From Tahibacter soli (GTDB lineage: Bacteria > Pseudomonadota > Gammaproteobacteria > Xanthomonadales > Rhodanobacteraceae), in contig NZ_JAOVZO020000020.1 in assembly GCF_025717065.2 (NCBI RefSeq), positions 62,001 through 126,000 of the forward strand: 64,000 nucleotides of DNA. The letters are read 5' to 3'. Below, piece by piece: positions 1 to 64,000 of this stretch. The notes under the pieces were generated by a model that saw only the letters and a list, made by a program, of their open reading frames with translations, was not told the origin of the DNA and searched no databases. Position 1 is the first letter of the stretch. The number at the start of each line of letters is the position of its first letter. The translations under genes were made by a program, and so were the position numbers.

Positions 1-659
1 ACGGCCTGCTCGCCGCCGGCGGCGACCTGTCGCCGGCGCGACTCGTCGAGGCCTATCGGCGCGGCATCTTCCCGTGGTTTTCGCCGGGCGAACCGATCCT
101 GTGGTGGTCGCCCGACCCGCGCATGGTGTTCGCGACCGACGCGATGCACGTGCCGCGCCGGTTCGCGCGCGAGCTCAAGGGCTGCGGCTGGAAGATCCAT
201 GCCGACCGCGATTTCGCCGGCGTCATGCGCGCCTGCGCCGCGCCGCGCGGCGCGCATTCCGGTACGTGGATCACCGGCGCGATGCACGCGGCGTACAATC
301 GCCTGCATCATCTCGGCCACGCGCATTCGTTCGAGGTCTACGGCGCCGGCGACCGGCTGGTCGGCGGCATTTACGGTGTCGCGATCGGGCGGATGTTTTT
401 CGGCGAATCGATGTTTTCCGGGGTCAGCGGCGGCTCGAAGGTCGCACTGCTGGGGCTGGCGCACGTCCTTCGCGGCTGGGGCTGGCCGCTGATCGACGCG
501 CAGGTCAGCTCCGCGCACCTGACGACGCTCGGCGCGTTCGAAATGCCGCGCGGCGATTTCGTCGCGGCGCTCGAACGGCTGACCGCGCAACCCGGGCACG
601 ACGGCGACTGGAACGCCCTTGTAACGCCGTTTGCCGCCTCCACTTTGCCGGGCGGTTAG
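1..659 (+). CDS. aat: Leucyl/phenylalanyl-tRNA-protein transferase, 5' end cut by the window
   Basis: Aat transfers Leu or Phe from aminoacyl-tRNA to the N-terminal Lys or Arg of proteins, creating N-degrons for ClpS/ClpAP in the cytoplasm. The open frame runs from the window edge (first full codon at position 3) to a TAG at 657-659. It contains the family's [17 protein letters not shown] and FGESMFS segments, and the C-terminal half follows the usual Aat pattern ([15 protein letters not shown]). Roughly the first 15 to 25 residues are missing. It lies 80 bases upstream of infA, and clpA/clpS follow, so the N-degron maker and reader are neighbours, as in other Xanthomonadales. The identity is secure; only the start lies outside the window. 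Confidence 0.95.
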
Positions 660-739
660 CCTTTGCGCTTCCCGCGAGCCTGCCGACGTGGCAGAATCCC
701 GCGCCGCCTCAACCCCGTAGCGCCCCATACGAAGGGAAA

Positions 740-958
740 ATGTCCAAAGACGACGTCATCGAAATGGAAGGCACGGTTCTTGAAACCCTGCCCAACACCA
801 TGTTCCGCGTGAAGCTGGAAAACGGCCACGTGGTCACCGCCCATATTTCGGGCCGCATGCGCAAGAACTACATCCGCATCCTGACCGGCGACAAGGTCAA
901 GTGCGAAATGACGCCGTACGATCTGACCAAGGGTCGGATTACGTACCGCATGAAGTAA
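740..958 (+). CDS. infA: Translation initiation factor IF-1
   Basis: IF-1 binds the ribosomal A site during initiation of translation. The product is 72 residues, the normal length, and is a single S1/OB-fold domain with the typical start [11 protein letters not shown], the core [18 protein letters not shown] and the end KGRITYRMK. The ATG at 740 is preceded by an AAGGGAA ribosome-binding site. A longer frame extends upstream through aat, but only this 72-codon part matches the family. A hairpin terminator shared with convergent clpA lies about 250 bases downstream, beyond a REP-like palindrome. The identity is certain from the sequence alone. Confidence 0.98.
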
Positions 959-1032
959 TCGCTCTCGCCCAAGGCGTGTGCGAACGGACTCGTTCGCGCC
1001 CTTGGTGCCGCCGTGACGTCCATTCGCGAGCC

Positions 1033-1059
1033 GTCATCCCGGCGAAAGCCGGGATCCAG
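1033..1059. repeat. REP-like palindrome
   Basis: This imperfect palindrome has the form GTCATCCCGGC-loop-GCCGGGATCCAG. Related sequences occur at 39909, 40277, 40394, 53551 and at both sides of the IS30 element near 53.98/55.2 kb. They share the core GTCAT[C/T]CC(A/G)GC, with the reverse complement on the other arm, so this is a dispersed extragenic repeat of REP type. The rest of the 959-1208 gap shows no convincing gene. Confidence 0.75.
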
Positions 1060-1208
1060 CCGTTGATTCTGACGTCCAGAAAGCCGGATGACTCACCGCT
1101 TCCGCGGTTCGGCCCTCGGCCCATTCGCAGCGCGAATGTTCGCCTCGGCATCCCTGCCTGTGCGGTCCGGCCTCCGACGGGATGACGAACAAAGAAGACG
1201 AGCAAAAG

Positions 1209-1234
1209 AAAGGCCCGGATCGCTCCGGGCCTTT
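1209..1234. terminator. Bidirectional terminator between infA and clpA
   Basis: A perfect 11-bp stem (1209-1219 with 1224-1234) closes a TCGC loop. It is followed by T-rich sequence on the plus strand and by a CTTTTGCT stretch on the minus strand. It lies between convergent infA and clpA and can serve both. Confidence 0.85.
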
Positions 1235-1262
1235 TCTTTTTGCGGCTTTCCGCGCTTTTCGC

Positions 1263-3542
<2,280 letters not shown>

Positions 3543-3583
3543 GCCTTACCCCTGTATCAGGATGCGCACGAAATGGGGATCGC

Positions 3584-3910
3584 TCAATTTTTTTCCATGG
3601 TGCACAGCAACGGGTGATGGTTCGCACGTGAAAATTCGTTCACCTGGGTCACCTTCGTTTCGGCGACCTCGCGCGTGTACAGGCCGCAGACGCCGCGACC
3701 GCGCAAATGAACGTGCAGCATCACCTCGTGCGCACGCTCGTAAGCGAAGCCGAAGAACGACTGCAAGACGTGGACCACGAAGTCCATCGGGGTGTAGTCG
3801 TCGTTCAGCAGCAGCACCTGGTACATCGGCGGCCTTGCCGTCTCCGGCCGGGCCTCTTCGACGGCCAGACCGTGCTGTTGTTCCTGATGGTTGTCGGTGT
3901 TTCCGGACAT
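3584..3910 (-). CDS. clpS: ClpS, N-degron adaptor of ClpAP
   Basis: ClpS binds proteins with N-terminal Leu, Phe, Trp or Tyr and hands them to ClpA. The 108-residue product has a flexible, Gln/His-rich N-terminal tail of about 27 residues, then the ClpS fold. Visible signatures are [16 protein letters not shown], which holds the Asn-Asp-Asp of the degron pocket, and the [11 protein letters not shown] segment. It is followed by clpA and faces away from the nudix gene. Together with aat at the window start it forms the bacterial N-end-rule set. Confidence 0.97.
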
Positions 3911-4008
3911 CGTTGCCGCCGCTCCAATCCTGGCCCGAGTATAGCGCTGCTAGCTGGTGCCGGAGCCTCGATTTGCCAAGCCCCGCCGGGGATTCGCGCG
4001 CGCTCGTG

Positions 4009-4024
4009 TAACATCGCGCCGATG
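4009..4024 (+). promoter_or_regulatory. Possible leaderless -10 element of the nudix gene
   Basis: TAACAT at 4009-4014 lies seven bases before the ATG at 4022, and no Shine-Dalgarno sequence is visible. This geometry would place the transcription start at or beside the first codon. No clear -35 box is seen, so the call is tentative. Confidence 0.35.
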
Positions 4025-4519
4025 ACCGACGAAATTCCGATGAACGGCGCCGACGAGGAGACCGTCTGGCGCCCGCATGTAACCGTAGCGACGATCGTGC
4101 CGGACGGGGGCCGCTTCCTGCTCGTGGAGGAAGACATCCGCGGGCAAATGCTGATCAACCAGCCCGCCGGCCACCTGGAGCCCGGCGAATCCCTGGTCGC
4201 CGCGGCCTGCCGCGAAACGCTCGAGGAAACCGGCTGGGAAGTGCGGCCCGACCACCTCGTGGCCGTGCAGCAATGGGTGCACCCGCGCTACGGCCGGCAC
4301 TTCGTGCGTTTCACGTTTGCCGCGACCGCGCTCGCGCATCACGCCGATCGCCGGCTCGACGACGGTATTTGTGAAGTTTTGTGGCTCAAACGCGACGAAA
4401 TCGCCGCCGCGTCGGCGCGCCTGCGCAGTCCGCTGATTCTGTCGAGCATCGACGCCTGGCTCGGCGGACAGCGGCTGCCGCTGTCGGCGCTCGCCTACGC
4501 CGCCGACGACGCGGGCTGA
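4022..4519 (+). CDS. nudJ: Nudix hydrolase, NudJ type
   Basis: The 165-residue product carries a complete Nudix box, starting [20 protein letters not shown] and ending TGW, with the three metal-binding glutamates. NudJ-type enzymes remove phosphate from thiamine pyrophosphates and nucleoside di/triphosphates. The HVTVATIV start and the long C-terminal part after the Nudix box fit NudJ (phosphatase NudJ/YmfB), which in gammaproteobacteria sits directly before mnmA and hflD as here. The stop codon overlaps the mnmA start in a TGATG arrangement, indicating translational coupling. The start at 4022 is chosen because family similarity begins there; a longer in-frame extension upstream runs over clpS on the other strand. 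Confidence 0.88.
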
Positions 4520-5652
4520 TGGCCGGCGAACTCGTCATCGTCGGCGTGTCGGGCGGCGTCGACTCCTCGGTCGCCGCGCTGCTGCTCAAGCGCGCGGGCC
4601 GGCGCGTCGAGGCGATGTTCATGAAGAACTGGGAAGACGACGGCCGCTTCGGCGAATGCGACGCCGACCGCGACCGCCTCGACGCGCTCAAGGTGTGCGC
4701 CGCGCTCGACGTCCCGTTCCACACGCGCAATTTTTCCGGCGAATACTGGGACCAGGTGTTCACGCACTTCCTCGCCGAATACCGCGCCGGCCGCACGCCG
4801 AATCCCGACGTGCTGTGCAATCGCGAGATCAAGTTCCGCACGTTTCTCGACCACGCGCGAGAACTCGGCGCGGACAAGATCGCGACCGGCCACTACGCGC
4901 GCACGGACGTCGCCGACGGCCGCCACCGCCTGTTGCGCGGACACGACGGCAACAAGGACCAGAGCTATTTCCTGTACGCGCTCGGCCAGGCGCAACTCGC
5001 CGCGACCGAGTTTCCGGTCGGCGAACTGCCGAAACCGCAGGTGCGCGAACTGGCGCGCGCGGCGTCGCTGCCGACGCACGCGAAAAAAGATTCGACCGGC
5101 ATCTGCTTCATCGGCGAACGCGATTTCCGCGCGTTTCTCGCGCAGTACATCCCGGCGCGACCCGGCGAGATGCGCACGCCGGACGGCCGCCTCGTCGGCG
5201 AGCACCAGGGCGCGATGTACTACACGCTTGGCCAGCGCCAGGGCCTGGGCATCGGCGGTCGCCGCGATTCGGCCGGCGAGCCGTGGTACGTGGTCGGCAA
5301 GAACGTCGAACGCAACGTGCTGATCGTCGCGCAAGGCAACGCGAACCGCTGGCTCGATTCGCATCGCCTCGTCGCCGGCGACGCGAGCTGGACCGCGGGC
5401 CACGCGCCGGCGCGGGAATTTCGCTGCACCGCCAAGACGCGCTACCGGCAGGCCGACCAGGCGTGCACGGTGCGCGTCGACGGCGACCGCGTCGACGTCG
5501 CGTTCGACACGCCGCAGCGCGCGGTGACACCGGGCCAGTCGGTCGTGCTGTACGACGGCGAGGAATGCCTGGGCGGCGCCGTGATCGGCGCGACCGACGC
5601 GCCCTACGGCGGCCTTGCGACCGCAACCGACCCATCAAGGATGAGTGCATGA
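4519..5652 (+). CDS. mnmA: tRNA-specific 2-thiouridylase MnmA
   Basis: MnmA adenylates and thiolates U34 of the tRNAs for Lys, Glu and Gln, taking sulfur from the Tus relay. The 377-residue product begins with the PP-loop SGGVDSSV (residues 11-18). The two catalytic cysteines are visible as C100 in NPDVLCN and C196 in TGICFIGE. The central tRNA-binding domain and the C-terminal beta-barrel follow the normal pattern, and the length is only slightly above that of E. coli MnmA. It overlaps nudJ by one base and hflD by four bases (ATGA), so the three genes form an operon. Confidence 0.97.
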
Positions 5653-6269
5653 ACGAAGAACGCGTGATCGCCCTCGCGGGCCTGTTCCAGGCCGCGGGAC
5701 TCGTGCGCTCGCTCGCCACGACCGGCAACTGCGACGCGGCCGCGCTGGAGGCGAGCGTCGGCAGCGTGCTGCGCCTGGACACCGAGGCGCCGGCGGACGC
5801 TTTCGGCGGCGTCGGCGGCGTGCGCTACGGGCTCGAAACGCTGATCGCGCAGATCGACGACGGCGCGCGCGACATCACGATCACGCAGATCGCGGTCGCC
5901 GTGCTGCGCCTGGAGCGCAAGCTCGCGCGGCGCCGCCCGATGCTCGAGGCGCTGCGCGAGGGCATCGTCGCGACGCAGCGCCAGGTCGACCACCTCGGCA
6001 TCGTGCACGCCAGCGTGCTCGGCAAGCTGTCGGAACTGTACAGCACGACGCTTTCGACGTTGCGTCCGCGCATCGTGGTTTCGGGAAATCCGCTGTACCT
6101 GACCCAGTCGACGCACGTCGAACGCATCCGCGCGACGCTGCTGGCGGCCGTGCGCGCCGCGGTGATGTGGCGCCAGCTTGGCGGCAACCAGTGGCAGCTC
6201 GTGTTCAAGCGGCGCCAGTGCGCGATGCTCGCGCGCGGGCTGCTGGCGGGAAGCCAGCTGGGGCGCTGA
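5649..6269 (+). CDS. hflD: High-frequency lysogenization protein HflD homolog
   Basis: The 206-residue alpha-helical protein belongs to the HflD family. In E. coli the member is a peripheral inner-membrane protein that binds lambda CII, and its general cell role is unclear. Family features are the start [16 protein letters not shown], the central [10 protein letters not shown], and the end [24 protein letters not shown]. It is coupled to mnmA by a four-base ATGA overlap, the gene order conserved in most gammaproteobacteria. No signal peptide or transmembrane segment is seen. Confidence 0.93.
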
Positions 6270-6308
6270 CCGCGGACGCCACTACGCCGAAGGTCGAACG
6301 CGACACCA

Positions 6309-6338
6309 TTCCAGTCAAACGCGCGTTTGAGTCATAAT
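6309..6338 (+). promoter_or_regulatory. acnA promoter with PsrA-like operator
   Basis: A perfect 16-bp palindrome, TCAAACGCGCGTTTGA (6315-6330), lies between a weak -35-like TTCCAG (6309-6314) and a good -10-like CATAAT (6333-6338). The spacing is 18 bases. CAAAC-N4-GTTTG fits the published binding pattern of PsrA, the TetR-family fatty-acid-responsive repressor. A repressor bound between -35 and -10 would block polymerase. The acnA start codon is about 95 bases downstream. Confidence 0.6.
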
Positions 6339-6432
6339 AAGTCGATTTTTCGGGCGCCGGCCCATGCGGCGGTTCGTTCCGCTCCGCCGCGCGCCGACAA
6401 CCCTTCAAGCCGCTGCACGCCAGGAGAACGGA

Positions 6433-9129
6433 ATGAAAGACTCTTTGTCGACCCGCACCTCGCTCGAGGTCAATGGTCAGCGCTACACGATCGCGAGCCT
6501 CGCCAAGCTCGGCGAACGCTACAACCTGGCGCGCCTGCCGTTCTCGATGAAGATCCTCCTGGAGAACCTCCTGCGTCACGAGGACGGCCTCAACGTCACG
6601 GTCAAGGAAATCGAAGCCGTCGCGAACTGGGACGCGAAGAAGGAACCGGACACCGAAATCGCGTTCATGCCGGCGCGCGTCGTACTGCAGGACTTCACCG
6701 GTGTGCCGTGCGTCGTCGACCTCGCCGCGATGCGCGACGCGGTCGTCAAGCTCGGCGGCGAAGCCAGCCAGATCAATCCGCAGATTCCGTCCGAGCTGGT
6801 GATCGACCACTCGGTGCAGGTCGACGTGTTCGGCAAGGCCGAGGCGCTCGACCTCAACGGCAAGATCGAATTCGGCCGCAACATCGAGCGCTACAGCTTC
6901 CTGCGCTGGGGCCAGAGCGCGTTCGACAACTTCAAGGTGGTGCCGCCGAACACCGGCATCGTGCACCAGGTGAACCTCGAGAACCTCGCGCGCGTCGTGA
7001 TGACGCGCAGCGCCGGCAACGACACCTGGGCGTTCCCGGACACCGTGTTCGGCACCGACTCGCACACGACGATGATCAACGGCATCGGCGTGCTCGGCTG
7101 GGGCGTCGGCGGCATCGAAGCCGAAGCCGCGATGCTCGGCCAGCCCTCGTCGATGCTGATCCCGCAGGTCGTCGGCTTCAAGCTGACCGGCAAGCTGCCC
7201 GAAGGCGCGACCGCGACCGACCTCGTGCTCACGGTCACGCAGATGCTGCGCAAGCACGGCGTGGTCGGCAAGTTCGTCGAGTTCTACGGCGACGGCCTCG
7301 ACCATCTCGCGCTCGCCGACCGCGCGACGATCGCCAACATGGCGCCGGAATACGGCGCGACCTGCGGCATCTTCCCGATCGACGGCGAAGCGCTGAACTA
7401 CCTGCGCCTGTCCGGCCGCGACGAAGCGCTGATCAACCTCGTGGAAACCTACGCGAAGGCGCAGGGCCTGTGGCGCGAAGCCGGCCAGGCCGACGCCGAA
7501 TACAGCTCGACGCTCGCGCTCGACCTCGCCGACGTGAAGCCGTCGCTCGCCGGTCCCAAGCGCCCGCAGGACCGCGTGCTGCTCGAAAACGTCGGCACGA
7601 ACTACCGCGACGCGTTGAAGCCGATGGCCGACGCGCGCGCGACGAAGACGAAGTCGGCGACGCCCGGCAGCGCGCAGGTCACCAAGGACGGCCAGACGTA
7701 CACGCTGACCGACGGCGCGGTGGTGATCGCCGCGATCACGTCGTGCACGAACACGTCGAACCCGGCCGTGATGCTCGGCGCCGGCCTGCTCGCGCGCAAC
7801 GCGGTGAAGAAGGGCCTGAAGGCGCAGCCGTGGGTCAAGACGTCGCTCGGACCGGGTTCGCTCGTCGTGACCGACTACCTCAAGAAGGCCGGCGTGCTCG
7901 CCGATCTCGAAAAGCTCGGCTTCTACGTCGTCGGCTACGGCTGCACCACGTGCATCGGCAACTCCGGCCCGCTGCCGGAAGAAGTGTCGGCGGGCGTCGC
8001 CGAGGGCGATCTCGTCGTCACGTCGGTGCTCTCGGGCAACCGCAACTTCGAAGGCCGCGTGCATCCCGAAGTGAAGATGAACTATCTCGCGTCGCCGCCG
8101 CTCGTCGTCGCCTACGCGCTCGCCGGCACGGTCGACATCGACCTGTCGAAGGATCCGATCGGGCACGACGAAACGGGCCATGCGGTGTTCCTGCGCGACA
8201 TCTGGCCGACGAACAAGGAAATCGGCGACGTCATCGCCGCGACGGTCGGCCCGGAAATGTTCAAGAAGAACTACGCCGACGTGTTCAAGGGCGACAGCCG
8301 CTGGAACCAGATCGCCTCGCCCGTCGGCGAAATCTACGACTGGGACGGCGCGTCGACCTACATCAAGAACCCGCCGTACTTCGACGGCATGACCATGCAG
8401 GTCGGCAAGATCGAGGACATTCACGGCGCGCGCGTGCTCGGCCTCTTCGGCGACTCGATCACGACCGACCACATCTCGCCGGCCGGCGACATCAAGGCCA
8501 CCTCGCCCGCCGGCGCGTTCCTGCAGGGCCGCGGCGTGCAGAAGGTCGACTTCAACTCGTACGGCTCGCGCCGCGGCAACGACGACATCATGGTGCGCGG
8601 CACGTTCGCGAACATCCGCATCAAGAACCTGATGCTCGGCGGCGAGGAAGGCGGCAACACCTACCACTACCCCGACGGCGCGAAGCTGTCGATCTACGAC
8701 GCGGCCATGCGCTACAAGGCCGACGGCGTGCCGCTGGTCGTCATCGCCGGCAAGGAATACGGCACGGGTTCGTCGCGCGACTGGGCCGCCAAGGGCACGA
8801 TGCTGCTCGGCGTGAAGGCGGTCATCGCCGAAAGCTTCGAGCGCATCCACCGCTCGAACCTCGTCGGCATGGGCGTGCTGCCGCTGCAGTTCAAGGACGG
8901 CGAAAACGCGCAGACGATCGGCCTGAAGGGCGACGAGGTGTTCGAGATCGCCGGCCTGAACGACGGCGCGGCGAAGGAGATCGAAGTCGTCGCGACCGGC
9001 CCCGCCGACGTCAAGCGCTTCACGGTCAAGGTGCTGCTGCTGACGCCGAAGGAAGTCGAATACTTCCGCCACGGCGGCATCCTGCCGTACGTGCTGCGTC
9101 AGCTGGCGCAGCAGCCGAAGGCGGCTTAA
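6433..9129 (+). CDS. acnA: Aconitate hydratase A
   Basis: AcnA isomerises citrate to isocitrate in the TCA and glyoxylate cycles and uses a 4Fe-4S cluster. The product has 898 residues, the usual AcnA/IRP size. The three cluster cysteines are visible: C438 in SCTNTSNP, and C504 and C507 in YGCTTCIGNSG. The C-terminal swivel domain contains GDSITTDHISPAG and YGTGSSRDWAAKG. The ATG at 6433 has AGGAGAACGG upstream as its ribosome-binding site. The promoter contains a PsrA-like operator, which suggests induction during fatty acid use. A paired REP element follows the stop codon directly. Confidence 0.97.
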   Translation: MKDSLSTRTSLEVNGQRYTIASLAKLGERYNLARLPFSMKILLENLLRHEDGLNVTVKEIEAVANWDAKKEPDTEIAFMPARVVLQDFTGVPCVVDLAAMRDAVVKLGGEASQINPQIPSELVIDHSVQVDVFGKAEALDLNGKIEFGRNIERYSFLRWGQSAFDNFKVVPPNTGIVHQVNLENLARVVMTRSAGNDTWAFPDTVFGTDSHTTMINGIGVLGWGVGGIEAEAAMLGQPSSMLIPQVVGFKLTGKLPEGATATDLVLTVTQMLRKHGVVGKFVEFYGDGLDHLALADRATIANMAPEYGATCGIFPIDGEALNYLRLSGRDEALINLVETYAKAQGLWREAGQADAEYSSTLALDLADVKPSLAGPKRPQDRVLLENVGTNYRDALKPMADARATKTKSATPGSAQVTKDGQTYTLTDGAVVIAAITSCTNTSNPAVMLGAGLLARNAVKKGLKAQPWVKTSLGPGSLVVTDYLKKAGVLADLEKLGFYVVGYGCTTCIGNSGPLPEEVSAGVAEGDLVVTSVLSGNRNFEGRVHPEVKMNYLASPPLVVAYALAGTVDIDLSKDPIGHDETGHAVFLRDIWPTNKEIGDVIAATVGPEMFKKNYADVFKGDSRWNQIASPVGEIYDWDGASTYIKNPPYFDGMTMQVGKIEDIHGARVLGLFGDSITTDHISPAGDIKATSPAGAFLQGRGVQKVDFNSYGSRRGNDDIMVRGTFANIRIKNLMLGGEEGGNTYHYPDGAKLSIYDAAMRYKADGVPLVVIAGKEYGTGSSRDWAAKGTMLLGVKAVIAESFERIHRSNLVGMGVLPLQFKDGENAQTIGLKGDEVFEIAGLNDGAAKEIEVVATGPADVKRFTVKVLLLTPKEVEYFRHGGILPYVLRQLAQQPKAA

Positions 9130-9136
9130 AAAGAAG

Positions 9137-9273
9137 CCCTCTCCCCCAACGCGCATGCGTTGGGGAGAGGGTCGGGTGAGGGGGCGACGTCGGAGTCTTC
9201 GTCGCGGTCGACGAAGTGCGCAGCTCCGCCCCCTCACCCTGCCCTCTCCCCCAAGCGAGCTTGGGGGAGAGGG
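9137..9273. repeat. Paired CCCTCTCCCCC hairpin element (BIME-like), copy A
   Basis: Two hairpins lie in inverted orientation. The first has stem CCCTCTCCCC/GGGGAGAGGG at 9137-9171 and is followed by the tail GGGTGAGGGGGCG. The second is its mirror image at 9227-9273, preceded by the tail's reverse complement. The spacer itself holds a smaller dyad, CTTCGTCG with CGACGAAG. The same composite recurs at 31940-32076, and half of it at 53458-53503. Its place just after acnA suggests it may also end or protect transcripts. Confidence 0.85.
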
Positions 9274-9332
9274 TTCCGCGGCCGCCGCAGTATTTCTGCA
9301 TTTTCCACATTCAAGCGTTGTACGCGCCGCCG

Positions 9333-9776
9333 CTACAACTGCTCCCACTCCGCACTGATGCACCGCCACTCCCCGCCGACGTCCTTCCAGCCGGTCGTGA
9401 ACCGGTAGGCACCCCCGCGTTCGGGCAGCCAGCCCTCGCCGCTACCGCCGGTCAGCGTGGCCGTGACCGTCGCCGTGGCACGCTTGTCGAACAGCGCCAC
9501 GTCGATGGGCCCGAGCGTCACGCCGACCGCCTCGTTGCGCAGAAACTGCGCGCGCATCAGGTTGTGCAGTTGGGCGCGGTCGACCGAGCCCTTGCTGCCG
9601 GTGAAATCGTCGGCGACGTACCGCATGAACGTTCTGGGCTCGCGCGCCTCGACCGCCTTCTGCATCGCCGCGATCGCCTCGCGGATGCGCTGCTCCTCCG
9701 GCGTGCGCGCGCACGCGGCGGCCAGGAGCAGCGCCAGAACGGCCAATCCTCTTGAAAAAAGACGCGAAAGCGGCAT
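9333..9776 (-). CDS. Small lipoprotein, NTF2/SnoaL-like (DUF4440-type)
   Basis: The 147-residue product starts with a short signal ([20 protein letters not shown]) and a lipobox-like LAAAC, so it is probably a lipoprotein with Cys22 as the modified residue. The rest resembles small cone-shaped NTF2-like domains: an N-terminal helix pair ([19 protein letters not shown]), the DDF motif, and a final curved sheet with TTGWK and WRCISAEWE. The exact function is unknown. It is convergent with acnA and divergent from the acyl-CoA ligase gene, so it appears to stand alone. The start was chosen at the signal peptide; the open frame continues far upstream over the opposite strand of the ligase. Confidence 0.7.
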
Positions 9777-9944
9777 TGTCGACTCTCTATCGAACCTCGA
9801 ACACCCCGATTTGCGCATAGCCGCCGGTCTCGCTGCAATGCGGCTTGCCGCGTTTTCTCGCGCTGTGCTCCAATCGGAACCGCATCCGTCGCCCGCCAGC
9901 GGCGATTCCGACAGCCGAACGAACCGCAAGAGGTCAACAGTACG

Positions 9945-11636
9945 ATGAGCATTCAGCGCCCCTGGCTTTCGAGCTATCCGGCCGGCGTGCCGGCGCAGGT
10001 CGACCTCGACGAGTTCAGTTCGGTCGTCGCGGTGCTCGAATCGGCGTGCGAGCGCTTTCGCCACCGTCCGGCGTTCTCGAATCTCGGCAAGGTGCTCAGC
10101 TACGACGACGTCGACCGCCTGAGCAGGCAGTTCGCGGCGTTCCTCACCGGCGACCTGGGCTTGAAGAAAGGCGACCGCGTCGCGCTGATGATGCCGAACG
10201 TGCTGCAGTATCCGATCGCGATCTTCGGCGTGCTGCGCGCGGGCCTCGTCGTCGTCAATACGAACCCGATGTACACCGCGCGCGAACTCAAGCACCAGTT
10301 GAACGACTCGGGCGCTTCGGCGATCGTCGTGCTCGACAACTTCGCGCATACCGTCTCCGAAGTGCTGCGCGACACGTCCGTCAAGCACGTCGTGACCACC
10401 GCCGTCGGCGACCTTCTGAATTTCCCGAAGTCGTTCATCGTCAACTTCGTCGTCAAGCACGTGAAAAAGAAGGTGCCGGCGTTCGACATTCCCGGCGCGA
10501 TCCGCTTCGCGGACGCGCTCGCGCGCGGCGCGAAGCAGACGTATCGCAAGGCCGATCTCAACCACGACGACATCGCGTTCCTGCAGTACACCGGCGGCAC
10601 GACCGGCGTCGCCAAGGGCGCGATGCTCACGCACGGCAACCTCGTGGCGAACATGCAGCAGGCGTCGCTGTGGATCGGCGTCAACGTCAAGCCCGGCGAA
10701 GAGGTCATCATTACCGCGCTGCCGCTGTACCACATCTTCGCGCTGACGGCGAACGGCCTCGTCTTCATGAAGTTCGGCGGCCTCAACTACCTCATCACCG
10801 ACCCGCGCGACATGCCGGCGTTCGTCAAGGAAATCTCGAACCTGAAGTTCACCGCGATCACCGGCGTCAACACGCTGTTCAACGGCCTGCTCAACACGCC
10901 GGGCTTCGACAAGGTCGACTTCTCCGCGCTGCATCTGACGCTCGGCGGCGGCATGGCCGTACAGCGCGCGGTCGCCGAACGCTGGAAGAAGGTCACCGGC
11001 GTGCCGCTGGCCGAAGCGTACGGCCTGACCGAAACCTCGCCGGCCGCCTGCATCAATCCGCTCGACATTCCCGACTACAACGGCTCGATCGGCCTGCCGA
11101 TTCCGTCGACCGACGTGTCGATTCAGGACGACAACGGCGTGCAGCTCGGCTACGGCGAAATCGGCGAGCTGTGCGTGAAGGGCCCGCAGGTCATGAAGGG
11201 CTACTGGAACCGGCCCGAGGAAACCGCGAAGGTGCTCACGCCCGACGGTTGGCTGCACACCGGCGACATCGCGCGGATGGACGAGAAAGGCTACTGCTAC
11301 ATCGTCGATCGCAAGAAGGACATGATCCTCGTGTCGGGCTTCAACGTGTACCCGAACGAAGTCGAAGACGTCGTCGCGCTGCACCCGGGCGTGCTCGAGG
11401 TCGCGGCGATCGGCGTGCCGGACGAGAAATCCGGCGAGGCGGTCAAGATCTTCGTCGTGCGCAAGGACCCGAAGCTCACCGAAGCCGATCTGCGCGCGCA
11501 CTGCAAGGAAAACCTGACCGGCTACAAGCTGCCGCGCTACATCGAGTTCCGCGATTCGCTGCCCAAGAGCAACGTCGGCAAGATCATCCGGCGCGAACTG
11601 CGCGACGGGCCGGTAAAGGCCGCGACGGCCGCCTGA
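9945..11636 (+). CDS. fadD: Long-chain fatty acid-CoA ligase
   Basis: The enzyme activates fatty acids to acyl-CoA with ATP for beta-oxidation or lipid synthesis. The 563-residue product matches the FadD size. Adenylation motifs are visible in order: [14 protein letters not shown] (A3), YGLTETSP (A5), GWLHTGDIA (A7), [20 protein letters not shown] (A8) and a C-terminal [11 protein letters not shown] with the catalytic lysine. The ATG at 9945 follows an AAGAGG site. No PsrA-like palindrome is visible in front of this gene, in contrast to acnA. A strong bidirectional terminator follows. Confidence 0.94.
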
Positions 11637-11651
11637 GCGCGCCGCCCCCGC

Positions 11652-11693
11652 CCGAACGAAAAAACCCGCCGGAAGGCGGGTTTTTTCGTTCGG
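11652..11693. terminator. Strong bidirectional terminator
   Basis: A perfect 19-bp inverted repeat (11652-11670 with 11675-11693) closes a GGAA loop. The stem has a CCCGCC/GGCGGG core flanked by A6 and T6 tracts. It serves fadD on the plus strand and the convergent PilZ gene on the minus strand. Confidence 0.93.
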
Positions 11694-11706
11694 TTTCGCG
11701 CAGCGA

Positions 11707-12063
11707 TCAGCGCCGGTAGGACTCCAGCGAATCGGCATAGCCGCCGAGCAGATCCCACAAAGGGACCTCCTTCTCGGCCGGAATGCGCGCATAGGCGAAA
11801 CCGACGGATTCTTCGGTGACGCGCGCGACGGTCGCTTCGAGATGGATGTTGAGTTCGTCGCCGATCATCATGTCGAGCACGAACAGGTCGCCGGCCTTGC
11901 CGGCGAAGTCGTCGGGGCGGCGCACGAGCACGCCGGTCGCGGAGATGTCTTCGAGTTCGCTCGACCAGGCGTCGCCTCCGTGCATCATCAGCACGGCGGA
12001 ACGAATTTTCATGCGCGCCGGGCGCATGCCTGATTGCGTCTTCGCTTCATTCATCATGAGCAT
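11707..12063 (-). CDS. PilZ-domain protein, possible c-di-GMP receptor
   Basis: The product is up to 118 residues and is a single PilZ-like domain. An arginine-containing stretch RPARMKIR comes first, followed about 25 residues later by EDISATGVLVRRP, which matches the D/N-x-S-x-x-G part of the c-di-GMP site. Type IV pilus and motility proteins in Xanthomonadales often carry such domains. The first ATG at 12063 is poorly spaced from its AGGA, whereas the ATG at 12057 has it six bases upstream, so translation may begin there. The gene ends at the shared terminator at 11652-11693. Partners are not visible in the neighbourhood. Confidence 0.78.
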   Translation of the reverse strand: MLMMNEAKTQSGMRPARMKIRSAVLMMHGGDAWSSELEDISATGVLVRRPDDFAGKAGDLFVLDMMIGDELNIHLEATVARVTEESVGFAYARIPAEKEVPLWDLLGGYADSLESYRR

Positions 12064-12190
12064 CCTGCAACCCCCTGTGTCTGAACCTTTTAGCGGAGCA
12101 TCGCGCCAAAATCAATCAACGCTCAATCACAAATCGTGCCATGCATCCCGGAATCCCGGGCGAGCCTGCGCTAAGCACGCCAATCGCGCG

Positions 12191-13375
12191 TCAAGACGCG
12201 CCGCCGTCGGGCGAACCGCTCCGGCGCGTCTTCAACGCGGCGCCGCGCGTCAGGCTGCCGCCGCCGAAACGCCGGTTGATCGCATCGGCGACGACGTCTT
12301 TTTCGCGCCCTTCGTCAGCATCGAACAATACCGATTGCGGCTCCGCGCCAAAGCCTGACAGGCCGATGCCGATCAGCCGCAGCCGCGGTCGTTCCTGCGC
12401 GTTCCACCAGTCGCGCAGCAGCGCGCGGCCGGTCTGGTAGATCGTGTCCGTCGCGTCGGTCGGCGCCGGCACGCGCGCCTGCCGCGTATGCGTCTCGAAC
12501 GGCGGCTTGCGCAGCTTGACGGTCACCGTGCGGCCGGCGAGATCGTGCGCGCGCACGCGCTCGCCGACGCGTTCGGCGAGGCGCGCGAGCCACGCGCTCG
12601 CCTGGTCGAACGTCGCAAGATCGGTCTCGAACGTCGTTTCGGCGCTGATCGACTTTTCTTCGACGTCGGATTCGACCGGGCGCTCGTCGAGCCCGCGCGC
12701 CAGACGCTGCAGCTGCGCGGCATGATTGCCGAGCGCCTGCGCGAGCCGGCGCGGATCGGCACCACGCAGTTCGCCGACCGTGCGGATGCCGATGCGGTGC
12801 AGCGCCGCTTCGGCCACCTTGCCGACCGTCCACATACGCCCGACCGGCAGCGGATCGAGCACGGCCTGCGCCGTTTCCGGCGTGACGCGCAGAAAACCGT
12901 CGGGTTTGGACAGCTCGCTCGCGAGTTTCGCCAGCAGCTTGTTGTGCGCCATGCCGACCGACGCATCGAGCCCGGTGCGCGCGCGGATTTCGCGTTTGAG
13001 ATAGCGGCCGATCGTTTCGACGTCGCCGAACAGGCGCAGGCTCGCCGTGACGTCGAGAAACGCCTCGTCGAGCGACAGGCCTTCGATTTCCGGGGTGACC
13101 TCGCCGAACACCGCGAACACCTGTTCCGACACCTCGCGATAGCGCGCCATGCGCACAGGCACGAAGATCGCGTGCGGGCACAATCGCTTGGCTTCGAGCG
13201 TCGGCATCGCCGAACGCACGCCGTAGGGCCGCGCCTCGTAGCTCGCGGTCGACACGACGCTGCGCCGGCCGAGCTCACCGACGACGACCGGCTTGCCGCG
13301 GAGCGCCGGATCGTCGCGCTGTTCGATCGCCGCGTAGAACGCGTCCATGTCGACGTGGATGATGGCGCGCTGCAT
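12191..13375 (-). CDS. dinB: DNA polymerase IV
   Basis: This Y-family translesion polymerase has 394 residues. Catalytic acidic residues are D9 in HVDMDAFYA and D103-E104 in SLDEAFLDV. The palm, fingers and thumb domains follow the family order, with KLASELSKPDG and the helix-hairpin-helix near residues 175-215. The C-terminal 50 residues (from about 345) are an extension rich in Gly, Ala and Arg that replaces the usual clamp-binding end; no clear QLxLF motif is seen. CAGAAT lies six bases before the ATG on the minus strand, so the message may be leaderless. No obvious LexA box was seen. Confidence 0.95.
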   Translation of the reverse strand: MQRAIIHVDMDAFYAAIEQRDDPALRGKPVVVGELGRRSVVSTASYEARPYGVRSAMPTLEAKRLCPHAIFVPVRMARYREVSEQVFAVFGEVTPEIEGLSLDEAFLDVTASLRLFGDVETIGRYLKREIRARTGLDASVGMAHNKLLAKLASELSKPDGFLRVTPETAQAVLDPLPVGRMWTVGKVAEAALHRIGIRTVGELRGADPRRLAQALGNHAAQLQRLARGLDERPVESDVEEKSISAETTFETDLATFDQASAWLARLAERVGERVRAHDLAGRTVTVKLRKPPFETHTRQARVPAPTDATDTIYQTGRALLRDWWNAQERPRLRLIGIGLSGFGAEPQSVLFDADEGREKDVVADAINRRFGGGSLTRGAALKTRRSGSPDGGAS

Positions 13376-13405
13376 GCGCGCATTCTGCCACGCGGGCCCC
13401 GCCGC

Positions 13406-15049
13406 TTACGCGATCGCCGCGTCGACGATGCGCTGCGCCTCGCTCACGAGTTCGGCCAGATGCGCCTCGCCCTTGAAGCTCTCGGCGTAGACCTTGTAGA
13501 TCGCCTCGGTGCCCGAAGGCCGCGCGGCGAACCAGCCGCTCGCGCTTTCGACCTTGATGCCGCCGATGCCCGCGCCGTTGCCCGGCGCGCGATCGAGCAC
13601 GCGCACGATCGGCTCGCCGGCCAGTTCGCGAATCGCGATCGCTTCCGGCGCGAGCTTGCCGAGCGCGCGGCGCTGCTCGAGCGTCGCCGGCGCGTCGATG
13701 CGCGTCGCGGCCGGCGCGCCGAGCGCGTCGGTCAGCGCGCGATACGCCGCGGCCGGATCGCGGCCGCTGCGCGCCGTCATCTCCGCGGCGAGCAGGCCCG
13801 CGATGATGCCGTCCTTGTCGGTCGACCACGCGCCCCCGCCCTTGCGCAGGAAGCTCGCGCCGGCGCTCTCCTCGCAACCGAAGCCGAGCCAGCCGTCGAC
13901 CATGCCCTCGACGAACCATTTGAACCCGACCGGCACCTCGTACAGCCGCCGTCCCAGCCGCTGCGCGACGCGGTCGATCAGCGCGCTCGACACGAGCGTC
14001 TTGCCGACCGCGGCATCCGTGCGCCATTGTGGACGATGCCGAAAAAGATAATCCACGCACACGCAGAGAAAGTGATTGGCGGGCATGAGCCCGGCGCTTC
14101 CCGCGACGACGCCGTGGCGGTCGTGGTCGGTGTCGCACGCGAAGGCGACGTCGTAGCGGCCGGCCAGGTCGATCAGCCGCCGCATCGCGTACGCCGACGA
14201 CGGATCCATGCGCACGCGGCCGTCCCAGTCGAGGCTCATGAAACGGAACGTCGGATCGACCGCGTTGCTGACGACGTCGAGCGCGATGCGATGGCGCTCG
14301 GCGATGCGCGTGAAGTAGTTGACGCCGGCGCCGCCGAGCGGATCGACGCCGAGCTTGAGTTGCGAGCCGCGGATGACGTCGAAATCGATGACGTCCTCGA
14401 GATCGTCGACGTAGGCGCCGAGGAAGTCGTGCTCTCGCGTCGTCGCGGCGCGGCGCGCCCGCGCGTAGGGCATGCGTGTCACGCCCGCGAGACCCGCGGC
14501 GATCAGTTCGTTCGCGCGGTTCTGGATCGCGCCGGTGACGTTCGTGTCGGCCGGTCCGCCGTTCGGCGGGTTGTATTTGAAACCGCCGTTGTCCGGCGGG
14601 TTGTGCGACGGCGTGATCACGATGCCGTCGGCGAATCCGTCGGTACGACCGCGGTTGTACGTCAGGATCGCGTGGGAGATCGCCGGCGTCGGCGTGTATT
14701 CGTCGCCGGCCGCGATGCGCACCTCGACGCCGTTGCCGGCCAGCACCTCGAGCGCGCTCGCGAACGCCGGCGCCGACAGCGCGTGCGTATCGAAGCCGAG
14801 AAACAGCGGGCCTGCGATTCCCGCGCCGCGCCGCCACTCGGAAATCGCCTGGCTGATCGCCACGACGTGCGTCTCGTTGAAGCTGCCCTCGAACGCGTTG
14901 CCGCGATGGCCCGACGTGCCGAACGCGACGCGCTGCGCCGCTTCGCCCGGATCGGGCGCGAGCGCGTAGTACGCGGTGACGAGGCGCGGGATGTCGACCG
15001 CGGGCAGTTCGGTCGCCGGCTTGCCGGCCAGGGGGTGCAGCTGACTCAT
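13406..15049 (-). CDS. pgm: Phosphoglucomutase (alpha-D-glucose phosphate-specific)
   Basis: The enzyme interconverts glucose-1-phosphate and glucose-6-phosphate. The 547-residue product has nearly the same size as E. coli Pgm. Motifs in order are FGTSGHRG, the phosphoserine loop ITPSHNPP, the metal-binding CDTDHDRHG, the sugar-binding GCEESAGASF and the phosphate-binding PSGTEAIYKVYAES. The start is set at the ATG at 15049, where the family sequence begins (MSQLHPLAGKPA). The gene is head to head with yciO across 137 bases, so a divergent promoter region lies between 15050 and 15186. Confidence 0.96.
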   Translation of the reverse strand: MSQLHPLAGKPATELPAVDIPRLVTAYYALAPDPGEAAQRVAFGTSGHRGNAFEGSFNETHVVAISQAISEWRRGAGIAGPLFLGFDTHALSAPAFASALEVLAGNGVEVRIAAGDEYTPTPAISHAILTYNRGRTDGFADGIVITPSHNPPDNGGFKYNPPNGGPADTNVTGAIQNRANELIAAGLAGVTRMPYARARRAATTREHDFLGAYVDDLEDVIDFDVIRGSQLKLGVDPLGGAGVNYFTRIAERHRIALDVVSNAVDPTFRFMSLDWDGRVRMDPSSAYAMRRLIDLAGRYDVAFACDTDHDRHGVVAGSAGLMPANHFLCVCVDYLFRHRPQWRTDAAVGKTLVSSALIDRVAQRLGRRLYEVPVGFKWFVEGMVDGWLGFGCEESAGASFLRKGGGAWSTDKDGIIAGLLAAEMTARSGRDPAAAYRALTDALGAPAATRIDAPATLEQRRALGKLAPEAIAIRELAGEPIVRVLDRAPGNGAGIGGIKVESASGWFAARPSGTEAIYKVYAESFKGEAHLAELVSEAQRIVDAAIA

Positions 15050-15186
15050 CGGAAACTCGCGCGAGGAAGGCCGCGCGACGATAGCGCAGCGCGCGCGAAC
15101 CGCGAAGCGGGTCGCGATGCGCCATTGTCCACTTCGCCTCGCGGGCAAGTCTTGACGAAGCGCGCGCCGCTGGCCACGCTCGCGGC

Positions 15187-15807
15187 ATGACCATTCGTCT
15201 TGAAGTCCATCCCGACAATCCGCAGGCCCGCCTGATCGCACAAGCGGTCGCCGTGCTCGACAAGGGCGGACTCGTCGCCTACCCGACCGATTCGGGGTAC
15301 GCGCTCGGGTGGCGGCTCACCGCGCAATCGGCGCAGGAACGGGTCGTACGGCTGCGAGGACTGGACAGCAGGCATAATTTCACCTTAGTCTGTCGTCACT
15401 TGAGTGAGGTCGGCGCCTACGCCCGCATGCATGACGCGGCGTTCCGGCTGGTCCGATCCCTGACTCCCGGCCCCTATACCTTCATTCTGCCCGCGGCGGC
15501 CGACGTTCCGCGGCACCTTAAGCAGATCAAGAAGAAATCCGTGGGCGTTCGCGTACCGGACCATCGCGTGGCGCTGGCACTGGTCGAAGCATTGGGCGAG
15601 CCGCTGTCGAGCTCGAGTCTGATACTTCCGAACGTCGACATGGCAGGCTGGGAAGTCGACGACCTGTACGAGCATGCGGCCAATGCCGTCGATCTGTTCA
15701 TCGACAGCGGTTTCTGCGGCAACGAACCGACGACCGTGATCGATCTCGTCGACGACACGCCCAAGCTCGTACGCAAGGGGAAAGGCGAAGTTCCTTTCGC
15801 CGAATGA
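15187..15807 (+). CDS. yciO: YciO/Sua5/YrdC family protein
   Basis: The 206-residue product is a YrdC-fold protein of the YciO branch. It shows the family pattern YPTDSGYALG near the start, a KR-type RNA or nucleotide-binding stretch (LKQIKKKSVGVRVPDH), and the SSSLILPN segment. YrdC and Sua5 make threonylcarbamoyl-AMP for tRNA t6A; YciO is a homolog whose own physiological role is less certain. It precedes scpA-scpB-rluB, an order common in Xanthomonadales and other gammaproteobacteria. No good ribosome-binding site precedes the ATG at 15187. Confidence 0.9.
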   Translation: MTIRLEVHPDNPQARLIAQAVAVLDKGGLVAYPTDSGYALGWRLTAQSAQERVVRLRGLDSRHNFTLVCRHLSEVGAYARMHDAAFRLVRSLTPGPYTFILPAAADVPRHLKQIKKKSVGVRVPDHRVALALVEALGEPLSSSSLILPNVDMAGWEVDDLYEHAANAVDLFIDSGFCGNEPTTVIDLVDDTPKLVRKGKGEVPFAE

Positions 15808-15991
15808 TCCAAAGCGTCGCCGCAGCGGCCGAACGAGCCGCCGCACGACGCCGCAAAGCCCGTCCAGCCGCAGAATCGGCGGACCGGGGCACCCCGCGTC
15901 CAGGGAAACCGGGGTAAAGAACCGTTACGCGGCGTTGCGCCGCAGCCTGCCGCGGTGAGCGCGGCGACCAGCGAGAGATCAGCGCTTCTTC

Positions 15992-16900
15992 ATGAGCACC
16001 GAGCCTGCCGAGCAACTCGCGACCAGCGAGGGTCAAGGCATTTTTCAGCCCGTCCCGCAGCAGCAGGAAATGCCGCTTGCGATGGTCAAGGGCCAGCCAG
16101 TGCTGGAGATGCCGCAGGATTTGTACATCCCGCCGGACGCGCTCGAGGTGATTCTCGAGGCGTTCGAGGGGCCGCTGGACCTCCTGCTGTACCTGATACG
16201 CCGCCAGAACCTCGACATCCTCGACATACCGGTCGCCGAAATCACGCGCCAGTACGTCGACTACATCGAGCTGATGCAGAACCTGAAACTCGAACTCGCG
16301 GCCGAATACCTCGTGATGGCCGCGATACTCGCCGAGATCAAATCGCGCCTGCTGCTGCCGCGACCGCCGGAAGCCGAGGGCATCGAAGAAGACCCGCGCG
16401 CCGAACTGATCCGGCGTCTGCAGGAGTACGAACGCTTCAAGAAGGCCGCCGCCGACATCGATGCGCTGCCGCGCCTGGAACGCGACATCGCGCCGGCCTC
16501 GGCGTTCGTGCCCGACCGCAACGTGATCCGCCTGCCGCCGCCGGTGGAACTGAAAGAACTGCTGCTGGCGCTCAAAGACGTGCTGCGCCGCGCCGACCTC
16601 ACCGGCCATCACGAAATCCAGCGCGAGGCGCTGTCGGTGCGCAATCGCATGAGCGACGTGCTCGGCACGCTCGGCGACGGCCAGTTTCACGACTTCACGA
16701 GCCTGTTCAACGTCGAGGAAGGCCGTCGCGGCATCGTCGTGACGTTCCTGGCGATGCTCGAACTTGCGAAGGAAACCCTGATCGAGATCGTGCAGAACGA
16801 AGTGCCGGGCCCGATCTACCTGCGCTCGCTCGCGGCCGACGCGGGTCCGGGCGACGACTACAGCGCCGACGACGTCGCCGCGGAAACGGAAGCGAGTTGA
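15992..16900 (+). CDS. scpA: Segregation and condensation protein A (kleisin)
   Basis: ScpA is the kleisin that bridges SMC heads with ScpB in bacterial condensin. The 302-residue product has an N-terminal extension of about 45 residues, then the typical FEGPLDLLLYLIRRQNLDI, EYLVMAAILAEIKSRLLLP and a C-terminal winged-helix with FTSLFNVEE and VVTFLAMLELAK. Its stop overlaps the scpB start in a TGATG arrangement. The start at 15992 is the first in-frame ATG of this unit, and no strong Shine-Dalgarno sequence is visible, so the first residues are less certain. The 184-base gap before it holds no other gene. Confidence 0.95.
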   Translation: MSTEPAEQLATSEGQGIFQPVPQQQEMPLAMVKGQPVLEMPQDLYIPPDALEVILEAFEGPLDLLLYLIRRQNLDILDIPVAEITRQYVDYIELMQNLKLELAAEYLVMAAILAEIKSRLLLPRPPEAEGIEEDPRAELIRRLQEYERFKKAAADIDALPRLERDIAPASAFVPDRNVIRLPPPVELKELLLALKDVLRRADLTGHHEIQREALSVRNRMSDVLGTLGDGQFHDFTSLFNVEEGRRGIVVTFLAMLELAKETLIEIVQNEVPGPIYLRSLAADAGPGDDYSADDVAAETEAS

Positions 16901-17931
16901 TGGATCCACAACTGCTCAAGCGCGTGATCGAGGCCGCCCTGCTCGCCGCGGGCCAGCCTTTGTCGGTGACCCAGCTCGGCGCGCTGTTCGCCGACACCGA
17001 GAGCGTGACGCACGGAGATCTCGCTCGCGCGCTCGAGGAGCTCGCCGCCGACTGCGCCGAGCGCGGCGTCGAACTGAAAGAAGTGGCCTCGGGCTTTCGC
17101 TACCAGGTGCGCGAGGACGTGCACGCCTGGGTCGCGCGCCTGTGGACCGAACGCCAGACGAAGTATTCGCGCGCCTCGCTCGAAACGCTCGCGCTGATCG
17201 CGTATCGCCAGCCGATCACGCGCGCCGAGATCGAACAGATCCGCGGCGTCGCCGTGTCGTCGTCGATCATCAAGACGCTCGAAGAGCGCGAATGGGTGCG
17301 CGTCGTCGGCTACCGCGACGTCCCCGGCCGCCCCGCGCTGTTCGGCACGTCGCGCGCGTTTCTCGACTATTTCAACCTGAAATCGCTCGACGAGCTGCCG
17401 CCGCTGGCCGAAGTGCGCGACCTCGACGAATACGACCCGCAACTGGCGCTCGCGCCGGTCGCGGTCGGCGACGCGCCGCCGCCGGCCGAAGCGATCGATG
17501 CGGCCAACGACGCCGATGCGGCGACGTCGGACGAAAACGCGGCGGCCGAAGCAGCCGCAACGCCGGACGAAACCGCGGCGACGGAAGAAACCGCGGCGAC
17601 GGAAGAAACGGCGGCGACCGACGAGACCGCGCCGCCGGACGACGACGCCGCGTCCGAAACCGACGCCGGCGGCGACGAGGAAGAAGACGCCGCGCCAAGC
17701 GCTTCGGCCGCGCCGGCCGCGGAAGAAAATGACGATTTGTACGATAATGAAGAAAGCAACTGGTCCGACGCCGGCGCCGACGAAGGCGTCGTAGATCGCG
17801 ACGAGACGACCGGCGACGACGCCGGCGACGATTCCGAACCGCCCACCGATTCCCACCCGGACGACGCCGGCAATGCCGCCGGCGGTCCCGACCCCACGAC
17901 GTCCGACGACGTCCCGGAGCACACTGCATGA
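16900..17931 (+). CDS. scpB: Segregation and condensation protein B with long acidic tail
   Basis: ScpB is the dimeric winged-helix partner of ScpA and SMC. Residues 1 to about 165 match the family (LLAAGQPLSV, LETLALIAYRQPITR, GRPALFGTS and TSRAFLDYFNLKSLDELPPL). The remaining 160 or so residues are a low-complexity acidic tail of Asp, Glu, Ala and Thr, making the protein 343 residues where roughly 200 is typical. The tail includes three imperfect tandem 18-base units encoding ETAATE-like repeats around 17570-17630. The protein is coupled to scpA by a one-base overlap and to rluB by a four-base overlap. Confidence 0.95.
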   Translation: MDPQLLKRVIEAALLAAGQPLSVTQLGALFADTESVTHGDLARALEELAADCAERGVELKEVASGFRYQVREDVHAWVARLWTERQTKYSRASLETLALIAYRQPITRAEIEQIRGVAVSSSIIKTLEEREWVRVVGYRDVPGRPALFGTSRAFLDYFNLKSLDELPPLAEVRDLDEYDPQLALAPVAVGDAPPPAEAIDAANDADAATSDENAAAEAAATPDETAATEETAATEETAATDETAPPDDDAASETDAGGDEEEDAAPSASAAPAAEENDDLYDNEESNWSDAGADEGVVDRDETTGDDAGDDSEPPTDSHPDDAGNAAGGPDPTTSDDVPEHTA

Positions 17932-19610
17932 CCGCGTCACCGCGCCGCACCCTTACCCTGAAACGTACCGCCCCGGCCGACGCCGCACCCGGCGTCGAAG
18001 AGCGCCTGCACAAGGTGCTCGCCAACGCGGGCCTGGGTTCGCGCCGCCTGCTCGAACAGCGCATCCAGAGCGGCGAAATCGCCGTCAACGGCGAAACCGC
18101 GACGCTCGGCATGAGCGTGAAAAGCGGCGATCGCGTCGAACTCGACGGCAAGCTGTTCGTCGTGATCCGCGACGACGCCGAGCACGCGCAGGTGCTGATC
18201 TACAACAAGCCCGAAGGCGTCGTGACGACGCGGGAGGATCCCGAAGGCCGCCCGACCGTGTTCGAGCAGCTGCCGCGCCTGAAAGGCCAGCGCTGGATCG
18301 CCGTGGGCCGCCTCGACATCAACACCACCGGCCTTTTGCTGCTGACCACCGACGGCAACCTCGCCAACGCGCTGATGCACCCGTCGAGCGAGATCGAGCG
18401 TGAATACATCTGCCGCGTGCACGGCGAAGTGCCCGACGAGGTGCTCGAGCGCCTCAAGGCCGGCGTCGACCTCGAAGACGGTCCGGCGCATTTCGACGAG
18501 ATCGCGGTGATCAGCCGCAGCGGCAGCCATTCGTGGTTCCGCGTCGTGATCCGCGAGGGCCGCAACCGCGAAGTGCGCCGCCTGTGGGACGCGCTCGGCT
18601 TCCTCGTGAGCCGGTTGAAACGTGTACGTTACGGCAATGTGGAATTGCCGCGACCGCTCAAGCGCGGCAACTCGCAGGAACTCGACGCCGACCAGGCGAA
18701 ATCGCTGCGCCAGCTGTGCGGTGCCACCGACGCCGAGCCGACGCTGACGCTGCAGGCCGTGATCCACCAGCGCCGGGCAGCGCCGCCGACGAACGAATAC
18801 CGCCCCGCGCCGCGCGCGGCGCAGGCCTGGACCGGCGTCGACCGCGGCGAGGCGCGCGAACTGACGCGCTTCGACCGCGTACGCGACGAGGCGCCGGGCC
18901 GTCCGGGCGGCCGGCGCAAGCCGGGCGGCGGCGGCGGCGGTCGCATGGTCAACGGCAACGTCGACCGGCCGCAGCGCCGTTCGGGTCCGGGTGCGGGCGC
19001 GGGTGCCGGCGCGCGCAAGCGCCGCGGTGCGGCGCCGGGCCAGGAGGTGTTCATTCCGAAAACCTGGTCGGCCGGCGATGAAATGGCGCGGCCGGCTCGC
19101 GGCGGTCCCGGTGGCCCGGGCGGACGTCCCGGCCAGGGCCGCGGCGGTCGTCCCGGTCAGGGTCAGGCGCCGCGCGGCGGCGCCGGTCGCGGCGACGCGC
19201 CGCGTCCGTGGGGCGATGCCGGCGGCAACGCCGAACGTCGCGGCGGCGGCGCGCGCGGTCCCGGCGGCGGCCAGTCGGCGTACGGCGGCCCGCGCGGCGG
19301 CAGCGGCAATCGCGCCGAGCGCGGCGAACCGAACGGCAATCGCGGCACGTACGGCGAACGCGGCAACAGCTACGGCGAACGCGGCAACTTCGGCAATCGC
19401 GCCGGCGGCGGTGCGGGCGGCGGAAACGCCTATGCCGGCAACCGCGGCGGCGGCAGCGGCAATCGCGCACCGGGCGGCGGCGGCAATCGCGCGCCGGGCG
19501 GCGACCGCCGCGGCCCGGGCCCGGGCCCGGGTGCCGGCCGGTCGCCGGGCGGCAACCGCCACGGCGGCGGCAATCGCGGCGGCGGCGGTCAGCGCGGCGG
19601 CAACCGCTGA
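17928..19610 (+). CDS. rluB: 23S rRNA pseudouridine synthase (RluB type) with long RGG/Asn-rich tail
   Basis: RluB makes pseudouridine at position 2605 of 23S rRNA. An S4 RNA-binding domain spans about residues 23-85, and the catalytic domain has the nucleophile D130 in GRLDINTTGLLLLT, followed by EGRNREVRRLW. From about residue 265 to 560 the protein is a disordered tail rich in Gly, Arg and Asn with many RGG and GGN units (NRGGGSGNRAPGGGG). Such tails in other proteins bind RNA or promote condensates. Homologs often have shorter basic tails; nearly 300 residues is unusually long. The gene closes the scpA-scpB-rluB operon and is followed by a terminator. Confidence 0.95.
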   Translation: MTASPRRTLTLKRTAPADAAPGVEERLHKVLANAGLGSRRLLEQRIQSGEIAVNGETATLGMSVKSGDRVELDGKLFVVIRDDAEHAQVLIYNKPEGVVTTREDPEGRPTVFEQLPRLKGQRWIAVGRLDINTTGLLLLTTDGNLANALMHPSSEIEREYICRVHGEVPDEVLERLKAGVDLEDGPAHFDEIAVISRSGSHSWFRVVIREGRNREVRRLWDALGFLVSRLKRVRYGNVELPRPLKRGNSQELDADQAKSLRQLCGATDAEPTLTLQAVIHQRRAAPPTNEYRPAPRAAQAWTGVDRGEARELTRFDRVRDEAPGRPGGRRKPGGGGGGRMVNGNVDRPQRRSGPGAGAGAGARKRRGAAPGQEVFIPKTWSAGDEMARPARGGPGGPGGRPGQGRGGRPGQGQAPRGGAGRGDAPRPWGDAGGNAERRGGGARGPGGGQSAYGGPRGGSGNRAERGEPNGNRGTYGERGNSYGERGNFGNRAGGGAGGGNAYAGNRGGGSGNRAPGGGGNRAPGGDRRGPGPGPGAGRSPGGNRHGGGNRGGGGQRGGNR

Positions 19611-19667
19611 CGCGCGCCCGGCGCGTCGTCCGGTTCGCCGGACGGACGCGCCGAACCAGGCCCATAA

Positions 19668-19699
19668 AAAACGGCGAGGCCGCAAGGCCTCGCCGTTTT
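19668..19699. terminator. Terminator after rluB
   Basis: A perfect 14-bp stem (19668-19681 with 19686-19699) closes a GCAA loop, with A4 and T4 ends. A smaller GTCCGG/CCGGAC hairpin lies about 35 bases earlier. It sits between rluB and the convergent CsgG-like gene. Confidence 0.88.
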
Positions 19700-19817
19700 G
19701 CGTTTTACGCGGGTCGATCCGCCGCGATCGCGGCTTCGTCATGGGCGGCGCGGACGTCCAGTCCGCGCATGACGATGCGCTTCAACCGCCGCGGACGCCG
19801 CCCCTCGTCCGCAATGG

Positions 19818-20537
19818 TCAGTCGAGCTTGAGCGACTTCTTGGTCTTTTCGCGACGATTGGATTCTTTCGCGCGATATTCGTCTTCGCAGCTGCCGCGCT
19901 CGACCATCACGCAGTCGAGGTATTCGCTGACTTCCACGAGCGCCGCGCGAATCGCCTTGCCGGCCGGCGTGTTCTTTTCCGACGCGAGCGCGCCGCCGAA
20001 ACCGCCGCGGAACACGCCGACGGAGACGCCACCGCCCGACGCGCGGCCTTCGACCGTACGCGAGAAGTCGATGTCGCCGGTCGTCGCGTTGACGACGCGG
20101 ATGTCGACCGCGAGATACGCCTCGCTCTTCTTGCCGCCGAGCGAAATGCCCTTGAAGCTGATGCCGCCGCCGGTCGAGGCGGTGTTTTCCTCGTACGCCG
20201 TGACGGTGCCCATGACCAGATAGTCGGCGCCGGTGAGCTTGCCGATCTGGGCGCCGGTACCGGAACGCACGCGGCCCGAAGCGGCGAGATTCTGTTCTTC
20301 GAGCACCGATTCGAGCTTCTGGCGCTCGACGACCTTGAAATTGCCGCTCGACGCGAGTTCGTTCGACAGCATGCCCGAGAGTTCCCAGCCCACGCCGCCG
20401 CGCCACCAGCCGGCCGACGTCTCGTTCTTGAACTCGGCCACGCCGATCACCGGCTTGCCGCCGCCGGCGGCGAGCGCCGGACCCGTCAACACGGCACCGG
20501 CCACGGCCAATGCCACGCCCCACAACACCTTCTTCAT
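19818..20537 (-). CDS. Secreted CsgG-like protein (curli assembly/holdfast-type)
   Basis: The 239-residue product begins with a Sec signal (MKKVLWGVALAVAGAVLTGPALA, cleavage after ALA) and has no lipobox cysteine. The mature part resembles the CsgG/curli-assembly domain: PVIGVAEFKNET, LSNELASSGNFKVVERQKLESVLEEQNLA, and a TGADYLVMGTVTAYEE strand pair. CsgG forms outer-membrane secretion pores, but many relatives are soluble or peripheral envelope proteins. No csgE, csgF or curlin gene is adjacent, so a role in curli export cannot be assigned. The ATG at 20537 has AAGGAG seven bases upstream, so it is preferred over the ATG at 20555. Confidence 0.82.
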   Translation of the reverse strand: MKKVLWGVALAVAGAVLTGPALAAGGGKPVIGVAEFKNETSAGWWRGGVGWELSGMLSNELASSGNFKVVERQKLESVLEEQNLAASGRVRSGTGAQIGKLTGADYLVMGTVTAYEENTASTGGGISFKGISLGGKKSEAYLAVDIRVVNATTGDIDFSRTVEGRASGGGVSVGVFRGGFGGALASEKNTPAGKAIRAALVEVSEYLDCVMVERGSCEDEYRAKESNRREKTKKSLKLD

Positions 20538-20555
20538 TGCTAGCTCCTTGAACAA

Positions 20556-21046
20556 TGCGGATAACGGCTGCCGCCCGCGCCCGGCCCGCCGGCGGAGCCG
20601 GACGGTCGACGCGGGTTTCTCGCTGAGTCGCCCTTACAACGAGTGTTGACATTCTAGCGAGCCCGCGCCGGAACTCGCCACCGTCGGGCCTCGACCACCG
20701 AACGAGGCGGCGGACCGAACCCGAACATGCCGACAGCCCTGCCCTGGAATACGTCAAACGGCGGAAAATCGCGTCATCGTCCTTTCAGACGCCCGGGGCA
20801 CGACGGCACCGCCGCTCCCGGCCGATCGGCGCTCCATGCGAACAAAGTCACTATTTTTCATGTAACTATTTTTACAAAGCATTCGACGCTATGCGCGACA
20901 GCGCGACGCACGTCGAGTTCCCGCAAGAATCTCCGAGAAGATGAAGCACGGTTCACGCGATTAACCCCGCTGCAACGGCCGGTTAACCGGATCTGCACAC
21001 GCAATCCGTAAGCTCGCGTATGTTTCGCCATCCCAAGGAGAACGCC
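20556..21046. other. Intergenic region with AT-rich direct repeats and a palindrome
   Basis: No gene is supported here. The first part carries the upstream region of the minus-strand CsgG-like gene. Around 20848-20880 two near-identical AT-rich units (ACTATTTTTCA and ACTATTTTTAC) are spaced 15 bases apart, strikingly A/T-rich for this genome. A perfect 12-bp palindrome, CCGGTTAACCGG, lies at 20979-20990, about 55 bases before the next start codon. Together they look like a regulated promoter region for the small gene at 21047. Confidence 0.5.
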
Positions 21047-21283
21047 ATGCGCACATTGCGCACTCTGGAAACTCGTGCACTCGGATACGCCATCGAGCGC
21101 GTCGACGAACGCGACCATCTCGGCACCGTGCGCGCGAGCTGGTACGAAGTGCTCAGCCCGCAGGACGGCAGCGTGATCGGCACCGCCGCCGACCGCGCGA
21201 CCGCCGAACGCGTCGTCATCTCGCGCGAACTCGACATCGCGCGCCGCGCCGTCGCCTTGAACGCCGCCGGTATCGCCGCCTGA
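21047..21283 (+). CDS. Small unknown protein, 78 residues
   Basis: The product has no family that I recognise. It is a mixed alpha/beta protein with a run of charged residues, a central WYEVLSPQDGSVIGTAADRATAERVV pattern suggesting a short beta-hairpin followed by a helix, and an Ala-rich end. No signal peptide or membrane segment is seen. The ATG at 21047 has a good AAGGAG eight bases upstream, whereas the alternative ATG at 21020 has none. It stands alone behind an AT-rich upstream region and is followed by arsC about 100 bases later. The good ribosome-binding site and codon pattern support a real gene. Confidence 0.6.
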   Translation: MRTLRTLETRALGYAIERVDERDHLGTVRASWYEVLSPQDGSVIGTAADRATAERVVISRELDIARRAVALNAAGIAA

Positions 21284-21381
21284 TCCGACCTCCTTCGCGC
21301 GGCCGGCGGACGCCAGCCCGCGCGCTTGCTCCGCGGCACGCGAGCCGGCACAGTGACGGCCTTTCCGCCGGCCGGCCCGTC

Positions 21382-21732
21382 ATGAGCGCGTGCACCCTGT
21401 ACTACAACCCCGACTGCTCCAAGTGTCGCGGCGCGCTGGAGCTGCTCGAAGGCCGCGGCATCGCGCCGCACATCGTGCGCTATCTCGACGCGCCGCCCGA
21501 TGCGGCGGCGCTCGAACGCCTCGTCGGCCTGCTCGGCGGCAACGCGCGCGTGCTGCTGCGCGCCGACGAGCCGGAATATGGCGCGCTCGGCCTCGACGAC
21601 CCCGGGCTCGACAACGCCGCGCTGATCGCCGCGATCGTGGCGCATCCGCGGCTGCTGCAGCGGCCGATCGTCGTCGCCGGCGGCAAGGCCGCGATCGGCC
21701 GCCCGCCGCAGCGCGTGCTCGACATTTTCTGA
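21382..21732 (+). CDS. arsC: ArsC/Spx-family reductase
   Basis: The 116-residue product has a thioredoxin fold of the ArsC/YffB type. The N-terminal motif NPDCSKCRGAL carries the catalytic Cys12 in a C-x-x-C arrangement, and the C-terminal RPIVVAGGKAAIGRPP holds the conserved arginine and the family's final loop. Glutaredoxin-dependent arsenate reductases have this layout, but no other ars gene (arsR, arsB, acr3) is nearby, so a general thiol-reductase role is also possible. It is seven bases upstream of a LysR-type regulator and is probably co-transcribed with it. Confidence 0.85.
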   Translation: MSACTLYYNPDCSKCRGALELLEGRGIAPHIVRYLDAPPDAAALERLVGLLGGNARVLLRADEPEYGALGLDDPGLDNAALIAAIVAHPRLLQRPIVVAGGKAAIGRPPQRVLDIF

Positions 21733-21739
21733 GAACGCC

Positions 21740-22639
21740 ATGGACAAACTGCAGGCAATGCAACTGTTCGTGCGCGTGGTCGAATCGGGCAGCTACACCG
21801 CCGCGGCCGACCAGATGGAAATCTCGCGCGCGCTCGCGAGCAAGCTCGTGCAAGGCCTCGAAGACCAGCTCGGCGTGCGCCTGCTGCATCGCACGACGCG
21901 CAAGCTGAGCCTCACCGAAGCCGGCGAAAACTACTACCAGCGCGTCAGCGACATCCTGTCGGAACTCTCGCTCGCCGAGGCGCAAGCCGCCGAACTGCAG
22001 GCGGAACCGCGCGGGCGCCTGCGCGTCGCCGCGCCCATGTCGTTCGCGATCCACCATCTCGGCCCCGCGGTCGCCGAATTCCAGCAGCGGCATCCGCGCA
22101 TCGAACTCGAACTCAACCTCAACGATCGCCAGGTCGACCTCGTCGACGAAGGCTTCGACTTGGCGATCCGCATCGCGCGCCTCGCCGACTCGAGTCTCGT
22201 CGCGCGCCGCATCACGCCGTGCCGGCTCGTGCTGGTCGCATCCCCGGCGTATCTCGCGCGGCACGCGCCGCTCGTCGAACCCGAACAGCTGTCGCAACAC
22301 AATTTCTTGAGTTATACATTGACGCCGCGCAACGAGATATTTCTGGCGCGCGAGCACGAGCGCCGCACGATCCCGGTCGCCGGCGGCCTGCGCGTCAACA
22401 ACGGCGACGTCATCGCGCAGGCCGCGGCGGCGGGTCTCGGCATCTGCCTGTCGCCGACGTTCCTCGCGTGGAAGCTGCTCAAGAACGGCGACCTCGTACG
22501 GGTGCTGCCGGGCTGGGAAATTCCGGACATCGCGGTGAACGCGGTCTATCCCGCCGGCCGCGCGGTGCCGGCGAAAACGCGCAGCCTGATCGACTTTCTC
22601 GTCGAGCGTTTCGGCCCCGAGCCGTACTGGGACCGCTGA
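21740..22639 (+). CDS. LysR-family transcriptional regulator
   Basis: The 299-residue protein has the N-terminal winged helix-turn-helix typical of LysR regulators (FVRVVESGSYTAAADQMEISRALASKLVQGLED, residues about 10-42) and a substrate-binding domain beginning near residue 90 with RGRLRVAAPMSFAIHHL. It resembles the AaeR/DmlR-like group (KLQAMQLFVRVVESGS). It lies between arsC and the molybdenum hydroxylase operon on the same strand; the 72-base gap to the large subunit gene suggests it may control that operon. The inducer is not deducible. Confidence 0.9.
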   Translation: MDKLQAMQLFVRVVESGSYTAAADQMEISRALASKLVQGLEDQLGVRLLHRTTRKLSLTEAGENYYQRVSDILSELSLAEAQAAELQAEPRGRLRVAAPMSFAIHHLGPAVAEFQQRHPRIELELNLNDRQVDLVDEGFDLAIRIARLADSSLVARRITPCRLVLVASPAYLARHAPLVEPEQLSQHNFLSYTLTPRNEIFLAREHERRTIPVAGGLRVNNGDVIAQAAAAGLGICLSPTFLAWKLLKNGDLVRVLPGWEIPDIAVNAVYPAGRAVPAKTRSLIDFLVERFGPEPYWDR

Positions 22640-22711
22640 CGCGACGCTTGCGCTCGCCTCGGCTTCGGGCGTATTACGAAGGCCCGCAATGACCCACGTC
22701 GGAGCGTATCC

Positions 22712-25543
22712 ATGCCGGTACGACAGGATCGCCGCCAGTTCCTGAAAACAACGCTGGTGGCGGGCATCGCCGTGACGATCGCCTCGCCCGGCAACTCGGC
22801 GCTCGCAGCGCTGCTCGAACGCGAGAACCTGCGCCCCGCGCCCTGGAATCCGAAAGACGGCAGCCTGCGCTACCGCGTCGACGCGACGGCGAAAGCCTGC
22901 GGCGACAAGCTGTTCGCGTACGACATGCGCGCGCGCAACCTCCCCGGCTGGCCGAAGGACCAGGCGCACGCGATGCTGCTGCGCGTCACGCGCGCCGACC
23001 GCGTCTACGCCGGTTTCGATCTCGCCGCGCTCGGCGAGGAACTCAAACCCGACCGCATCGTCACCGCGGCCGATCTCGCCAAGGACGGGTTGAAGTTCCC
23101 GCCGTTCTACGGCGACGACCTGCTGCTGCCCGAGGGCAAGACGCCGGCCTATCTCGGCCAGGCCGTCGCGATCCTCGTCTGGCACGACTTCGCGCGCTAC
23201 CGCTTCGCCAAGAACGCGCTGAAGTTTCGCGACGACACGATCCGCTGGGGCGACGAAACCGGGCCGCTCGAACGCGATCCGTGGGCCGCGTTCCGCTACG
23301 TGCGCGTCGGCGGCGAAACGCCGTTCGACGACGATCGCTACTCAACACTCAAGGACACCGTAGTTTTTCCGGGCGGCTACAAGAAACAGCTGCCGCAGTG
23401 GCCCGAAGCGCTCGCCGGCGGCAAGCTCGGCGAGCAAGGCATGGCGCACGCGCAGGCGATGGCGCGCGAACTCGACGCGCCGCCGGCCGACTGGCTCGTG
23501 CTCGCGCGCGACTACGCGACGCAGTCGATCGACACGGCCGCGCTCGAACCCGACAACGCGAACGGCTGGTACGACGCGGCGAACGCCACGCTGCATCTCA
23601 TCGTCGCCTCGCAGTCGCCGCAGGAAGTCGCCGAGGAATGCGCCAAGCTCATGGCCGCGAGCCGCACCGGTGCGAAACGTCTCGTGCTGCACCCGTGCTA
23701 CACGGTCGGCTACGGTTCGAAGGACCACACTCACATGCCGTTCTACGGCTTCGCCGCGTCGTTCTACGGCGACGGCCGGCCGGTGCGCCTCGCCAACGAT
23801 CGCTACGAGCAGTTCCAGTCGAGCCTGAAGCGCCACGCGTTCTCGATGAAGTACCGCGTGGCGGTCGAGCGCAAGACCGGAAAGATCCAGATTTTCACCG
23901 CCGACATGCAGGGCAACGGCGGCGGTCGCTGCAACTTCTCGCCGTCGGTCGCGCTGGTCGCGGCGACCGCGGCGCAATCGATCTACTACGTTCCGCGCAG
24001 CGACATGGCGAGCACGGCGCTCGCCACGCGCGCGCTCGACGCGGGTTCCGCGCGCGGCTACGGCACGTTGCAGAGCATGGCGGCGACCGAGATGATCGTC
24101 GACGAGATCGCGCACGAGCTCGGGCTCGACGCGATCGACCTGCGCCTCGCGAACGTGCTCAGGACCGGCATGAAGAACACGCAGGGCGCGATTCCCGGCG
24201 GCGCGCTGCGCGCCGACGAAGTGCTCGAAAAAGCACGCGCGCATCCGTTGTGGAAAGATCGCGCGGCCCGCAAGGCCGACTACGAAAACAGGCATCCGGG
24301 CCGTCGCTACGGCGTCGGCTTCGCCTGCGTGCAGAAGGATTTCGGCACCGGCGCGGAAGCCGCGTTCGCGCAGGTGGAAGTGTCCAGGGAGGGAAAAATC
24401 CGACTGCGCCACATCGCGGTCGAGATCGGCACCGGCATGACGTCGAGCCAGTCGGTGCTGTGCGCGCGCTGGTTCGGCCGGCCGGCCGACGCGGTGGAAA
24501 CGGCGCAGACCGACTGGTCCGACCTGCCGCTCGTCGCCACGCACGATCCGTGGCTGATGCAGCAGGACGTCCAGGACAAGCAGGAGAAGAACCCGCGCTG
24601 GACGCCGCACCTGGCGACGCCGACGAGCGCGAGCAATTCGGCGTATTTCTACGGCCATGCGACGAGCGAAGCGGCGCGGCTCGTGTTCAACCATGGCCTG
24701 TGGCCGGCCGCGCTCGCGCTATGGGGCCGCGGCTACGGCGGCGGCCAGCTCGCGCCGCTTGCGGTGCGCCGCGAGGACGCGCGCTGGGTCGACGGCAGGC
24801 TCACCGCCGGCGGCCTCGCGCCGCTGACGCTCGAGGCGATCGTCGCGCACGCATACGAGGCGGGCCTCGTCACCGGCGCCGTCGTGCACACGTTCAACCG
24901 CTGGCAGTGGGCCGAGGCCGAGTTCCCGCTCGACGGCGCGGCCGAGCGCCTGCCCGTCGACGCGCTCGCGCTGCGCTACGGCGACGGCGCGAAGGCGACG
25001 ACGCCGAACGGCTACCGCGTCGTCGACCGCAGCCGCGTGTTCTATCCGCCGGCGCAGCGCAACAACGCCGGCGTGACCTACTACAGCGCGATCGGCACGC
25101 TCGTGGAACTCGCGGTCGAACGCGCGAGCGGCAAAGTGCATTTGTTGAACCACCACTCGATCCTCGAATGCGGCAACGCGATCGTGCCCGAACTCGTCTC
25201 GGGCCAGCTGCAGGGCGGCATCGCGATGGGCATCGGTCACGCATTGCACGAATTCCTGCCGCTGTACGAGGACGGCCCCGGCAACGGCACGTGGAACTTC
25301 AACCGCTACACGCTGCCGCGCGGCAGCGACGTCGCGGTGTGGACGCAGACCGGCGAAGTGCTGCCGGCGCTGTCGGAAACCGATCCGCCCAAGGGCATGG
25401 CCGAGGTCGTGATGATTCCGATCGTCGGCGCGATCGTGAACGCAGTGCACCACGCCACGGACAAGCGGTTCTACGACCTGCCGCTGACGCCGTCGAAGAT
25501 TCTCGCCGCGTTGGACGCCCCGCCGAACGGAGACAAGGCATGA
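22712..25543 (+). CDS. Molybdopterin-binding large subunit of a xanthine-oxidase-family dehydrogenase
   Basis: The 943-residue product has a twin-arginine signal (DRRQFLKTTLVAGIAV), so the folded enzyme is exported. It belongs to the IorB/aldehyde-dehydrogenase branch of the xanthine oxidase family, with an aldehyde oxidase/xanthine dehydrogenase a/b-hammerhead-like part and molybdopterin-binding regions. The catalytic glutamate is likely E898 in PKGMAEVVM. Its four-base overlap with the 2Fe-2S subunit gene and the cytochrome downstream define a complete periplasmic dehydrogenase: Mo centre, iron-sulfur clusters, then heme c. Substrates in this branch are aldehydes or N-heterocycles; the exact one cannot be read here. 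Confidence 0.9.
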   Translation: MPVRQDRRQFLKTTLVAGIAVTIASPGNSALAALLERENLRPAPWNPKDGSLRYRVDATAKACGDKLFAYDMRARNLPGWPKDQAHAMLLRVTRADRVYAGFDLAALGEELKPDRIVTAADLAKDGLKFPPFYGDDLLLPEGKTPAYLGQAVAILVWHDFARYRFAKNALKFRDDTIRWGDETGPLERDPWAAFRYVRVGGETPFDDDRYSTLKDTVVFPGGYKKQLPQWPEALAGGKLGEQGMAHAQAMARELDAPPADWLVLARDYATQSIDTAALEPDNANGWYDAANATLHLIVASQSPQEVAEECAKLMAASRTGAKRLVLHPCYTVGYGSKDHTHMPFYGFAASFYGDGRPVRLANDRYEQFQSSLKRHAFSMKYRVAVERKTGKIQIFTADMQGNGGGRCNFSPSVALVAATAAQSIYYVPRSDMASTALATRALDAGSARGYGTLQSMAATEMIVDEIAHELGLDAIDLRLANVLRTGMKNTQGAIPGGALRADEVLEKARAHPLWKDRAARKADYENRHPGRRYGVGFACVQKDFGTGAEAAFAQVEVSREGKIRLRHIAVEIGTGMTSSQSVLCARWFGRPADAVETAQTDWSDLPLVATHDPWLMQQDVQDKQEKNPRWTPHLATPTSASNSAYFYGHATSEAARLVFNHGLWPAALALWGRGYGGGQLAPLAVRREDARWVDGRLTAGGLAPLTLEAIVAHAYEAGLVTGAVVHTFNRWQWAEAEFPLDGAAERLPVDALALRYGDGAKATTPNGYRVVDRSRVFYPPAQRNNAGVTYYSAIGTLVELAVERASGKVHLLNHHSILECGNAIVPELVSGQLQGGIAMGIGHALHEFLPLYEDGPGNGTWNFNRYTLPRGSDVAVWTQTGEVLPALSETDPPKGMAEVVMIPIVGAIVNAVHHATDKRFYDLPLTPSKILAALDAPPNGDKA

Positions 25544-26082
25544 AGACGCGACCGCTCACGCTGACCGTCAACGGCCGCCGGCACGGCCCGCTCGACATTC
25601 CCGAAGGCCTGATGCTGATCGACGTGCTGCACGAATGGCTCGACCTCACCGGCACCCGCTTCGGCTGCGGCCAGGGCGTGTGCCGCGCATGCACCGTGAT
25701 CGTCGACGACGCCGACGGCAGCCGCGAGATGCGCACGTGCATCACCGGCGCGCACTGGTTCGACGGCAAGCAGATCCGCACCGTCGAGGGCCACGCGACG
25801 CGCGACGCCGCCGGTGCGGTAACCGCGGTCTCGCCGGTGCAGCAGGCGTTTCTCGATCACTACAGCTTCCAGTGCGGCTACTGCACGCCGGGTTTCGTCA
25901 ACGCAGCGACCGTGCTCGTCGAACGGCTCGCGAAGGCCCCGATCGCCAAGGCCGACGTCGAAGCGATGGTCGGCGCGGCGCTCGAGCCGCACCTGTGCCG
26001 CTGCACCGGCTACGTCCGCTACTACGAAGCCGTGCGCGATCTCGTGCTGCGCACGCCGGGACTCGTCAAGGAGAACGCGTGA
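25540..26082 (+). CDS. 2Fe-2S subunit of the molybdenum hydroxylase
   Basis: The 180-residue product carries two 2Fe-2S clusters. The plant-type ferredoxin domain has GCGQGVCRACTV with the distal MRTC, and the helical domain has CGYCTPGF and CRCTGY. It passes electrons from the Mo centre to the cytochrome encoded next. There is no signal peptide, consistent with export as a complex on the large subunit's Tat signal. The start overlaps the large subunit stop by four bases (ATGA), and its own stop overlaps the cytochrome start. Confidence 0.94.
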   Translation: MKTRPLTLTVNGRRHGPLDIPEGLMLIDVLHEWLDLTGTRFGCGQGVCRACTVIVDDADGSREMRTCITGAHWFDGKQIRTVEGHATRDAAGAVTAVSPVQQAFLDHYSFQCGYCTPGFVNAATVLVERLAKAPIAKADVEAMVGAALEPHLCRCTGYVRYYEAVRDLVLRTPGLVKENA

Positions 26083-27359
26083 TGATGCGCCGGCGCCGTC
26101 GTCGCTGGGGCCGCTGGCTGCTCGCGGCGATCGTGGCCGGCGTGCTGTGGCTCGTCGCCGCGAACATCCGCTGGCCCGACCGCGGGCCGGTGCAGACCGT
26201 CAGCGCGGCGCCGGAGCAGCTCGCGCTCGGCCGCTATCTCGTCGACGCGGCCGACTGCGCCGCTTGCCACACCGCACCGGGCGGCGCACCGTTCGCCGGA
26301 GGCGTGGCGCTGCCGACGCCGTTCGGCACGATCCACGGCACGAACATCACGCCCGATCCCGACCACGGCATCGGCCGCTACACCGCCGACGATTTCTATC
26401 GCGCGCTGACGCACGGCGAGGCGCGCGGCGGTCGCCAGCTGTATCCGGCGATGCCGTATCCGTCGTACCGCCGCATCGCGCGCGCCGACGCCGACGCGAT
26501 CTACGCATACCTGATGACCCGACCCGCCGCCGCGGTGCCGAACCCGCGCAACGACGTCGGATTTCCGTTCAATATTCGTACACTGGTCAACTTCTGGAAT
26601 TTTCTCTATCGCGACGCGGAAGGCGCGCCGGCGTCGCAAGGGCAGTCGCCCGCGTGGCAGCGCGGGCGTTATCTCGTCGACACGCTCGGCCACTGCGGCG
26701 ACTGCCACAGCCCGCGCGGAACGCTCGGCCAGATCGAACACGCGCGCGCGCTGACCGGCAACGCCTCGCTCGGACGCGTCGCCGCGCCCGACATCACGCC
26801 GGCCGCGCTCGCGGCGCGCGGCTGGGATGCGCACGCACTCGACGCGTACTTGGCCGGCGGCATCGCCGGGCCGGCCGCGGCATCGGGAGAAATGGCGACC
26901 GTGGTCGCGCTGTCGACGAGTCGACTGTCCGACGACGATCGCACGGCGATGATCACCTACCTGCTCGGCGATTCGCCGGCGGCGGCGGGCCCTTCCGCGG
27001 TCGCGGAAACCGACGCCTCACTCGCGCCGGGTCGCGCTCACTACCTCGACCTGTGCGCCGGCTGTCACGGCGCAGAAGGTCGCGGCGTGCCGCATGTCGC
27101 CGTCGCGCTGGCCGGCAACAGTACGTTGCGGGATGTCAATCCGCATAATTTGATCATCGCGATACTCGACGGTATTCCCGAACATGCCTATGGGGATGTC
27201 GAGCGCCTGCAGGCCATGCCGGGCAGCGCGCGCGAGCTTGCCGATGCCGACGTTGCCGCGTTGGCAAACTGGCTGCGCGTACGCTGGGGCGACCAGAAGC
27301 CCACGGTCGATGCGGCCCTGGTCCGCGTTCTGCGCAGCCCGGCCGCGGCCTCGCACTGA
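26082..27359 (+). CDS. Triheme c-type cytochrome, electron acceptor of the dehydrogenase
   Basis: The 425-residue product has one N-terminal membrane anchor (WLLAAIVAGVLWLVAANI) after an Arg-rich start, then three cytochrome c domains. The three heme-binding sites are CAACH, CGDCH and CAGCH. This matches the triheme cytochrome subunit of membrane-bound aldehyde or alcohol dehydrogenases, which delivers electrons to ubiquinone or an oxidase. The ATG at 26082 overlaps the previous stop by one base (TGATG), with AAGGAGA upstream. A GTG at 26079 is an alternative start. Confidence 0.92.
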   Translation: MMRRRRRRWGRWLLAAIVAGVLWLVAANIRWPDRGPVQTVSAAPEQLALGRYLVDAADCAACHTAPGGAPFAGGVALPTPFGTIHGTNITPDPDHGIGRYTADDFYRALTHGEARGGRQLYPAMPYPSYRRIARADADAIYAYLMTRPAAAVPNPRNDVGFPFNIRTLVNFWNFLYRDAEGAPASQGQSPAWQRGRYLVDTLGHCGDCHSPRGTLGQIEHARALTGNASLGRVAAPDITPAALAARGWDAHALDAYLAGGIAGPAAASGEMATVVALSTSRLSDDDRTAMITYLLGDSPAAAGPSAVAETDASLAPGRAHYLDLCAGCHGAEGRGVPHVAVALAGNSTLRDVNPHNLIIAILDGIPEHAYGDVERLQAMPGSARELADADVAALANWLRVRWGDQKPTVDAALVRVLRSPAAASH

Positions 27360-27683
27360 CGCGGGTAACGCGCCGCGATTGCATACGTTCTCGGCAGCTT
27401 CGCGTACATTCTCGGCTGCATTGAATGCTGCATAGCAACAGAACGATTCGCTGTTTGCGTGCCGTTCGCAAACCGAAACGTATGGCCTATAGTCGGTATT
27501 CGGTCTGGGTATATGGATTGAGCCGGGCGGCCTAAAGGGGGGCGCCGATCTCGCCCCGGACCGATCGACCGGTCGCGGTATGGCCGGTCAGCGTTACCCG
27601 TCGGCGGAAGGGATTCGAAGGCACAGACGTATGCCGCGCGCCGTTGGGTCTTGTTCGACGTTGCCAACTCCGGGGATTCATCC
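27360..27683. other. Upstream region of the secreted protease
   Basis: No gene is supported. The first 70 bases hold two imperfect direct repeats (TACGTTCTCGGCAGC and TACATTCTCGGCTGC) and are A/T-richer than the neighbours. TATAGT near 27490 is a possible -10 box. A GGGGCG-loop-CGCCCC hairpin lies at 27539-27557. The GGGGA before the ATG at 27684 is a usable ribosome-binding site. No known riboswitch pattern was recognised in the likely 5' leader. Confidence 0.45.
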
Positions 27684-30600
27684 ATGCGCAAGCCGTTGTA
27701 TCTCGCGCTCGTCGCCCTTCTGGGTACGACGGGCATCGCCGCCGCCGGGCCCGACACGGTCCGCGTACGACTCGACCATTCCGACCTCGTCGCTGCCGAA
27801 GCGGTCGGCGTCACGCCGCTCTCGAGCACCGACTATTCCGGTTTCCGCGTGCTCGAACTGTCGCGCGCCGACGCCGACAAGCTCCTGTCGCGTTCGAGCC
27901 GCGCCGTCGAAATCGTCGACGCGGGCCGTATCCGCTTCAACGACGTCAGCTTCGATCCGCTGCGCGAAGGCCAGCAGTCGAGCAAGGGCTATTTCCCGAC
28001 GACCGCCGACGGCAAGGGCCTGCACCTCGTGCAGTTCAACGCGCCGGCGAAGCAGGAGTGGCGCACCGCGCTCGAAAACGCCGGCCTGCGCGTGCTGCAG
28101 TACTACCCGCACGACACGTTCCTCGTCTGGGGCGCGATCGACACCGTTGCCGAAACCGCCTCGCAGCCGCACGTGCGCTGGCAGGGTGCGTTCCTCGCCG
28201 ATTACAAGCTCAACGCCGACCTCGCGGGCCGTACCGGCCGCATCGCGAACGTCGACGTGCACTTCTACAACGACGGCAACGTCGAAGGCCTCGTCGAACA
28301 GCTGAAGAATCTCGGCGCGCACGTGCTCACGCATGCGGCGGCGCAGCCGGACAAGGCGTTCTACGACGCGTGGATCCAGGTCGACGCCGACAAGCTCGAC
28401 GCGATCACGCGCATGCCGCAGGTCGTCGCGGTGGCCTACGCCAGTCCGCGCGGCTACTTCGACGACGAAATGTCCGACCAGATCGTCGCCGGCAACTACA
28501 ACGCGTCGAACCAGCCGCAGACCGGCTACGCGCCGTGGCTCGTCACGTTCGGCTACGACGGCACCGGCGTCATCATGGGCGTGACCGACTCGGGCGTCGA
28601 TCTGACGCATCCGGACCTGTCGCCGCGCATCGTCGGCGGCTATACGTTCCCGGGCTGCTCGAGCCCGGCCGGCGGCGACGACAATTCGTCCGGCGGACAC
28701 GGCACGCACGTCGCCGGCATCATCGCGGGCCAGGGCGTCGGCGACGGCGCGGGCCCCGTTCCCGAAGCCGACGCGAACGGCTTCAAGTACGGCCTGGGCG
28801 TCGCCAAGGGCGCGCAGATCTACGCGATGGCGACCGTCGACTGCGGCGCGCCCTGGCCGCCGTCGACCGGCTGGCAGGAACTGTCCAAGCGCGGCCTCGC
28901 CGGCAACGCGATCGGCACGAACGCGAGCTGGACGACCGGCGAAGGCGCCAACCACGGCTACCAGGCGAGCGAACGCACGTTCGACACGATGATCCGCGAC
29001 GGCGACTTCGACACCGCCGGCAGCCAGCCTTACATCATCGCGTTCTCGGCCGGCAACTCGGGTCCCAATCCGAGCACGCTGACCGCGCCAAAGGAAGCGA
29101 AGAACCCGATCATCTCGGCCGCCTCGCGCAACTTCCGCGTCGGCGCGATCAACGACATCGCGAGCTTCTCGAGCCGCGGTCCCGCGCGCGACGGCCGCGT
29201 GCTGCCGAACATCGCGTCGCCGGGCGAAGAGATCGCCTCGACGATGCGCCGCGGCGGCGGCGCCGCGTGCGCGACGGCGATCGCCGGCACGTCGAACTAC
29301 TACGCGATGTGCAGCGGCACCTCGATGGCGTCGCCGCACACGGCCGGCGCGGTCGCCGTGCTGACGCAATGGTGGCGCGCGAGCCACAGCGGGGCCAATC
29401 CCAGCCCGGCGATGGCCAAGGCGCTGCTCGTCAACGGCGCGATCGACATGGGCACGGCCGACGTGCCGAACAACAACGAAGGCTGGGGCCGCATCAACCT
29501 GCCCCGCAGCATCGGCGCCGGCGTGCCGCAGCACACGATCGACCAGACGGTGCTGCTCGACAACGCCGGCGATTCGCACGCGCTGACGTTCGGCATCCCC
29601 GATCCGACCAAGCCGGTGCGCATCACGCTGACGTGGACCGACGCGCCCGGCGCGGTCGGCGCGAACCCGGCGCTGGTCAACAACCTCGATCTCGAAGTGG
29701 TCAACGCCGGCAACACGTACCTCGGCAACGTCATGACCGCTGGCGTCTCGACGACCGGCGGCACGGCGGACGCGAAAAACAATGTGGAAAACGTGTTCCT
29801 GCCGGCCGGCGCGAACGGCAGCGTCGCCGTCACCGTCAAGGCGACGAACCTGCCGGGCGACGGCGTGCCGGGCACGGGCGACGCGACCGACCAGGACTTC
29901 GCGCTCGTCTGCGACAACTGCTCGCTGACGCCGACCTACACGCTCGCGGCGGCGCCGCCGCGCCAGGAAGTCTGCGCACCGGCGAACGCGACGTTCCCGA
30001 TCACGATCGGCTCGATCCTCGGCTACAGCAACGCGGTGACGCTGGCCACGTCCGGCGTACCCGCCGGCGCGACCGCGAACGTGACCCCGACGACGGTGAC
30101 GCCGGGCAGCGGCACGGCGACGGCCACGCTGTCGGGCACCGGCAGCCTCGCCGCGGGCACGCACACGTTCAACGTCGACGCGACGTCGACGAGCGGCGCG
30201 CAGACGCTCGTGCTCACCACCGACCTGTCGACCGCCGCACCGGCCGCCGCAACGCTGACCGCTCCGGCGACCGGCGCGACCGGCACGCACGTGCTGCCGA
30301 CGCTGCAGTGGAACGCGGTGCCGCAGGCGAAGAACTATCTCGTCGAACTCGCGACCGACGCCGCGTTCTCGAACATCGTGTTCACGCAGACCGTCACGGC
30401 CACCCAGGCGATCGTCAACACGTCGCTCGCGCCGCAGACGCAGTACTTCTGGCGCGTGCGCGCCAACAACGTCTGCGGCCCCGGCACGACGTCGGCGGTC
30501 TCGACGTTCACGACGGCGAACCTCGTCTGCATCGCGCCGAATCTCGACGTGCCCGACAACACCACGGCCGGCGTGAACTCCGATCTCGTGGTGCCATACA

Positions 30601-31004
30601 CCGGTACGCTGTCCGATCTCGACGTGTCGCTGCGCCTGCCGCATACGTATCCGGGCGATCTCATCGTCACCCTGACGCACGTGGCGACCAATACGACCGT
30701 CATCATCGGCAACCGTCCGGGCGGCACCAGCTGCGGCGTCGACAACATCGACGTGTCGTGGAACGACCAGTCGGCCACCGCGATGGCGTGCCGCGCGACG
30801 TCGCCGGGCATCGGCGGCGACATCCGTCCGAGCAACCCGCTCGCGCCGTTCAACGGCAAGGCGCTCAACAGCACGTGGCGTCTGAACGTGGCCGACCGCG
30901 CGAACCAGGACACCGGCGTCATCGCCGAGTGGTGCCTGAAGCCCACGCTCGTCGCGCTGCCGGACAGCATCTTCGTCAACGGCTTCGAAACGCCGGTGCA
31001 ATAA
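27684..31004 (+). CDS. Secreted subtilisin-family (S8) protease with fibronectin-like and P domains
   Basis: The 1106-residue product has a Sec signal (MRKPLYLALVALLGTTGIAAA) and a propeptide of roughly 250 residues. The S8 catalytic domain has D302 in VTDSGVD, H339 in GGHGTHVAG and S547 in SGTSMASPH. It is followed by a region with Ig-like repeats, a fibronectin-type part around residues 855-950 (LPTLQWNAVPQAKNYLVEL) and a proprotein-convertase P-like domain (LPHTYPGDLIVTL, about 965-1090). The protein ends DSIFVNGFETPVQ, a tail pattern recalled from exported proteins of Rhodanobacteraceae. The function is extracellular protein degradation. The start with the signal peptide is preferred over the ATG at 27651. 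Confidence 0.93.
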   Translation: MRKPLYLALVALLGTTGIAAAGPDTVRVRLDHSDLVAAEAVGVTPLSSTDYSGFRVLELSRADADKLLSRSSRAVEIVDAGRIRFNDVSFDPLREGQQSSKGYFPTTADGKGLHLVQFNAPAKQEWRTALENAGLRVLQYYPHDTFLVWGAIDTVAETASQPHVRWQGAFLADYKLNADLAGRTGRIANVDVHFYNDGNVEGLVEQLKNLGAHVLTHAAAQPDKAFYDAWIQVDADKLDAITRMPQVVAVAYASPRGYFDDEMSDQIVAGNYNASNQPQTGYAPWLVTFGYDGTGVIMGVTDSGVDLTHPDLSPRIVGGYTFPGCSSPAGGDDNSSGGHGTHVAGIIAGQGVGDGAGPVPEADANGFKYGLGVAKGAQIYAMATVDCGAPWPPSTGWQELSKRGLAGNAIGTNASWTTGEGANHGYQASERTFDTMIRDGDFDTAGSQPYIIAFSAGNSGPNPSTLTAPKEAKNPIISAASRNFRVGAINDIASFSSRGPARDGRVLPNIASPGEEIASTMRRGGGAACATAIAGTSNYYAMCSGTSMASPHTAGAVAVLTQWWRASHSGANPSPAMAKALLVNGAIDMGTADVPNNNEGWGRINLPRSIGAGVPQHTIDQTVLLDNAGDSHALTFGIPDPTKPVRITLTWTDAPGAVGANPALVNNLDLEVVNAGNTYLGNVMTAGVSTTGGTADAKNNVENVFLPAGANGSVAVTVKATNLPGDGVPGTGDATDQDFALVCDNCSLTPTYTLAAAPPRQEVCAPANATFPITIGSILGYSNAVTLATSGVPAGATANVTPTTVTPGSGTATATLSGTGSLAAGTHTFNVDATSTSGAQTLVLTTDLSTAAPAAATLTAPATGATGTHVLPTLQWNAVPQAKNYLVELATDAAFSNIVFTQTVTATQAIVNTSLAPQTQYFWRVRANNVCGPGTTSAVSTFTTANLVCIAPNLDVPDNTTAGVNSDLVVPYTGTLSDLDVSLRLPHTYPGDLIVTLTHVATNTTVIIGNRPGGTSCGVDNIDVSWNDQSATAMACRATSPGIGGDIRPSNPLAPFNGKALNSTWRLNVADRANQDTGVIAEWCLKPTLVALPDSIFVNGFETPVQ

Positions 31005-31009
31005 GCAAG

Positions 31010-31082
31010 AACGCCGCGCGGCTGCAACGGCCGCGCGGCGTTTCAAGGAAACAAGGGTCGCGGCTCTCGCAACGAGAGCCGC
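31010..31082. terminator. Two consecutive hairpins after the protease gene
   Basis: The first hairpin is a perfect 13-bp GC-rich stem (31010-31022 with 31030-31042) followed by TTTC. The second is a 10-bp stem (31060-31069 with 31073-31082) with a CAA loop. They separate the protease gene from the convergent amidohydrolase gene and can terminate in both directions. Confidence 0.75.
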
Positions 31083-31089
31083 GCGAGAA

Positions 31090-31902
31090 TCAGACCTTCA
31101 GTTCGAACTCGTCGGCGTCCATCCACGCGGGGAACCGCGCGCGGTGCGCGGCGAGCGCTGCCGGATCGAGCGTCACGGTGACCGTCAGTTCGGCCGCGCC
31201 GAGCTCGGCGAGCGGCTGTCCGACGAAGTCGATCACGGCGCTGTCGCCGGCGTAGTTGAGATCGTTGCCGTCGGTGCCGACGCGGTTGACGCCGATGCAG
31301 TAGGAGAGGTTTTCGATCGCGCGCGCCAGGAGCAGCGTGCGCCACGGATGCCGGCGCGCGCTCGGCCAGTTCGCGACGAAGATCAGCGCGTCGTAGTCGA
31401 AGCGGTCGGCGGCGCTCTTGCCGTAGCGGTTGCGGATCCACACCGGAAAGCGTAGGTCGTAGCAGACCATCGGACAGATGCGCCAGCCCTTGAGCTCGAC
31501 GACGAGACGCGCGTCGCCGCCGGCGTAGCGCTCGTGCTCGCGCGCCATGCGAAACAGATGGCGCTTGTCGTAGGTCTCGAACGTACCGTCGGGGCGCATC
31601 CAGACGAGGCGATTGAGGCAGCGCTCGCCGTCGCGGATCACGATGCTGCCGGTGACGACGGCGCCGGCGTCGGCCGCCGCGTCGCGCAGCCAGGCGAGAC
31701 TCGGCCCGTCCATCGTCTCGGCGTTGCCGAGCGTTTCGTTGGTGAAGCCGCTCGTGAACGTCTCGGGCAGCACGATGAGATCGGTCGTGCCCTTGAGCGC
31801 GCGGATTTTCTCGCCGTAGTAGTCGCGATTGCCTGCGGCGTCGTGCCAGCGGGTGTTGCCCTGGACGAGCGAGACGCGCAAAGGTTCGGTGGGATGGGAC
31901 AT
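31090..31902 (-). CDS. yafV: Omega-amidase-like carbon-nitrogen hydrolase
   Basis: The 270-residue nitrilase-superfamily protein has the catalytic triad E47 (LPETF), K113 (YDKRHLF) and C147 (MVCYDLRFP). The pattern fits YafV/Nit2 omega-amidases, which hydrolyse alpha-ketoglutaramate and alpha-ketosuccinamate. Upstream on the same strand is a YbdL-type aminotransferase. Glutamine transamination by such an enzyme yields alpha-ketoglutaramate, and this hydrolase makes the reaction irreversible, so the two genes form the glutamine transaminase-omega-amidase route used in methionine salvage. A paired REP element lies between them. Confidence 0.9.
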   Translation of the reverse strand: MSHPTEPLRVSLVQGNTRWHDAAGNRDYYGEKIRALKGTTDLIVLPETFTSGFTNETLGNAETMDGPSLAWLRDAAADAGAVVTGSIVIRDGERCLNRLVWMRPDGTFETYDKRHLFRMAREHERYAGGDARLVVELKGWRICPMVCYDLRFPVWIRNRYGKSAADRFDYDALIFVANWPSARRHPWRTLLLARAIENLSYCIGVNRVGTDGNDLNYAGDSAVIDFVGQPLAELGAAELTVTVTLDPAALAAHRARFPAWMDADEFELKV

Positions 31903-31939
31903 GGTGGATTTATCAACCCTTGAACTAGCGAATCTTTAG

Positions 31940-32076
31940 CCCTCTCCCCCAAGCCTGCTTGGGGGAGAGGGTTGGGTGAGGGGGCGGCGTCCGGCGCTTC
32001 GTCAAGGTCGAGGAAGTATCCGGCGTCTCCCCCTCACCCCAGCCCTCTCCCCAAGGCTGCGCCTTGGGGGAGAGGG
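31940..32076. repeat. Paired CCCTCTCCCCC hairpin element, copy B
   Basis: This has the same architecture as the element at 9137-9273: a hairpin with CCCTCTCCCCC arms, the tail GGGTGAGGGGGCG, a ~40-base spacer containing a CTTCGTC dyad, then the mirror image. It fills the gap between the aminotransferase and omega-amidase genes and may attenuate or stabilise the shared transcript. Confidence 0.85.
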
Positions 32077-32081
32077 AGCGC

Positions 32082-33227
32082 TCAAAGCTTCACCAACCGC
32101 TCCGCGGCCGCCACCAGCGTCGGATCGTTCTTGGCAAAGCAGAACCGCACGATCTTCGCGTCCGGCGCGGTTTCGTAGAACGCCGACACCGGAATCGCCG
32201 CGACGCCCGCCTCGCGCACGAGCCATTCGCAGAAATTCAGATCGTCCTTGTCGCTGATCGCCGAGTAGTCGACGAGCTGGAAATACGCGCCGCGCACCGG
32301 CAGCAGCTGGAACTTCGACGGCGCCAGCAGCTCGCGGAAGCGGTCGCGCTTGGCCTGGTAGAACGCCGGCAGGTCGAGATAGTGCTGAGGATCGGATTCG
32401 AGCACCTGCGCGAACGCCCACTGCGCCGGACTGAACGTGCAGAACGTGAGGTACTGGTGCACCTTGCGGAACTCGGCCGACAGCGCGCGCGGCGCGACGC
32501 AGTAGCCGACCTTCCAGCCGGTGCAGTGATACGTCTTGCCGAACGACGAAACGACGAAGCTGCGCTCGGCGAGCTCCGGATGCCGCAGCACGCTCTCGTG
32601 CGGCGCGCCGTCGAACACGATGTGCTCGTACACCTCGTCGGAGATCACGAGGATTTCCGTATCGCGCGTCAATGCCGCGAGCGTGTCGAGATCGGCCGAC
32701 GAGAGCACCGCGCCGGACGGATTGTGCGGGCTGTTGATCATGATCACGCGCGTCCTGGCCGTGATCGCATCTTTCACGCGCTGCCAGTCGACCGAAAAGT
32801 CGGGCAGCGTCAGCGGCACGTGCACCGCGCGGCCGCCGACGAGATCGATCGCCGGCTCGTAGCAGTCGTAGCACGGGTCGAGCACGATCACCTCGTCGCC
32901 GGGACGCACGACCGCGGCGATCGCCGCGAAGATCGCTTCGGTCGCGCCGGACGTCACCGTCACCTCGGCGTCGGCGTTCACCTTGCGGCCGTAAAGACGC
33001 TCGGTTTTCACCGCGATCTGTTCGCGCAGCTTCGGCACGCCGGTCATCGGCGCGTACTGGTTCTTGCCCGAGTTCATCGCCGCGGCGAGCGCGTCGCGCA
33101 GCGACTGCGGGCCGTCGAAATCGGGAAAGCCCTGCCCGAGGTTGACCGCGTCGTGCTGCAGCGCGAGCTGGCTCATCACGGTGAAGATGGTCGTGCCGAC
33201 CTTGGGCAACTTGGTTTCGATCTGCAT
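32082..33227 (-). CDS. ybdL: Methionine/glutamine aminotransferase, YbdL type
   Basis: The 381-residue fold-type I PLP enzyme resembles YbdL/kynurenine aminotransferase-like glutamine transaminases. It has NLGQGFPDFDGP near the start, NSPHNPSGAVL, and the PLP lysine K231 in SSFGKTYHCTGWKVGY. Such enzymes transaminate methionine or 4-methylthio-2-oxobutyrate with glutamine or other amino acids. It is paired with the omega-amidase gene downstream. The ATG at 33227 starts the family sequence IETKLPKVGTTIF. The end of the AI-2E transporter gene lies 74 bases upstream. Confidence 0.92.
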   Translation of the reverse strand: MQIETKLPKVGTTIFTVMSQLALQHDAVNLGQGFPDFDGPQSLRDALAAAMNSGKNQYAPMTGVPKLREQIAVKTERLYGRKVNADAEVTVTSGATEAIFAAIAAVVRPGDEVIVLDPCYDCYEPAIDLVGGRAVHVPLTLPDFSVDWQRVKDAITARTRVIMINSPHNPSGAVLSSADLDTLAALTRDTEILVISDEVYEHIVFDGAPHESVLRHPELAERSFVVSSFGKTYHCTGWKVGYCVAPRALSAEFRKVHQYLTFCTFSPAQWAFAQVLESDPQHYLDLPAFYQAKRDRFRELLAPSKFQLLPVRGAYFQLVDYSAISDKDDLNFCEWLVREAGVAAIPVSAFYETAPDAKIVRFCFAKNDPTLVAAAERLVKL

Positions 33228-33301
33228 GCGGATGCGTTTCCGTAGTCCGTTTGGACGGCCAAATTAGAAGGCTGCCGATGGTATCACGCGCGATCGCCCG
33301 C

Positions 33302-34420
33302 CTACCCGACGAGCTGGGCGAACCAGCGCCAGCCGGCGACGCGCTGGCATATGATTTTCAGTGCTACCAATACGGGCACCGCGACGACGATGCCGATCGC
33401 GCCCCACAGTCCGCCGAGCACGATCAGCCAGACGAGTATCACGACCGGATTGAGCTCGAGCCGCCGGCCGAGCACCAACGGCGACAGGAACTGCCCTTCG
33501 ATCACCGCGAGCAGCGCGAACAATCCGGCCGGCACGAACGCGGCGCCGACGTTCGCGTAAGTGACGAGGCCGATCAGCACGAACAGCACCGTCATGCTCA
33601 TCGGGCCGACGTACGGAATGAAGTTCAGCACCGCGGCCAGCACGCCCCACAGCAACGGATCGCCGATGCCCGACGCGTACGCGATCGTGCCCGCGCCGAC
33701 GCCGACGGCGCCGTTGATCAGCGCCGCGGTCGCAAGATAGCGCGACATGTCGCGCTGGATCGTGCGCGCGATGTCGACCGCGTTCGCCTTGTGCTCGTCC
33801 GACGGCGCGATCTCGACCGCGCGCGCGAGCATCGACTCGCCGTACACGAGAAAAAAGTACACAAGCAGCACGACGGTAAAAAGGGCCAGCACCAGCCGCG
33901 GCGCGGCGCCGACCGTCTCCCACACGTCGAACAGCACCGGCGTGGCCGGCGTCGTCGCGTTGCGCGCACCGATCATCGTCTGCGTCGCGCGGCCGGCCGC
34001 TTCGATCTGCTGCGTCACCGCGCGCATCTTCGGCGCCAGCGCGCGCACGGCCTCCGGCGCGCGCTCCATCCAGTGCTGCGCCGGTTCGGCGATCCACACG
34101 ACGAGCAGCGCCAGGATCGACAACCCCGCGATCATCACCAGCGCCGCGACGAGCGCGCGCGGAAACCAGCGTCGCGACAAACCGGCGACGATCGGGTTGA
34201 GCGACAGCGCGACGAGGCCCGCGAACAGCACCGGCACGACCACGGTCTTGGCGAGATACAGCGCCGCGAACGTCGCCAGCACGCACAGCCAGACGAGGAT
34301 CAGGCGCACCGATGCGAGCTGGCGCTGCTGGCGCCGCGTCACCTGCGTGGCGTCGCCCGGCACGTCGGGCTCGGCGTCGACGAGGCGCCAGTGCGTCGCC
34401 TGCCACCAGCGCGGGCTCAT
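33302..34420 (-). CDS. AI-2E family transporter (YhhT/PerM-like membrane protein)
   Basis: The 372-residue integral membrane protein has about seven hydrophobic segments, in paired blocks near residues 40-80, 85-110, 170-195 and 235-345. The family signature lies in the region LLWGVLAAVLNFIPYVGP. Members are named after an AI-2 exporter, but several act in Na+/H+ exchange or have unknown substrates. Its start overlaps the stop of the YqjK-like gene by four bases, so it is the last gene of the DUF883-holin-YqjK operon. An N-terminal cytoplasmic stretch of about 38 residues is polar. Confidence 0.88.
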   Translation of the reverse strand: MSPRWWQATHWRLVDAEPDVPGDATQVTRRQQRQLASVRLILVWLCVLATFAALYLAKTVVVPVLFAGLVALSLNPIVAGLSRRWFPRALVAALVMIAGLSILALLVVWIAEPAQHWMERAPEAVRALAPKMRAVTQQIEAAGRATQTMIGARNATTPATPVLFDVWETVGAAPRLVLALFTVVLLVYFFLVYGESMLARAVEIAPSDEHKANAVDIARTIQRDMSRYLATAALINGAVGVGAGTIAYASGIGDPLLWGVLAAVLNFIPYVGPMSMTVLFVLIGLVTYANVGAAFVPAGLFALLAVIEGQFLSPLVLGRRLELNPVVILVWLIVLGGLWGAIGIVVAVPVLVALKIICQRVAGWRWFAQLVG

Positions 34421-34683
34421 GCGCCGCGCGCCGTGAACGCGTCGAGGACGCGGCCCAGCGCGAAGCGCCCGAGCCCCGCGAACGCGACGCCGCGCCAGCG
34501 CCGCGGCAGGATCACGAACAGAAAGCCCGCGACGAGCGCGACGCCGAGCACCGCCTGCGGCGAAACGCTGCGCAGCGAGCGCTTCAAGCCCTTCGACTCG
34601 CCGCCGAGATCGGCGAGCGCCCGGTCGACGCGCGCCGCGGCCGCGTCGACGTCAGCTTTCGCGCGAGTCAGATTCGTCGCCAT
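34417..34683 (-). CDS. Small membrane protein, YqjK-like
   Basis: The 88-residue product has a charged helical N-terminal half (TRAKADVDAAAARVDRALADL) and one transmembrane helix (AVLGVALVAGFLFVIL), followed by a basic C-terminus. This form and its position after the holin-like gene match YqjK of the yqjD-yqjE-yqjK group. The start overlaps the previous gene's 3' end by 32 bases, and its stop overlaps the AI-2E start by four bases, so translation of the operon is coupled. A function beyond membrane stress response in relatives is unknown. Confidence 0.7.
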   Translation of the reverse strand: MATNLTRAKADVDAAAARVDRALADLGGESKGLKRSLRSVSPQAVLGVALVAGFLFVILPRRWRGVAFAGLGRFALGRVLDAFTARGA

Positions 34684-35089
34684 GACCTTCGCTCCTTTCG
34701 AGCCAATCGGCGAGCCGCCGCCGCGTCTGCGCGTAACTCGCCGCGCGCAGCGCGCTCGCGAGCATCCATACGGCAATGCCGAAAACCACGGCGCTCGCAC
34801 CCGCAAGCCACGCGAGCGCCGCGCCGACCGAACCGGTGAGCTGTATCAGCGCGAGCAGCAGCGCGCCCCACAGGCTCGCGACCAGCAGCACCGCGAACAG
34901 CACGACGACGACGAGCCACGCGAGCGCATGCGGCACCGCGGCGCGCGCCAAGCGCGTTTCGGCGCGCAGCAGCGCGAGCGCGGCCTGCCCCGCTTCGCCA
35001 GCGAGGCCTCCCATGCGGGCCAGGCGCATGAACACGCCCTTGCGGCGGCGTTTGCGCGGTCGCGGCGATGCGTCGTCGTCGGTCGCCAT
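34652..35089 (-). CDS. Phage-holin-superfamily protein, YqjE-like
   Basis: The 145-residue protein has a basic N-terminus (PRPRKRRRKG), two long transmembrane helices (LAWLVVVVLFAVLLVASLWG and LAWLAGASAVVFGIAVWMLA) and an acidic-charged tail. This is the layout of the YqjE/holin III-like family found next to DUF883 genes. No phage gene is nearby, so it is a chromosomal membrane protein rather than a lysis holin. The start overlaps the DUF883 stop (CATCA on the plus strand), showing coupling. Confidence 0.82.
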   Translation of the reverse strand: MATDDDASPRPRKRRRKGVFMRLARMGGLAGEAGQAALALLRAETRLARAAVPHALAWLVVVVLFAVLLVASLWGALLLALIQLTGSVGAALAWLAGASAVVFGIAVWMLASALRAASYAQTRRRLADWLERSEGHGDESDSRES

Positions 35090-35553
35090 CAATCGCGCCG
35101 GCGGCCGCGCAGCAGATGCGCGAACACGGCGCCGGCCGCCGCCGCTATCGCGACGGAACGCACCGGATGCTTGCGCACGAAGCGCGATACGCCCAGGCCC
35201 AGCGCGCGGCCGAGTTCGATCGCGTCTTCGGCGATTTCCTCGCCGAGTTCGGCCATGTCGCCGGCCGCGTCGCTCAACGTCTCGCGCGCTTCGCTCGCGG
35301 CGCGGCGCGTCTCGGCGCGCACGTTCTTCGCGCGCTTGCCGAGATCGACGCCGAGCTGGTTGACGGTGCCGCGCGCCTCGCTCCACGCGCGGCCGAGCGT
35401 ATCGGTCAGCTCGTGCACCGCGGCTGCGGCATTCGGTTCGTCGCCGCCCGCATCGGCAGCGCTCGTATCGGCCGCGTCGTGCGCGTTCTGCGCGCCGTCG
35501 CCCGCGTCGGGCTGCGGCTTGATTCGGGTCGGGGTCTTTTCGGTCGAGGCCAT
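35089..35553 (-). CDS. DUF883 (YqjD/ElaB-like) ribosome-associated membrane protein
   Basis: The 154-residue product has a polar, acidic N-terminus of about 45 residues, a long amphipathic helix (AETRRAASEARETLSDAAGD) and a C-terminal transmembrane helix (HPVRSVAIAAAAGAVFAHLL), ending in RGRRRD. E. coli YqjD and ElaB are stationary-phase inner-membrane proteins that bind ribosomes by this architecture. It is the first gene of a four-gene operon with the holin-like, YqjK-like and AI-2E genes. The 264-base region to the divergent sigma factor gene should contain both promoters. Confidence 0.85.
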   Translation of the reverse strand: MASTEKTPTRIKPQPDAGDGAQNAHDAADTSAADAGGDEPNAAAAVHELTDTLGRAWSEARGTVNQLGVDLGKRAKNVRAETRRAASEARETLSDAAGDMAELGEEIAEDAIELGRALGLGVSRFVRKHPVRSVAIAAAAGAVFAHLLRGRRRD

Positions 35554-35800
35554 GAGTCGGTTCCTTGTTGTCGAAGGCAGCCGGCGAGCGCGCACCAAAC
35601 ACCCGCGCTCGCCACCACGCGGCTCGTCCCCGTGCCGCGACCGCGTGAGCGTAGCAGGCGCGCCTTGCCCGGCGACAGGTTTAACCCCACCTCCGGCTGA
35701 ACGCCGTTGCATGCCCGCGACACCATGAAACGGTCCACATCCACGGTTCTGCACATGGCCGAGCGCCGCGACGGCAAGCGAGCTCAAACGTCCGGCAACC

Positions 35801-35820
35801 TGCTACCCTCGCGCCCCATG
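35801..35820 (+). promoter_or_regulatory. Extended -10 promoter giving a leaderless sigma-factor mRNA
   Basis: TGC-TACCCT at 35801-35809 is an extended -10-like element. The ATG at 35818 begins nine bases after its last T. No Shine-Dalgarno sequence precedes the ATG; the only purine-rich stretch (AGGGAGGAG) lies inside the coding sequence. A leaderless transcript is the simplest reading. Confidence 0.45.
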
Positions 35821-36369
35821 AGGGAGGAGTGTTCGGACGAAGAATTGATGCTGGCTTACGGGCACGGCGACGTGCATGCGTTCGAAGCCCTGTACGCGCG
35901 CCATCGCGGCACGTTGTACCGCTTTCTGATGCGATCGTGCCGTGACCGCGCCAGCGCCGACGAGCTGTTCCAGGAAACGTGGAGCCGCGTCGTGGCTGCG
36001 CGCGAGCGCTATCGTCCGGAGGCGAAGTTCAGCACGTGGATGCTGCAGATCGCCCACAATCTTTGGATCGACACGATCCGGCGTCACCGGCCGCAAGCCG
36101 GCGAGGAAGAAACCGAGCACGTGTTCCGCACCCTGGACGCGCCGGAAACCGAGCAGCCCGACCGGCTGCTGTCGGAATTCGAGCAGCGCCGCCGCCTGCA
36201 ACTGGCGCTCGAAGACCTGCCCGACGAACAGCGCACCGCGTTTCTGCTGCGCATGGAAAGCGAGCTGGGCCTCGAGGAAATCGCCCAGATCACCGGCGCC
36301 GGCCAGGAGACCGTGAAGTCGCGGCTGCGCTACGCGTTCGCGAAGATACGCGCAAGGTTTTCCGAATGA
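35818..36369 (+). CDS. ECF-type RNA polymerase sigma factor
   Basis: The 183-residue product has sigma region 2 (FEALYARHRGTLYRFLMRSC, DELFQETWSRVVAARERYRP and FSTWMLQIAHNLWIDTIRRH) and region 4 (LPDEQRTAFLLRMESELGLEEIAQITGAGQETVKSRLRYA). Region 1 and a full region 3 are absent, as in ECF factors. The next gene overlaps it by four bases and encodes a single-span membrane protein, the usual anti-sigma arrangement. The stress or signal it answers to cannot be deduced. The start at 35818 is where region 2 similarity needs it; upstream in-frame ATGs lack support. Confidence 0.92.
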   Translation: MREECSDEELMLAYGHGDVHAFEALYARHRGTLYRFLMRSCRDRASADELFQETWSRVVAARERYRPEAKFSTWMLQIAHNLWIDTIRRHRPQAGEEETEHVFRTLDAPETEQPDRLLSEFEQRRRLQLALEDLPDEQRTAFLLRMESELGLEEIAQITGAGQETVKSRLRYAFAKIRARFSE

Positions 36370-37427
36370 GCGACAAACCCTCCATCGACCGCGAGCTCGA
36401 CGCCTTCCTGTCCGGAGAAGACAACGAGATCGCGCGCATCTACAAGAAGCTGCCGCAGTCCGAACCCGACGCGCGGCTCGACGCCGCCGTGCTCGCCATG
36501 GCACGCGGCGCGGTCGAACCGCAGCGCCGTGCCGCGATCCGCCACGCGCGCGCGCAGCATCGCCTGCCCGGCTGGATGATCGGCATCGGCACCGCGGCCG
36601 GCTTCGTGTTCGCCGCGGGCCTCGCCTGGCAGCTGCGCAACAGCATCAACCCCGCGCCGGGCGGCGAGATGCGTCCGGCGCGAGAATCCAACGACGTCAT
36701 CAACGTGACGATCCTCGCGCCGCCGCCCCCGCCGCCGGCAGCGGCTCCGCCGTCGCCGCCGGAACCGGCGGCTCGCGCAGCCGCGCCTGCCGCGGCCCAG
36801 GTCGCGCAGGACAAGGACGCGATGCTCGAAAAGCTCGAAGCGCCGCGCGCGAAACCCGAAGTGCACGGCGTTACAGAGTACACGCTGCCGGGCGGTTCGG
36901 CCGGTCGCCGGCCGCAGCCGGCGCCGTTTTCGGCCCTGGGGCAGGACGACCGGCAGGAACGCGGCAACGAACTCGACACCGTCGAGGTGACGGGCAATCG
37001 CATCCGCCGCGTCGACCTTGAAACCGCGCAGCCGACGCTGTCGCTCGAACGCGACGAGATCGGCGCCGACGCGAAAAAGCAGAGCAACGGCAAGCTCGGC
37101 GCGCCGCGCGAGGAAGAAATCCAGCGTCGCCGCGACCTGCGCGCGCAGGCGAAGGAAAAAGCCGCCGCCGCGCCGCCGGCCGCGAACGCCGCGGCGGTCG
37201 CCGAACCGAAGGCCGACGCGGGCTCCGACCGCATCCTGCCCGTCAATTCCGCCGGTCTGCAGCGCAACGCGAAGCTGCCCCCGGACAAGTGGTTGCTGAA
37301 AATTCGCGAGTTGTTGCAGCAGAACAAACGCGACGAAGCGATCGACAACATCGACTACTTCCGCGCGAAATACCCGAGCTACCCGCTGCCCGACGACCTG
37401 CGCAAGCTCTCCGACGAGTCGCAATGA
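36366..37427 (+). CDS. Putative anti-sigma membrane protein with a periplasmic TonB-box-like motif
   Basis: The 353-residue product overlaps the sigma factor gene by four bases. A cytoplasmic part of about 68 residues is followed by one transmembrane helix (WMIGIGTAAGFVFAAGLAW, about 70-88). The rest is probably periplasmic and includes a Pro/Ala-rich linker (118-150). Residues 204-224 read DTVEVTG-NRI-RRVDLETAQPT, which closely matches the TonB box and start of the plug of TonB-dependent receptors such as BtuB (DTLVVTANR). No beta-barrel follows. The C-terminal 60 residues resemble a tetratricopeptide-like pair (LLKIRELLQQNKRDEAIDNI). The anti-sigma role is inferred from gene position and topology; no ZAS or RskA motif is visible. 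Confidence 0.65.
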   Translation: MSDKPSIDRELDAFLSGEDNEIARIYKKLPQSEPDARLDAAVLAMARGAVEPQRRAAIRHARAQHRLPGWMIGIGTAAGFVFAAGLAWQLRNSINPAPGGEMRPARESNDVINVTILAPPPPPPAAAPPSPPEPAARAAAPAAAQVAQDKDAMLEKLEAPRAKPEVHGVTEYTLPGGSAGRRPQPAPFSALGQDDRQERGNELDTVEVTGNRIRRVDLETAQPTLSLERDEIGADAKKQSNGKLGAPREEEIQRRRDLRAQAKEKAAAAPPAANAAAVAEPKADAGSDRILPVNSAGLQRNAKLPPDKWLLKIRELLQQNKRDEAIDNIDYFRAKYPSYPLPDDLRKLSDESQ

Positions 37428-38019
37428 CCGCGCCGCTGTGCGCGCTGCCGCATCCGGTCGAGATCGCGCAGGAGATCAAAAAAGCCGCTTCGTCGCGCGT
37501 GCCGCGCCGGTCGCGACGCCGGCCGCGGCGCTCGCCTGGCTCGACGACATCGCCGACCGCGCGGCGACGCACAACTGCTGGGCCTACCGCATCGGCCAGA
37601 ACTACCGCTTCTCCGACGACGGCGAACCCGGCGGAACGGCCGGAAAACCCATCCTGCAGGCGATCGACGGCCAGGGCTTCGACCAGGTGATGGTCGTCGT
37701 CACGCGCTGGTACGGCGGCATCAAGCTCGGCGCCGGCGGTCTCGTGCGCGCCTACGGCGGCGCGGCGGCCGAATGCCTGCGCACCGCCCCGCGCGTGGCG
37801 ATCGTGCACAAGGTGTCGGTCGAGTTCGCGCTGCCGTTCGCCGCGCTCGCGACGCTCGGTGCGCGTCTGCCGGAATTCGACGCCGACAAGCTCGCCGAAA
37901 CGTTCGACGCCGACGGCGCGCGCCTCACCGTCGCGCTGCCGGCCGCACGCGTCGACGCGCTCGCGCAACTCGTCGCCGACCTCACGCGCGGTCGCGCCGC
38001 GCTGCGCATCGTCGACTGA
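37424..38019 (+). pseudogene. yigZ: YigZ/IMPACT family gene with a one-base frameshift at an A6 run
   Basis: Reading from the ATG at 37424 gives MTAPLCALPHPVEIAQEIKK, then the frame leaves the family at the A6 run (37478-37483). Shifting back by one base yields SRFVARAAPVAT, and the rest matches YigZ/IMPACT to the stop at 38019 (WAYRIGQNYRFSDDGEPGGTAG, VVVTRWYGGIKLGAGGLVRAYGG). Family members read continuously through IKKSRF, so seven A bases are expected. The options are a real mutation, a sequencing or assembly error in the homopolymer, or slippage during transcription or translation. The start overlaps the upstream gene's stop by four bases. Family function: a regulator-like protein with RNA or ribosome links, not well defined in bacteria. 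Confidence 0.85.
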
Positions 38020-38081
38020 CGCACGTTGAAAACGCCCGCACCGAACCCAACACGCTGTTGTCTCTTCCGAAGCCCTCCGCG

Positions 38082-39851
38082 ATGACCGACACGCCCGCCC
38101 CGACCGCAAAGCCGCCGCGCCTGGCTTCGTTGAAGCTCGTCCTGCCGCTGTTGAAGCCGTACAAGAGCCTCTCGTTCGGCTGGCTGTTCTTCCTCGCGAT
38201 CTCGGCGACGGCCACGCTGTCGCTGCCGGTAGCGGTGCGCCACATGATCGATTCGGGCTTCGCGAACGCGAACGCCGCGAACATCAACGCGAGCTTCCTC
38301 GCGCTGTTCGGCCTCGCCGTCGTGCTCGCGATCGCGACGGCGGCGAGGTTCTACTGCGTGACGCTGCTCGGCGAAAAAGTGGTCGCCGACCTGCGCCGGC
38401 GCCTGTACGACCATCTGCTGGTGCTCGACCAGGCGTTCTACGAACGCACGCGCGTCGGCGAACTCACCTCACGCCTTTCCGCCGACACCGAACTGGTGCA
38501 GACCGTCGTCGGATCGAGCCTGTCGGTCGCGCTGCGCAACGCCGCCACGCTGATCGGCGCGTCGGTCGCGCTCGTCTGGACCAGCCCGCGCCTCGCCGGC
38601 TACGCCGCGCTCGTGATTCCGATCGTCGTACTGCCGATCGTGCTGTCCGGCCGGCGTCTGCAGGCGCTGTCGCGCCAGAGCCAGGACCGCATCGCCGACG
38701 CCTCGGCGGTCGCGAACGAAACGCTCAACGCGATGTACGCGGTGCAGGCATACGTGCGCGAAAAAGTGGAATCGACGCGCTACGGCGGCGCGATCTCGCG
38801 CGCGCTCGCCACCGCGCGCCGGCGCATCGGCGCTCGCGCGGCGCTCACGGCGCTCGTGATCGTGCTCGTGTTCGGGGCGATCACGCTCGTCTTGTGGGCC
38901 GGCGCGAAAGCCGTCATGACCGGCGAACTCAAAGCCGGCATCCTCTCCCAGTTCGTGCTGTACGCGGTATTCGCCGGCGGTTCGGTCGGTGCGCTGACCG
39001 AAGTGTGGGGCGAAGTGCAACGCGCGTCGGGCGCGCTCGAACGCATCGGCGAGATCCTCGCGACCGAACCGGTCATCCGCACGCCGGACGCGCCGGTCGC
39101 GCTCGCGCAGCCGGCGCGCGGCGAAATCCGGTTCGAACACGTGGAGTTCCGCTACCCGACGCGCGCCGACAGCGCCGCGCTGCACGACTTCAGCCTGCAC
39201 GTGAAGCCCGGCGAAACAGTGGCGCTGGTCGGGCCGTCCGGTGCCGGCAAAAGTACGGTTTTCCACTTGCTGCTGCGCTTTTACGATCCGAACCGCGGCG
39301 GCATCCGCATCGACGGCGCGGACCTGCGAGCGCTGTCGCTGACCGATCTGCGCGGCACGATCGCGCTGGTGCCGCAGGACACGGTGATCTTCGGCGCGAG
39401 CGCGCTCGACAACATCCGCTTCGGACGCGTCGACGCGCCGGAAGACGCCGTCGTCGCCGCGGCGCGCTCGGCCGAAGCGCACGATTTCATCCTCGCGCAG
39501 CCGGAAGGCTATGCGACGTATCTCGGTGAGCGCGGCGTGCGCCTCTCCGGCGGCCAGCAGCAGCGCATCGCGATCGCGCGGGCGCTGCTCAAGGACGCGC
39601 CGATCCTCTTGCTCGACGAGGCGACGAGCAATCTCGACGCGCAGTCGGAAGCGGCGATCCAGCACGCGCTCGAACGGCTGATGCACGGGCGCACGACGCT
39701 GGTCATCGCGCATCGGCTGGCGACGGTGCTCAAGGCGGATCGCATCGTCGTGATGGACGGGGGGCGCATCGTCGCGCAGGGGACGCACGAGGAATTGTTG
39801 CGTCAGGACGGGTTGTATGCGGAGTTGGCGCGGTTGCAGTTTGCGGCATAA
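38082..39851 (+). CDS. ABC transporter, fused membrane and ATPase half-transporter
   Basis: The 589-residue product has a six-helix ABC exporter membrane domain (about 25-325) and an ATPase domain (about 345-589). Motifs are Walker A GPSGAGKST, signature LSGGQQQRIAIARALL, Walker B ILLLDEAT, and a switch histidine in VIAHRLATV. It belongs to the MsbA/LmrA-like homodimeric exporters; the substrate (lipid or drug) is unknown. The ATG at 38082 begins the natural N-terminus after a 62-base gap from yigZ. No partner gene is adjacent, fitting a homodimer. Structured repeats follow. Confidence 0.92.
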   Translation: MTDTPAPTAKPPRLASLKLVLPLLKPYKSLSFGWLFFLAISATATLSLPVAVRHMIDSGFANANAANINASFLALFGLAVVLAIATAARFYCVTLLGEKVVADLRRRLYDHLLVLDQAFYERTRVGELTSRLSADTELVQTVVGSSLSVALRNAATLIGASVALVWTSPRLAGYAALVIPIVVLPIVLSGRRLQALSRQSQDRIADASAVANETLNAMYAVQAYVREKVESTRYGGAISRALATARRRIGARAALTALVIVLVFGAITLVLWAGAKAVMTGELKAGILSQFVLYAVFAGGSVGALTEVWGEVQRASGALERIGEILATEPVIRTPDAPVALAQPARGEIRFEHVEFRYPTRADSAALHDFSLHVKPGETVALVGPSGAGKSTVFHLLLRFYDPNRGGIRIDGADLRALSLTDLRGTIALVPQDTVIFGASALDNIRFGRVDAPEDAVVAAARSAEAHDFILAQPEGYATYLGERGVRLSGGQQQRIAIARALLKDAPILLLDEATSNLDAQSEAAIQHALERLMHGRTTLVIAHRLATVLKADRIVVMDGGRIVAQGTHEELLRQDGLYAELARLQFAA

Positions 39852-39908
39852 CCCCGGGGGTTTTTCTTGGATTCGTTGTTGCCCGCGGATCTTCCGCTGT
39901 CGCACTTC

Positions 39909-39940
39909 GCTCGTCATCCCAGCGAACGCTGGGGTTCAGG
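39909..39940. repeat. REP-like palindrome beside structured element copy 1
   Basis: The sequence GCTCGTCATCCCAGCG-loop-GCTGGGGTTCAG forms a hairpin with one or two mismatches. It belongs to the same family as the palindromes at 40394-40424 and at the IS30 target site. It marks the 3' side (in element orientation) of copy 1. Confidence 0.75.
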
Positions 39941-39942
39941 TC

Positions 39943-40253
39943 TTGATCGTCGCTTTGTAGCTTTTGCCTGGCTTTCGACAAAGCGTTTCGCCCGCCTGCC
40001 GGCGGCCGAGTCACTTCTCTTTGAGTGGCAAAGAGAAGTAACCAAGAGAAACCACCCCGACGGCCGCGGTCTTAAGGGCATCCTGCCCTCCGACTCCGCG
40101 AGATCGCTACGGGGTTCGTTGAAGGGCCATCCTGGCCCTGCAACGAACTCGCGCGTATCCCTGCGCGCGACCCTGCGGGCTTTTCCTCCGCAATCTCGCC
40201 GCGACCGACGGGGCCCCGTGTGAAGCGGGCGGCTTCCTGCCGCCAGAAGCAAC
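39943..40253 (-). repeat. Structured CsrB/RsmZ-like repeat element, copy 1
   Basis: Read on the minus strand, the element starts with GTTGCTTCT and folds into an ordered series of hairpins. Loops are AGGAA (stem GGCGGC/GCCGCC), CAGGGATA (stem TCGCGCG/CGCGCGA), AGGAT (a two-part stem GTTCGTTG + AGGGCC) and AGGAT (stem AGGGC/GCCCT). These are followed by an 11-bp stem ACTTCTCTTTG/CAAAGAGAAGT, a GGCA tetraloop hairpin and a closing CGCTTTGT/ACAAAGCG stem. Helix GCGAGATTGC/GCGATCTCGC, with one wobble pair, encloses the second and third hairpins. Four exposed A(N)GGA motifs are the CsrA/RsmA recognition pattern. Transcription is not shown by sequence. Confidence 0.7.
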
Positions 40254-40276
40254 AGCCCATGCTCGGCGATTCCTTA

Positions 40277-40367
40277 GCTCGTCATTCCAGCGAGGAGCGA
40301 AGCGACAACGGCGCAGCCGGCCCGCAGGGCGAGCGACGAAGTCGCGAGTCAAGCTGGAATCCAGCTT
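40277..40367. repeat. REP-like palindrome with an expanded loop
   Basis: GTCATTCCAGC (from 40279) and its partner in AAGCTGGAATCCAGCTT (40351-40367) are the two arms of the REP type seen elsewhere. They are separated by about 60 bases rich in GCGA repeats instead of the usual few. It lies between structured elements 1 and 2. Confidence 0.6.
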
Positions 40368-40393
40368 TTCGGGCGTCAAGAACAACAGCAAAG

Positions 40394-40424
40394 GCTGGAT
40401 CCCAGCTTCCGCTGGGATGACGAG
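40394..40424. repeat. REP-like palindrome, intact reference copy
   Basis: CTGGATCCCAGC-TTCC-GCTGGGATGACGAG is a near-perfect hairpin. It is virtually identical to the sequence obtained by removing the IS30 element at 53982-55204, and so shows what the IS target looked like before insertion. Confidence 0.85.
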
Positions 40425-40454
40425 CATGTGGTCTGCGATGCTTTGGCCGTTGCC

Positions 40455-40764
40455 GTTGCTTCTGGCGGCAGGAAGCCGCCCGCTCTCCCCGGGGCCCCAT
40501 CTGCCGCGAGCAAGCGCCCGGTGATCAGGCCCGCAGGGGACGCACAGGGATGTGCGTCGTCCGTCGTGGGCCATGGATGGACCATCGACGGACCCCGCCG
40601 GGTGCTTGCGGTCCCCGCAGGGCAGGATGCCCGGAGGGGCGCGGCAGCTGGGGTGGCCTTCTTTGGTTACTTTCTTCGGCCAGTCGAAGAAAGTGACTCG
40701 CCCGCCGGCAGGCGGGCGAAACGCTTTGTTCAACGCCGGGCTAAAACTACAAAGCGGCCGTCAA
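40455..40764 (+). repeat. Structured CsrB/RsmZ-like repeat element, copy 2
   Basis: Hairpins in order: GGCGGC-AGGAA-GCCGCC (40464-40480); GACGCAC-AGGGAT-GTGCGTC (40539-40558), where ACAGGGATGT fits the CsrA SELEX consensus; outer GTCCGTCG/CGACGGAC with ATGGAT loop (40559-40593); GGGC-AGGAT-GCCC (40620-40632); ACTTTCTTCG/CGAAGAAAGT (40669-40694); TCGCCCGCC-GGCA-GGCGGGCGA (40698-40719); CGCTTTGT/ACAAAGCG (40722-40756). A 12-bp helix (40510-40521 with 40598-40609, one G-U) encloses hairpins 2 and 3. Stems differ from copies 1 and 3 by paired changes while loops stay the same. Two CCGTTG hexamers overlap its 5' edge. Confidence 0.72.
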
Positions 40765-40856
40765 CGACACCAAAGACACGCAAAACGATACCGAGAAAAC
40801 AGCCCACCAAACCTCCCCAGTCATGCGAACATCCCCCGAAACCCGGGGAGAAAAAG

Positions 40857-41315
40857 ATGCCCAACCAAGACACCATCAACCGTTTCTACCGCGCCTTCCA
40901 GGAGCGCGACGGCGCCACCATGAGCGCGTGCTACGCCCCCGACGCCACCTTCCGCGACCCCGTGTTCGAGCTGTCCGGCGATCGCGTCGGCCTCATGTGG
41001 CGCATGCTGACCGAACGCGGCAAGGACCTGCGCGTCGAATTCTCGAACGTCGTCGCCGACGAGAACGCCGGCAGCGCCGACTGGCAGGCGTGGTACTCGT
41101 TCTCCAAGACCGGCCGCAAAGTCCACAACGTCATTCGTGCGCGTTTTCGCTTCCGGGGCGGCCTGATCGTCGATCACGTCGACGACTTCGATTTCTGGCG
41201 CTGGTCGCGCCAGGCGCTCGGCCCCGCAGGCCTCCTGCTCGGCTGGACGCCGATGCTGCGCGCGAAAGTCCGCAAGCAGGCCGCCGACGGCCTCGACGCC
41301 TACGCGAAGAAATAG
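40857..41315 (+). CDS. SnoaL-like/NTF2-fold protein
   Basis: The 152-residue protein has the NTF2-like layout of nuclear transport factor 2 family members: an N-terminal helix (DTINRFYRAFQERD), ATMSACYAPDATFRDPVF, then a curved sheet with WQAWYSFSKTGRKVHNVIRARF and DHVDDFDFWRW. Similar proteins are isomerases, cyclases or ligand binders; no catalytic residues can be assigned here beyond the conserved Asp and His. The ATG at 40857 has a GGGGAG site upstream. Its 3' end overlaps the convergent yeiH gene by 16 bases. It is preceded by the structured repeat copy 2. Confidence 0.85.
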   Translation: MPNQDTINRFYRAFQERDGATMSACYAPDATFRDPVFELSGDRVGLMWRMLTERGKDLRVEFSNVVADENAGSADWQAWYSFSKTGRKVHNVIRARFRFRGGLIVDHVDDFDFWRWSRQALGPAGLLLGWTPMLRAKVRKQAADGLDAYAKK

Positions 41316-42361
41316 TTCACGGCCGCACCGCCCGCGACGAGCCAGACGAACAGGAGCGCCGCGAGCGCGAGCGGCTTCGTGCCCGCGCGGCGCACCGCGC
41401 CGACGTGCGTCGCGAGACCCAGTCCCGCCATCGCCATTGCCAGCAATGCGGTATCGAGATCGAGCAGGAAAGCCGTCACGCCGACCGGCAGCGACACCAG
41501 CGAATTGAGCGCCGCGACAGCGACGAAGCCGAGCGCGAACCACGGCACCGCGACACGGCGCGACGCGCGTTCGGCCCGCGGCTCGCCGCGCGCCAGCGCC
41601 GCCGCGAGCAGCACGAGAAACGGCGCGAGCATCATCACGCGCACCATCTTGGCGATGACCGCGGCGATCGCCGCGTACTCGCCGACCGCGCGGCCGGCCG
41701 CCACCACCTGCGCCACTTCGTGCACGGTCGAGCCGACGTAGACGCCGAAATCCGTCGCCGACCAGCCGAGCCGCGATACCGCGAGCGGATACAGCAGCGG
41801 ATACAGGAACATCGCGAGCGTGCCGAACACCACGACGCCCGACACCGCGACCGCCACCTCCTCGCCGCGCGCACGCACGACCGGTTCGGTCGCCAGCACC
41901 GCCGCCGCGCCGCAGATCGAACTGCCGGCGCCGATCAGGATCGCGGTCGACCGCGGCAACCCGAACCACCGCGTGCCGGCGAACCACGCGAGACCGAACG
42001 TGCTCGCGAGCATCGCCGCGTCGATCGCGACGCCGGCGACGCCGACGTGGCCGATGTCCTGAAACGTCAGGCGCAGACCGTACAGCACGATGCCGGCGCG
42101 CAGCAGCCGCTGGCGCGAATAGTCGACGCCGGCCGACGCGCGTCGCGCGAAACGCGGATAGACCGTGTTGCCGACGACGAGGCCGAGCACGATCGCGAGC
42201 GTCAGCGCGCCAAGGCCGTGGCCGCGGAACCACGCGGTATCGGCAAGCCCGATCACAAACGCGGCGAGCAGTCCCGCAAGCGCCAGACCCGGCGCCCGAA
42301 CGAGAAAACGACGAAAGATGGGCAAAACGGGCGGAGCGGCAACGGCGGGCAGCGCGGACAT
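41300..42361 (-). CDS. yeiH: YeiH/UPF0324 family putative sulfate exporter
   Basis: The 353-residue membrane protein has about ten hydrophobic segments. Family features are GLRLTFQDIGHVG, the SSICGAAAVLATEPVV segment, and VGSTVHEVAQVVAAGRAVG. Members are annotated as putative sulfate exporters, based on work with taurine and related sulfonate catabolism, but this function is not proved for most. It is divergent from a LysR regulator gene, the classic yeiH/yeiE arrangement. An 8-bp hairpin (42385-42392 with 42396-42403) lies just upstream of its start and could be part of an operator. Confidence 0.88.
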   Translation of the reverse strand: MSALPAVAAPPVLPIFRRFLVRAPGLALAGLLAAFVIGLADTAWFRGHGLGALTLAIVLGLVVGNTVYPRFARRASAGVDYSRQRLLRAGIVLYGLRLTFQDIGHVGVAGVAIDAAMLASTFGLAWFAGTRWFGLPRSTAILIGAGSSICGAAAVLATEPVVRARGEEVAVAVSGVVVFGTLAMFLYPLLYPLAVSRLGWSATDFGVYVGSTVHEVAQVVAAGRAVGEYAAIAAVIAKMVRVMMLAPFLVLLAAALARGEPRAERASRRVAVPWFALGFVAVAALNSLVSLPVGVTAFLLDLDTALLAMAMAGLGLATHVGAVRRAGTKPLALAALLFVWLVAGGAAVNYFFA

Positions 42362-42468
42362 CGGTTTCTTGCGGCAACAACGAAGGCGCGCATGCTGCGC
42401 GCCGGACGCTTACCTGTAAAACGGATTGTTTCGGTATAACCTATCGATATTTCCAGTAAGGCTCGCCC

Positions 42469-43365
42469 ATGCGCCTGACCCTGCGCCAGCTGCAGATCTT
42501 CGAAGCCGTCGCGCACGGCGGCAGTACGACCGCCGGCGCGCGCGCCGCGGCGTTGTCGCAGTCGGCCGCGAGCGCGGCGCTCGCCGAACTCGAACATCTG
42601 CTCGGGGCGCGCGTGTTCGACCGCATCGGCAAGCGTCTGGCGCTCAACGACAACGGACGCGCGCTGCTGCCGATGGCGCGCGCGGCGCTCGAAAGCGCGC
42701 GCGCGATCGAGGAGCGCTTCGCCGACGGCGCGTCCGACCGCCTCGACCTGCGCCTGGCCGCGAGCACGACGATCGGCAACTACGTGCTGCCGGCATTGCT
42801 CGCCGACTTTCGCGCGACCGCGCCGCACGCGCGCTTCGACGTGCAGATCGGCAACACGCTCGACGTCGTCACGCTCGTGTCGGCGTTCGCCGTCGACCTC
42901 GGCCTGATCGAAGGCCCGTGCCACGCGCCGGAGCTGCGCGTGCTGCCGTGGATCGACGACGAACTGGTGATCGTCGCGTCGCCGCGGCACGAGCTCGCGC
43001 GCGCCGCGCAGCAAGGCAGGCTCGGCGTGCGCGCGCTGCGCGACGCGCCGTGGCTGCTGCGCGAACCGGGCTCGGGCACGCGCGAAGCGGTCGAGCACGC
43101 GCTGCTGCCGCACCTCCACGCGCTCAAGCCCGATCTGACGCTCGGCAGCTCCGAAGCGATCAAGAACGCCGTCGCGCGCGGCATGGGCATCGCCTGCCTG
43201 TCGCGTTCGGTCGTCGACGATCTCGTCGCGGCGAAACGGCTCGTCGTGCTCGCCACGACACTGCCGCGCCTGATGCGCCGATATGCGCTCGTACACCACG
43301 AGCGCAAGCGGCTGTCGGCCGGACTCGAACGCTTCGTCGCGCACTGTCGCGCCGTCTGCGCGTGA
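42469..43365 (+). CDS. LysR-family regulator, YeiE-like
   Basis: The 298-residue protein has the LysR helix-turn-helix (RQLQIFEAVAHGGSTTAGARAAALSQSAASAALAELE) and a substrate-binding domain beginning with RLDLRLAASTTIGNYVLPALL, typical of the CysB/CbbR/YeiE group. It is divergent from yeiH with 107 bases between the starts. TATAAC at 42435-42440 could be its -10 box, and AGTAAGG precedes the ATG. YeiE in E. coli relates to sulfite and iron responses; regulation of the adjacent exporter is likely by position. Confidence 0.9.
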   Translation: MRLTLRQLQIFEAVAHGGSTTAGARAAALSQSAASAALAELEHLLGARVFDRIGKRLALNDNGRALLPMARAALESARAIEERFADGASDRLDLRLAASTTIGNYVLPALLADFRATAPHARFDVQIGNTLDVVTLVSAFAVDLGLIEGPCHAPELRVLPWIDDELVIVASPRHELARAAQQGRLGVRALRDAPWLLREPGSGTREAVEHALLPHLHALKPDLTLGSSEAIKNAVARGMGIACLSRSVVDDLVAAKRLVVLATTLPRLMRRYALVHHERKRLSAGLERFVAHCRAVCA

Positions 43366-43371
43366 ACTCGC

Positions 43372-43387
43372 TACACTCGATGGCATG
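43372..43387 (+). promoter_or_regulatory. Possible leaderless promoter of the phospholipase D-like gene
   Basis: TACACT at 43372-43377 lies seven bases before the ATG at 43385, and there is no Shine-Dalgarno sequence between them. A minimal ATG-GCA-TGA frame at 43380 overlaps the start. Confidence 0.4.
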
Positions 43388-44842
43388 ACGCAAACGCCCG
43401 CAGTCGCGCCGCCGACGACACCCGTACGACGTCTCGCCGAGCAGGCGTTCAGCCGTGCCGCCGGCGCGCCGCTGATCGGCGGCAACCGCGTCGAGCTCCT
43501 GATCGACGGGGCCGCGCACTTCGACGCGTGGGCCGATGCGATCGCCGGCGCGGGCGGCTCGGTGTTCCTCGAAAACTACATCATCCGCAACGACCCGGTC
43601 GGCCGGCGCTTTCGCGATCTGCTCGCCGAACGCGCGAAAGCCGGCGTCACGGTCTGCGTGGTTCGCGACTGGCTCGGCTGCTTCGGTCTCGACGGCGGCG
43701 GCTTCTGGCAGCCGCTGCTCGATGCCGGCGGCGAAGTGCGTTCGTACAACCCGGCGCGCTTCGACAGTCCGCTCGGCTGGATCAACCGCGACCACCGCAA
43801 ACTCGTCGTCGTCGACGGCGACATCGCGTTCGTCAGCGGCGTGTGCCTCTCGGCGAAATGGCTCGGCGAACCGGAGAAAGGCGTGCCGCCGTGGCGCGAC
43901 ACCGGCGTGTCGCTGCGCGGCCCGGCCGTCGCCGAACTCGCCGCCGCTTTTGCCGACGTGTGGAGCCAGCTCGGCGAGCCGCTGCCCGCCGCGCTACTGC
44001 CCTCGCCGTCCGAACCTGCGGGCGACACGGACGTGCGCGTGATCGCGACCGCGCCGAGCACCGCGGGCCTGTTTCGCCTCGACCAGCTCATCGCCGCGAT
44101 GGCGCGGCGTCGCCTGTGGCTCACCGACGCCTACTTCGTCGGCCTGCCGCCGTACGTGCAGGCGCTGCGCGCCGCGGCGCTCGACCGCGTCGACGTGCGG
44201 CTGCTCGTACCCGGCGCGAGCGACATCCCGGCCGTCGCGCGCATGTCGCGCGCCGGCTACCGGCCGCTGCTCGAAGCCGGCGTGCGCGTGTTCGAATGGA
44301 ACGGCTCGATGCTGCATTCGAAGACCGCGGTCGCCGACTCGCGCTGGGCGCGCGTCGGTTCGAGCAATCTCAATATCGCGAGCTGGATCGGCAATTGCGA
44401 AATCGACCTGGCGATCGAAGATCACGCGTTCGCGCAGGCGCTCGAAGCGCAATTCGTGCACGACCTGGAAAACGCGACCGAAATCGTACTGACGAAACAG
44501 AAGGTCAAGAAAGGCGCGAAGAGACGCGTACCGAAGAGCGGCAGCGGCGGATCGAGCCGCGCCGCGGCCGGCGCGCTGCGCCTCGCCCACAGCGTGGGCG
44601 CAGCGCTCGGCAACCAGCGCGTGCTCGGCCGCGCCGAAGCCGGTGCGCTCCCGTGGGCGACGGTGCTCCTGCTCGCGCTCGGCGTCGTCGCCGTGCAGTG
44701 GCCCCGATTGCTCGCGTGGCCGCTCGCCGCCGGCCTGTTCGCACTCGGCTTCAGCCTGTTCGCACGCTACCTGCGCGTGTGCCGCGCGCATCCGCGCAAA
44801 CCGGCGCAAACGCCGCCGGAAACCACGGAGCCGCCCGCATGA
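43385..44842 (+). CDS. Phospholipase D-like protein (cardiolipin synthase type)
   Basis: The 485-residue product has two HKD motifs: HRKLVVVD in the first half and HSKTAVAD in the second. This is the composition of ClsB/cardiolipin-synthase-like enzymes that condense phospholipids. A linker rich in basic residues (KQKVKKGAKRR) precedes two C-terminal transmembrane helices (WATVLLLALGVVAVQWPRLLAWPLAAGLFALGFSLFA), so it is membrane anchored at its C-terminus. The stop overlaps the next gene by four bases. The substrate is not determined. Confidence 0.88.
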   Translation: MTQTPAVAPPTTPVRRLAEQAFSRAAGAPLIGGNRVELLIDGAAHFDAWADAIAGAGGSVFLENYIIRNDPVGRRFRDLLAERAKAGVTVCVVRDWLGCFGLDGGGFWQPLLDAGGEVRSYNPARFDSPLGWINRDHRKLVVVDGDIAFVSGVCLSAKWLGEPEKGVPPWRDTGVSLRGPAVAELAAAFADVWSQLGEPLPAALLPSPSEPAGDTDVRVIATAPSTAGLFRLDQLIAAMARRRLWLTDAYFVGLPPYVQALRAAALDRVDVRLLVPGASDIPAVARMSRAGYRPLLEAGVRVFEWNGSMLHSKTAVADSRWARVGSSNLNIASWIGNCEIDLAIEDHAFAQALEAQFVHDLENATEIVLTKQKVKKGAKRRVPKSGSGGSSRAAAGALRLAHSVGAALGNQRVLGRAEAGALPWATVLLLALGVVAVQWPRLLAWPLAAGLFALGFSLFARYLRVCRAHPRKPAQTPPETTEPPA

Positions 44843-45882
44843 GACGCATCGTGATCGCGCGACCGGGCGGCTACGACGCGCTGCAACTCGTCGACGAACC
44901 CGATCCGATACCCGGTCCGAACGAAGTCGTGATCGCCGTGCGCGCCGCCGGCGTCAACTACGCCGACGGCATCGTGCGCATGGGCCTGTACGCGTCGGCG
45001 AAGGCGCTGCACGGCTATCCGATCACGCCGGGTTTCGAAGTCGCCGGCACGATCGCCGGCGTCGGTCATTCCGTGCGCGACCTCGCGCTCGGCGATGCCG
45101 TGATTGCGCTGACGCTGTTCGGCGGCTATGCCGACCGCGTGTGCGTACCGGCCGATCGCGTGTTCGCGCTGCCCGAAGGCATGGATTTCGCGCACGCCGC
45201 GGCGCTGCCCGCGGTGTTCCTCACCGCGTGGTTTCTCGTGCACGAACTCGTGCATCCGCGCGAACGCGACGTGTGGCTCGTGCATTCGGCGGCCGGCGGC
45301 GTCGGCGGCGCGCTCGCGCAGCTCGGCCACCTCGCCGGCTGCCGCGTCGTCGGCGTGATCGGTGCGACGCACAAGCGCGACGCGGCGATCGGCGCCGGCT
45401 GCAGCGACGTCATCGACAAATCGCGCGAGTCGTTGTGGACGCGTGCCGAAGCGCTCGCGCCGAAAGGCTACCAGGCGATCTTCGACGCGAACGGCGTCGC
45501 CACGCTCGCGGCGAGCTATGCGCATCTGGCGCCGGCCGGCAAGCTCGCGGTGTACGGCTTCGCGTCGATGCTGCCGCGCGACGGGCGCGTCAACCGGTTG
45601 CGACTGGCGTGGGACTGGCTGTGCACGCCGCGCTTCAATCCGATGAAGATGACGCAGGAAAACCGCAGCGTCGTCGCGGCGAACCTGAGCTTTCTCTCGA
45701 CGCACACCGAACGCCTGACCGAAGGCATGCGCTGGCTGCTGTCGCGTTTCGCCGCGGGCGAACTCGTCGCGCCGCCGGTGACCGTCTACCCGCTCGCGCA
45801 CGCGGCCGACGCGCAGCGCGCGATCGAATCGGGCCTGACCGTCGGCAAGCTCGTTCTCGATTGCGCAGATTTGCATTTGTAG
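44839..45882 (+). CDS. Zinc-free medium-chain dehydrogenase/reductase (quinone oxidoreductase/VAT-1-like)
   Basis: The 347-residue product has the MDR fold: an N-terminal GroES-like domain (VRAAGVNYADGIVRMGLY, GFEVAGTIAGVG) and a Rossmann domain with AAGGVGGALAQLGHLAGCRVVGV. The zinc ligands of alcohol dehydrogenases are absent, as in NADPH:quinone reductases and VAT-1 relatives, to which the MTQEN/NLSFL segment points. It is translationally coupled to the phospholipase-like gene by a four-base overlap (ATGA). The natural substrate is unknown. Confidence 0.88.
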   Translation: MRRIVIARPGGYDALQLVDEPDPIPGPNEVVIAVRAAGVNYADGIVRMGLYASAKALHGYPITPGFEVAGTIAGVGHSVRDLALGDAVIALTLFGGYADRVCVPADRVFALPEGMDFAHAAALPAVFLTAWFLVHELVHPRERDVWLVHSAAGGVGGALAQLGHLAGCRVVGVIGATHKRDAAIGAGCSDVIDKSRESLWTRAEALAPKGYQAIFDANGVATLAASYAHLAPAGKLAVYGFASMLPRDGRVNRLRLAWDWLCTPRFNPMKMTQENRSVVAANLSFLSTHTERLTEGMRWLLSRFAAGELVAPPVTVYPLAHAADAQRAIESGLTVGKLVLDCADLHL

Positions 45883-46448
45883 GCACGCGACGCAGCCGGC
45901 AGCGAACGAACTACGCAGGTATCCGGCATCTTCCAATACGCCCACTGCCGCCTCATGCACTCGTCAGCGCATCGGGCGCACCCTCGCGTCGTTCGATCGC
46001 AATCCGAATCCCATCACGCGCGACGCCCGTCCTGCGGTGAACAACTCCCTTGAGGACCGCAGCTGCCGCGCGATCGCTTCGTCGCGATCGCCCGCATTCC
46101 TGGCGTAAACCTCCAGACGGAGTTGCTGCCTGTCTGATCTGATACGCGAATCGCCAATCGGGAAAACAAGCGGCAATCGCCGCGGCGAACTATCACTTTC
46201 GCGCGACGTCATAGTTTCCTTTTGCGACGTCTTTACAATTTTATGCGAAGCGCATTAGATAGCCGCGCGCAGACCGCTCGCGCGGGTGAACGGTCGCGTC
46301 AATCGCATCTGCCGACAGGGGGCACGTGCAAGGCGTCGTCGCTGCGTTGCCGCTTCGATTGCGCCGGGCGCGTTCGCCGCCGGCATTGTCGGATCGATCG
46401 CAGCGAACGCCCGAGCGTCCGCTCGCCTTCTCGCACGGGGCATCGATC
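45883..46448. other. Intergenic region before the propeller/pentapeptide operon
   Basis: The region is more A/T-rich than average near 46190-46260. One doubtful minus-strand frame (45964-46212) is present and described separately. No palindromic repeat or transfer RNA was seen. The promoter of the downstream operon must lie here, but no clear box could be chosen. GGGG eight to eleven bases before the ATG at 46449 is the only ribosome-binding-site candidate. Confidence 0.4.
45964..46212 (-). CDS. Doubtful small open reading frame, 82 residues
   Basis: The frame starts with an AAGGA five to nine bases before the ATG at 46212, which is a reasonable ribosome-binding site. The product is polar and Arg/Ser-rich (TSRESDSSPRRLPLVFPIGD) with no recognised domain or membrane part. 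The base composition is lower in GC than the flanks. It may be a decayed gene rather than a working one. Confidence 0.3.
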   Translation of the reverse strand: MTSRESDSSPRRLPLVFPIGDSRIRSDRQQLRLEVYARNAGDRDEAIARQLRSSRELFTAGRASRVMGFGLRSNDARVRPMR

Positions 46449-49400
46449 ATGGACAACGCACACGCTGCGACCGAACGCCATCTTCTGCATTTCCAGACGT
46501 CGCCCGAATTCGCGGGCGACAGCGAACTGACGTTCTACGCCGGCTTCACGCCGCATCGCGTGCATGCGCACACGCCCGCGACGCTCGCCGACGCGCGCAT
46601 CGGCAATCCGCTGCTGCAGCGCCTGCCCGATGCGCAGTTCAGCCACTACGTCGAGATCGACCTGCCGGCCGACGAGGTACAGCTGACATATCTCGCGCAG
46701 CCGATCTTCATCGACGGCACGCGCACCGAGAACTTCCTGTCGCTCGCGGTGCACGTGCCACGCGAAAGCCGGCGCAAGAGCGCGACGCGCGGCTACGCGT
46801 TGCGGCGTGCCGCGGCCGGCAAGCCGCATCCGAAGCTTGCGTGGCTGTTTCGCCACGGCGACGCGGAAAGCATCGCGCAGGCGCTGGCGCAACTGCGCGC
46901 GGGCGAGTTCGAGGTCGATTTCCTCGCCGATCTCGTCACGCCGTTCGACACGGCGTCGACGCTGCTGATGCAGCATCCGGGCCTGATCAATGTCGGCGCC
47001 GGGAGCGGCGCGCCCGCAACGATCCTGGACGACTGCGTCGCGCGCGGGCTGCGCTGGCGCTCGCGGCTCGTCGATGCGATCGAAGACCTGCCCGGCCGCT
47101 GGTCGCGGCGCGTGCCGCTGCTCGACGACGGCAAGCCTGTTGTCGACGACGAAGGCCCCGTGTTCACCGTCGAACTGCACGACCGCGTGGAGCGCACCAT
47201 CGAGGCGCCGCTGACGGCCGCGCTGCGGTACGCCAACCAGCTCGCGGAACTTCAGGACCAGACCTGGCGCGTGCACTACGGTTCGACGACCGACGAGCAC
47301 GACGCCGTGGGCGCCGCGATGCGCGACCCGGCGCCGCGCGGCGGCACGCGCTGGACGCTCCAGGCGCTGTCGCGCATGAACGGCCTGCGCACCCACCGCG
47401 ACGTCGTCTTCGAACCGCCGCGCGACGGCGGCTGGTCGATACACGAAGCGTGGTCGGTCGACGACACGCCGCCGCTGACCGCCGACGTCATCGCCGCGCT
47501 CGCCGCGGGACAGGTGTTCGCGCGCGTGGACGCCGTCGGCGTTGCCGGTGCCTGGGTCGGTACGTTCCCGGCGCAGGCGCTGCGCGACGAGCATCCCGCG
47601 CAGTTCCACGCGCGGCACGAAAGCGACCGTTCCGGCGCCGACTACGCCACCGTGTCGCTGACGCTCGATGCGCTGCGCGAAGACCTGACCGTCGATCTGG
47701 CGCTGACCACGTCGACGTCGGACGATGCGCTGGCAAGCGTCAGCATCGGCGTGCGCGAAGCCGGCGGCGGCGAGCGCATCGTCTTCACCGCGCAGCCGTC
47801 GACGCGCGGCAGGTACGGCAACCTGCGCGTGCGCGTCGTCAACGAATGGCTGCGCTACCTCGGCGCGTACGTCGAGTTCTACGACGCGAACGACCGGCCG
47901 ATCGTGCCGCAGGGCTGGACGTCGAGAATTCCGTTCATCGACGTCCGCGCGATGTTCGACCGCCATCCGACGAAGCGCTACCTCGGCATGCACTCGCCGA
48001 TCGGCACGGTGTTCGGCGTTCCGCTGCCGCCGCTGACCGACACGCTCAATATTCCCGTGCCCGCCGAAGCCGCCTCGGTGCAGTTGTACTGGGGCGGCCT
48101 GGGCACCGGCCGCTTCGACGAAACCGTCTGCGCGGCCGGCATCACCTGCACGTCGGTCATGAACCTGGCCATTCCCGTGATCCTGCTGATGGCCGGCTCG
48201 TCGGAACAGGACAGCCGGTTTCTCAACAACCTGATGCGCGATCCGAGAGTGCGCTACGGCGTCTACGCGGCCGGCGCGGCGCTGATCGGCAGCGGCGGCG
48301 GCTACGTCGGACTGTCGCAGGATCCCGGCCGCGCGGCGCGAACGGTCGCGCTGGCGATCGGGCCGATTCTCGTGCGCAAGGGCGCGCAGAAGCTGGCCAC
48401 CTACCTCGTGCGCAAGGCCGGCGAAGGTTTCGCCCGGCGCGCGATTCCGTTCATCAACTTCGCGTTCGCGGTGTTCGACAAGGCCGTGAATCTCGCGGTG
48501 CTCGGCCAGACGATCGCCGCGGTGGTGCAGTCGCCGTTCTACTACGCGACGCGGCTGACGCGCACGTTCGACCTGCACGTGAACATCCGGCCCGAGTCCA
48601 ACCGCTTCCCCGACATCGCCGACGTGCTGCGCGTGCAGGTGCTGTACGACGCGGGCAACTCGCTGCCGCTGTCGGAAACGCGCTTGCCGTCGACACCGGT
48701 GCCCAGTCCGATCCCCGTGCGTTTCAACGACATCGCCGCCGGCGGCCGGGTGAGGGTGTTCGTTTTCTTCTATGCCGAAAACGGCTGGCAGGCCGCGATG
48801 GGCGCCAGCGCCTGGATGGATGCGCAAGGCCGCGGCGGCAGCAGCGTGCTGGAGATCGACGTCTTCGTCAGGAACGCGCTGATACCGCTGTCGCGCGATT
48901 CGGTCTATCGCCATCGCCGCGCGCTGTCGTTCGAAGGCGGAAATTATTTGTGGAAAGATAGACCCGCACCCACGGCGACGATCGGCAATGACGCCGCGCT
49001 GCTGGGGCTCGTCGGCATCACCGTGGCGGACTCGCCGGGAATGCTGGCATACGCCTGGCGGGCGAGCGGCCTGAACCTGCCGCGCGACCGGCCCGGCGCG
49101 CCGACGAACGAGCCGATGTACGCGATACGCACCGTCTCGATGCTGGCCGACGTCGATGCGCGGCGCGCGCTGGTGCCGGTCGGCTTCGCTCGGCAGTGCG
49201 GCGTCGCCTACGACGTCGGCTCGGCCGACGACGGCAGCGGCGCCAACTTCTGGCTCGATCCGTCGCGCGGCGAATTCGACCCCGACACCAACCTCGCCGG
49301 CGGCGTGCATCTGCGCCGCATCGCGCTGTCGCTGACCGGCACGCCGCGCTTCGAACCGGGGTCGAACCAGAGCTGGGGACGGTTTCCGGCGCAGATCGAC

Positions 49401-50054
49401 AGCTTCATCGTGCACCCGCAAGGCTATGTCGCGGCGGTCAGCACGGCGCAGTCGAAGCTGTACGTGCTGGCGCTTCCCACGCAGCCGGGCGACGACACGG
49501 CGGCGCGCATGGCGAGCCTGTACAGCGGCGACAGCGGCAACACCGACGACGACGCGGCGCTCGACGGTAGTCCCCGCATCGGCCTGATGTCGCAGCCGCG
49601 CGCGATCGCCGTCGCGCTCGACGGACGCCTGCTCGTGCTCGAAGACAGCAACCGCCGCGTCCAGAGTTTCGACCTGTCGGGCAATCCCGTGCCCTACTTC
49701 CGGCAGGAAGGCTCGGCCGAAAAATCGCCGGTACTCGCGCTGCGCGACGACGGCGCGTCGGCGACGACGTACGTCGACCTGTCGGTGGAAGCGCGCGGTT
49801 ACCTGTTCGTGCTCGCGCGCACCGGCGCGGGCAACCGTCCGGATCACTATCGCGTCGACATCTACGAGCCCGACGGCACGTTTCTCGTCAGCACGCCGCG
49901 CGTGGTGGCGGACAAGATCGCCGTCGACCTGGAGCGCGGCCTGTATACCCTGAACTGGGAAACGTTCGCCGGCGCCGACGAACGCATCGAGCCGTCGGTA
50001 AGCCTGTGGGTCGCGCCGACACCGCCGCCGAGCGGCGACGGAGACGGCGCATGA
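46449..50054 (+). CDS. Unknown 1201-residue protein with hydrophobic core and C-terminal propeller repeats
   Basis: I do not recognise the family over most of its length. There is no signal peptide. The first ~500 residues are polar with beta-rich stretches. Around residues 560-710 there are hydrophobic or amphipathic segments (SVMNLAIPVILLMAG, VYAAGAALIGSGGGYVGL, FINFAFAVFDKAVNLAVLG) that could enter a membrane. The last ~300 residues contain NHL-like propeller blades, e.g. QPRAIAVALDGRLLVLEDSN and IDSFIVHPQGYVAAV. A four-base overlap couples it to a pentapeptide-repeat gene, so the two proteins probably act together. A membrane-active or scaffold role is possible but unproved. Confidence 0.75.
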   Translation: MDNAHAATERHLLHFQTSPEFAGDSELTFYAGFTPHRVHAHTPATLADARIGNPLLQRLPDAQFSHYVEIDLPADEVQLTYLAQPIFIDGTRTENFLSLAVHVPRESRRKSATRGYALRRAAAGKPHPKLAWLFRHGDAESIAQALAQLRAGEFEVDFLADLVTPFDTASTLLMQHPGLINVGAGSGAPATILDDCVARGLRWRSRLVDAIEDLPGRWSRRVPLLDDGKPVVDDEGPVFTVELHDRVERTIEAPLTAALRYANQLAELQDQTWRVHYGSTTDEHDAVGAAMRDPAPRGGTRWTLQALSRMNGLRTHRDVVFEPPRDGGWSIHEAWSVDDTPPLTADVIAALAAGQVFARVDAVGVAGAWVGTFPAQALRDEHPAQFHARHESDRSGADYATVSLTLDALREDLTVDLALTTSTSDDALASVSIGVREAGGGERIVFTAQPSTRGRYGNLRVRVVNEWLRYLGAYVEFYDANDRPIVPQGWTSRIPFIDVRAMFDRHPTKRYLGMHSPIGTVFGVPLPPLTDTLNIPVPAEAASVQLYWGGLGTGRFDETVCAAGITCTSVMNLAIPVILLMAGSSEQDSRFLNNLMRDPRVRYGVYAAGAALIGSGGGYVGLSQDPGRAARTVALAIGPILVRKGAQKLATYLVRKAGEGFARRAIPFINFAFAVFDKAVNLAVLGQTIAAVVQSPFYYATRLTRTFDLHVNIRPESNRFPDIADVLRVQVLYDAGNSLPLSETRLPSTPVPSPIPVRFNDIAAGGRVRVFVFFYAENGWQAAMGASAWMDAQGRGGSSVLEIDVFVRNALIPLSRDSVYRHRRALSFEGGNYLWKDRPAPTATIGNDAALLGLVGITVADSPGMLAYAWRASGLNLPRDRPGAPTNEPMYAIRTVSMLADVDARRALVPVGFARQCGVAYDVGSADDGSGANFWLDPSRGEFDPDTNLAGGVHLRRIALSLTGTPRFEPGSNQSWGRFPAQIDSFIVHPQGYVAAVSTAQSKLYVLALPTQPGDDTAARMASLYSGDSGNTDDDAALDGSPRIGLMSQPRAIAVALDGRLLVLEDSNRRVQSFDLSGNPVPYFRQEGSAEKSPVLALRDDGASATTYVDLSVEARGYLFVLARTGAGNRPDHYRVDIYEPDGTFLVSTPRVVADKIAVDLERGLYTLNWETFAGADERIEPSVSLWVAPTPPPSGDGDGA

Positions 50055-51805
50055 GGCGTTTCGAGGGCAAGTACGGCGCCGGCACGCAGGTTGTGTTCAT
50101 GATCGAGTACGACCTCGAAAAACACCTCGTGTACGTGCACGACCACCACACGACGCACGTCATTTCGCCGGGCAATACCGTCGCCGTGCCGGGCGGCGAC
50201 TTCTATCTCTACGCGCTGGTGCACGGCCTGCTCGGCGATCCGTCGGCGCAGGTCGGCTCGCTGCTGGACAACCGCGAAACCGGCATGGAGGTGTTGCAGG
50301 TCATCACGCCGGGCGTCACGCAAATGCAGCGGACGCGGCGCTGCGATTCGGCGGACTTCTCGCCGTTCCGCGGCTTCGCCGTCGACCTGACCGATGCCGA
50401 CCTCTCGGGCGTCGTATTCGGCGCCGTCGACTTCAGGCTCGCGATCGTGCGGCGAACGCGGTTCCACTTCGCGGCGATCCAGCACTGCACGTTCGGCCCG
50501 CGGCAGCTCACGGGCCTGGACCTGCGCCACGCGATGCTCGAAAAGGCGAACCTGCGCGCGTTCGACCTCACCGGCACGCTGCTCGACGGCGCGGCGCTGC
50601 TGCAGACGAACCTCACCGAAGCGACACTCGAACGCGCCTCGCTGCGCGGCGCGCAGCTCGACGAGGCCATCTTCGACCGCGCAAACGCCGCCGGCGCGGC
50701 GTTCGACGGCGCGCTCGGCGTTGCGCTGAGCTTTGCCGGCGCGACGCTGACCAATGCGACCTTCGAACGCGCGCGACTGGGCCAGCCGGAATTCGCCGGC
50801 GCGACATTGGCCGGCGCGTCGTTCAAGGACGCGCTGCTCGGCGCGGCGCGCTTCGCGGCGAAGCCGCAAGGCCCCGGCGCGGCCGACCTCACCGGCGTCG
50901 ACTTCGACAACGCCGACCTGATGGCGGCGGACTTCACGGGCGCCGACCTGACCGTGTGCAAGATGCCGGCGCGACCGCCGCGGTTCGGACGAACCGTCGA
51001 GCGCCGCACGCGCTTCGTGCGCGCGAAGCTGACGTCCCGGTTTCTCGGCAACGACTGGTCGTTCATCGACGCCACCGACGCGGCGATCGACATCGATGCG
51101 TCGATCGAAAGCGCGCGGTTGAGGGCCGAGGAGGCGATCCTGCCGAAGATCGTGTTCGCCGGGCGCAACCTGAAGGGTGCCGATTTCACGCGCGCGAAAA
51201 TGCAGGAAGCCCGCTTCGGCGGCTGCGTACTGGTCGAGACGTCGTTCGACGACGCCATGCTCGAGGGCGCCGACTTCACCGGCGCGAACCTGGAAGACGC
51301 GAATTTCAATAATGCAAAACTGCCGTCGTCCGTATTCGCCGAAGCGTGGCTGTACGGCGCGACGTTCGATCACGCATTGCTGCTGAATACCAACTTCTCG
51401 TCGGCGATGCTCGTACAGGTGGATTTCCGCAACATCGTAGGCAACGCGCTCGCGGGCGTGAACTTCGCGCGCGCCTGCCTCGTGTCGGCCGATTTTCGCA
51501 ACGTCAACGCATCTCCCGCAGGCGCGACGCGAACGACGTTCTCGGTCGCATGCCTCGCCGGCGCCGACTTCAGCGCCGCGTTGCTCGGCAACGTGATACT
51601 GACCGGCGCGCAGCTGTCGTCGGCCAACGGCTCGATCGTGGTCTCGCATACGTGGAGACCGAACGGCAGAACCATCTACTACACGCCGACGATACTGCCG
51701 CCCGCCAGGACGGGCTCCGACACGACGTGCCCCGACGGCGGTCGCGGTCCGTGTTCGATCGAACGCCTCAGGTCGGTGCCCGTGCCGGACGCGTGGCGTC
51801 CGTAG
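50051..51805 (+). CDS. Pentapeptide-repeat protein
   Basis: The 584-residue product has a non-repeat N-terminal domain of about 100 residues (FEGKYGAGTQVVFMIEYDLEKH), then two blocks of A(D/N)LXX pentapeptide repeats (about 115-315 and 375-535), e.g. ADFTGADLTVCKM and GADFTGANLEDANFNNAKL. These form a right-handed quadrilateral beta-helix. The long block with a break near 320-375 is larger than that of Qnr/MfpA topoisomerase guards. Translation is coupled to the 1201-residue protein upstream. A structural or binding role is more likely than enzymatic activity. Confidence 0.85.
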   Translation: MRRFEGKYGAGTQVVFMIEYDLEKHLVYVHDHHTTHVISPGNTVAVPGGDFYLYALVHGLLGDPSAQVGSLLDNRETGMEVLQVITPGVTQMQRTRRCDSADFSPFRGFAVDLTDADLSGVVFGAVDFRLAIVRRTRFHFAAIQHCTFGPRQLTGLDLRHAMLEKANLRAFDLTGTLLDGAALLQTNLTEATLERASLRGAQLDEAIFDRANAAGAAFDGALGVALSFAGATLTNATFERARLGQPEFAGATLAGASFKDALLGAARFAAKPQGPGAADLTGVDFDNADLMAADFTGADLTVCKMPARPPRFGRTVERRTRFVRAKLTSRFLGNDWSFIDATDAAIDIDASIESARLRAEEAILPKIVFAGRNLKGADFTRAKMQEARFGGCVLVETSFDDAMLEGADFTGANLEDANFNNAKLPSSVFAEAWLYGATFDHALLLNTNFSSAMLVQVDFRNIVGNALAGVNFARACLVSADFRNVNASPAGATRTTFSVACLAGADFSAALLGNVILTGAQLSSANGSIVVSHTWRPNGRTIYYTPTILPPARTGSDTTCPDGGRGPCSIERLRSVPVPDAWRP

Positions 51806-51819
51806 CGCGAGCGGCTAAC

Positions 51820-51924
51820 ATGAATCGATGTATGCGCACGCCGCTTGAGGCATGGAAAGAAGAACACGTCGTGCAGCCGCATCGGCTCACCGATCGGCTG
51901 CAGCCGCTTGAGGCCACTGCATGA
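51820..51924 (+). CDS. Possible 34-residue coupled peptide ORF
   Basis: A frame of 34 codons starts at ATG 51820 (MNRCMRTPLEAWKEEH) and ends at 51924, overlapping the next start by four bases (ATGA). There is no Shine-Dalgarno sequence. It may only provide translational coupling for the downstream gene, or be chance. Confidence 0.25.
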   Translation: MNRCMRTPLEAWKEEHVVQPHRLTDRLQPLEATA

Positions 51925-52514
51925 AACCCTTGTGGCGAATAGACAAGGAAACATCGGGTTCCGGCGTGACACGATGGATCGTCGCAGGCGCGGACGATGC
52001 GCGCGCCTCGTTCGACCAGGTCCTCGGCCTGCTCGAAGGCGATGCCGGTTTCGTCGACGCCTGGAGCGAAGCGTTGATCGCCTGCCCGATGCAAGCTTAT
52101 TGCTGGGAATGCCCGCCGTTCCAAGCGACGACGATGAGCCGGCCGTTCGAATGCGTGCTCGTCGAAAGCCCGCTGCTGGAACGCGCCGAACCGGACCCCG
52201 CGCCGTTCGCCGAATACTTTCGCGCCGACCGGGAGGTCGTCGTATTCGCGAGCCTCGGCAAGGACGCGACGCTGATCGCGCCGTGTCCGCGCAACGGGCG
52301 CGACTTCGCGCATCTGGGCCGGTTCATGCGCAACGCCGACACGGCGCAAAGACGCGCGCTGTGGCGACAGGTCGGCATCAGCGCGCGCCGCGCTGTCGGG
52401 CGCGAACCGATCTGGCTCAGCACGGCGGGACTCGGCGTGTCTTGGCTACATGTCCGGCTCGATACGCGGCCGAAGTATTACCGGTATGCGCCGTATCGGA
52501 TGGCGTTGCTGTAA
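51921..52514 (+). CDS. DUF6940-like protein
   Basis: The 197-residue product looks like the DUF6940 family, based on recall of its pattern: EYFRADREVVVFASLGKDATLIAPCPR, a middle FAHLGRFMRNA, and a final WLSTAGLGVSWLHVRLDTRPKYYRY. The function is unknown. There is no signal peptide or membrane segment. It follows the pentapeptide-repeat gene by about 115 bases on the same strand, so it may belong to the same accessory operon. The start at 51921 begins MKPLWRID. Confidence 0.7.
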   Translation: MKPLWRIDKETSGSGVTRWIVAGADDARASFDQVLGLLEGDAGFVDAWSEALIACPMQAYCWECPPFQATTMSRPFECVLVESPLLERAEPDPAPFAEYFRADREVVVFASLGKDATLIAPCPRNGRDFAHLGRFMRNADTAQRRALWRQVGISARRAVGREPIWLSTAGLGVSWLHVRLDTRPKYYRYAPYRMALL

Positions 52515-52613
52515 GTGTCGGGGCGATAATCATTGCGAGATCACGCCCAATTCGCTCTTCCTTGAAGCAACGGTGCGAAATGTGGACGTTGGGACAACCA
52601 AGGAGCGGAATCG

Positions 52614-52882
52614 ATGACTCTCAAGGCATCGACCGATCTACTGAGAGGCAGGCGGATGCGATGAAGAAGGTTGTAGGACGCGGCGGATTTACAACTTGCG
52701 GGAAGTTCGTTCGCGCTGCCGCGAGCGAGCACATCGACGAAGAACTGACCGGCGATCTTGGAGAGGCAGAAGCGTTTCGCGCGGCCTGGGAAGAAGGGAT
52801 TAGCAGCGGCCCGGCACGCGAAGTCGACTTTGAAGCGTTGAAAGCTGCGGGTCGGAATATTCTGAAAGCAGCCCGCGCCTGA
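52614..52882 (+). pseudogene. Frameshifted ParD-like antitoxin remnant
   Basis: An AAGGAG site precedes ATG 52614, which reads MTLKASTDLL and stops after 16 codons (TGA 52662-52664). The overlapping frame continues QADAMKKVVGRGGFTT-FVR and EAFRAAWEEGISSGPAREVDFEALKA, a typical ParD body and C-terminus. Joining the two frames near 52640 restores a ParD-length protein, so a single-base shift has broken the gene. No ParE-type toxin gene is adjacent, so this is an orphan relic. A shorter product from ATG 52661 (73 residues) could still be made. Confidence 0.65.
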
Positions 52883-52972
52883 CCAGATCGGAGAACATCT
52901 CGAAGACGGCAGGCGCGGATTGCATTCGAAAGAGCGGAAGCCTCGACGCGCGAGGCTTCCGCGGTAGTGGCG

Positions 52973-53182
52973 TCAGGCGCGGGTCATGACGAGGCGGCCG
53001 CGGGTGATGAGGATGACGACGAGATCGTTCGATTCGAAGCCGGCGTTCGACAGCCAGTCGCCGCGCAAGCGGATGTACGGGACAAGGCGTTCGGTGAAAC
53101 CGCCGTTGGTGGAATAACGTGACGTACCGATGCGGATGCGCTTTGTGGAGGATGCGGAAGATTTATGCTTTGGCTTGGCCAT
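52973..53182 (-). CDS. SymE-like toxin
   Basis: The 69-residue basic protein contains the SymE core: VPYIRLRGDWLSNAGFESNDLVVILITRGRLVMT. SymE family proteins have a fold related to AbrB-type antitoxins. In E. coli SymE was described as an SOS-induced RNA-cleaving or nucleoid-affecting toxin controlled by the antisense RNA SymR. An antisense RNA here would be expected on the plus strand near 53160-53260, but no promoter is obvious. AGGTGG before the ATG at 53182 serves as a ribosome-binding site. It lies in a patch rich in repeats and mobile DNA. Confidence 0.7.
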   Translation of the reverse strand: MAKPKHKSSASSTKRIRIGTSRYSTNGGFTERLVPYIRLRGDWLSNAGFESNDLVVILITRGRLVMTRA

Positions 53183-53457
53183 GATCCACCTGTATGCAGT
53201 GGGTTGTGGTTAGCGAACGGCGTGGGTGCAACCGCGCCGTTCGCGCTTTGGCCCTTGAGCGATTGGTCGCTGCGGGCGACCTTTCAGAGAGCACCGCGCG
53301 GAAGGCCGTCAAGGATTCGGTTCTATCGAACTTGCGCAGTCCTTGACGGCCTGAGCACGGTGCTAGGCTGAGACGACCGCAGCGAGCTTTGTATTGCGTT
53401 CGAAGCTGCGAGCTTTGGCTTCTCGCCGGACGAAACGACAACGAAGACCGAAGCGTC

Positions 53458-53503
53458 GCCCCCTCACCCAACCCTCTCCCCCAAGCGGAGCTTGGGGAGA
53501 GGG
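53458..53503. repeat. Half CCCTCTCCCCC element, copy C
   Basis: This is a single hairpin with CCCTCTCCCC/GGGGAGAGGG arms preceded by GCCCCCTCACCC. It equals the right half of the paired elements at 9137-9273 and 31940-32076. The left half is missing. Confidence 0.8.
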
Positions 53504-53550
53504 CTTTGCGCGGCGCAACCCGGCGTCTACGTGTTTACTTTGCGCAAAAA

Positions 53551-53580
53551 GCTGGATACCGGCCTTCGCCGGTATGACGG
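53551..53580. repeat. REP-like palindrome 5' of structured element copy 3
   Basis: GCTGGATACCGGC-CTTC-GCCGGTATGACGG is a hairpin of the family seen at 1033 and 40394. It lies about 60 bases before structured element copy 3. Confidence 0.75.
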
Positions 53581-53604
53581 CTCTGTAGAAGCGCCGCGCT
53601 TCGG

Positions 53605-53646
53605 CCGTCACCGTCACCGTCACCGTCACCGTCGCCGTTGCCGTTG
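53605..53646 (+). repeat. Seven tandem CCGTYR hexamers
   Basis: The run consists of four CCGTCA, one CCGTCG and two CCGTTG units. Two CCGTTG units also sit at the same place in element copy 2, and one degenerate unit in copy 1. The number therefore differs between copies, suggesting slippage at the 5' edge of the element. Confidence 0.85.
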
Positions 53647-53957
53647 CTTCTGGCGGCAGGAAGCCGCCCGCTCTACCCGGGGCCCCGTCGGTCGCGGCGA
53701 GATTGCGGAGGATCAGCCCGCGCAGCGGGTGGGCGCAGGGATGTGCGCAGTTCGTTGACGGGCCATGGATGGCCCATCAACGAACCCCGGAGCAAGCTCG
53801 CGAAGTTTGCGGGCATGGATGCCCGCAAACCGCGGCCGTCGGGGTGTCCTTGGAGAGTGCAGAGAGGGATTGGACAAGCAATCCCTCTCTGCTCGCTCGC
53901 GGCAGCGAGCGAAACGCTTTGTTTAAAGCCGGGCGGAAACTACAAAGCGGCAATCAA
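53643..53957 (+). repeat. Structured CsrB/RsmZ-like repeat element, copy 3
   Basis: Order and loops match copies 1 and 2. GGCGGC-AGGAA-GCCGCC is first. The second hairpin has GCGC arms around AGGGATGT. The third has outer GTTCGTTGA/TCAACGAAC and inner GGGCC-ATGGAT-GGCCC. The fourth is a 10-bp stem GTTTGCGGGC-ATGGAT-GCCCGCAAAC. Next is a 14-bp stem GCAGAGAGGGATTG/CAATCCCTCTCTGC, then TCGCTCGC-GGCA-GCGAGCGA, then CGCTTTGT/ACAAAGCG. The helix enclosing hairpins 2 and 3 is GCGAG...TTGC with GCAA...CTCGC. Several stems differ in both arms from the other copies. The REP that follows it is split by an IS30-family element. Confidence 0.72.
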
Positions 53958-53981
53958 AAGCGCAATCAAAAGCTGGATCCC

Positions 53982-55204
53982 GGTGGTCTCAACCGGTCGA
54001 TGCAACATAGGCATGTTGTTTCGATCGGAGAGAAGGCATGGAGAGGTCGCGGTCACGCACCTTGAGTCAAGCGGAGCGACAGGAGGTTTGGCGCCGATTT
54101 CGCGCCGGTGAGTCGTTGCGGCAGATTGCCCGAGGACTGTCGCGCAACGCCTCGTCGGTGACGGATCTGGTCAAAGCACGCGGTGGCGTGGCGCCGATGG
54201 CGTCGCGCCGCTCGGCCCGTACGCTGACATTGCATGATCGCGAACACATTTCGCGAGGGCTTGTTGCCGGTGACTCATTCCGACAGATCGCGTGCGAGTT
54301 GGGCCGGCCAACGAGCACGATCAGTCGCGAAGTGGGTCGTCACGGCGGACGCCAGGGTTATCGCGCGGTGCTGGCCGACGAGCGAGCGTGGCAGCGGGCT
54401 CGTCGTCCGAAGGTGTGCCGTCTGGCGCGCTCACATCGACTACGGCATCAGGTTGCCTCAAAGCTGCGACAGGATTGGTCGCCGAACCAGATTGCCCAAT
54501 GGCTTAAGCTTGAGCATCCGCATGAGCCGGAGCAGCGTGTGTCGCACGAGACGATCTACCGATCCTTGTTCATTCAGGCGCGGGGCGCGCTGAAAAAGGA
54601 GTTGATGACGCATCTGCGATCACAGCGACAACTGCGCCGCTCACGCAACGCCGAGCGTGTGCCGCAAGGTCGAGGACAGATTCCCGATGCGGTTTCGATC
54701 AGCGAGCGTCCCGCACAGATCGAAGATCGGGCAGTACCAGGACACTGGGAAGGCGATTTGATCTGCGGGGCGAACAACAGCTATGTCGGTACCCTGGTGG
54801 AGCGCCACTCTCGTTTTGTGATGCTGGTCAAGCTGGCCGGCAAGGACACGCAGACCGTGGTGCGTGCCCTTGCTCGTCGCATGAAGCGCTTGCCGGCAAC
54901 CCTCAGAGGTTCGCTGACTTGGGACCGTGGTGCGGAAATGACCGCCCATGCCCGCTTCACTCTCGCCACCGACATGGCGGTATACTTTTGCGATCCCCGC
55001 AGTCCGTGGCAACGCGGATCCAACGAAAACACCAATGGGCTATTGCGCCAATACTTGCCGCGCAAGGCCGATTTATCGCTCTTTACACAGACTCAACTCG
55101 ACGCGATTTCGCGACGACTGAACCAACGTCCACGAGAGACGCTGGCATTCAGAACGCCTGCTTTTAAACTCGCACAGGCGTTGCAATGACCGGTTGAGAC
55201 CACC
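53982..55204 (+). mobile_element. Intact IS30-family insertion sequence
   Basis: The 1223-bp element has 25-bp terminal inverted repeats (53982-54006 and 55180-55204) with two mismatches, starting GGTGGTCTCAACCGGTC. A CCC on each side (53979-53981 and 55205-55207) is a likely 3-bp target duplication. One transposase gene fills it. Removing it restores a REP palindrome identical in form to that at 40394-40424, so the insertion interrupted a REP. Intact ends, intact transposase and clean target duplication point to recent arrival. Confidence 0.93.
54038..55189 (+). CDS. IS30-family transposase
   Basis: The 383-residue protein has two helix-turn-helix regions at the N-terminus (AERQEVWRRFRAGESLRQIA, ISRGLVAGDSFRQIACELGR) and an integrase-like catalytic core. 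The DDE triad is D240 (GHWEGDLI), D296 (LTWDRGAE) and E330 (GSNENTNG), with 33 residues between D296 and E330 as expected for IS30. DPRSPWQRGSNENTNG is the family signature. GGAGAGAAGG precedes the ATG at 54038. The stop lies just inside the right inverted repeat. Confidence 0.96.
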   Translation: MERSRSRTLSQAERQEVWRRFRAGESLRQIARGLSRNASSVTDLVKARGGVAPMASRRSARTLTLHDREHISRGLVAGDSFRQIACELGRPTSTISREVGRHGGRQGYRAVLADERAWQRARRPKVCRLARSHRLRHQVASKLRQDWSPNQIAQWLKLEHPHEPEQRVSHETIYRSLFIQARGALKKELMTHLRSQRQLRRSRNAERVPQGRGQIPDAVSISERPAQIEDRAVPGHWEGDLICGANNSYVGTLVERHSRFVMLVKLAGKDTQTVVRALARRMKRLPATLRGSLTWDRGAEMTAHARFTLATDMAVYFCDPRSPWQRGSNENTNGLLRQYLPRKADLSLFTQTQLDAISRRLNQRPRETLAFRTPAFKLAQALQ

Positions 55205-55247
55205 CCCAGCCTGCGCTGGGATGACGAGCGAAAAACAACAACCCAAG

Positions 55248-57662
55248 TCACAACACCGCATGCGCAAAATCAAACCCGAACCCCGGCAACCAATCGCACA
55301 ACGCCGCCCCATGCGCGTAATGCACGCCATGCTTGAGCACGTCGGCGATATCCTGCATCTGCGTCACACCCCCCGCCACGACGATCTTGCCGAGCGAACG
55401 CACGGTCGCCAGCCGCGCAGCGACACTCGTCCACCCCGCCCCGCCCGTCGGCGTGTCGAAGCGCACGAGTCCGAACGCGGCGTGCTGCAGCCAGCGCTGC
55501 GCGCCGTCGGAGTCGTCGTCGACCGTGAGGCATAGCCGCGCGCCGACGCGCTGCACGGCTTCGATCGCCGCGTCGCTCGGCAGGTGTTCGATCAGGTCGC
55601 GCGCCGAGATGTCGAGCGCGACGACGCTCGCCGACAGCTCGTTCGCGCGCAGTTCGGTCGCGAGCCACGGCGCGAATGCGCCGTCCATGATCGAGTCGAC
55701 GCTGATCGGCACGAACACGCGCAGGTCGGCCTTGTTCGCCTCGTGCGCGTCGCGCAGCGCGAGACGGATCACGCGGCGGTCGGCCAGCGTCGCGATGCCC
55801 TGCTCGCGCGCGAGCGGCAGGTACTCGTCGGGGCCGATGAGGATTTCCTGCGAGCTGCGCGGCGGCTTCAGGCGCATGCGCGCGACGTATTGATCCGACA
55901 GATTGCCGGATAGCGGCACGAGCGGCTGGTAGTCGACGACGCTGGTGGTCTTGTCGATCGCGCCGCGCAGCACTGCGCGCACGAGACGCACACGCGGATC
56001 TTCGCTCGCGGCATTCGGGTCGCGCAGATCGAACGCGCACGCGTTGCCGCCCGCCGCCTGCACGCCGACGCCCTGCGCTCGCGCGCGCCGGATCAGCGCC
56101 TCGGCCTTCGCCGCCGGCCCGACGATGCGCTGCGCCGCCAGCGTGAAGCCGAGCTTGAGCGGATCGTCGCCCGACAGCCAGGTGCGCGCGGCGAGCCGCT
56201 CGCGCGCCTCTTCCAGCGCCTCGCGCAACGCGAGTTCGTCGGCACGCTGCGCGAGCGCGAGAAAACCGTAGTCGCCGTACGCGCACAGCGGTCGCGCGAA
56301 CGGCAGCTCGGCCGCCAGCGCCGCGGCGATCTGCTGCGACAGCGTGCCCGCCGCGACGAAACCGACGCGGTCGCGCAGCGCGTCGACGCCGTCGACCGCG
56401 ACGTAGACGATCGCCGCGCACGCTTCGGGCGCGGCATCGGCGACGTGTTCGAGTTCCTGCAGGAACGTTTCGCGAGACGCGAGGATGCCGCGCCGCTCGC
56501 CGCGTGCGGCGCCGGCGTTCGCGCCGAGCGTGCGCGCACGGCGCACGCGGCTCTCGACGGTCATCAGGAGATGCCGCGGCTTGACCGGCTTGGTCAGAAA
56601 ATCGTCGCCGCCCATCGAGATCGCGTCGAAGCGGCGGTCGAGATCCTGCTCGCCGGACAGAAACACGACCGGCAGGAACGAAAAACCCGGCTCGGCGCGA
56701 ATCGCCTGCGCCACTTCGATGCCGTTGCCGTCCGGCAGGTAGAAATCGAGCAGCACGAGATCGGGATGAAAGCTCTGCAGCATCGGCACGACGTCGGTCG
56801 CGGTCGCGCATACCGCGGTCGTGATGCCGCGGTGGTGCAGGATCGATTCGCAGAACTTCGCCTGGCTCGGATCGTCCTCGACGACGAGCACGCGATAGCC
56901 CAGATGCCGGCGCTGTTCCAGCACCTCGTCGATGCGCGCGAGAATCGCCACCGGATCGCGCACGGACACGACGGCGTCGGCGCCGGCGCGCTGCGCGAAC
57001 AGCACGCGCGCCGGATCGGCCGCTTCCGACAGCACGAGGCACAGCGGCGGATCGCGCTGCGCCTGCCGCGCGCGCGCCGCGCTCTGCGACAGTTCGTGCA
57101 GCTTCGGCACGAACGCGTCGTCGACGAGCAGCACGTCGGGCAGATTTTCGGCGAATGCGGCGAGCAGCGCGTCGGCATCGTCGAACGGCCGTACGAGAAA
57201 ACGCTGCGCCCCCAGATACGGCGCGAGCGCTTCGATCTCGCGGCCCGGCGCGCGCAGATAGTGCACGAGGCCGCGCACGTTCTTCGCGACGGCCTTTTTC
57301 GGCGCGCGCGGCGCTTCTTCGGCGACCGGCGCGCCGCCGAGGCGCTCGACCATCCCCGCCAGCGCCTGGCGCTGCGTCGGGCTCGGGATGACGCCCGATT
57401 CCACGAATGAACAAAGGAACACGGTCAGCTCGAGCGCGGTTTCGGCGACGTCGCCCATGCCGAGCGAATCGGCTTCGCCGGTCAACCGTTCGAGTTCTTC
57501 GTGCAGGAGCGAGGCGCGCGCGCCGTCCCACGATCCGGAAAGCCCTTCGCGCCATTGCGCGACGAAGGCATCGAGTTTCTGACGCAACGCGCGGTCGCCG
57601 GACGGCCCGCGCTGCCGTTCGGGCGCGCTCACGGCGCCTTCCGGCGTATCGGTCTCTAGCAT
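55248..57662 (-). CDS. Response regulator with degenerate GGDEF and EAL domains (FimX-like)
   Basis: The 804-residue product begins with an HPt-like helical region (about 20-115), then a degenerate receiver-like region (about 130-250), then a full receiver (about 256-370) with phosphoacceptor D306 (LVLLDFYLPDG) and K358. A GGDEF domain follows whose motif has become YGDYGF (462-467), and an EAL domain where the catalytic Glu of EALxR is replaced (VARMRLKP near 593-600). So it probably neither makes nor cleaves c-di-GMP but binds it or a partner, as FimX does for type IV pili. It is convergent with the IS and divergent from xseA. Confidence 0.88.
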   Translation of the reverse strand: MLETDTPEGAVSAPERQRGPSGDRALRQKLDAFVAQWREGLSGSWDGARASLLHEELERLTGEADSLGMGDVAETALELTVFLCSFVESGVIPSPTQRQALAGMVERLGGAPVAEEAPRAPKKAVAKNVRGLVHYLRAPGREIEALAPYLGAQRFLVRPFDDADALLAAFAENLPDVLLVDDAFVPKLHELSQSAARARQAQRDPPLCLVLSEAADPARVLFAQRAGADAVVSVRDPVAILARIDEVLEQRRHLGYRVLVVEDDPSQAKFCESILHHRGITTAVCATATDVVPMLQSFHPDLVLLDFYLPDGNGIEVAQAIRAEPGFSFLPVVFLSGEQDLDRRFDAISMGGDDFLTKPVKPRHLLMTVESRVRRARTLGANAGAARGERRGILASRETFLQELEHVADAAPEACAAIVYVAVDGVDALRDRVGFVAAGTLSQQIAAALAAELPFARPLCAYGDYGFLALAQRADELALREALEEARERLAARTWLSGDDPLKLGFTLAAQRIVGPAAKAEALIRRARAQGVGVQAAGGNACAFDLRDPNAASEDPRVRLVRAVLRGAIDKTTSVVDYQPLVPLSGNLSDQYVARMRLKPPRSSQEILIGPDEYLPLAREQGIATLADRRVIRLALRDAHEANKADLRVFVPISVDSIMDGAFAPWLATELRANELSASVVALDISARDLIEHLPSDAAIEAVQRVGARLCLTVDDDSDGAQRWLQHAAFGLVRFDTPTGGAGWTSVAARLATVRSLGKIVVAGGVTQMQDIADVLKHGVHYAHGAALCDWLPGFGFDFAHAVL

Positions 57663-57856
57663 GTCGGTGTCACTCGTCGGCCCGCGGCGCCCTGAACCCC
57701 GCGCGGCGAACCGAACTATAACTCAACCGTACCGTTCAGTATTCGGCGTCGCGTTTCTTTACGAATCGCCGGACCCAGCCGTGCGCGACGGCCGCCGTTC
57801 ACCGTACTCGGCTACACTGCCGGCCCGACCGGCGAGCCGGTCCGAAAGCGATAGCG

Positions 57857-59203
57857 ATGTCCGACCTACCGGCCAATCCGTCCGTCGAACGCGAGATATT
57901 CTCGCCTTCGCAGCTCGTGCGGCAGACGCGCGACCTCATCGAAGGCGCGTTTCCGCTGATCTGGATCGAAGGCGAAATTTCCAATTTTTCGCGCCCCGCT
58001 TCGGGGCACCTGTACTTCAGCCTGAAGGACGCCGGCGCGCAGGTGCGCTGCGCGATGTTCAAGCCGAAAAGCACCTGGCTGCGCTTCAAGCCCGTCGACG
58101 GCATGCACGTGCTCGTGCGGGCGCGCGTGAGCCTGTACGAGGCGCGCGGCGAGTTTCAGATCCTCGTCGACCACATGGAGGAAGCCGGCGAAGGCGCGCT
58201 CAAGCGCGAGTTCGAGCGGCTCAAGGCGCAGCTCGCCGCCGAAGGGCTGTTCGACCCGGCGTCCAAGCGCGCGCTGCCGCGCCTGCCGCGACGCATCGGC
58301 GTCGTCACGTCGGCGTCCGGCGCCGCGATTCGCGACGTGCTGGCCGTGCTCGGCCGCCGTTTTCCGCTGGCCGCCGTCGACGTGATTCCGGTGCCGGTGC
58401 AGGGCAAGGAAGCGCCGCCGGCGATCGTCGCGGCGCTGGCCGCCGCGTCGCGCGCCGCCGTGCACGACGTGCTGCTCGTCACGCGCGGCGGCGGCTCGAT
58501 CGAAGACCTGTGGGCGTTCAACGACGAAGCGGTCGCGCGCGCGATCCGCGCGAGCGCGGTGCCGGTGGTTTCGGCGATCGGGCACGAGGTCGACTTCACG
58601 ATCGCCGATTTCGTCGCCGACCTGCGCGCGGCGACGCCGTCGGCCGCGGCCGAACTGCTCGTACCCGACGCGAACGACCTTGCACGCGACCTGCGCCATC
58701 GCCTGACGCGGCTCGAACTCCTGATGCGCCGCGGGCTGCAGGCGCGCGCGCAGCGGCTCGACCGCGCCTATGCGCGCCTCGACGCACACCGGCCGCAGGC
58801 GCGGCTGGCGCTCGGCGCGAGCCGCCTGGCGACCCTGCACCAGCGCCTGCGCCACGCCGCCGCCGAACGCCATCACCGCGCCGAACGCCGCGTCGGCGAC
58901 CTCGCCGCACGGCTCGAACGGCGCCACCCGGCGCGGCAGATCGAACGCGCGCGGCAACTCATCGACGAACGCCACGCGCGCCTGCGGCGCGCGCTGACCG
59001 ACCGGCTCGGCCGCCAGCGCGCGCTCGTCGCGGAACTCGGCCGCACGCTGCACGCGGTCAGCCCGCTCGCGACGCTGTCGCGCGGCTACGCGATCCTGTT
59101 CGACGAGAATGGACGCGTGCTGCGCGCGAGCGGCGACGCGGCGAGCGGCGCGAGCCTGCGCGCGAAACTGCACGACGGAGAGCTGCGCCTGCGCGTGGAC
59201 TAA
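57857..59203 (+). CDS. xseA: Exodeoxyribonuclease VII large subunit
   Basis: XseA is the catalytic subunit of exonuclease VII, which degrades single-stranded DNA. The 448-residue product has the N-terminal OB-fold ([27 protein letters not shown]), the catalytic core with [37 protein letters not shown] and [29 protein letters not shown], and the coiled-coil C-terminal region. TACACT upstream is a possible -10. The small subunit xseB is not in the window. The start at 57857 gives the family N-terminus REIFSPSQL. Confidence 0.97.
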
Positions 59204-59294
59204 ATGGTCTGTAACAGGCCACCAGCCCCGAATGTCGCATTGAAACTCGCACCGCGCGCTCCCAGAATCGACGAACCTCGACACGGAGAAGCGC

Positions 59295-60935
<1,641 letters not shown>

Positions 60936-60940
60936 AGACC

Positions 60941-61483
60941 ATGAAAACGTATCGAGACCAGCTCGCACGCCTGCGTAAAGATCTTTTCGACAAACAAGAT
61001 GGAAAGAAAACTGGATTACTGAGAGATTCGCACGTCGAAGCTTTTTTGCTACTCGCCGACGAGTTCGAGTCACTGCTCCGAGAGTTTGATGAAAAAGATG
61101 TTCGGCTCAAACAGTTGCGACTCGAAGCGGCCTCAAACAGCAACCCTAACCACGATTGCATGACGGGTGCAACCAAGTGGATAGACGGACCTTATTCCTC
61201 GATCCGAGCACCTTTCTACTCGTTTAGTAAGGAAGCCGCACACACTCTCGAAGTGCATCGGCATCGACCGAAAACGTCATCGGAAGACAAATCGAGAGCC
61301 GAGAGTCAAGGCGGCGCACGCTACGAACTCGGCATTGAAGTTGATTCACTGGGCAAATTCATCGACAGAACATCAAAAGGTATAGATTGGCATCGATGCT
61401 ATTCAAACATTCGCGACCTGCAACTGTCGTTGAACCTCTACATTTCATTGGATGGCCTTGAGCGAGAACTGCGACGCTTCTAG
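60941..61483 (+). CDS. AT-rich orphan gene between the ThDP enzyme and aldehyde dehydrogenase
   Basis: The 180-residue product has no family that I recognise. It is helical and charged, with a Lys/Asp-rich start (KTYRDQLARLRKDLFDKQDG), coiled-coil-like heptads near 30-60, and an SFSKEAAHTLEVHRH middle. The DNA is markedly less GC-rich than the two flanking genes, and codon use is different (many Lys, Ser and Asn codons ending in A or T). It begins five bases after the previous stop. It appears to have been inserted into an otherwise conserved two-gene operon. Confidence 0.65.
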   Translation: MKTYRDQLARLRKDLFDKQDGKKTGLLRDSHVEAFLLLADEFESLLREFDEKDVRLKQLRLEAASNSNPNHDCMTGATKWIDGPYSSIRAPFYSFSKEAAHTLEVHRHRPKTSSEDKSRAESQGGARYELGIEVDSLGKFIDRTSKGIDWHRCYSNIRDLQLSLNLYISLDGLERELRRF

Positions 61484-61510
61484 CAAATAATTCGCGATGG
61501 AGAGACTCAA

Positions 61511-62947
61511 ATGACATTGCGGCAAACATACCCCTACTACCTCGCCAACCGCCCCGTCGCCGCGAACACCGCGCTCGAGGTCACCGACAAGTACACCGGC
61601 AAGGTCGCCACGCGCGTAGCGCTCGCCGATGCGAAGGCGATCGACGCCGCGATCGCCGCGGCCGTCGAGGCACAGGAACCGCTGCGCCGCTTCGCGCCGT
61701 ACCAGCGCCAGGCCGTGCTCGAACACTGCGTCGCGCGGTTTCGCGAACGCTACGACGAGCTCGCGCTCGCGCTGTGCATCGAAGCCGGCAAGCCGATCAA
61801 GGACGCGCGCGGCGAAGTCACGCGCCTGATCGACACGTTCAAGGTCGCCGCCGAAGAAGCCGTACGCATCGACGGCGAAGTGGTGAACCTCGAAATCTCC
61901 GCGCGCGCGAAAGGCTATCGCGGCTTCACCAAGCGCGTGCCGATCGGCCCGTGTTCGTTCATTTCGCCGTTCAACTTTCCGCTGAACCTCGCCGCGCACA
62001 AGGTTGCCCCGGCGATCGCCGCCGGCTGTCCGTTCGTGCTGAAACCGGCCAGCCGCACGCCGATCGGCGCGCTGATCATCGGCGAAGTGCTGGCCGAAAC
62101 CGATCTGCCGGTCGGCGCGTTCTCGATCCTGCCCGCGCATCGCGACGGCGCCGATCTTTTCACCGTCGACGAGCGCTTCAAACTGCTCTCGTTCACCGGT
62201 TCGCCGGGCGTCGGCTGGGATCTGAAAGCCAAAGCCGGCAAGAAGAAGGTGGTACTCGAACTCGGCGGCAACGCCGCGTGCATCGTCGACGCCGATCAGC
62301 GCGACCGCCTCGACTACGTCGTCGAACGCCTCGTTTTCGGTGCATTCTACCAATCGGGACAAAGCTGCATCAGCGTGCAGCGCATCCTCGTGCACGAAGA
62401 TCTCTACGCCGAACTGCGCGAGCGCTTCGTCGCGAAGGTGTCGTCGCTCGTCGCCGGCGATCCGCGCGACGAGAAGACGTTCATCGGCCCGATGATCGAC
62501 GAGAAGGAAGCCTCGCGCCTCGACGGCTGGATCCAGGAAGCGGTCAGGTCGGGCGCCAAGCTCCTGTGCGGCGGCAGGCGCACCGGCGCGATGCTCGAAG
62601 CCACCGTGCTCGAAAACGTCGATGCAACCCAGAACGTATCGTGCCAGGAGGCGTTCGGTCCGGTCGCGCTGCTGCAGCCGTACCGCGATTTCGACGAGGC
62701 GGTGCGCGCCGTCAACGACTCGACGTTCGGACTGCAGGCCGGCGTGTTCACCTACGACGTGCGCAAGGCGATGCGCGCGTGGGACGAACTCGAGGTCGGC
62801 GGCGTCGTCGTCGGCGACGTGCCGAGCTTCCGCGTCGACAACATGCCTTACGGCGGCGTCAAGGATTCTGGTCTCGGCCGCGAAGGCATCCGCTACGCGC
62901 TCGAGGACATGACCGAGATTCGCCTGCTCGTGATGCGCGACCCGTGA
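61511..62947 (+). CDS. NAD(P)-dependent aldehyde dehydrogenase
   Basis: The 478-residue product has the aldehyde dehydrogenase fold: GPCSFISPFNFPLNLAAHK (cofactor), LLSFTGSPGVG, the catalytic ELGGNAACIV (Glu) and GQSCISVQRI (Cys), and the C-terminal EAFGPVALLQPY. It lies behind the acetolactate synthase-like gene, a pairing seen in other proteobacteria, with the orphan gene in between. GGAGA precedes the ATG at 61511. The aldehyde substrate is unknown. Confidence 0.93.
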   Translation: MTLRQTYPYYLANRPVAANTALEVTDKYTGKVATRVALADAKAIDAAIAAAVEAQEPLRRFAPYQRQAVLEHCVARFRERYDELALALCIEAGKPIKDARGEVTRLIDTFKVAAEEAVRIDGEVVNLEISARAKGYRGFTKRVPIGPCSFISPFNFPLNLAAHKVAPAIAAGCPFVLKPASRTPIGALIIGEVLAETDLPVGAFSILPAHRDGADLFTVDERFKLLSFTGSPGVGWDLKAKAGKKKVVLELGGNAACIVDADQRDRLDYVVERLVFGAFYQSGQSCISVQRILVHEDLYAELRERFVAKVSSLVAGDPRDEKTFIGPMIDEKEASRLDGWIQEAVRSGAKLLCGGRRTGAMLEATVLENVDATQNVSCQEAFGPVALLQPYRDFDEAVRAVNDSTFGLQAGVFTYDVRKAMRAWDELEVGGVVVGDVPSFRVDNMPYGGVKDSGLGREGIRYALEDMTEIRLLVMRDP

Positions 62948-63003
62948 CACGGAACGCATGCCGCATGCGCGGCATGCTCGGCCCCGCATCGTCGGAGGCC
63001 GCA

Positions 63004-64000
63004 ATGTCCACCTTTGTCCGCTCTCTCGCCGCCGTCGCCGCGCTCGTCGCGACGGCGGCGTCGGCGCAGAACCATCCGTTCCCGCAGCACGTGCGCTACG
63101 CGGCCGGCAGCATCGTGCCGAACCATCGCACGCAGTCGCAGCGCGACCAGGACGTGCGCGACGCGTACGGCCGCTGGAAGACGGCGTACCTGCGCACGGC
63201 CGGCACGGTCGGCGGCAATACGCTGTGGCGCGTCGTGTGCGACACCGACGGCAACGACAACACCGTCTCGGAAGGCCAGGGCTACGGCATGGTCGTCGTC
63301 GCGCTGATGGCCGGACACGACGCCGACGCGCGCACGATCTTCGACGGTCTCGCGCGCTACTACGACGCGCACCGCAGCGCCGGCGACGGCCGTCTGATGA
63401 GCTGGAACGTCAACGCGGCAGGTCAGTCGCAGGACGGCAACTCGAGCGCGTTCGACGGCGACAACGACATCGCGCTGGGCTTTCTCATCGCCGCGAGCCA
63501 GTGGAGCGGCGGCGCGATCGACTACCGCGCCAAGGCGCTCGACGTGATCGCGGGACAAGCCGCCTCGGTCATGGGGCAGACGACGGCACTGCCGCTGCTC
63601 GGCGACTGGGTCGTGCCGGGCGGCGCGCAGTACAACCAGTACACGCCGCGCACGTCCGACTTCATGCCGGCGCACTTCTTGAACTTTTCAGCCGCGAGCG
63701 GCGCCGCGATCTGGAAGCTCGCGATCGCGGCGACGACGCAGGCGACCGAACACCTGCAGACGACGTACGCGACGACCACCGGCCTCGTGCCCGACTTCAC
63801 GTTGCGCGAATCGGCGGGGTCGCCGAACGTCAAACCCGCGCCCGCGGGTTTTCTCGAAGGCCCGCACGACGGCCACTACAACTACAACGCGGGGCGCGTG
63901 CCATGGCGCCTGGGCACCTACGCGCTGCTGCACGCCGACGCGGCGACCGCGCGACAGGTGCGGCGCATGTCGCAGTGGCTGCAGGGCAGCACGGGCGGCG
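63004..64000 (+). CDS. Glycoside hydrolase family 8 enzyme, 3' end outside the window
   Basis: The visible 332 residues start with a Sec signal (MSTFVRSLAAVAALVATAASA) and then the GH8 (alpha/alpha)6 barrel. Motifs include SEGQGYGMVVVAL with the catalytic Glu and AFDGDNDIALGF with the Asp of the active cleft. GH8 contains endoglucanases, chitosanases, lichenases and reducing-end xylanases, and the visible part does not decide between them. Secretion suggests polysaccharide degradation outside the cell. GGAGG lies upstream of the ATG at 63004. The C-terminal part continues past the window. Confidence 0.93.
   Translation, partial: MSTFVRSLAAVAALVATAASAQNHPFPQHVRYAAGSIVPNHRTQSQRDQDVRDAYGRWKTAYLRTAGTVGGNTLWRVVCDTDGNDNTVSEGQGYGMVVVALMAGHDADARTIFDGLARYYDAHRSAGDGRLMSWNVNAAGQSQDGNSSAFDGDNDIALGFLIAASQWSGGAIDYRAKALDVIAGQAASVMGQTTALPLLGDWVVPGGAQYNQYTPRTSDFMPAHFLNFSAASGAAIWKLAIAATTQATEHLQTTYATTTGLVPDFTLRESAGSPNVKPAPAGFLEGPHDGHYNYNAGRVPWRLGTYALLHADAATARQVRRMSQWLQGSTGG

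Follow-up and report, generated by a model that had tools for sequence, protein, structure and literature searches.

A dispersed family of pseudoknotted, RNA-like elements with CsrA-type GGA hairpins in Tahibacter soli and other Gammaproteobacteria, related to TwoAYGGAY

The Rfam families nearest to the element described here, TwoAYGGAY (RF01731) and RsmW (RF02809), both belong to clan CL00106. One or a few genes encode RsmW and the CsrB/RsmX/Y/Z small RNAs, and these genes have a promoter of their own, in many cases with a GacA box, and end in a terminator. Xanthomonas campestris, from which the RNA RsmU is described, belongs to a group related to the host of the DNA analysed here, Tahibacter soli. 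TwoAYGGAY was presented in 2010 as a candidate RNA, which the available text calls probably an RNA and probably not cis-regulatory (PMC2864571), and CsrA binding was proposed for it in 2014 (available text of PMC4333381). The available parts of PMC11701678 and PMC7657543 mention improved base pairs of TwoAYGGAY, and that of PMC11661157 mentions the stabilities of its hairpins. According to the available text of PMC7694677, BLAST finds no CsrB/RsmX/Y/Z homologue in Xanthomonas, RsmU (sRX061) of X. campestris is an RsmA-sequestering RNA with four GGA motifs, and the RNA in which all four were changed still bound RsmA in vitro.

The window, a stretch of 64,000 nt of the 6.65-Mb genome of T. soli (G000:C20:62001-126000), carries three copies of an element of about 310 nt, at 39943–40256 on the minus strand (copy 1), 40446 (or 40455)–40764 on the plus strand (copy 2) and 53634 (or 53643)–53957 on the plus strand (copy 3). 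An earlier note had placed three copies here and given each of them four hairpins with GGA loops; repeat finding and alignment recover all three, the stems and loops that it quoted are found in the sequence, the SELEX-type fit in copy 2 is ACAGGGATGT at 40544–40553, and by-eye reading finds GGA loops in hairpins H1, P3, P4 and P5 of every copy. Its AGGAA, AGGGA and A(T)GGAT loops are likewise present, but the GGCA loop on the same list belongs to a separate hairpin without GGA. Copies 1 and 2 are arranged as a head-to-head pair, their cores separated by 282 nt and the spacer (40257–40445) containing REP-like palindromes; copy 3 has no close partner. Two subtypes can be distinguished: copy 2 is of type 1, copy 3 is of type 2, and copy 1 aligns with a type 2-like core and a type 1-like 3' hairpin. 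The fold z-scores of window copies, -6.0 and -10.0, lie beyond chance. Palindromes like CTCTCCCCCAAGC mark a further dispersed repeat, which occurs in the window at 9137–9280, 31938–32076 and 53441–53510.

The fold consists of a 5' hairpin (H1), a multibranched core and three 3' hairpins (H5, H6 and H7). In the core, stem P1 encloses P2 and P5, and P2 in turn encloses an unpaired stretch that reads AGGA in many copies, a mini-hairpin P2a (CCCGNAGGG), P3 and P4; R1, the covariance model of this core, has 160 positions and 53 pairs. In copy 2, H1 (GGCGGC AGGAA GCCGCC, 40464–40480) is followed by the core (40495–40655; R1 match, 123.7 bits), in which the sequence reads as P3 with loop AGGGAT, including ACAGGGATGT (40540–40557), P4 with loop ATGGAT (40559–40593) and P5 with loop AGGAT (40620–40632), all within the R1 match. 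A pseudoknot strand TGGCC (40654–40658) then pairs with GGCCA (40678–40682) in the loop of H5 (TTACTTTCTTCG/CGAAGAAAGTGA, 40667–40696), and H6 with loop GGCA (40700–40717) and, at the 3' tail, H7 (CGCTTTGT/ACAAAGCG, 40722–40756) follow. Copy 3 has its core at 53683–53846 (140.4 bits), with P3 (AGGGA in the loop, 53732–53748), P4 (loop ATGGAT, 53750–53785) and P5 (loop ATGGAT, 53805–53830) read from sequence and fold, a pseudoknot of TGTCC (53845–53849) with GGACA (53872–53876) of H5 (53859–53892), H6 with loop GGCA (53894–53911) and H7 (CGCTTTGT/ACAAAGCG, 53915–53949). Copy 1, on the minus strand, has its core at 40053–40213 (167 bits) and H1 with loop AGGAA at 40228–40244. In its P3 a C.A mismatch takes the place of the C-G pair that usually closes the loop, so that eight bases stay unpaired there, and for this reason a hairpin-finding script counts only two GGA hairpins in its core.

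That the stems change while remaining paired, as the earlier note had observed between the window copies, is borne out by strong covariation in two alignments, a check that it had proposed. When 25 diverse copies are aligned with MAFFT, 91.2% of the cells at paired positions can pair and two-sided changes occur in 281, compared with 93 +/- 8 after shuffling and 39–67 when the partner column is slid. In 124 rows aligned to the covariance model, 93.5% of the cells pair and 1667 are two-sided, compared with 457 +/- 27 shuffled and 244–316 slid; the slid controls keep the relatedness of the rows, which the shuffles lose. Alignment A2 holds 27 of 31 deduplicated copies (rows shorter than 195 nt and rows at least 88% alike having been removed) and A3 holds 25 of those 27. 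A4 was built from 83 sources, with the window and L071 representing most loci of the T. soli genome, and leaves out some duplicates, extra loci of represented genomes and L055 and L056, known from BLAST only. The pairing of the loop of H5, which lies downstream of the core, with the strand just 3' of P1 is also maintained under change: among 111 copies, 74 form at least 5 bp, compared with 22.7 +/- 3.7 (at most 36 in 200 shuffles) when the partners are shuffled, 22 form 4 bp and 15 none. The 13 other rows of the 124 either had too little sequence (three) or no hairpin scoring at least 7 (ten). The pairs formed include GTGGCC/GGCCAC, TGCCC/GGGCA, TGTCC/GGACA, TGTGC/GCACA, TGCTC/GAGCA, CGCGC/GCGCG and GTCGCC/GGCGAC. 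GC-rich sequence folds easily, and on this ground the copies might be chance folds or ordinary unstructured repeats; we give this explanation practically no credence, as the covariation already refutes it and as the pseudoknot result and the occurrence of matches in 23 families outside the order also contradict it. The multibranched core, the covarying 3' pseudoknot, the inverted pairs, the 3'-tail arrays and the kinship with TwoAYGGAY described below were absent from the earlier note.

TwoAYGGAY shares with the element two adjacent A(N)GGA hairpins in an enclosing stem, an occurrence in Gammaproteobacteria and a proposed binding of CsrA. Its defining arrangement, two adjacent AYGGAY-type hairpins inside a closing stem, is found here as P3 and P4 inside P2, with the Y at position 2 relaxed because many loops read AGGGAT or AGGAT. 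The element differs in adding P2a, P5, the pseudoknotted H5, H6 and H7. The window has no match to Rfam at the gathering threshold, and MIR8622, its top match in E-value mode, was taken as a GC-rich chance match. The best RF01731 score in the T. soli genome is 40.6 bits, under the gathering cut-off of 43, so that by the curated cut-off the element is a relative within the superfamily and not a member. Among 40 genomes positive for R1, RF01731 scores over its cut-off in seven and below it in seven more; matches over the cut-off, as in G203, G416 and G526, lie on or beside R1 matches in at least five genomes, these three and G619 and G498. At the gathering threshold, only L119 among 20 distant loci was matched, by two TwoAYGGAY matches, and at E <=0.1, 11 loci gave TwoAYGGAY in L102 and L104 and RsmW in L117 (33.2 bits). 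RsmW scores 31.3 and 22.7 bits at the two copies of the pair, below its cut-off of 52. It is highly probable, in our estimation, that the copies form a structured, RNA-like family akin to TwoAYGGAY that displays CsrA-type sites.

The earlier note knew of no description of such elements as a dispersed repeat family. It had overlooked TwoAYGGAY, on record since 2010 and 2014, but the dispersed, paired and pseudoknotted character of the family goes unmentioned in the available text of the TwoAYGGAY literature. High copy number and inverted pairs are likewise not mentioned in the available text of these papers; RF01731 matches nonetheless occur in such pairs. Literature searches with short H5 sequences, on dispersed repeats of Lysobacter and on CsrA in connection with repetitive extragenic or sponge elements returned no paper, and wider searches gave no title or abstract on it among the matches listed. 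The available text of PMC5568370 mentions neither Xanthomonas nor multiple copies, and the terms sought in PMC12306157 were not found there.

The earlier note had also proposed that loops are conserved while stems change, and this holds for P3 and P4. With one copy per genome (68 genomes), GGA is present in the loop of P3 in 61/64, of P4 in 67/68, of P5 in 26/47 and of P2a in 2/65, and in all rows in 110/117, 119/120, 54/94 and 4/119, respectively, counts that are somewhat favoured among R1 matches because the copies used to train R1 had GGA loops; the stem identity is 58% for P3 and 54% for P4 (one row per genome). Outside the order the same counts are 25/25 for P3, 27/28 for P4, 2/10 for P5 and 1/25 for P2a. 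The GGAs of P3 and P4 are 27–29 nt apart in 110 of 113 copies. The motif CA(N)GGA(H)G occurs 1.99 times per core, compared with 0.03 times for its reverse complement, and the exact ACARGGATGT, a consensus taken from the earlier note, in 20 of 124. Among the 38 type 2-like copies of T. soli neither the unpaired AGGA nor the GGA of P3 or of P4 varies, unlike that of P5; by itself this is weak evidence because 111 of 163 core columns are also invariant. We consider the binding of CsrA/RsmA to be the best reading of the element's working principle, and a somewhat probable one.

The strand on which this structure operates can be approached by comparing GU with AC at paired positions. On the GGA-bearing strand, GU exceeds AC by 92:29 when each genome contributes a single row, by 26:13 in the MAFFT alignment and by 106:51 in an alignment-free count on all rows, which indicates that this has been the structured strand over a long time. 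Recent copies of T. soli give GU:AC ratios of 91:85 (type 2) and 57:55 (type 1; 17 of 18 copies, a truncated one being left out), so that no recent selection on the RNA strand is visible and these copies appear close to neutral on this measure. Since in single-stranded DNA G.T is a milder mismatch than A.C, the strand test does not prove an RNA and is compatible with a mobile repeat that folds as single-stranded DNA. Folding energy cannot pick the strand, as the opposite strand of copy 3 folds too (z-score -10.25).

The functional strand might also be the opposite one, read by the neighbouring gene as a 3'-UTR or gene-end element: this strand folds equally well, and at most T. soli places the 3' tail is turned towards the neighbouring gene's end. 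In tandem gene contexts, single T. soli copies point against the genes by 12 to 1, so that read-through would produce the strand without GGA. The same count is 10 to 9 in G203 and 5 to 6 in G117 (it covers 30 of 32 T. soli singles, 40 of 73 matches of G203 and 14 of 27 of G117, with genes called by a crude codon-usage script), and a general rule that copies point against neighbouring genes, true in T. soli, was rejected since it fails in these two genomes. The lack of this orientation bias in G203 and G117 and the excess of GU on the GGA strand across genomes leave the opposite-strand explanation with very little probability. With similarly crude gene calls, mixed gene contexts surround ten pairs in G526, G619, G383 and G011, a group of three copies in G383 and six tail-to-tail pairs of G117.

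Like the CsrB/RsmX/Y/Z and RsmW RNAs, the element has several A(N)GGA hairpin loops within one unit: a script finds four GGA hairpins (H1 and three others) in 50 of the 56 T. soli copies and three in the other 6. RsmU, as described in the available text, too has four GGA motifs; it differs in being a single 3'-UTR-derived small RNA. To our knowledge, the core and the pseudoknot are not part of RsmW or of the CsrB/RsmX/Y/Z RNAs. The numerous GGA hairpins, and the wish for a substitute that the lack of a CsrB/RsmX/Y/Z homologue in Xanthomonas (BLAST; available text of PMC7694677) creates in that related group, would suit a classical CsrB/RsmZ-like sponge gene, with its own promoter and terminator, at each copy. 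The earlier note's designation as CsrB/RsmZ-like sponges implies such expressed small-RNA genes, and in this it was not sustained by the transcription signals. Upstream of the 56 copies the mean promoter-like score is 7.18 of 12, compared with 7.13 in shuffled sequence, and scores of at least 9 occur in 2 copies, compared with 1.65; simple scans find a GacA box in 0/56 and a T-run in only 1/56. Promoter, GacA box and terminator are thus not common to the 56 copies in such scans, unlike in CsrB/RsmX/Y/Z and RsmW, and an own promoter combined with an intrinsic terminator, as a sponge RNA would have, was not found by simple consensus scans. In the listed stretches upstream of single copies, little is common apart from short GTTGC-like runs and, in some of them, REP-like palindromes. 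That each copy is a sponge gene of the classical kind is unlikely.

The element is dispersed, as the earlier note had proposed, and besides single copies there are inverted pairs whose partners are unlike. In the T. soli genome, 64 stretches match copy 2 by BLAST, and R1 gives 56 matches in 44 places, 32 single and 12 paired; the end of C15 and the start of C23 carry copies of equal score and may be one place split by assembly. Sorting of the 56 by simple motifs gives 38 type 2-like copies and 18 others. According to gene calls by a crude codon-usage script, no predicted gene overlaps any copy; with other training, one of 30 singles is overlapped. The 12 close pairs are all head-to-head ('-+'), with gaps of 20–412 nt. 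Short tandem runs mark the 5' border (a run of at least 8 in 20/56 copies, compared with 4/56 further upstream), and after some copies the 3' tail is repeated as an array whose step is about 104 bp. In many copies H1 is directly preceded by runs of GTTGCC/GTTGCT or CCGTCA-like hexamers, for example at 40446–40458 and 53604–53649 of the window, and runs of other short units lie 5' of the element in L054, L094 and L096. Arrays of the 3' tail with a REP-like palindrome, again with a step of about 104 bp, follow a type 2 copy at G000:C18:1178536-1178905 (L033 1537–1906) and at G000:C23:196958-197305.

Dispersed intergenic copies in inverted arrangement (56 copies in 44 places) are what a mobile repeat would show. 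REPs are some 20–40 nt long. The element resembles REPs, BIMEs and REPINs in being intergenic, dispersed and present in inverted pairs, and it often adjoins REP-like palindromes here; it differs from REPs in its length of about 310 nt, its covariation, its pseudoknot and its relatives across the class. Mobile-repeat biology explains the dispersal, and could be either the principal account of the element or an accompanying one. In its stronger form, the element would be a mobile or formerly mobile, MITE- or REPIN-like repeat, with the inverted pair of ~310-nt copies or the single copy as the spreading unit and with the fold, of RNA or single-stranded DNA, and the GGA loops serving a mobilising enzyme instead of CsrA. 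Besides the copy number, the uniform pair orientation in T. soli, the border runs, the tail arrays and the near-equality of GU and AC in recent copies, this possibility accommodates the strand test as said above. Against it, no transposase was seen by inspection as part of the element, the gaps of the 12 pairs vary from 20 to 412 nt, BLASTn with one copy, which detects only near kin of the query, found no match in plasmid and phage records, and the loop signature and spacing closely fit CsrA sites. We hold this second reading to be possible but on the whole improbable. The idea of an autonomous form, in which the halves would flank a gene, was followed in two loci and rejected, as these carry unlike genes between copies: a 271-aa ORF in L253 and a 286-aa ORF, methyltransferase-like by eye, in L214. 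The head-to-head copies of L253 (3396–4799) lie on a contig labelled Candidatus Eremiobacteraeota, which is perhaps misbinned.

The family extends well beyond T. soli. With R1 (E <=0.001), matches were found in 70 of the 250 genomes sampled from the order, in 37 of 369 genomes of the class (34 of these outside the order, in 23 families) and in 7 of 299 genomes of a phylum sample of unstated make-up, all 7 belonging to the class. Numbers of matches per genome are lower bounds in these three scans; in a separate count, 73 were found in G203 and 39 in G111. A pattern for the H5 region matched, among the matches listed, named genomes of Dyella, Rhodanobacter, Luteimonas, Dokdonella, Frateuria, Lysobacter, Pseudomonas and Thiobacillus. 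On 22 loci with this pattern, R1 gave a match in 11, of which three are weak or incomplete (Lysobacter L274, Dokdonella L236, which is cut by an end, and Pseudomonas mangrovi L265, 28 bits), and found no core at those of Luteimonas, Thiobacillus, Frateuria, some Dyella and other Pseudomonas. This indicates an H5 hairpin without the core within the stretches examined, as in Luteimonas, Thiobacillus and Pseudomonas loci such as L205, L208 and L212.

Pairing is widespread too, and its form varies. Among opposite-orientation neighbours in A4 there are 34 pairs, 30 '-+' and 4 '+-', a variation that also argues against the mobile-repeat reading; all four '+-' pairs belong to family f2. The count took opposite orientations only, and same-orientation neighbours exist (three copies in L066, two in L052 and two in L109). 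In f2 (G117, L099, L101 and L102) the pairs are tail-to-tail and not head-to-head. RF01731 matches form '-+' pairs in G416, G526 and G619 and one '+-' pair in G416, and G268 has matches to R1 and RF01731 in both arrangements. In a tree whose bootstrap is unsettled, one partner from 14 genomes of four genera in f1 falls into one clade (15 rows, support 99/97), with the other partners outside; under the same reserve, partners sort by side between L099 and L101 of f2 (87/98 and 95/64), and one partner does so between L119 and L127 of f169 (99/98). The two partners of the window are not each other's nearest in this tree, but those of L059, L102, L113, L118 and L131 are, so that subtype pairing is not a general rule. 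Within the limits of this tree, two subtypes stayed paired through the divergence of some genera, not everywhere; pairs of old, different subtypes in four genera would also suit a mobile repeat.

If CsrA is the partner, carriers should possess it. A survey of 40 carriers, T. soli included and most carriers of the order falling outside it, found csrA in 34, and in 32 of the 33 that are well assembled. Six draft carriers gave no csrA over the cut-off (best match 16.7 bits, cut-off 27, search to E 5), and copies from four of these six keep the GGA loops. In family f59, G444 (11 matches) and G548 (14 matches) have no detected csrA and the copies examined from them keep GGA in P3 and P4, and G306 has csrA and no match. 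Carriers without detectable csrA are a point in favour of a mobile repeat, but as all six assemblies are fragmented we take them as a warning and not as a refutation of CsrA binding.

In summary, CsrA/RsmA binding is favoured by the covariation, the loops and their spacing, the pseudoknot, the strand bias, the kinship with TwoAYGGAY and RsmW and the presence of csrA in 34 of 40 carriers, and disfavoured by the lack of a promoter excess and of GacA boxes, the presence of a T-run at one copy only, the near-equality of GU and AC in recent copies, the orientation of the T. soli copies, the csrA-negative drafts and the loss of most P5 GGAs outside the order. We propose that the element is a divergent, elaborated relative of TwoAYGGAY, probably a structured RNA read from the GGA strand. 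Its multibranched core presents the two A(N)GGA hairpins P3 and P4, with their GGAs 27–29 nt apart, and each P3–P4 pair may dock one CsrA/RsmA dimer; hairpins H1 and P5 and, in type 2, the unpaired AGGA would offer extra sites. The pseudoknotted 3' hairpin H5, followed by H6 and H7, completes the fold. Judged from sequence, the element would be transcribed and bound by CsrA, and all copies together, or a few expressed ones, may titrate CsrA.

TwoAYGGAY has so far been, in the available text of the literature, a name without a tested function, and it now stands within a large family of defined architecture, with a core, a GGA pair of fixed spacing, a 3' pseudoknot, inverted pairs and up to 73 matches per genome. 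A bolder and doubtful idea makes TwoAYGGAY-type RNAs the paired ends of a mobile repeat found across the class, which would persist only if its RNA docks CsrA or some other protein that binds ANGGA; the dozens of copies in a genome would then buffer CsrA in a distributed and self-spreading way and, in some groups, replace RsmY/RsmZ-type small RNAs. The carriers in which csrA is not detected provide a sharp test of the CsrA reading. With this family it becomes possible to test whether dispersed repeats can serve genomes as carriers of CsrA sites, and how CsrA is controlled in groups without RsmX/Y/Z-type small RNAs.
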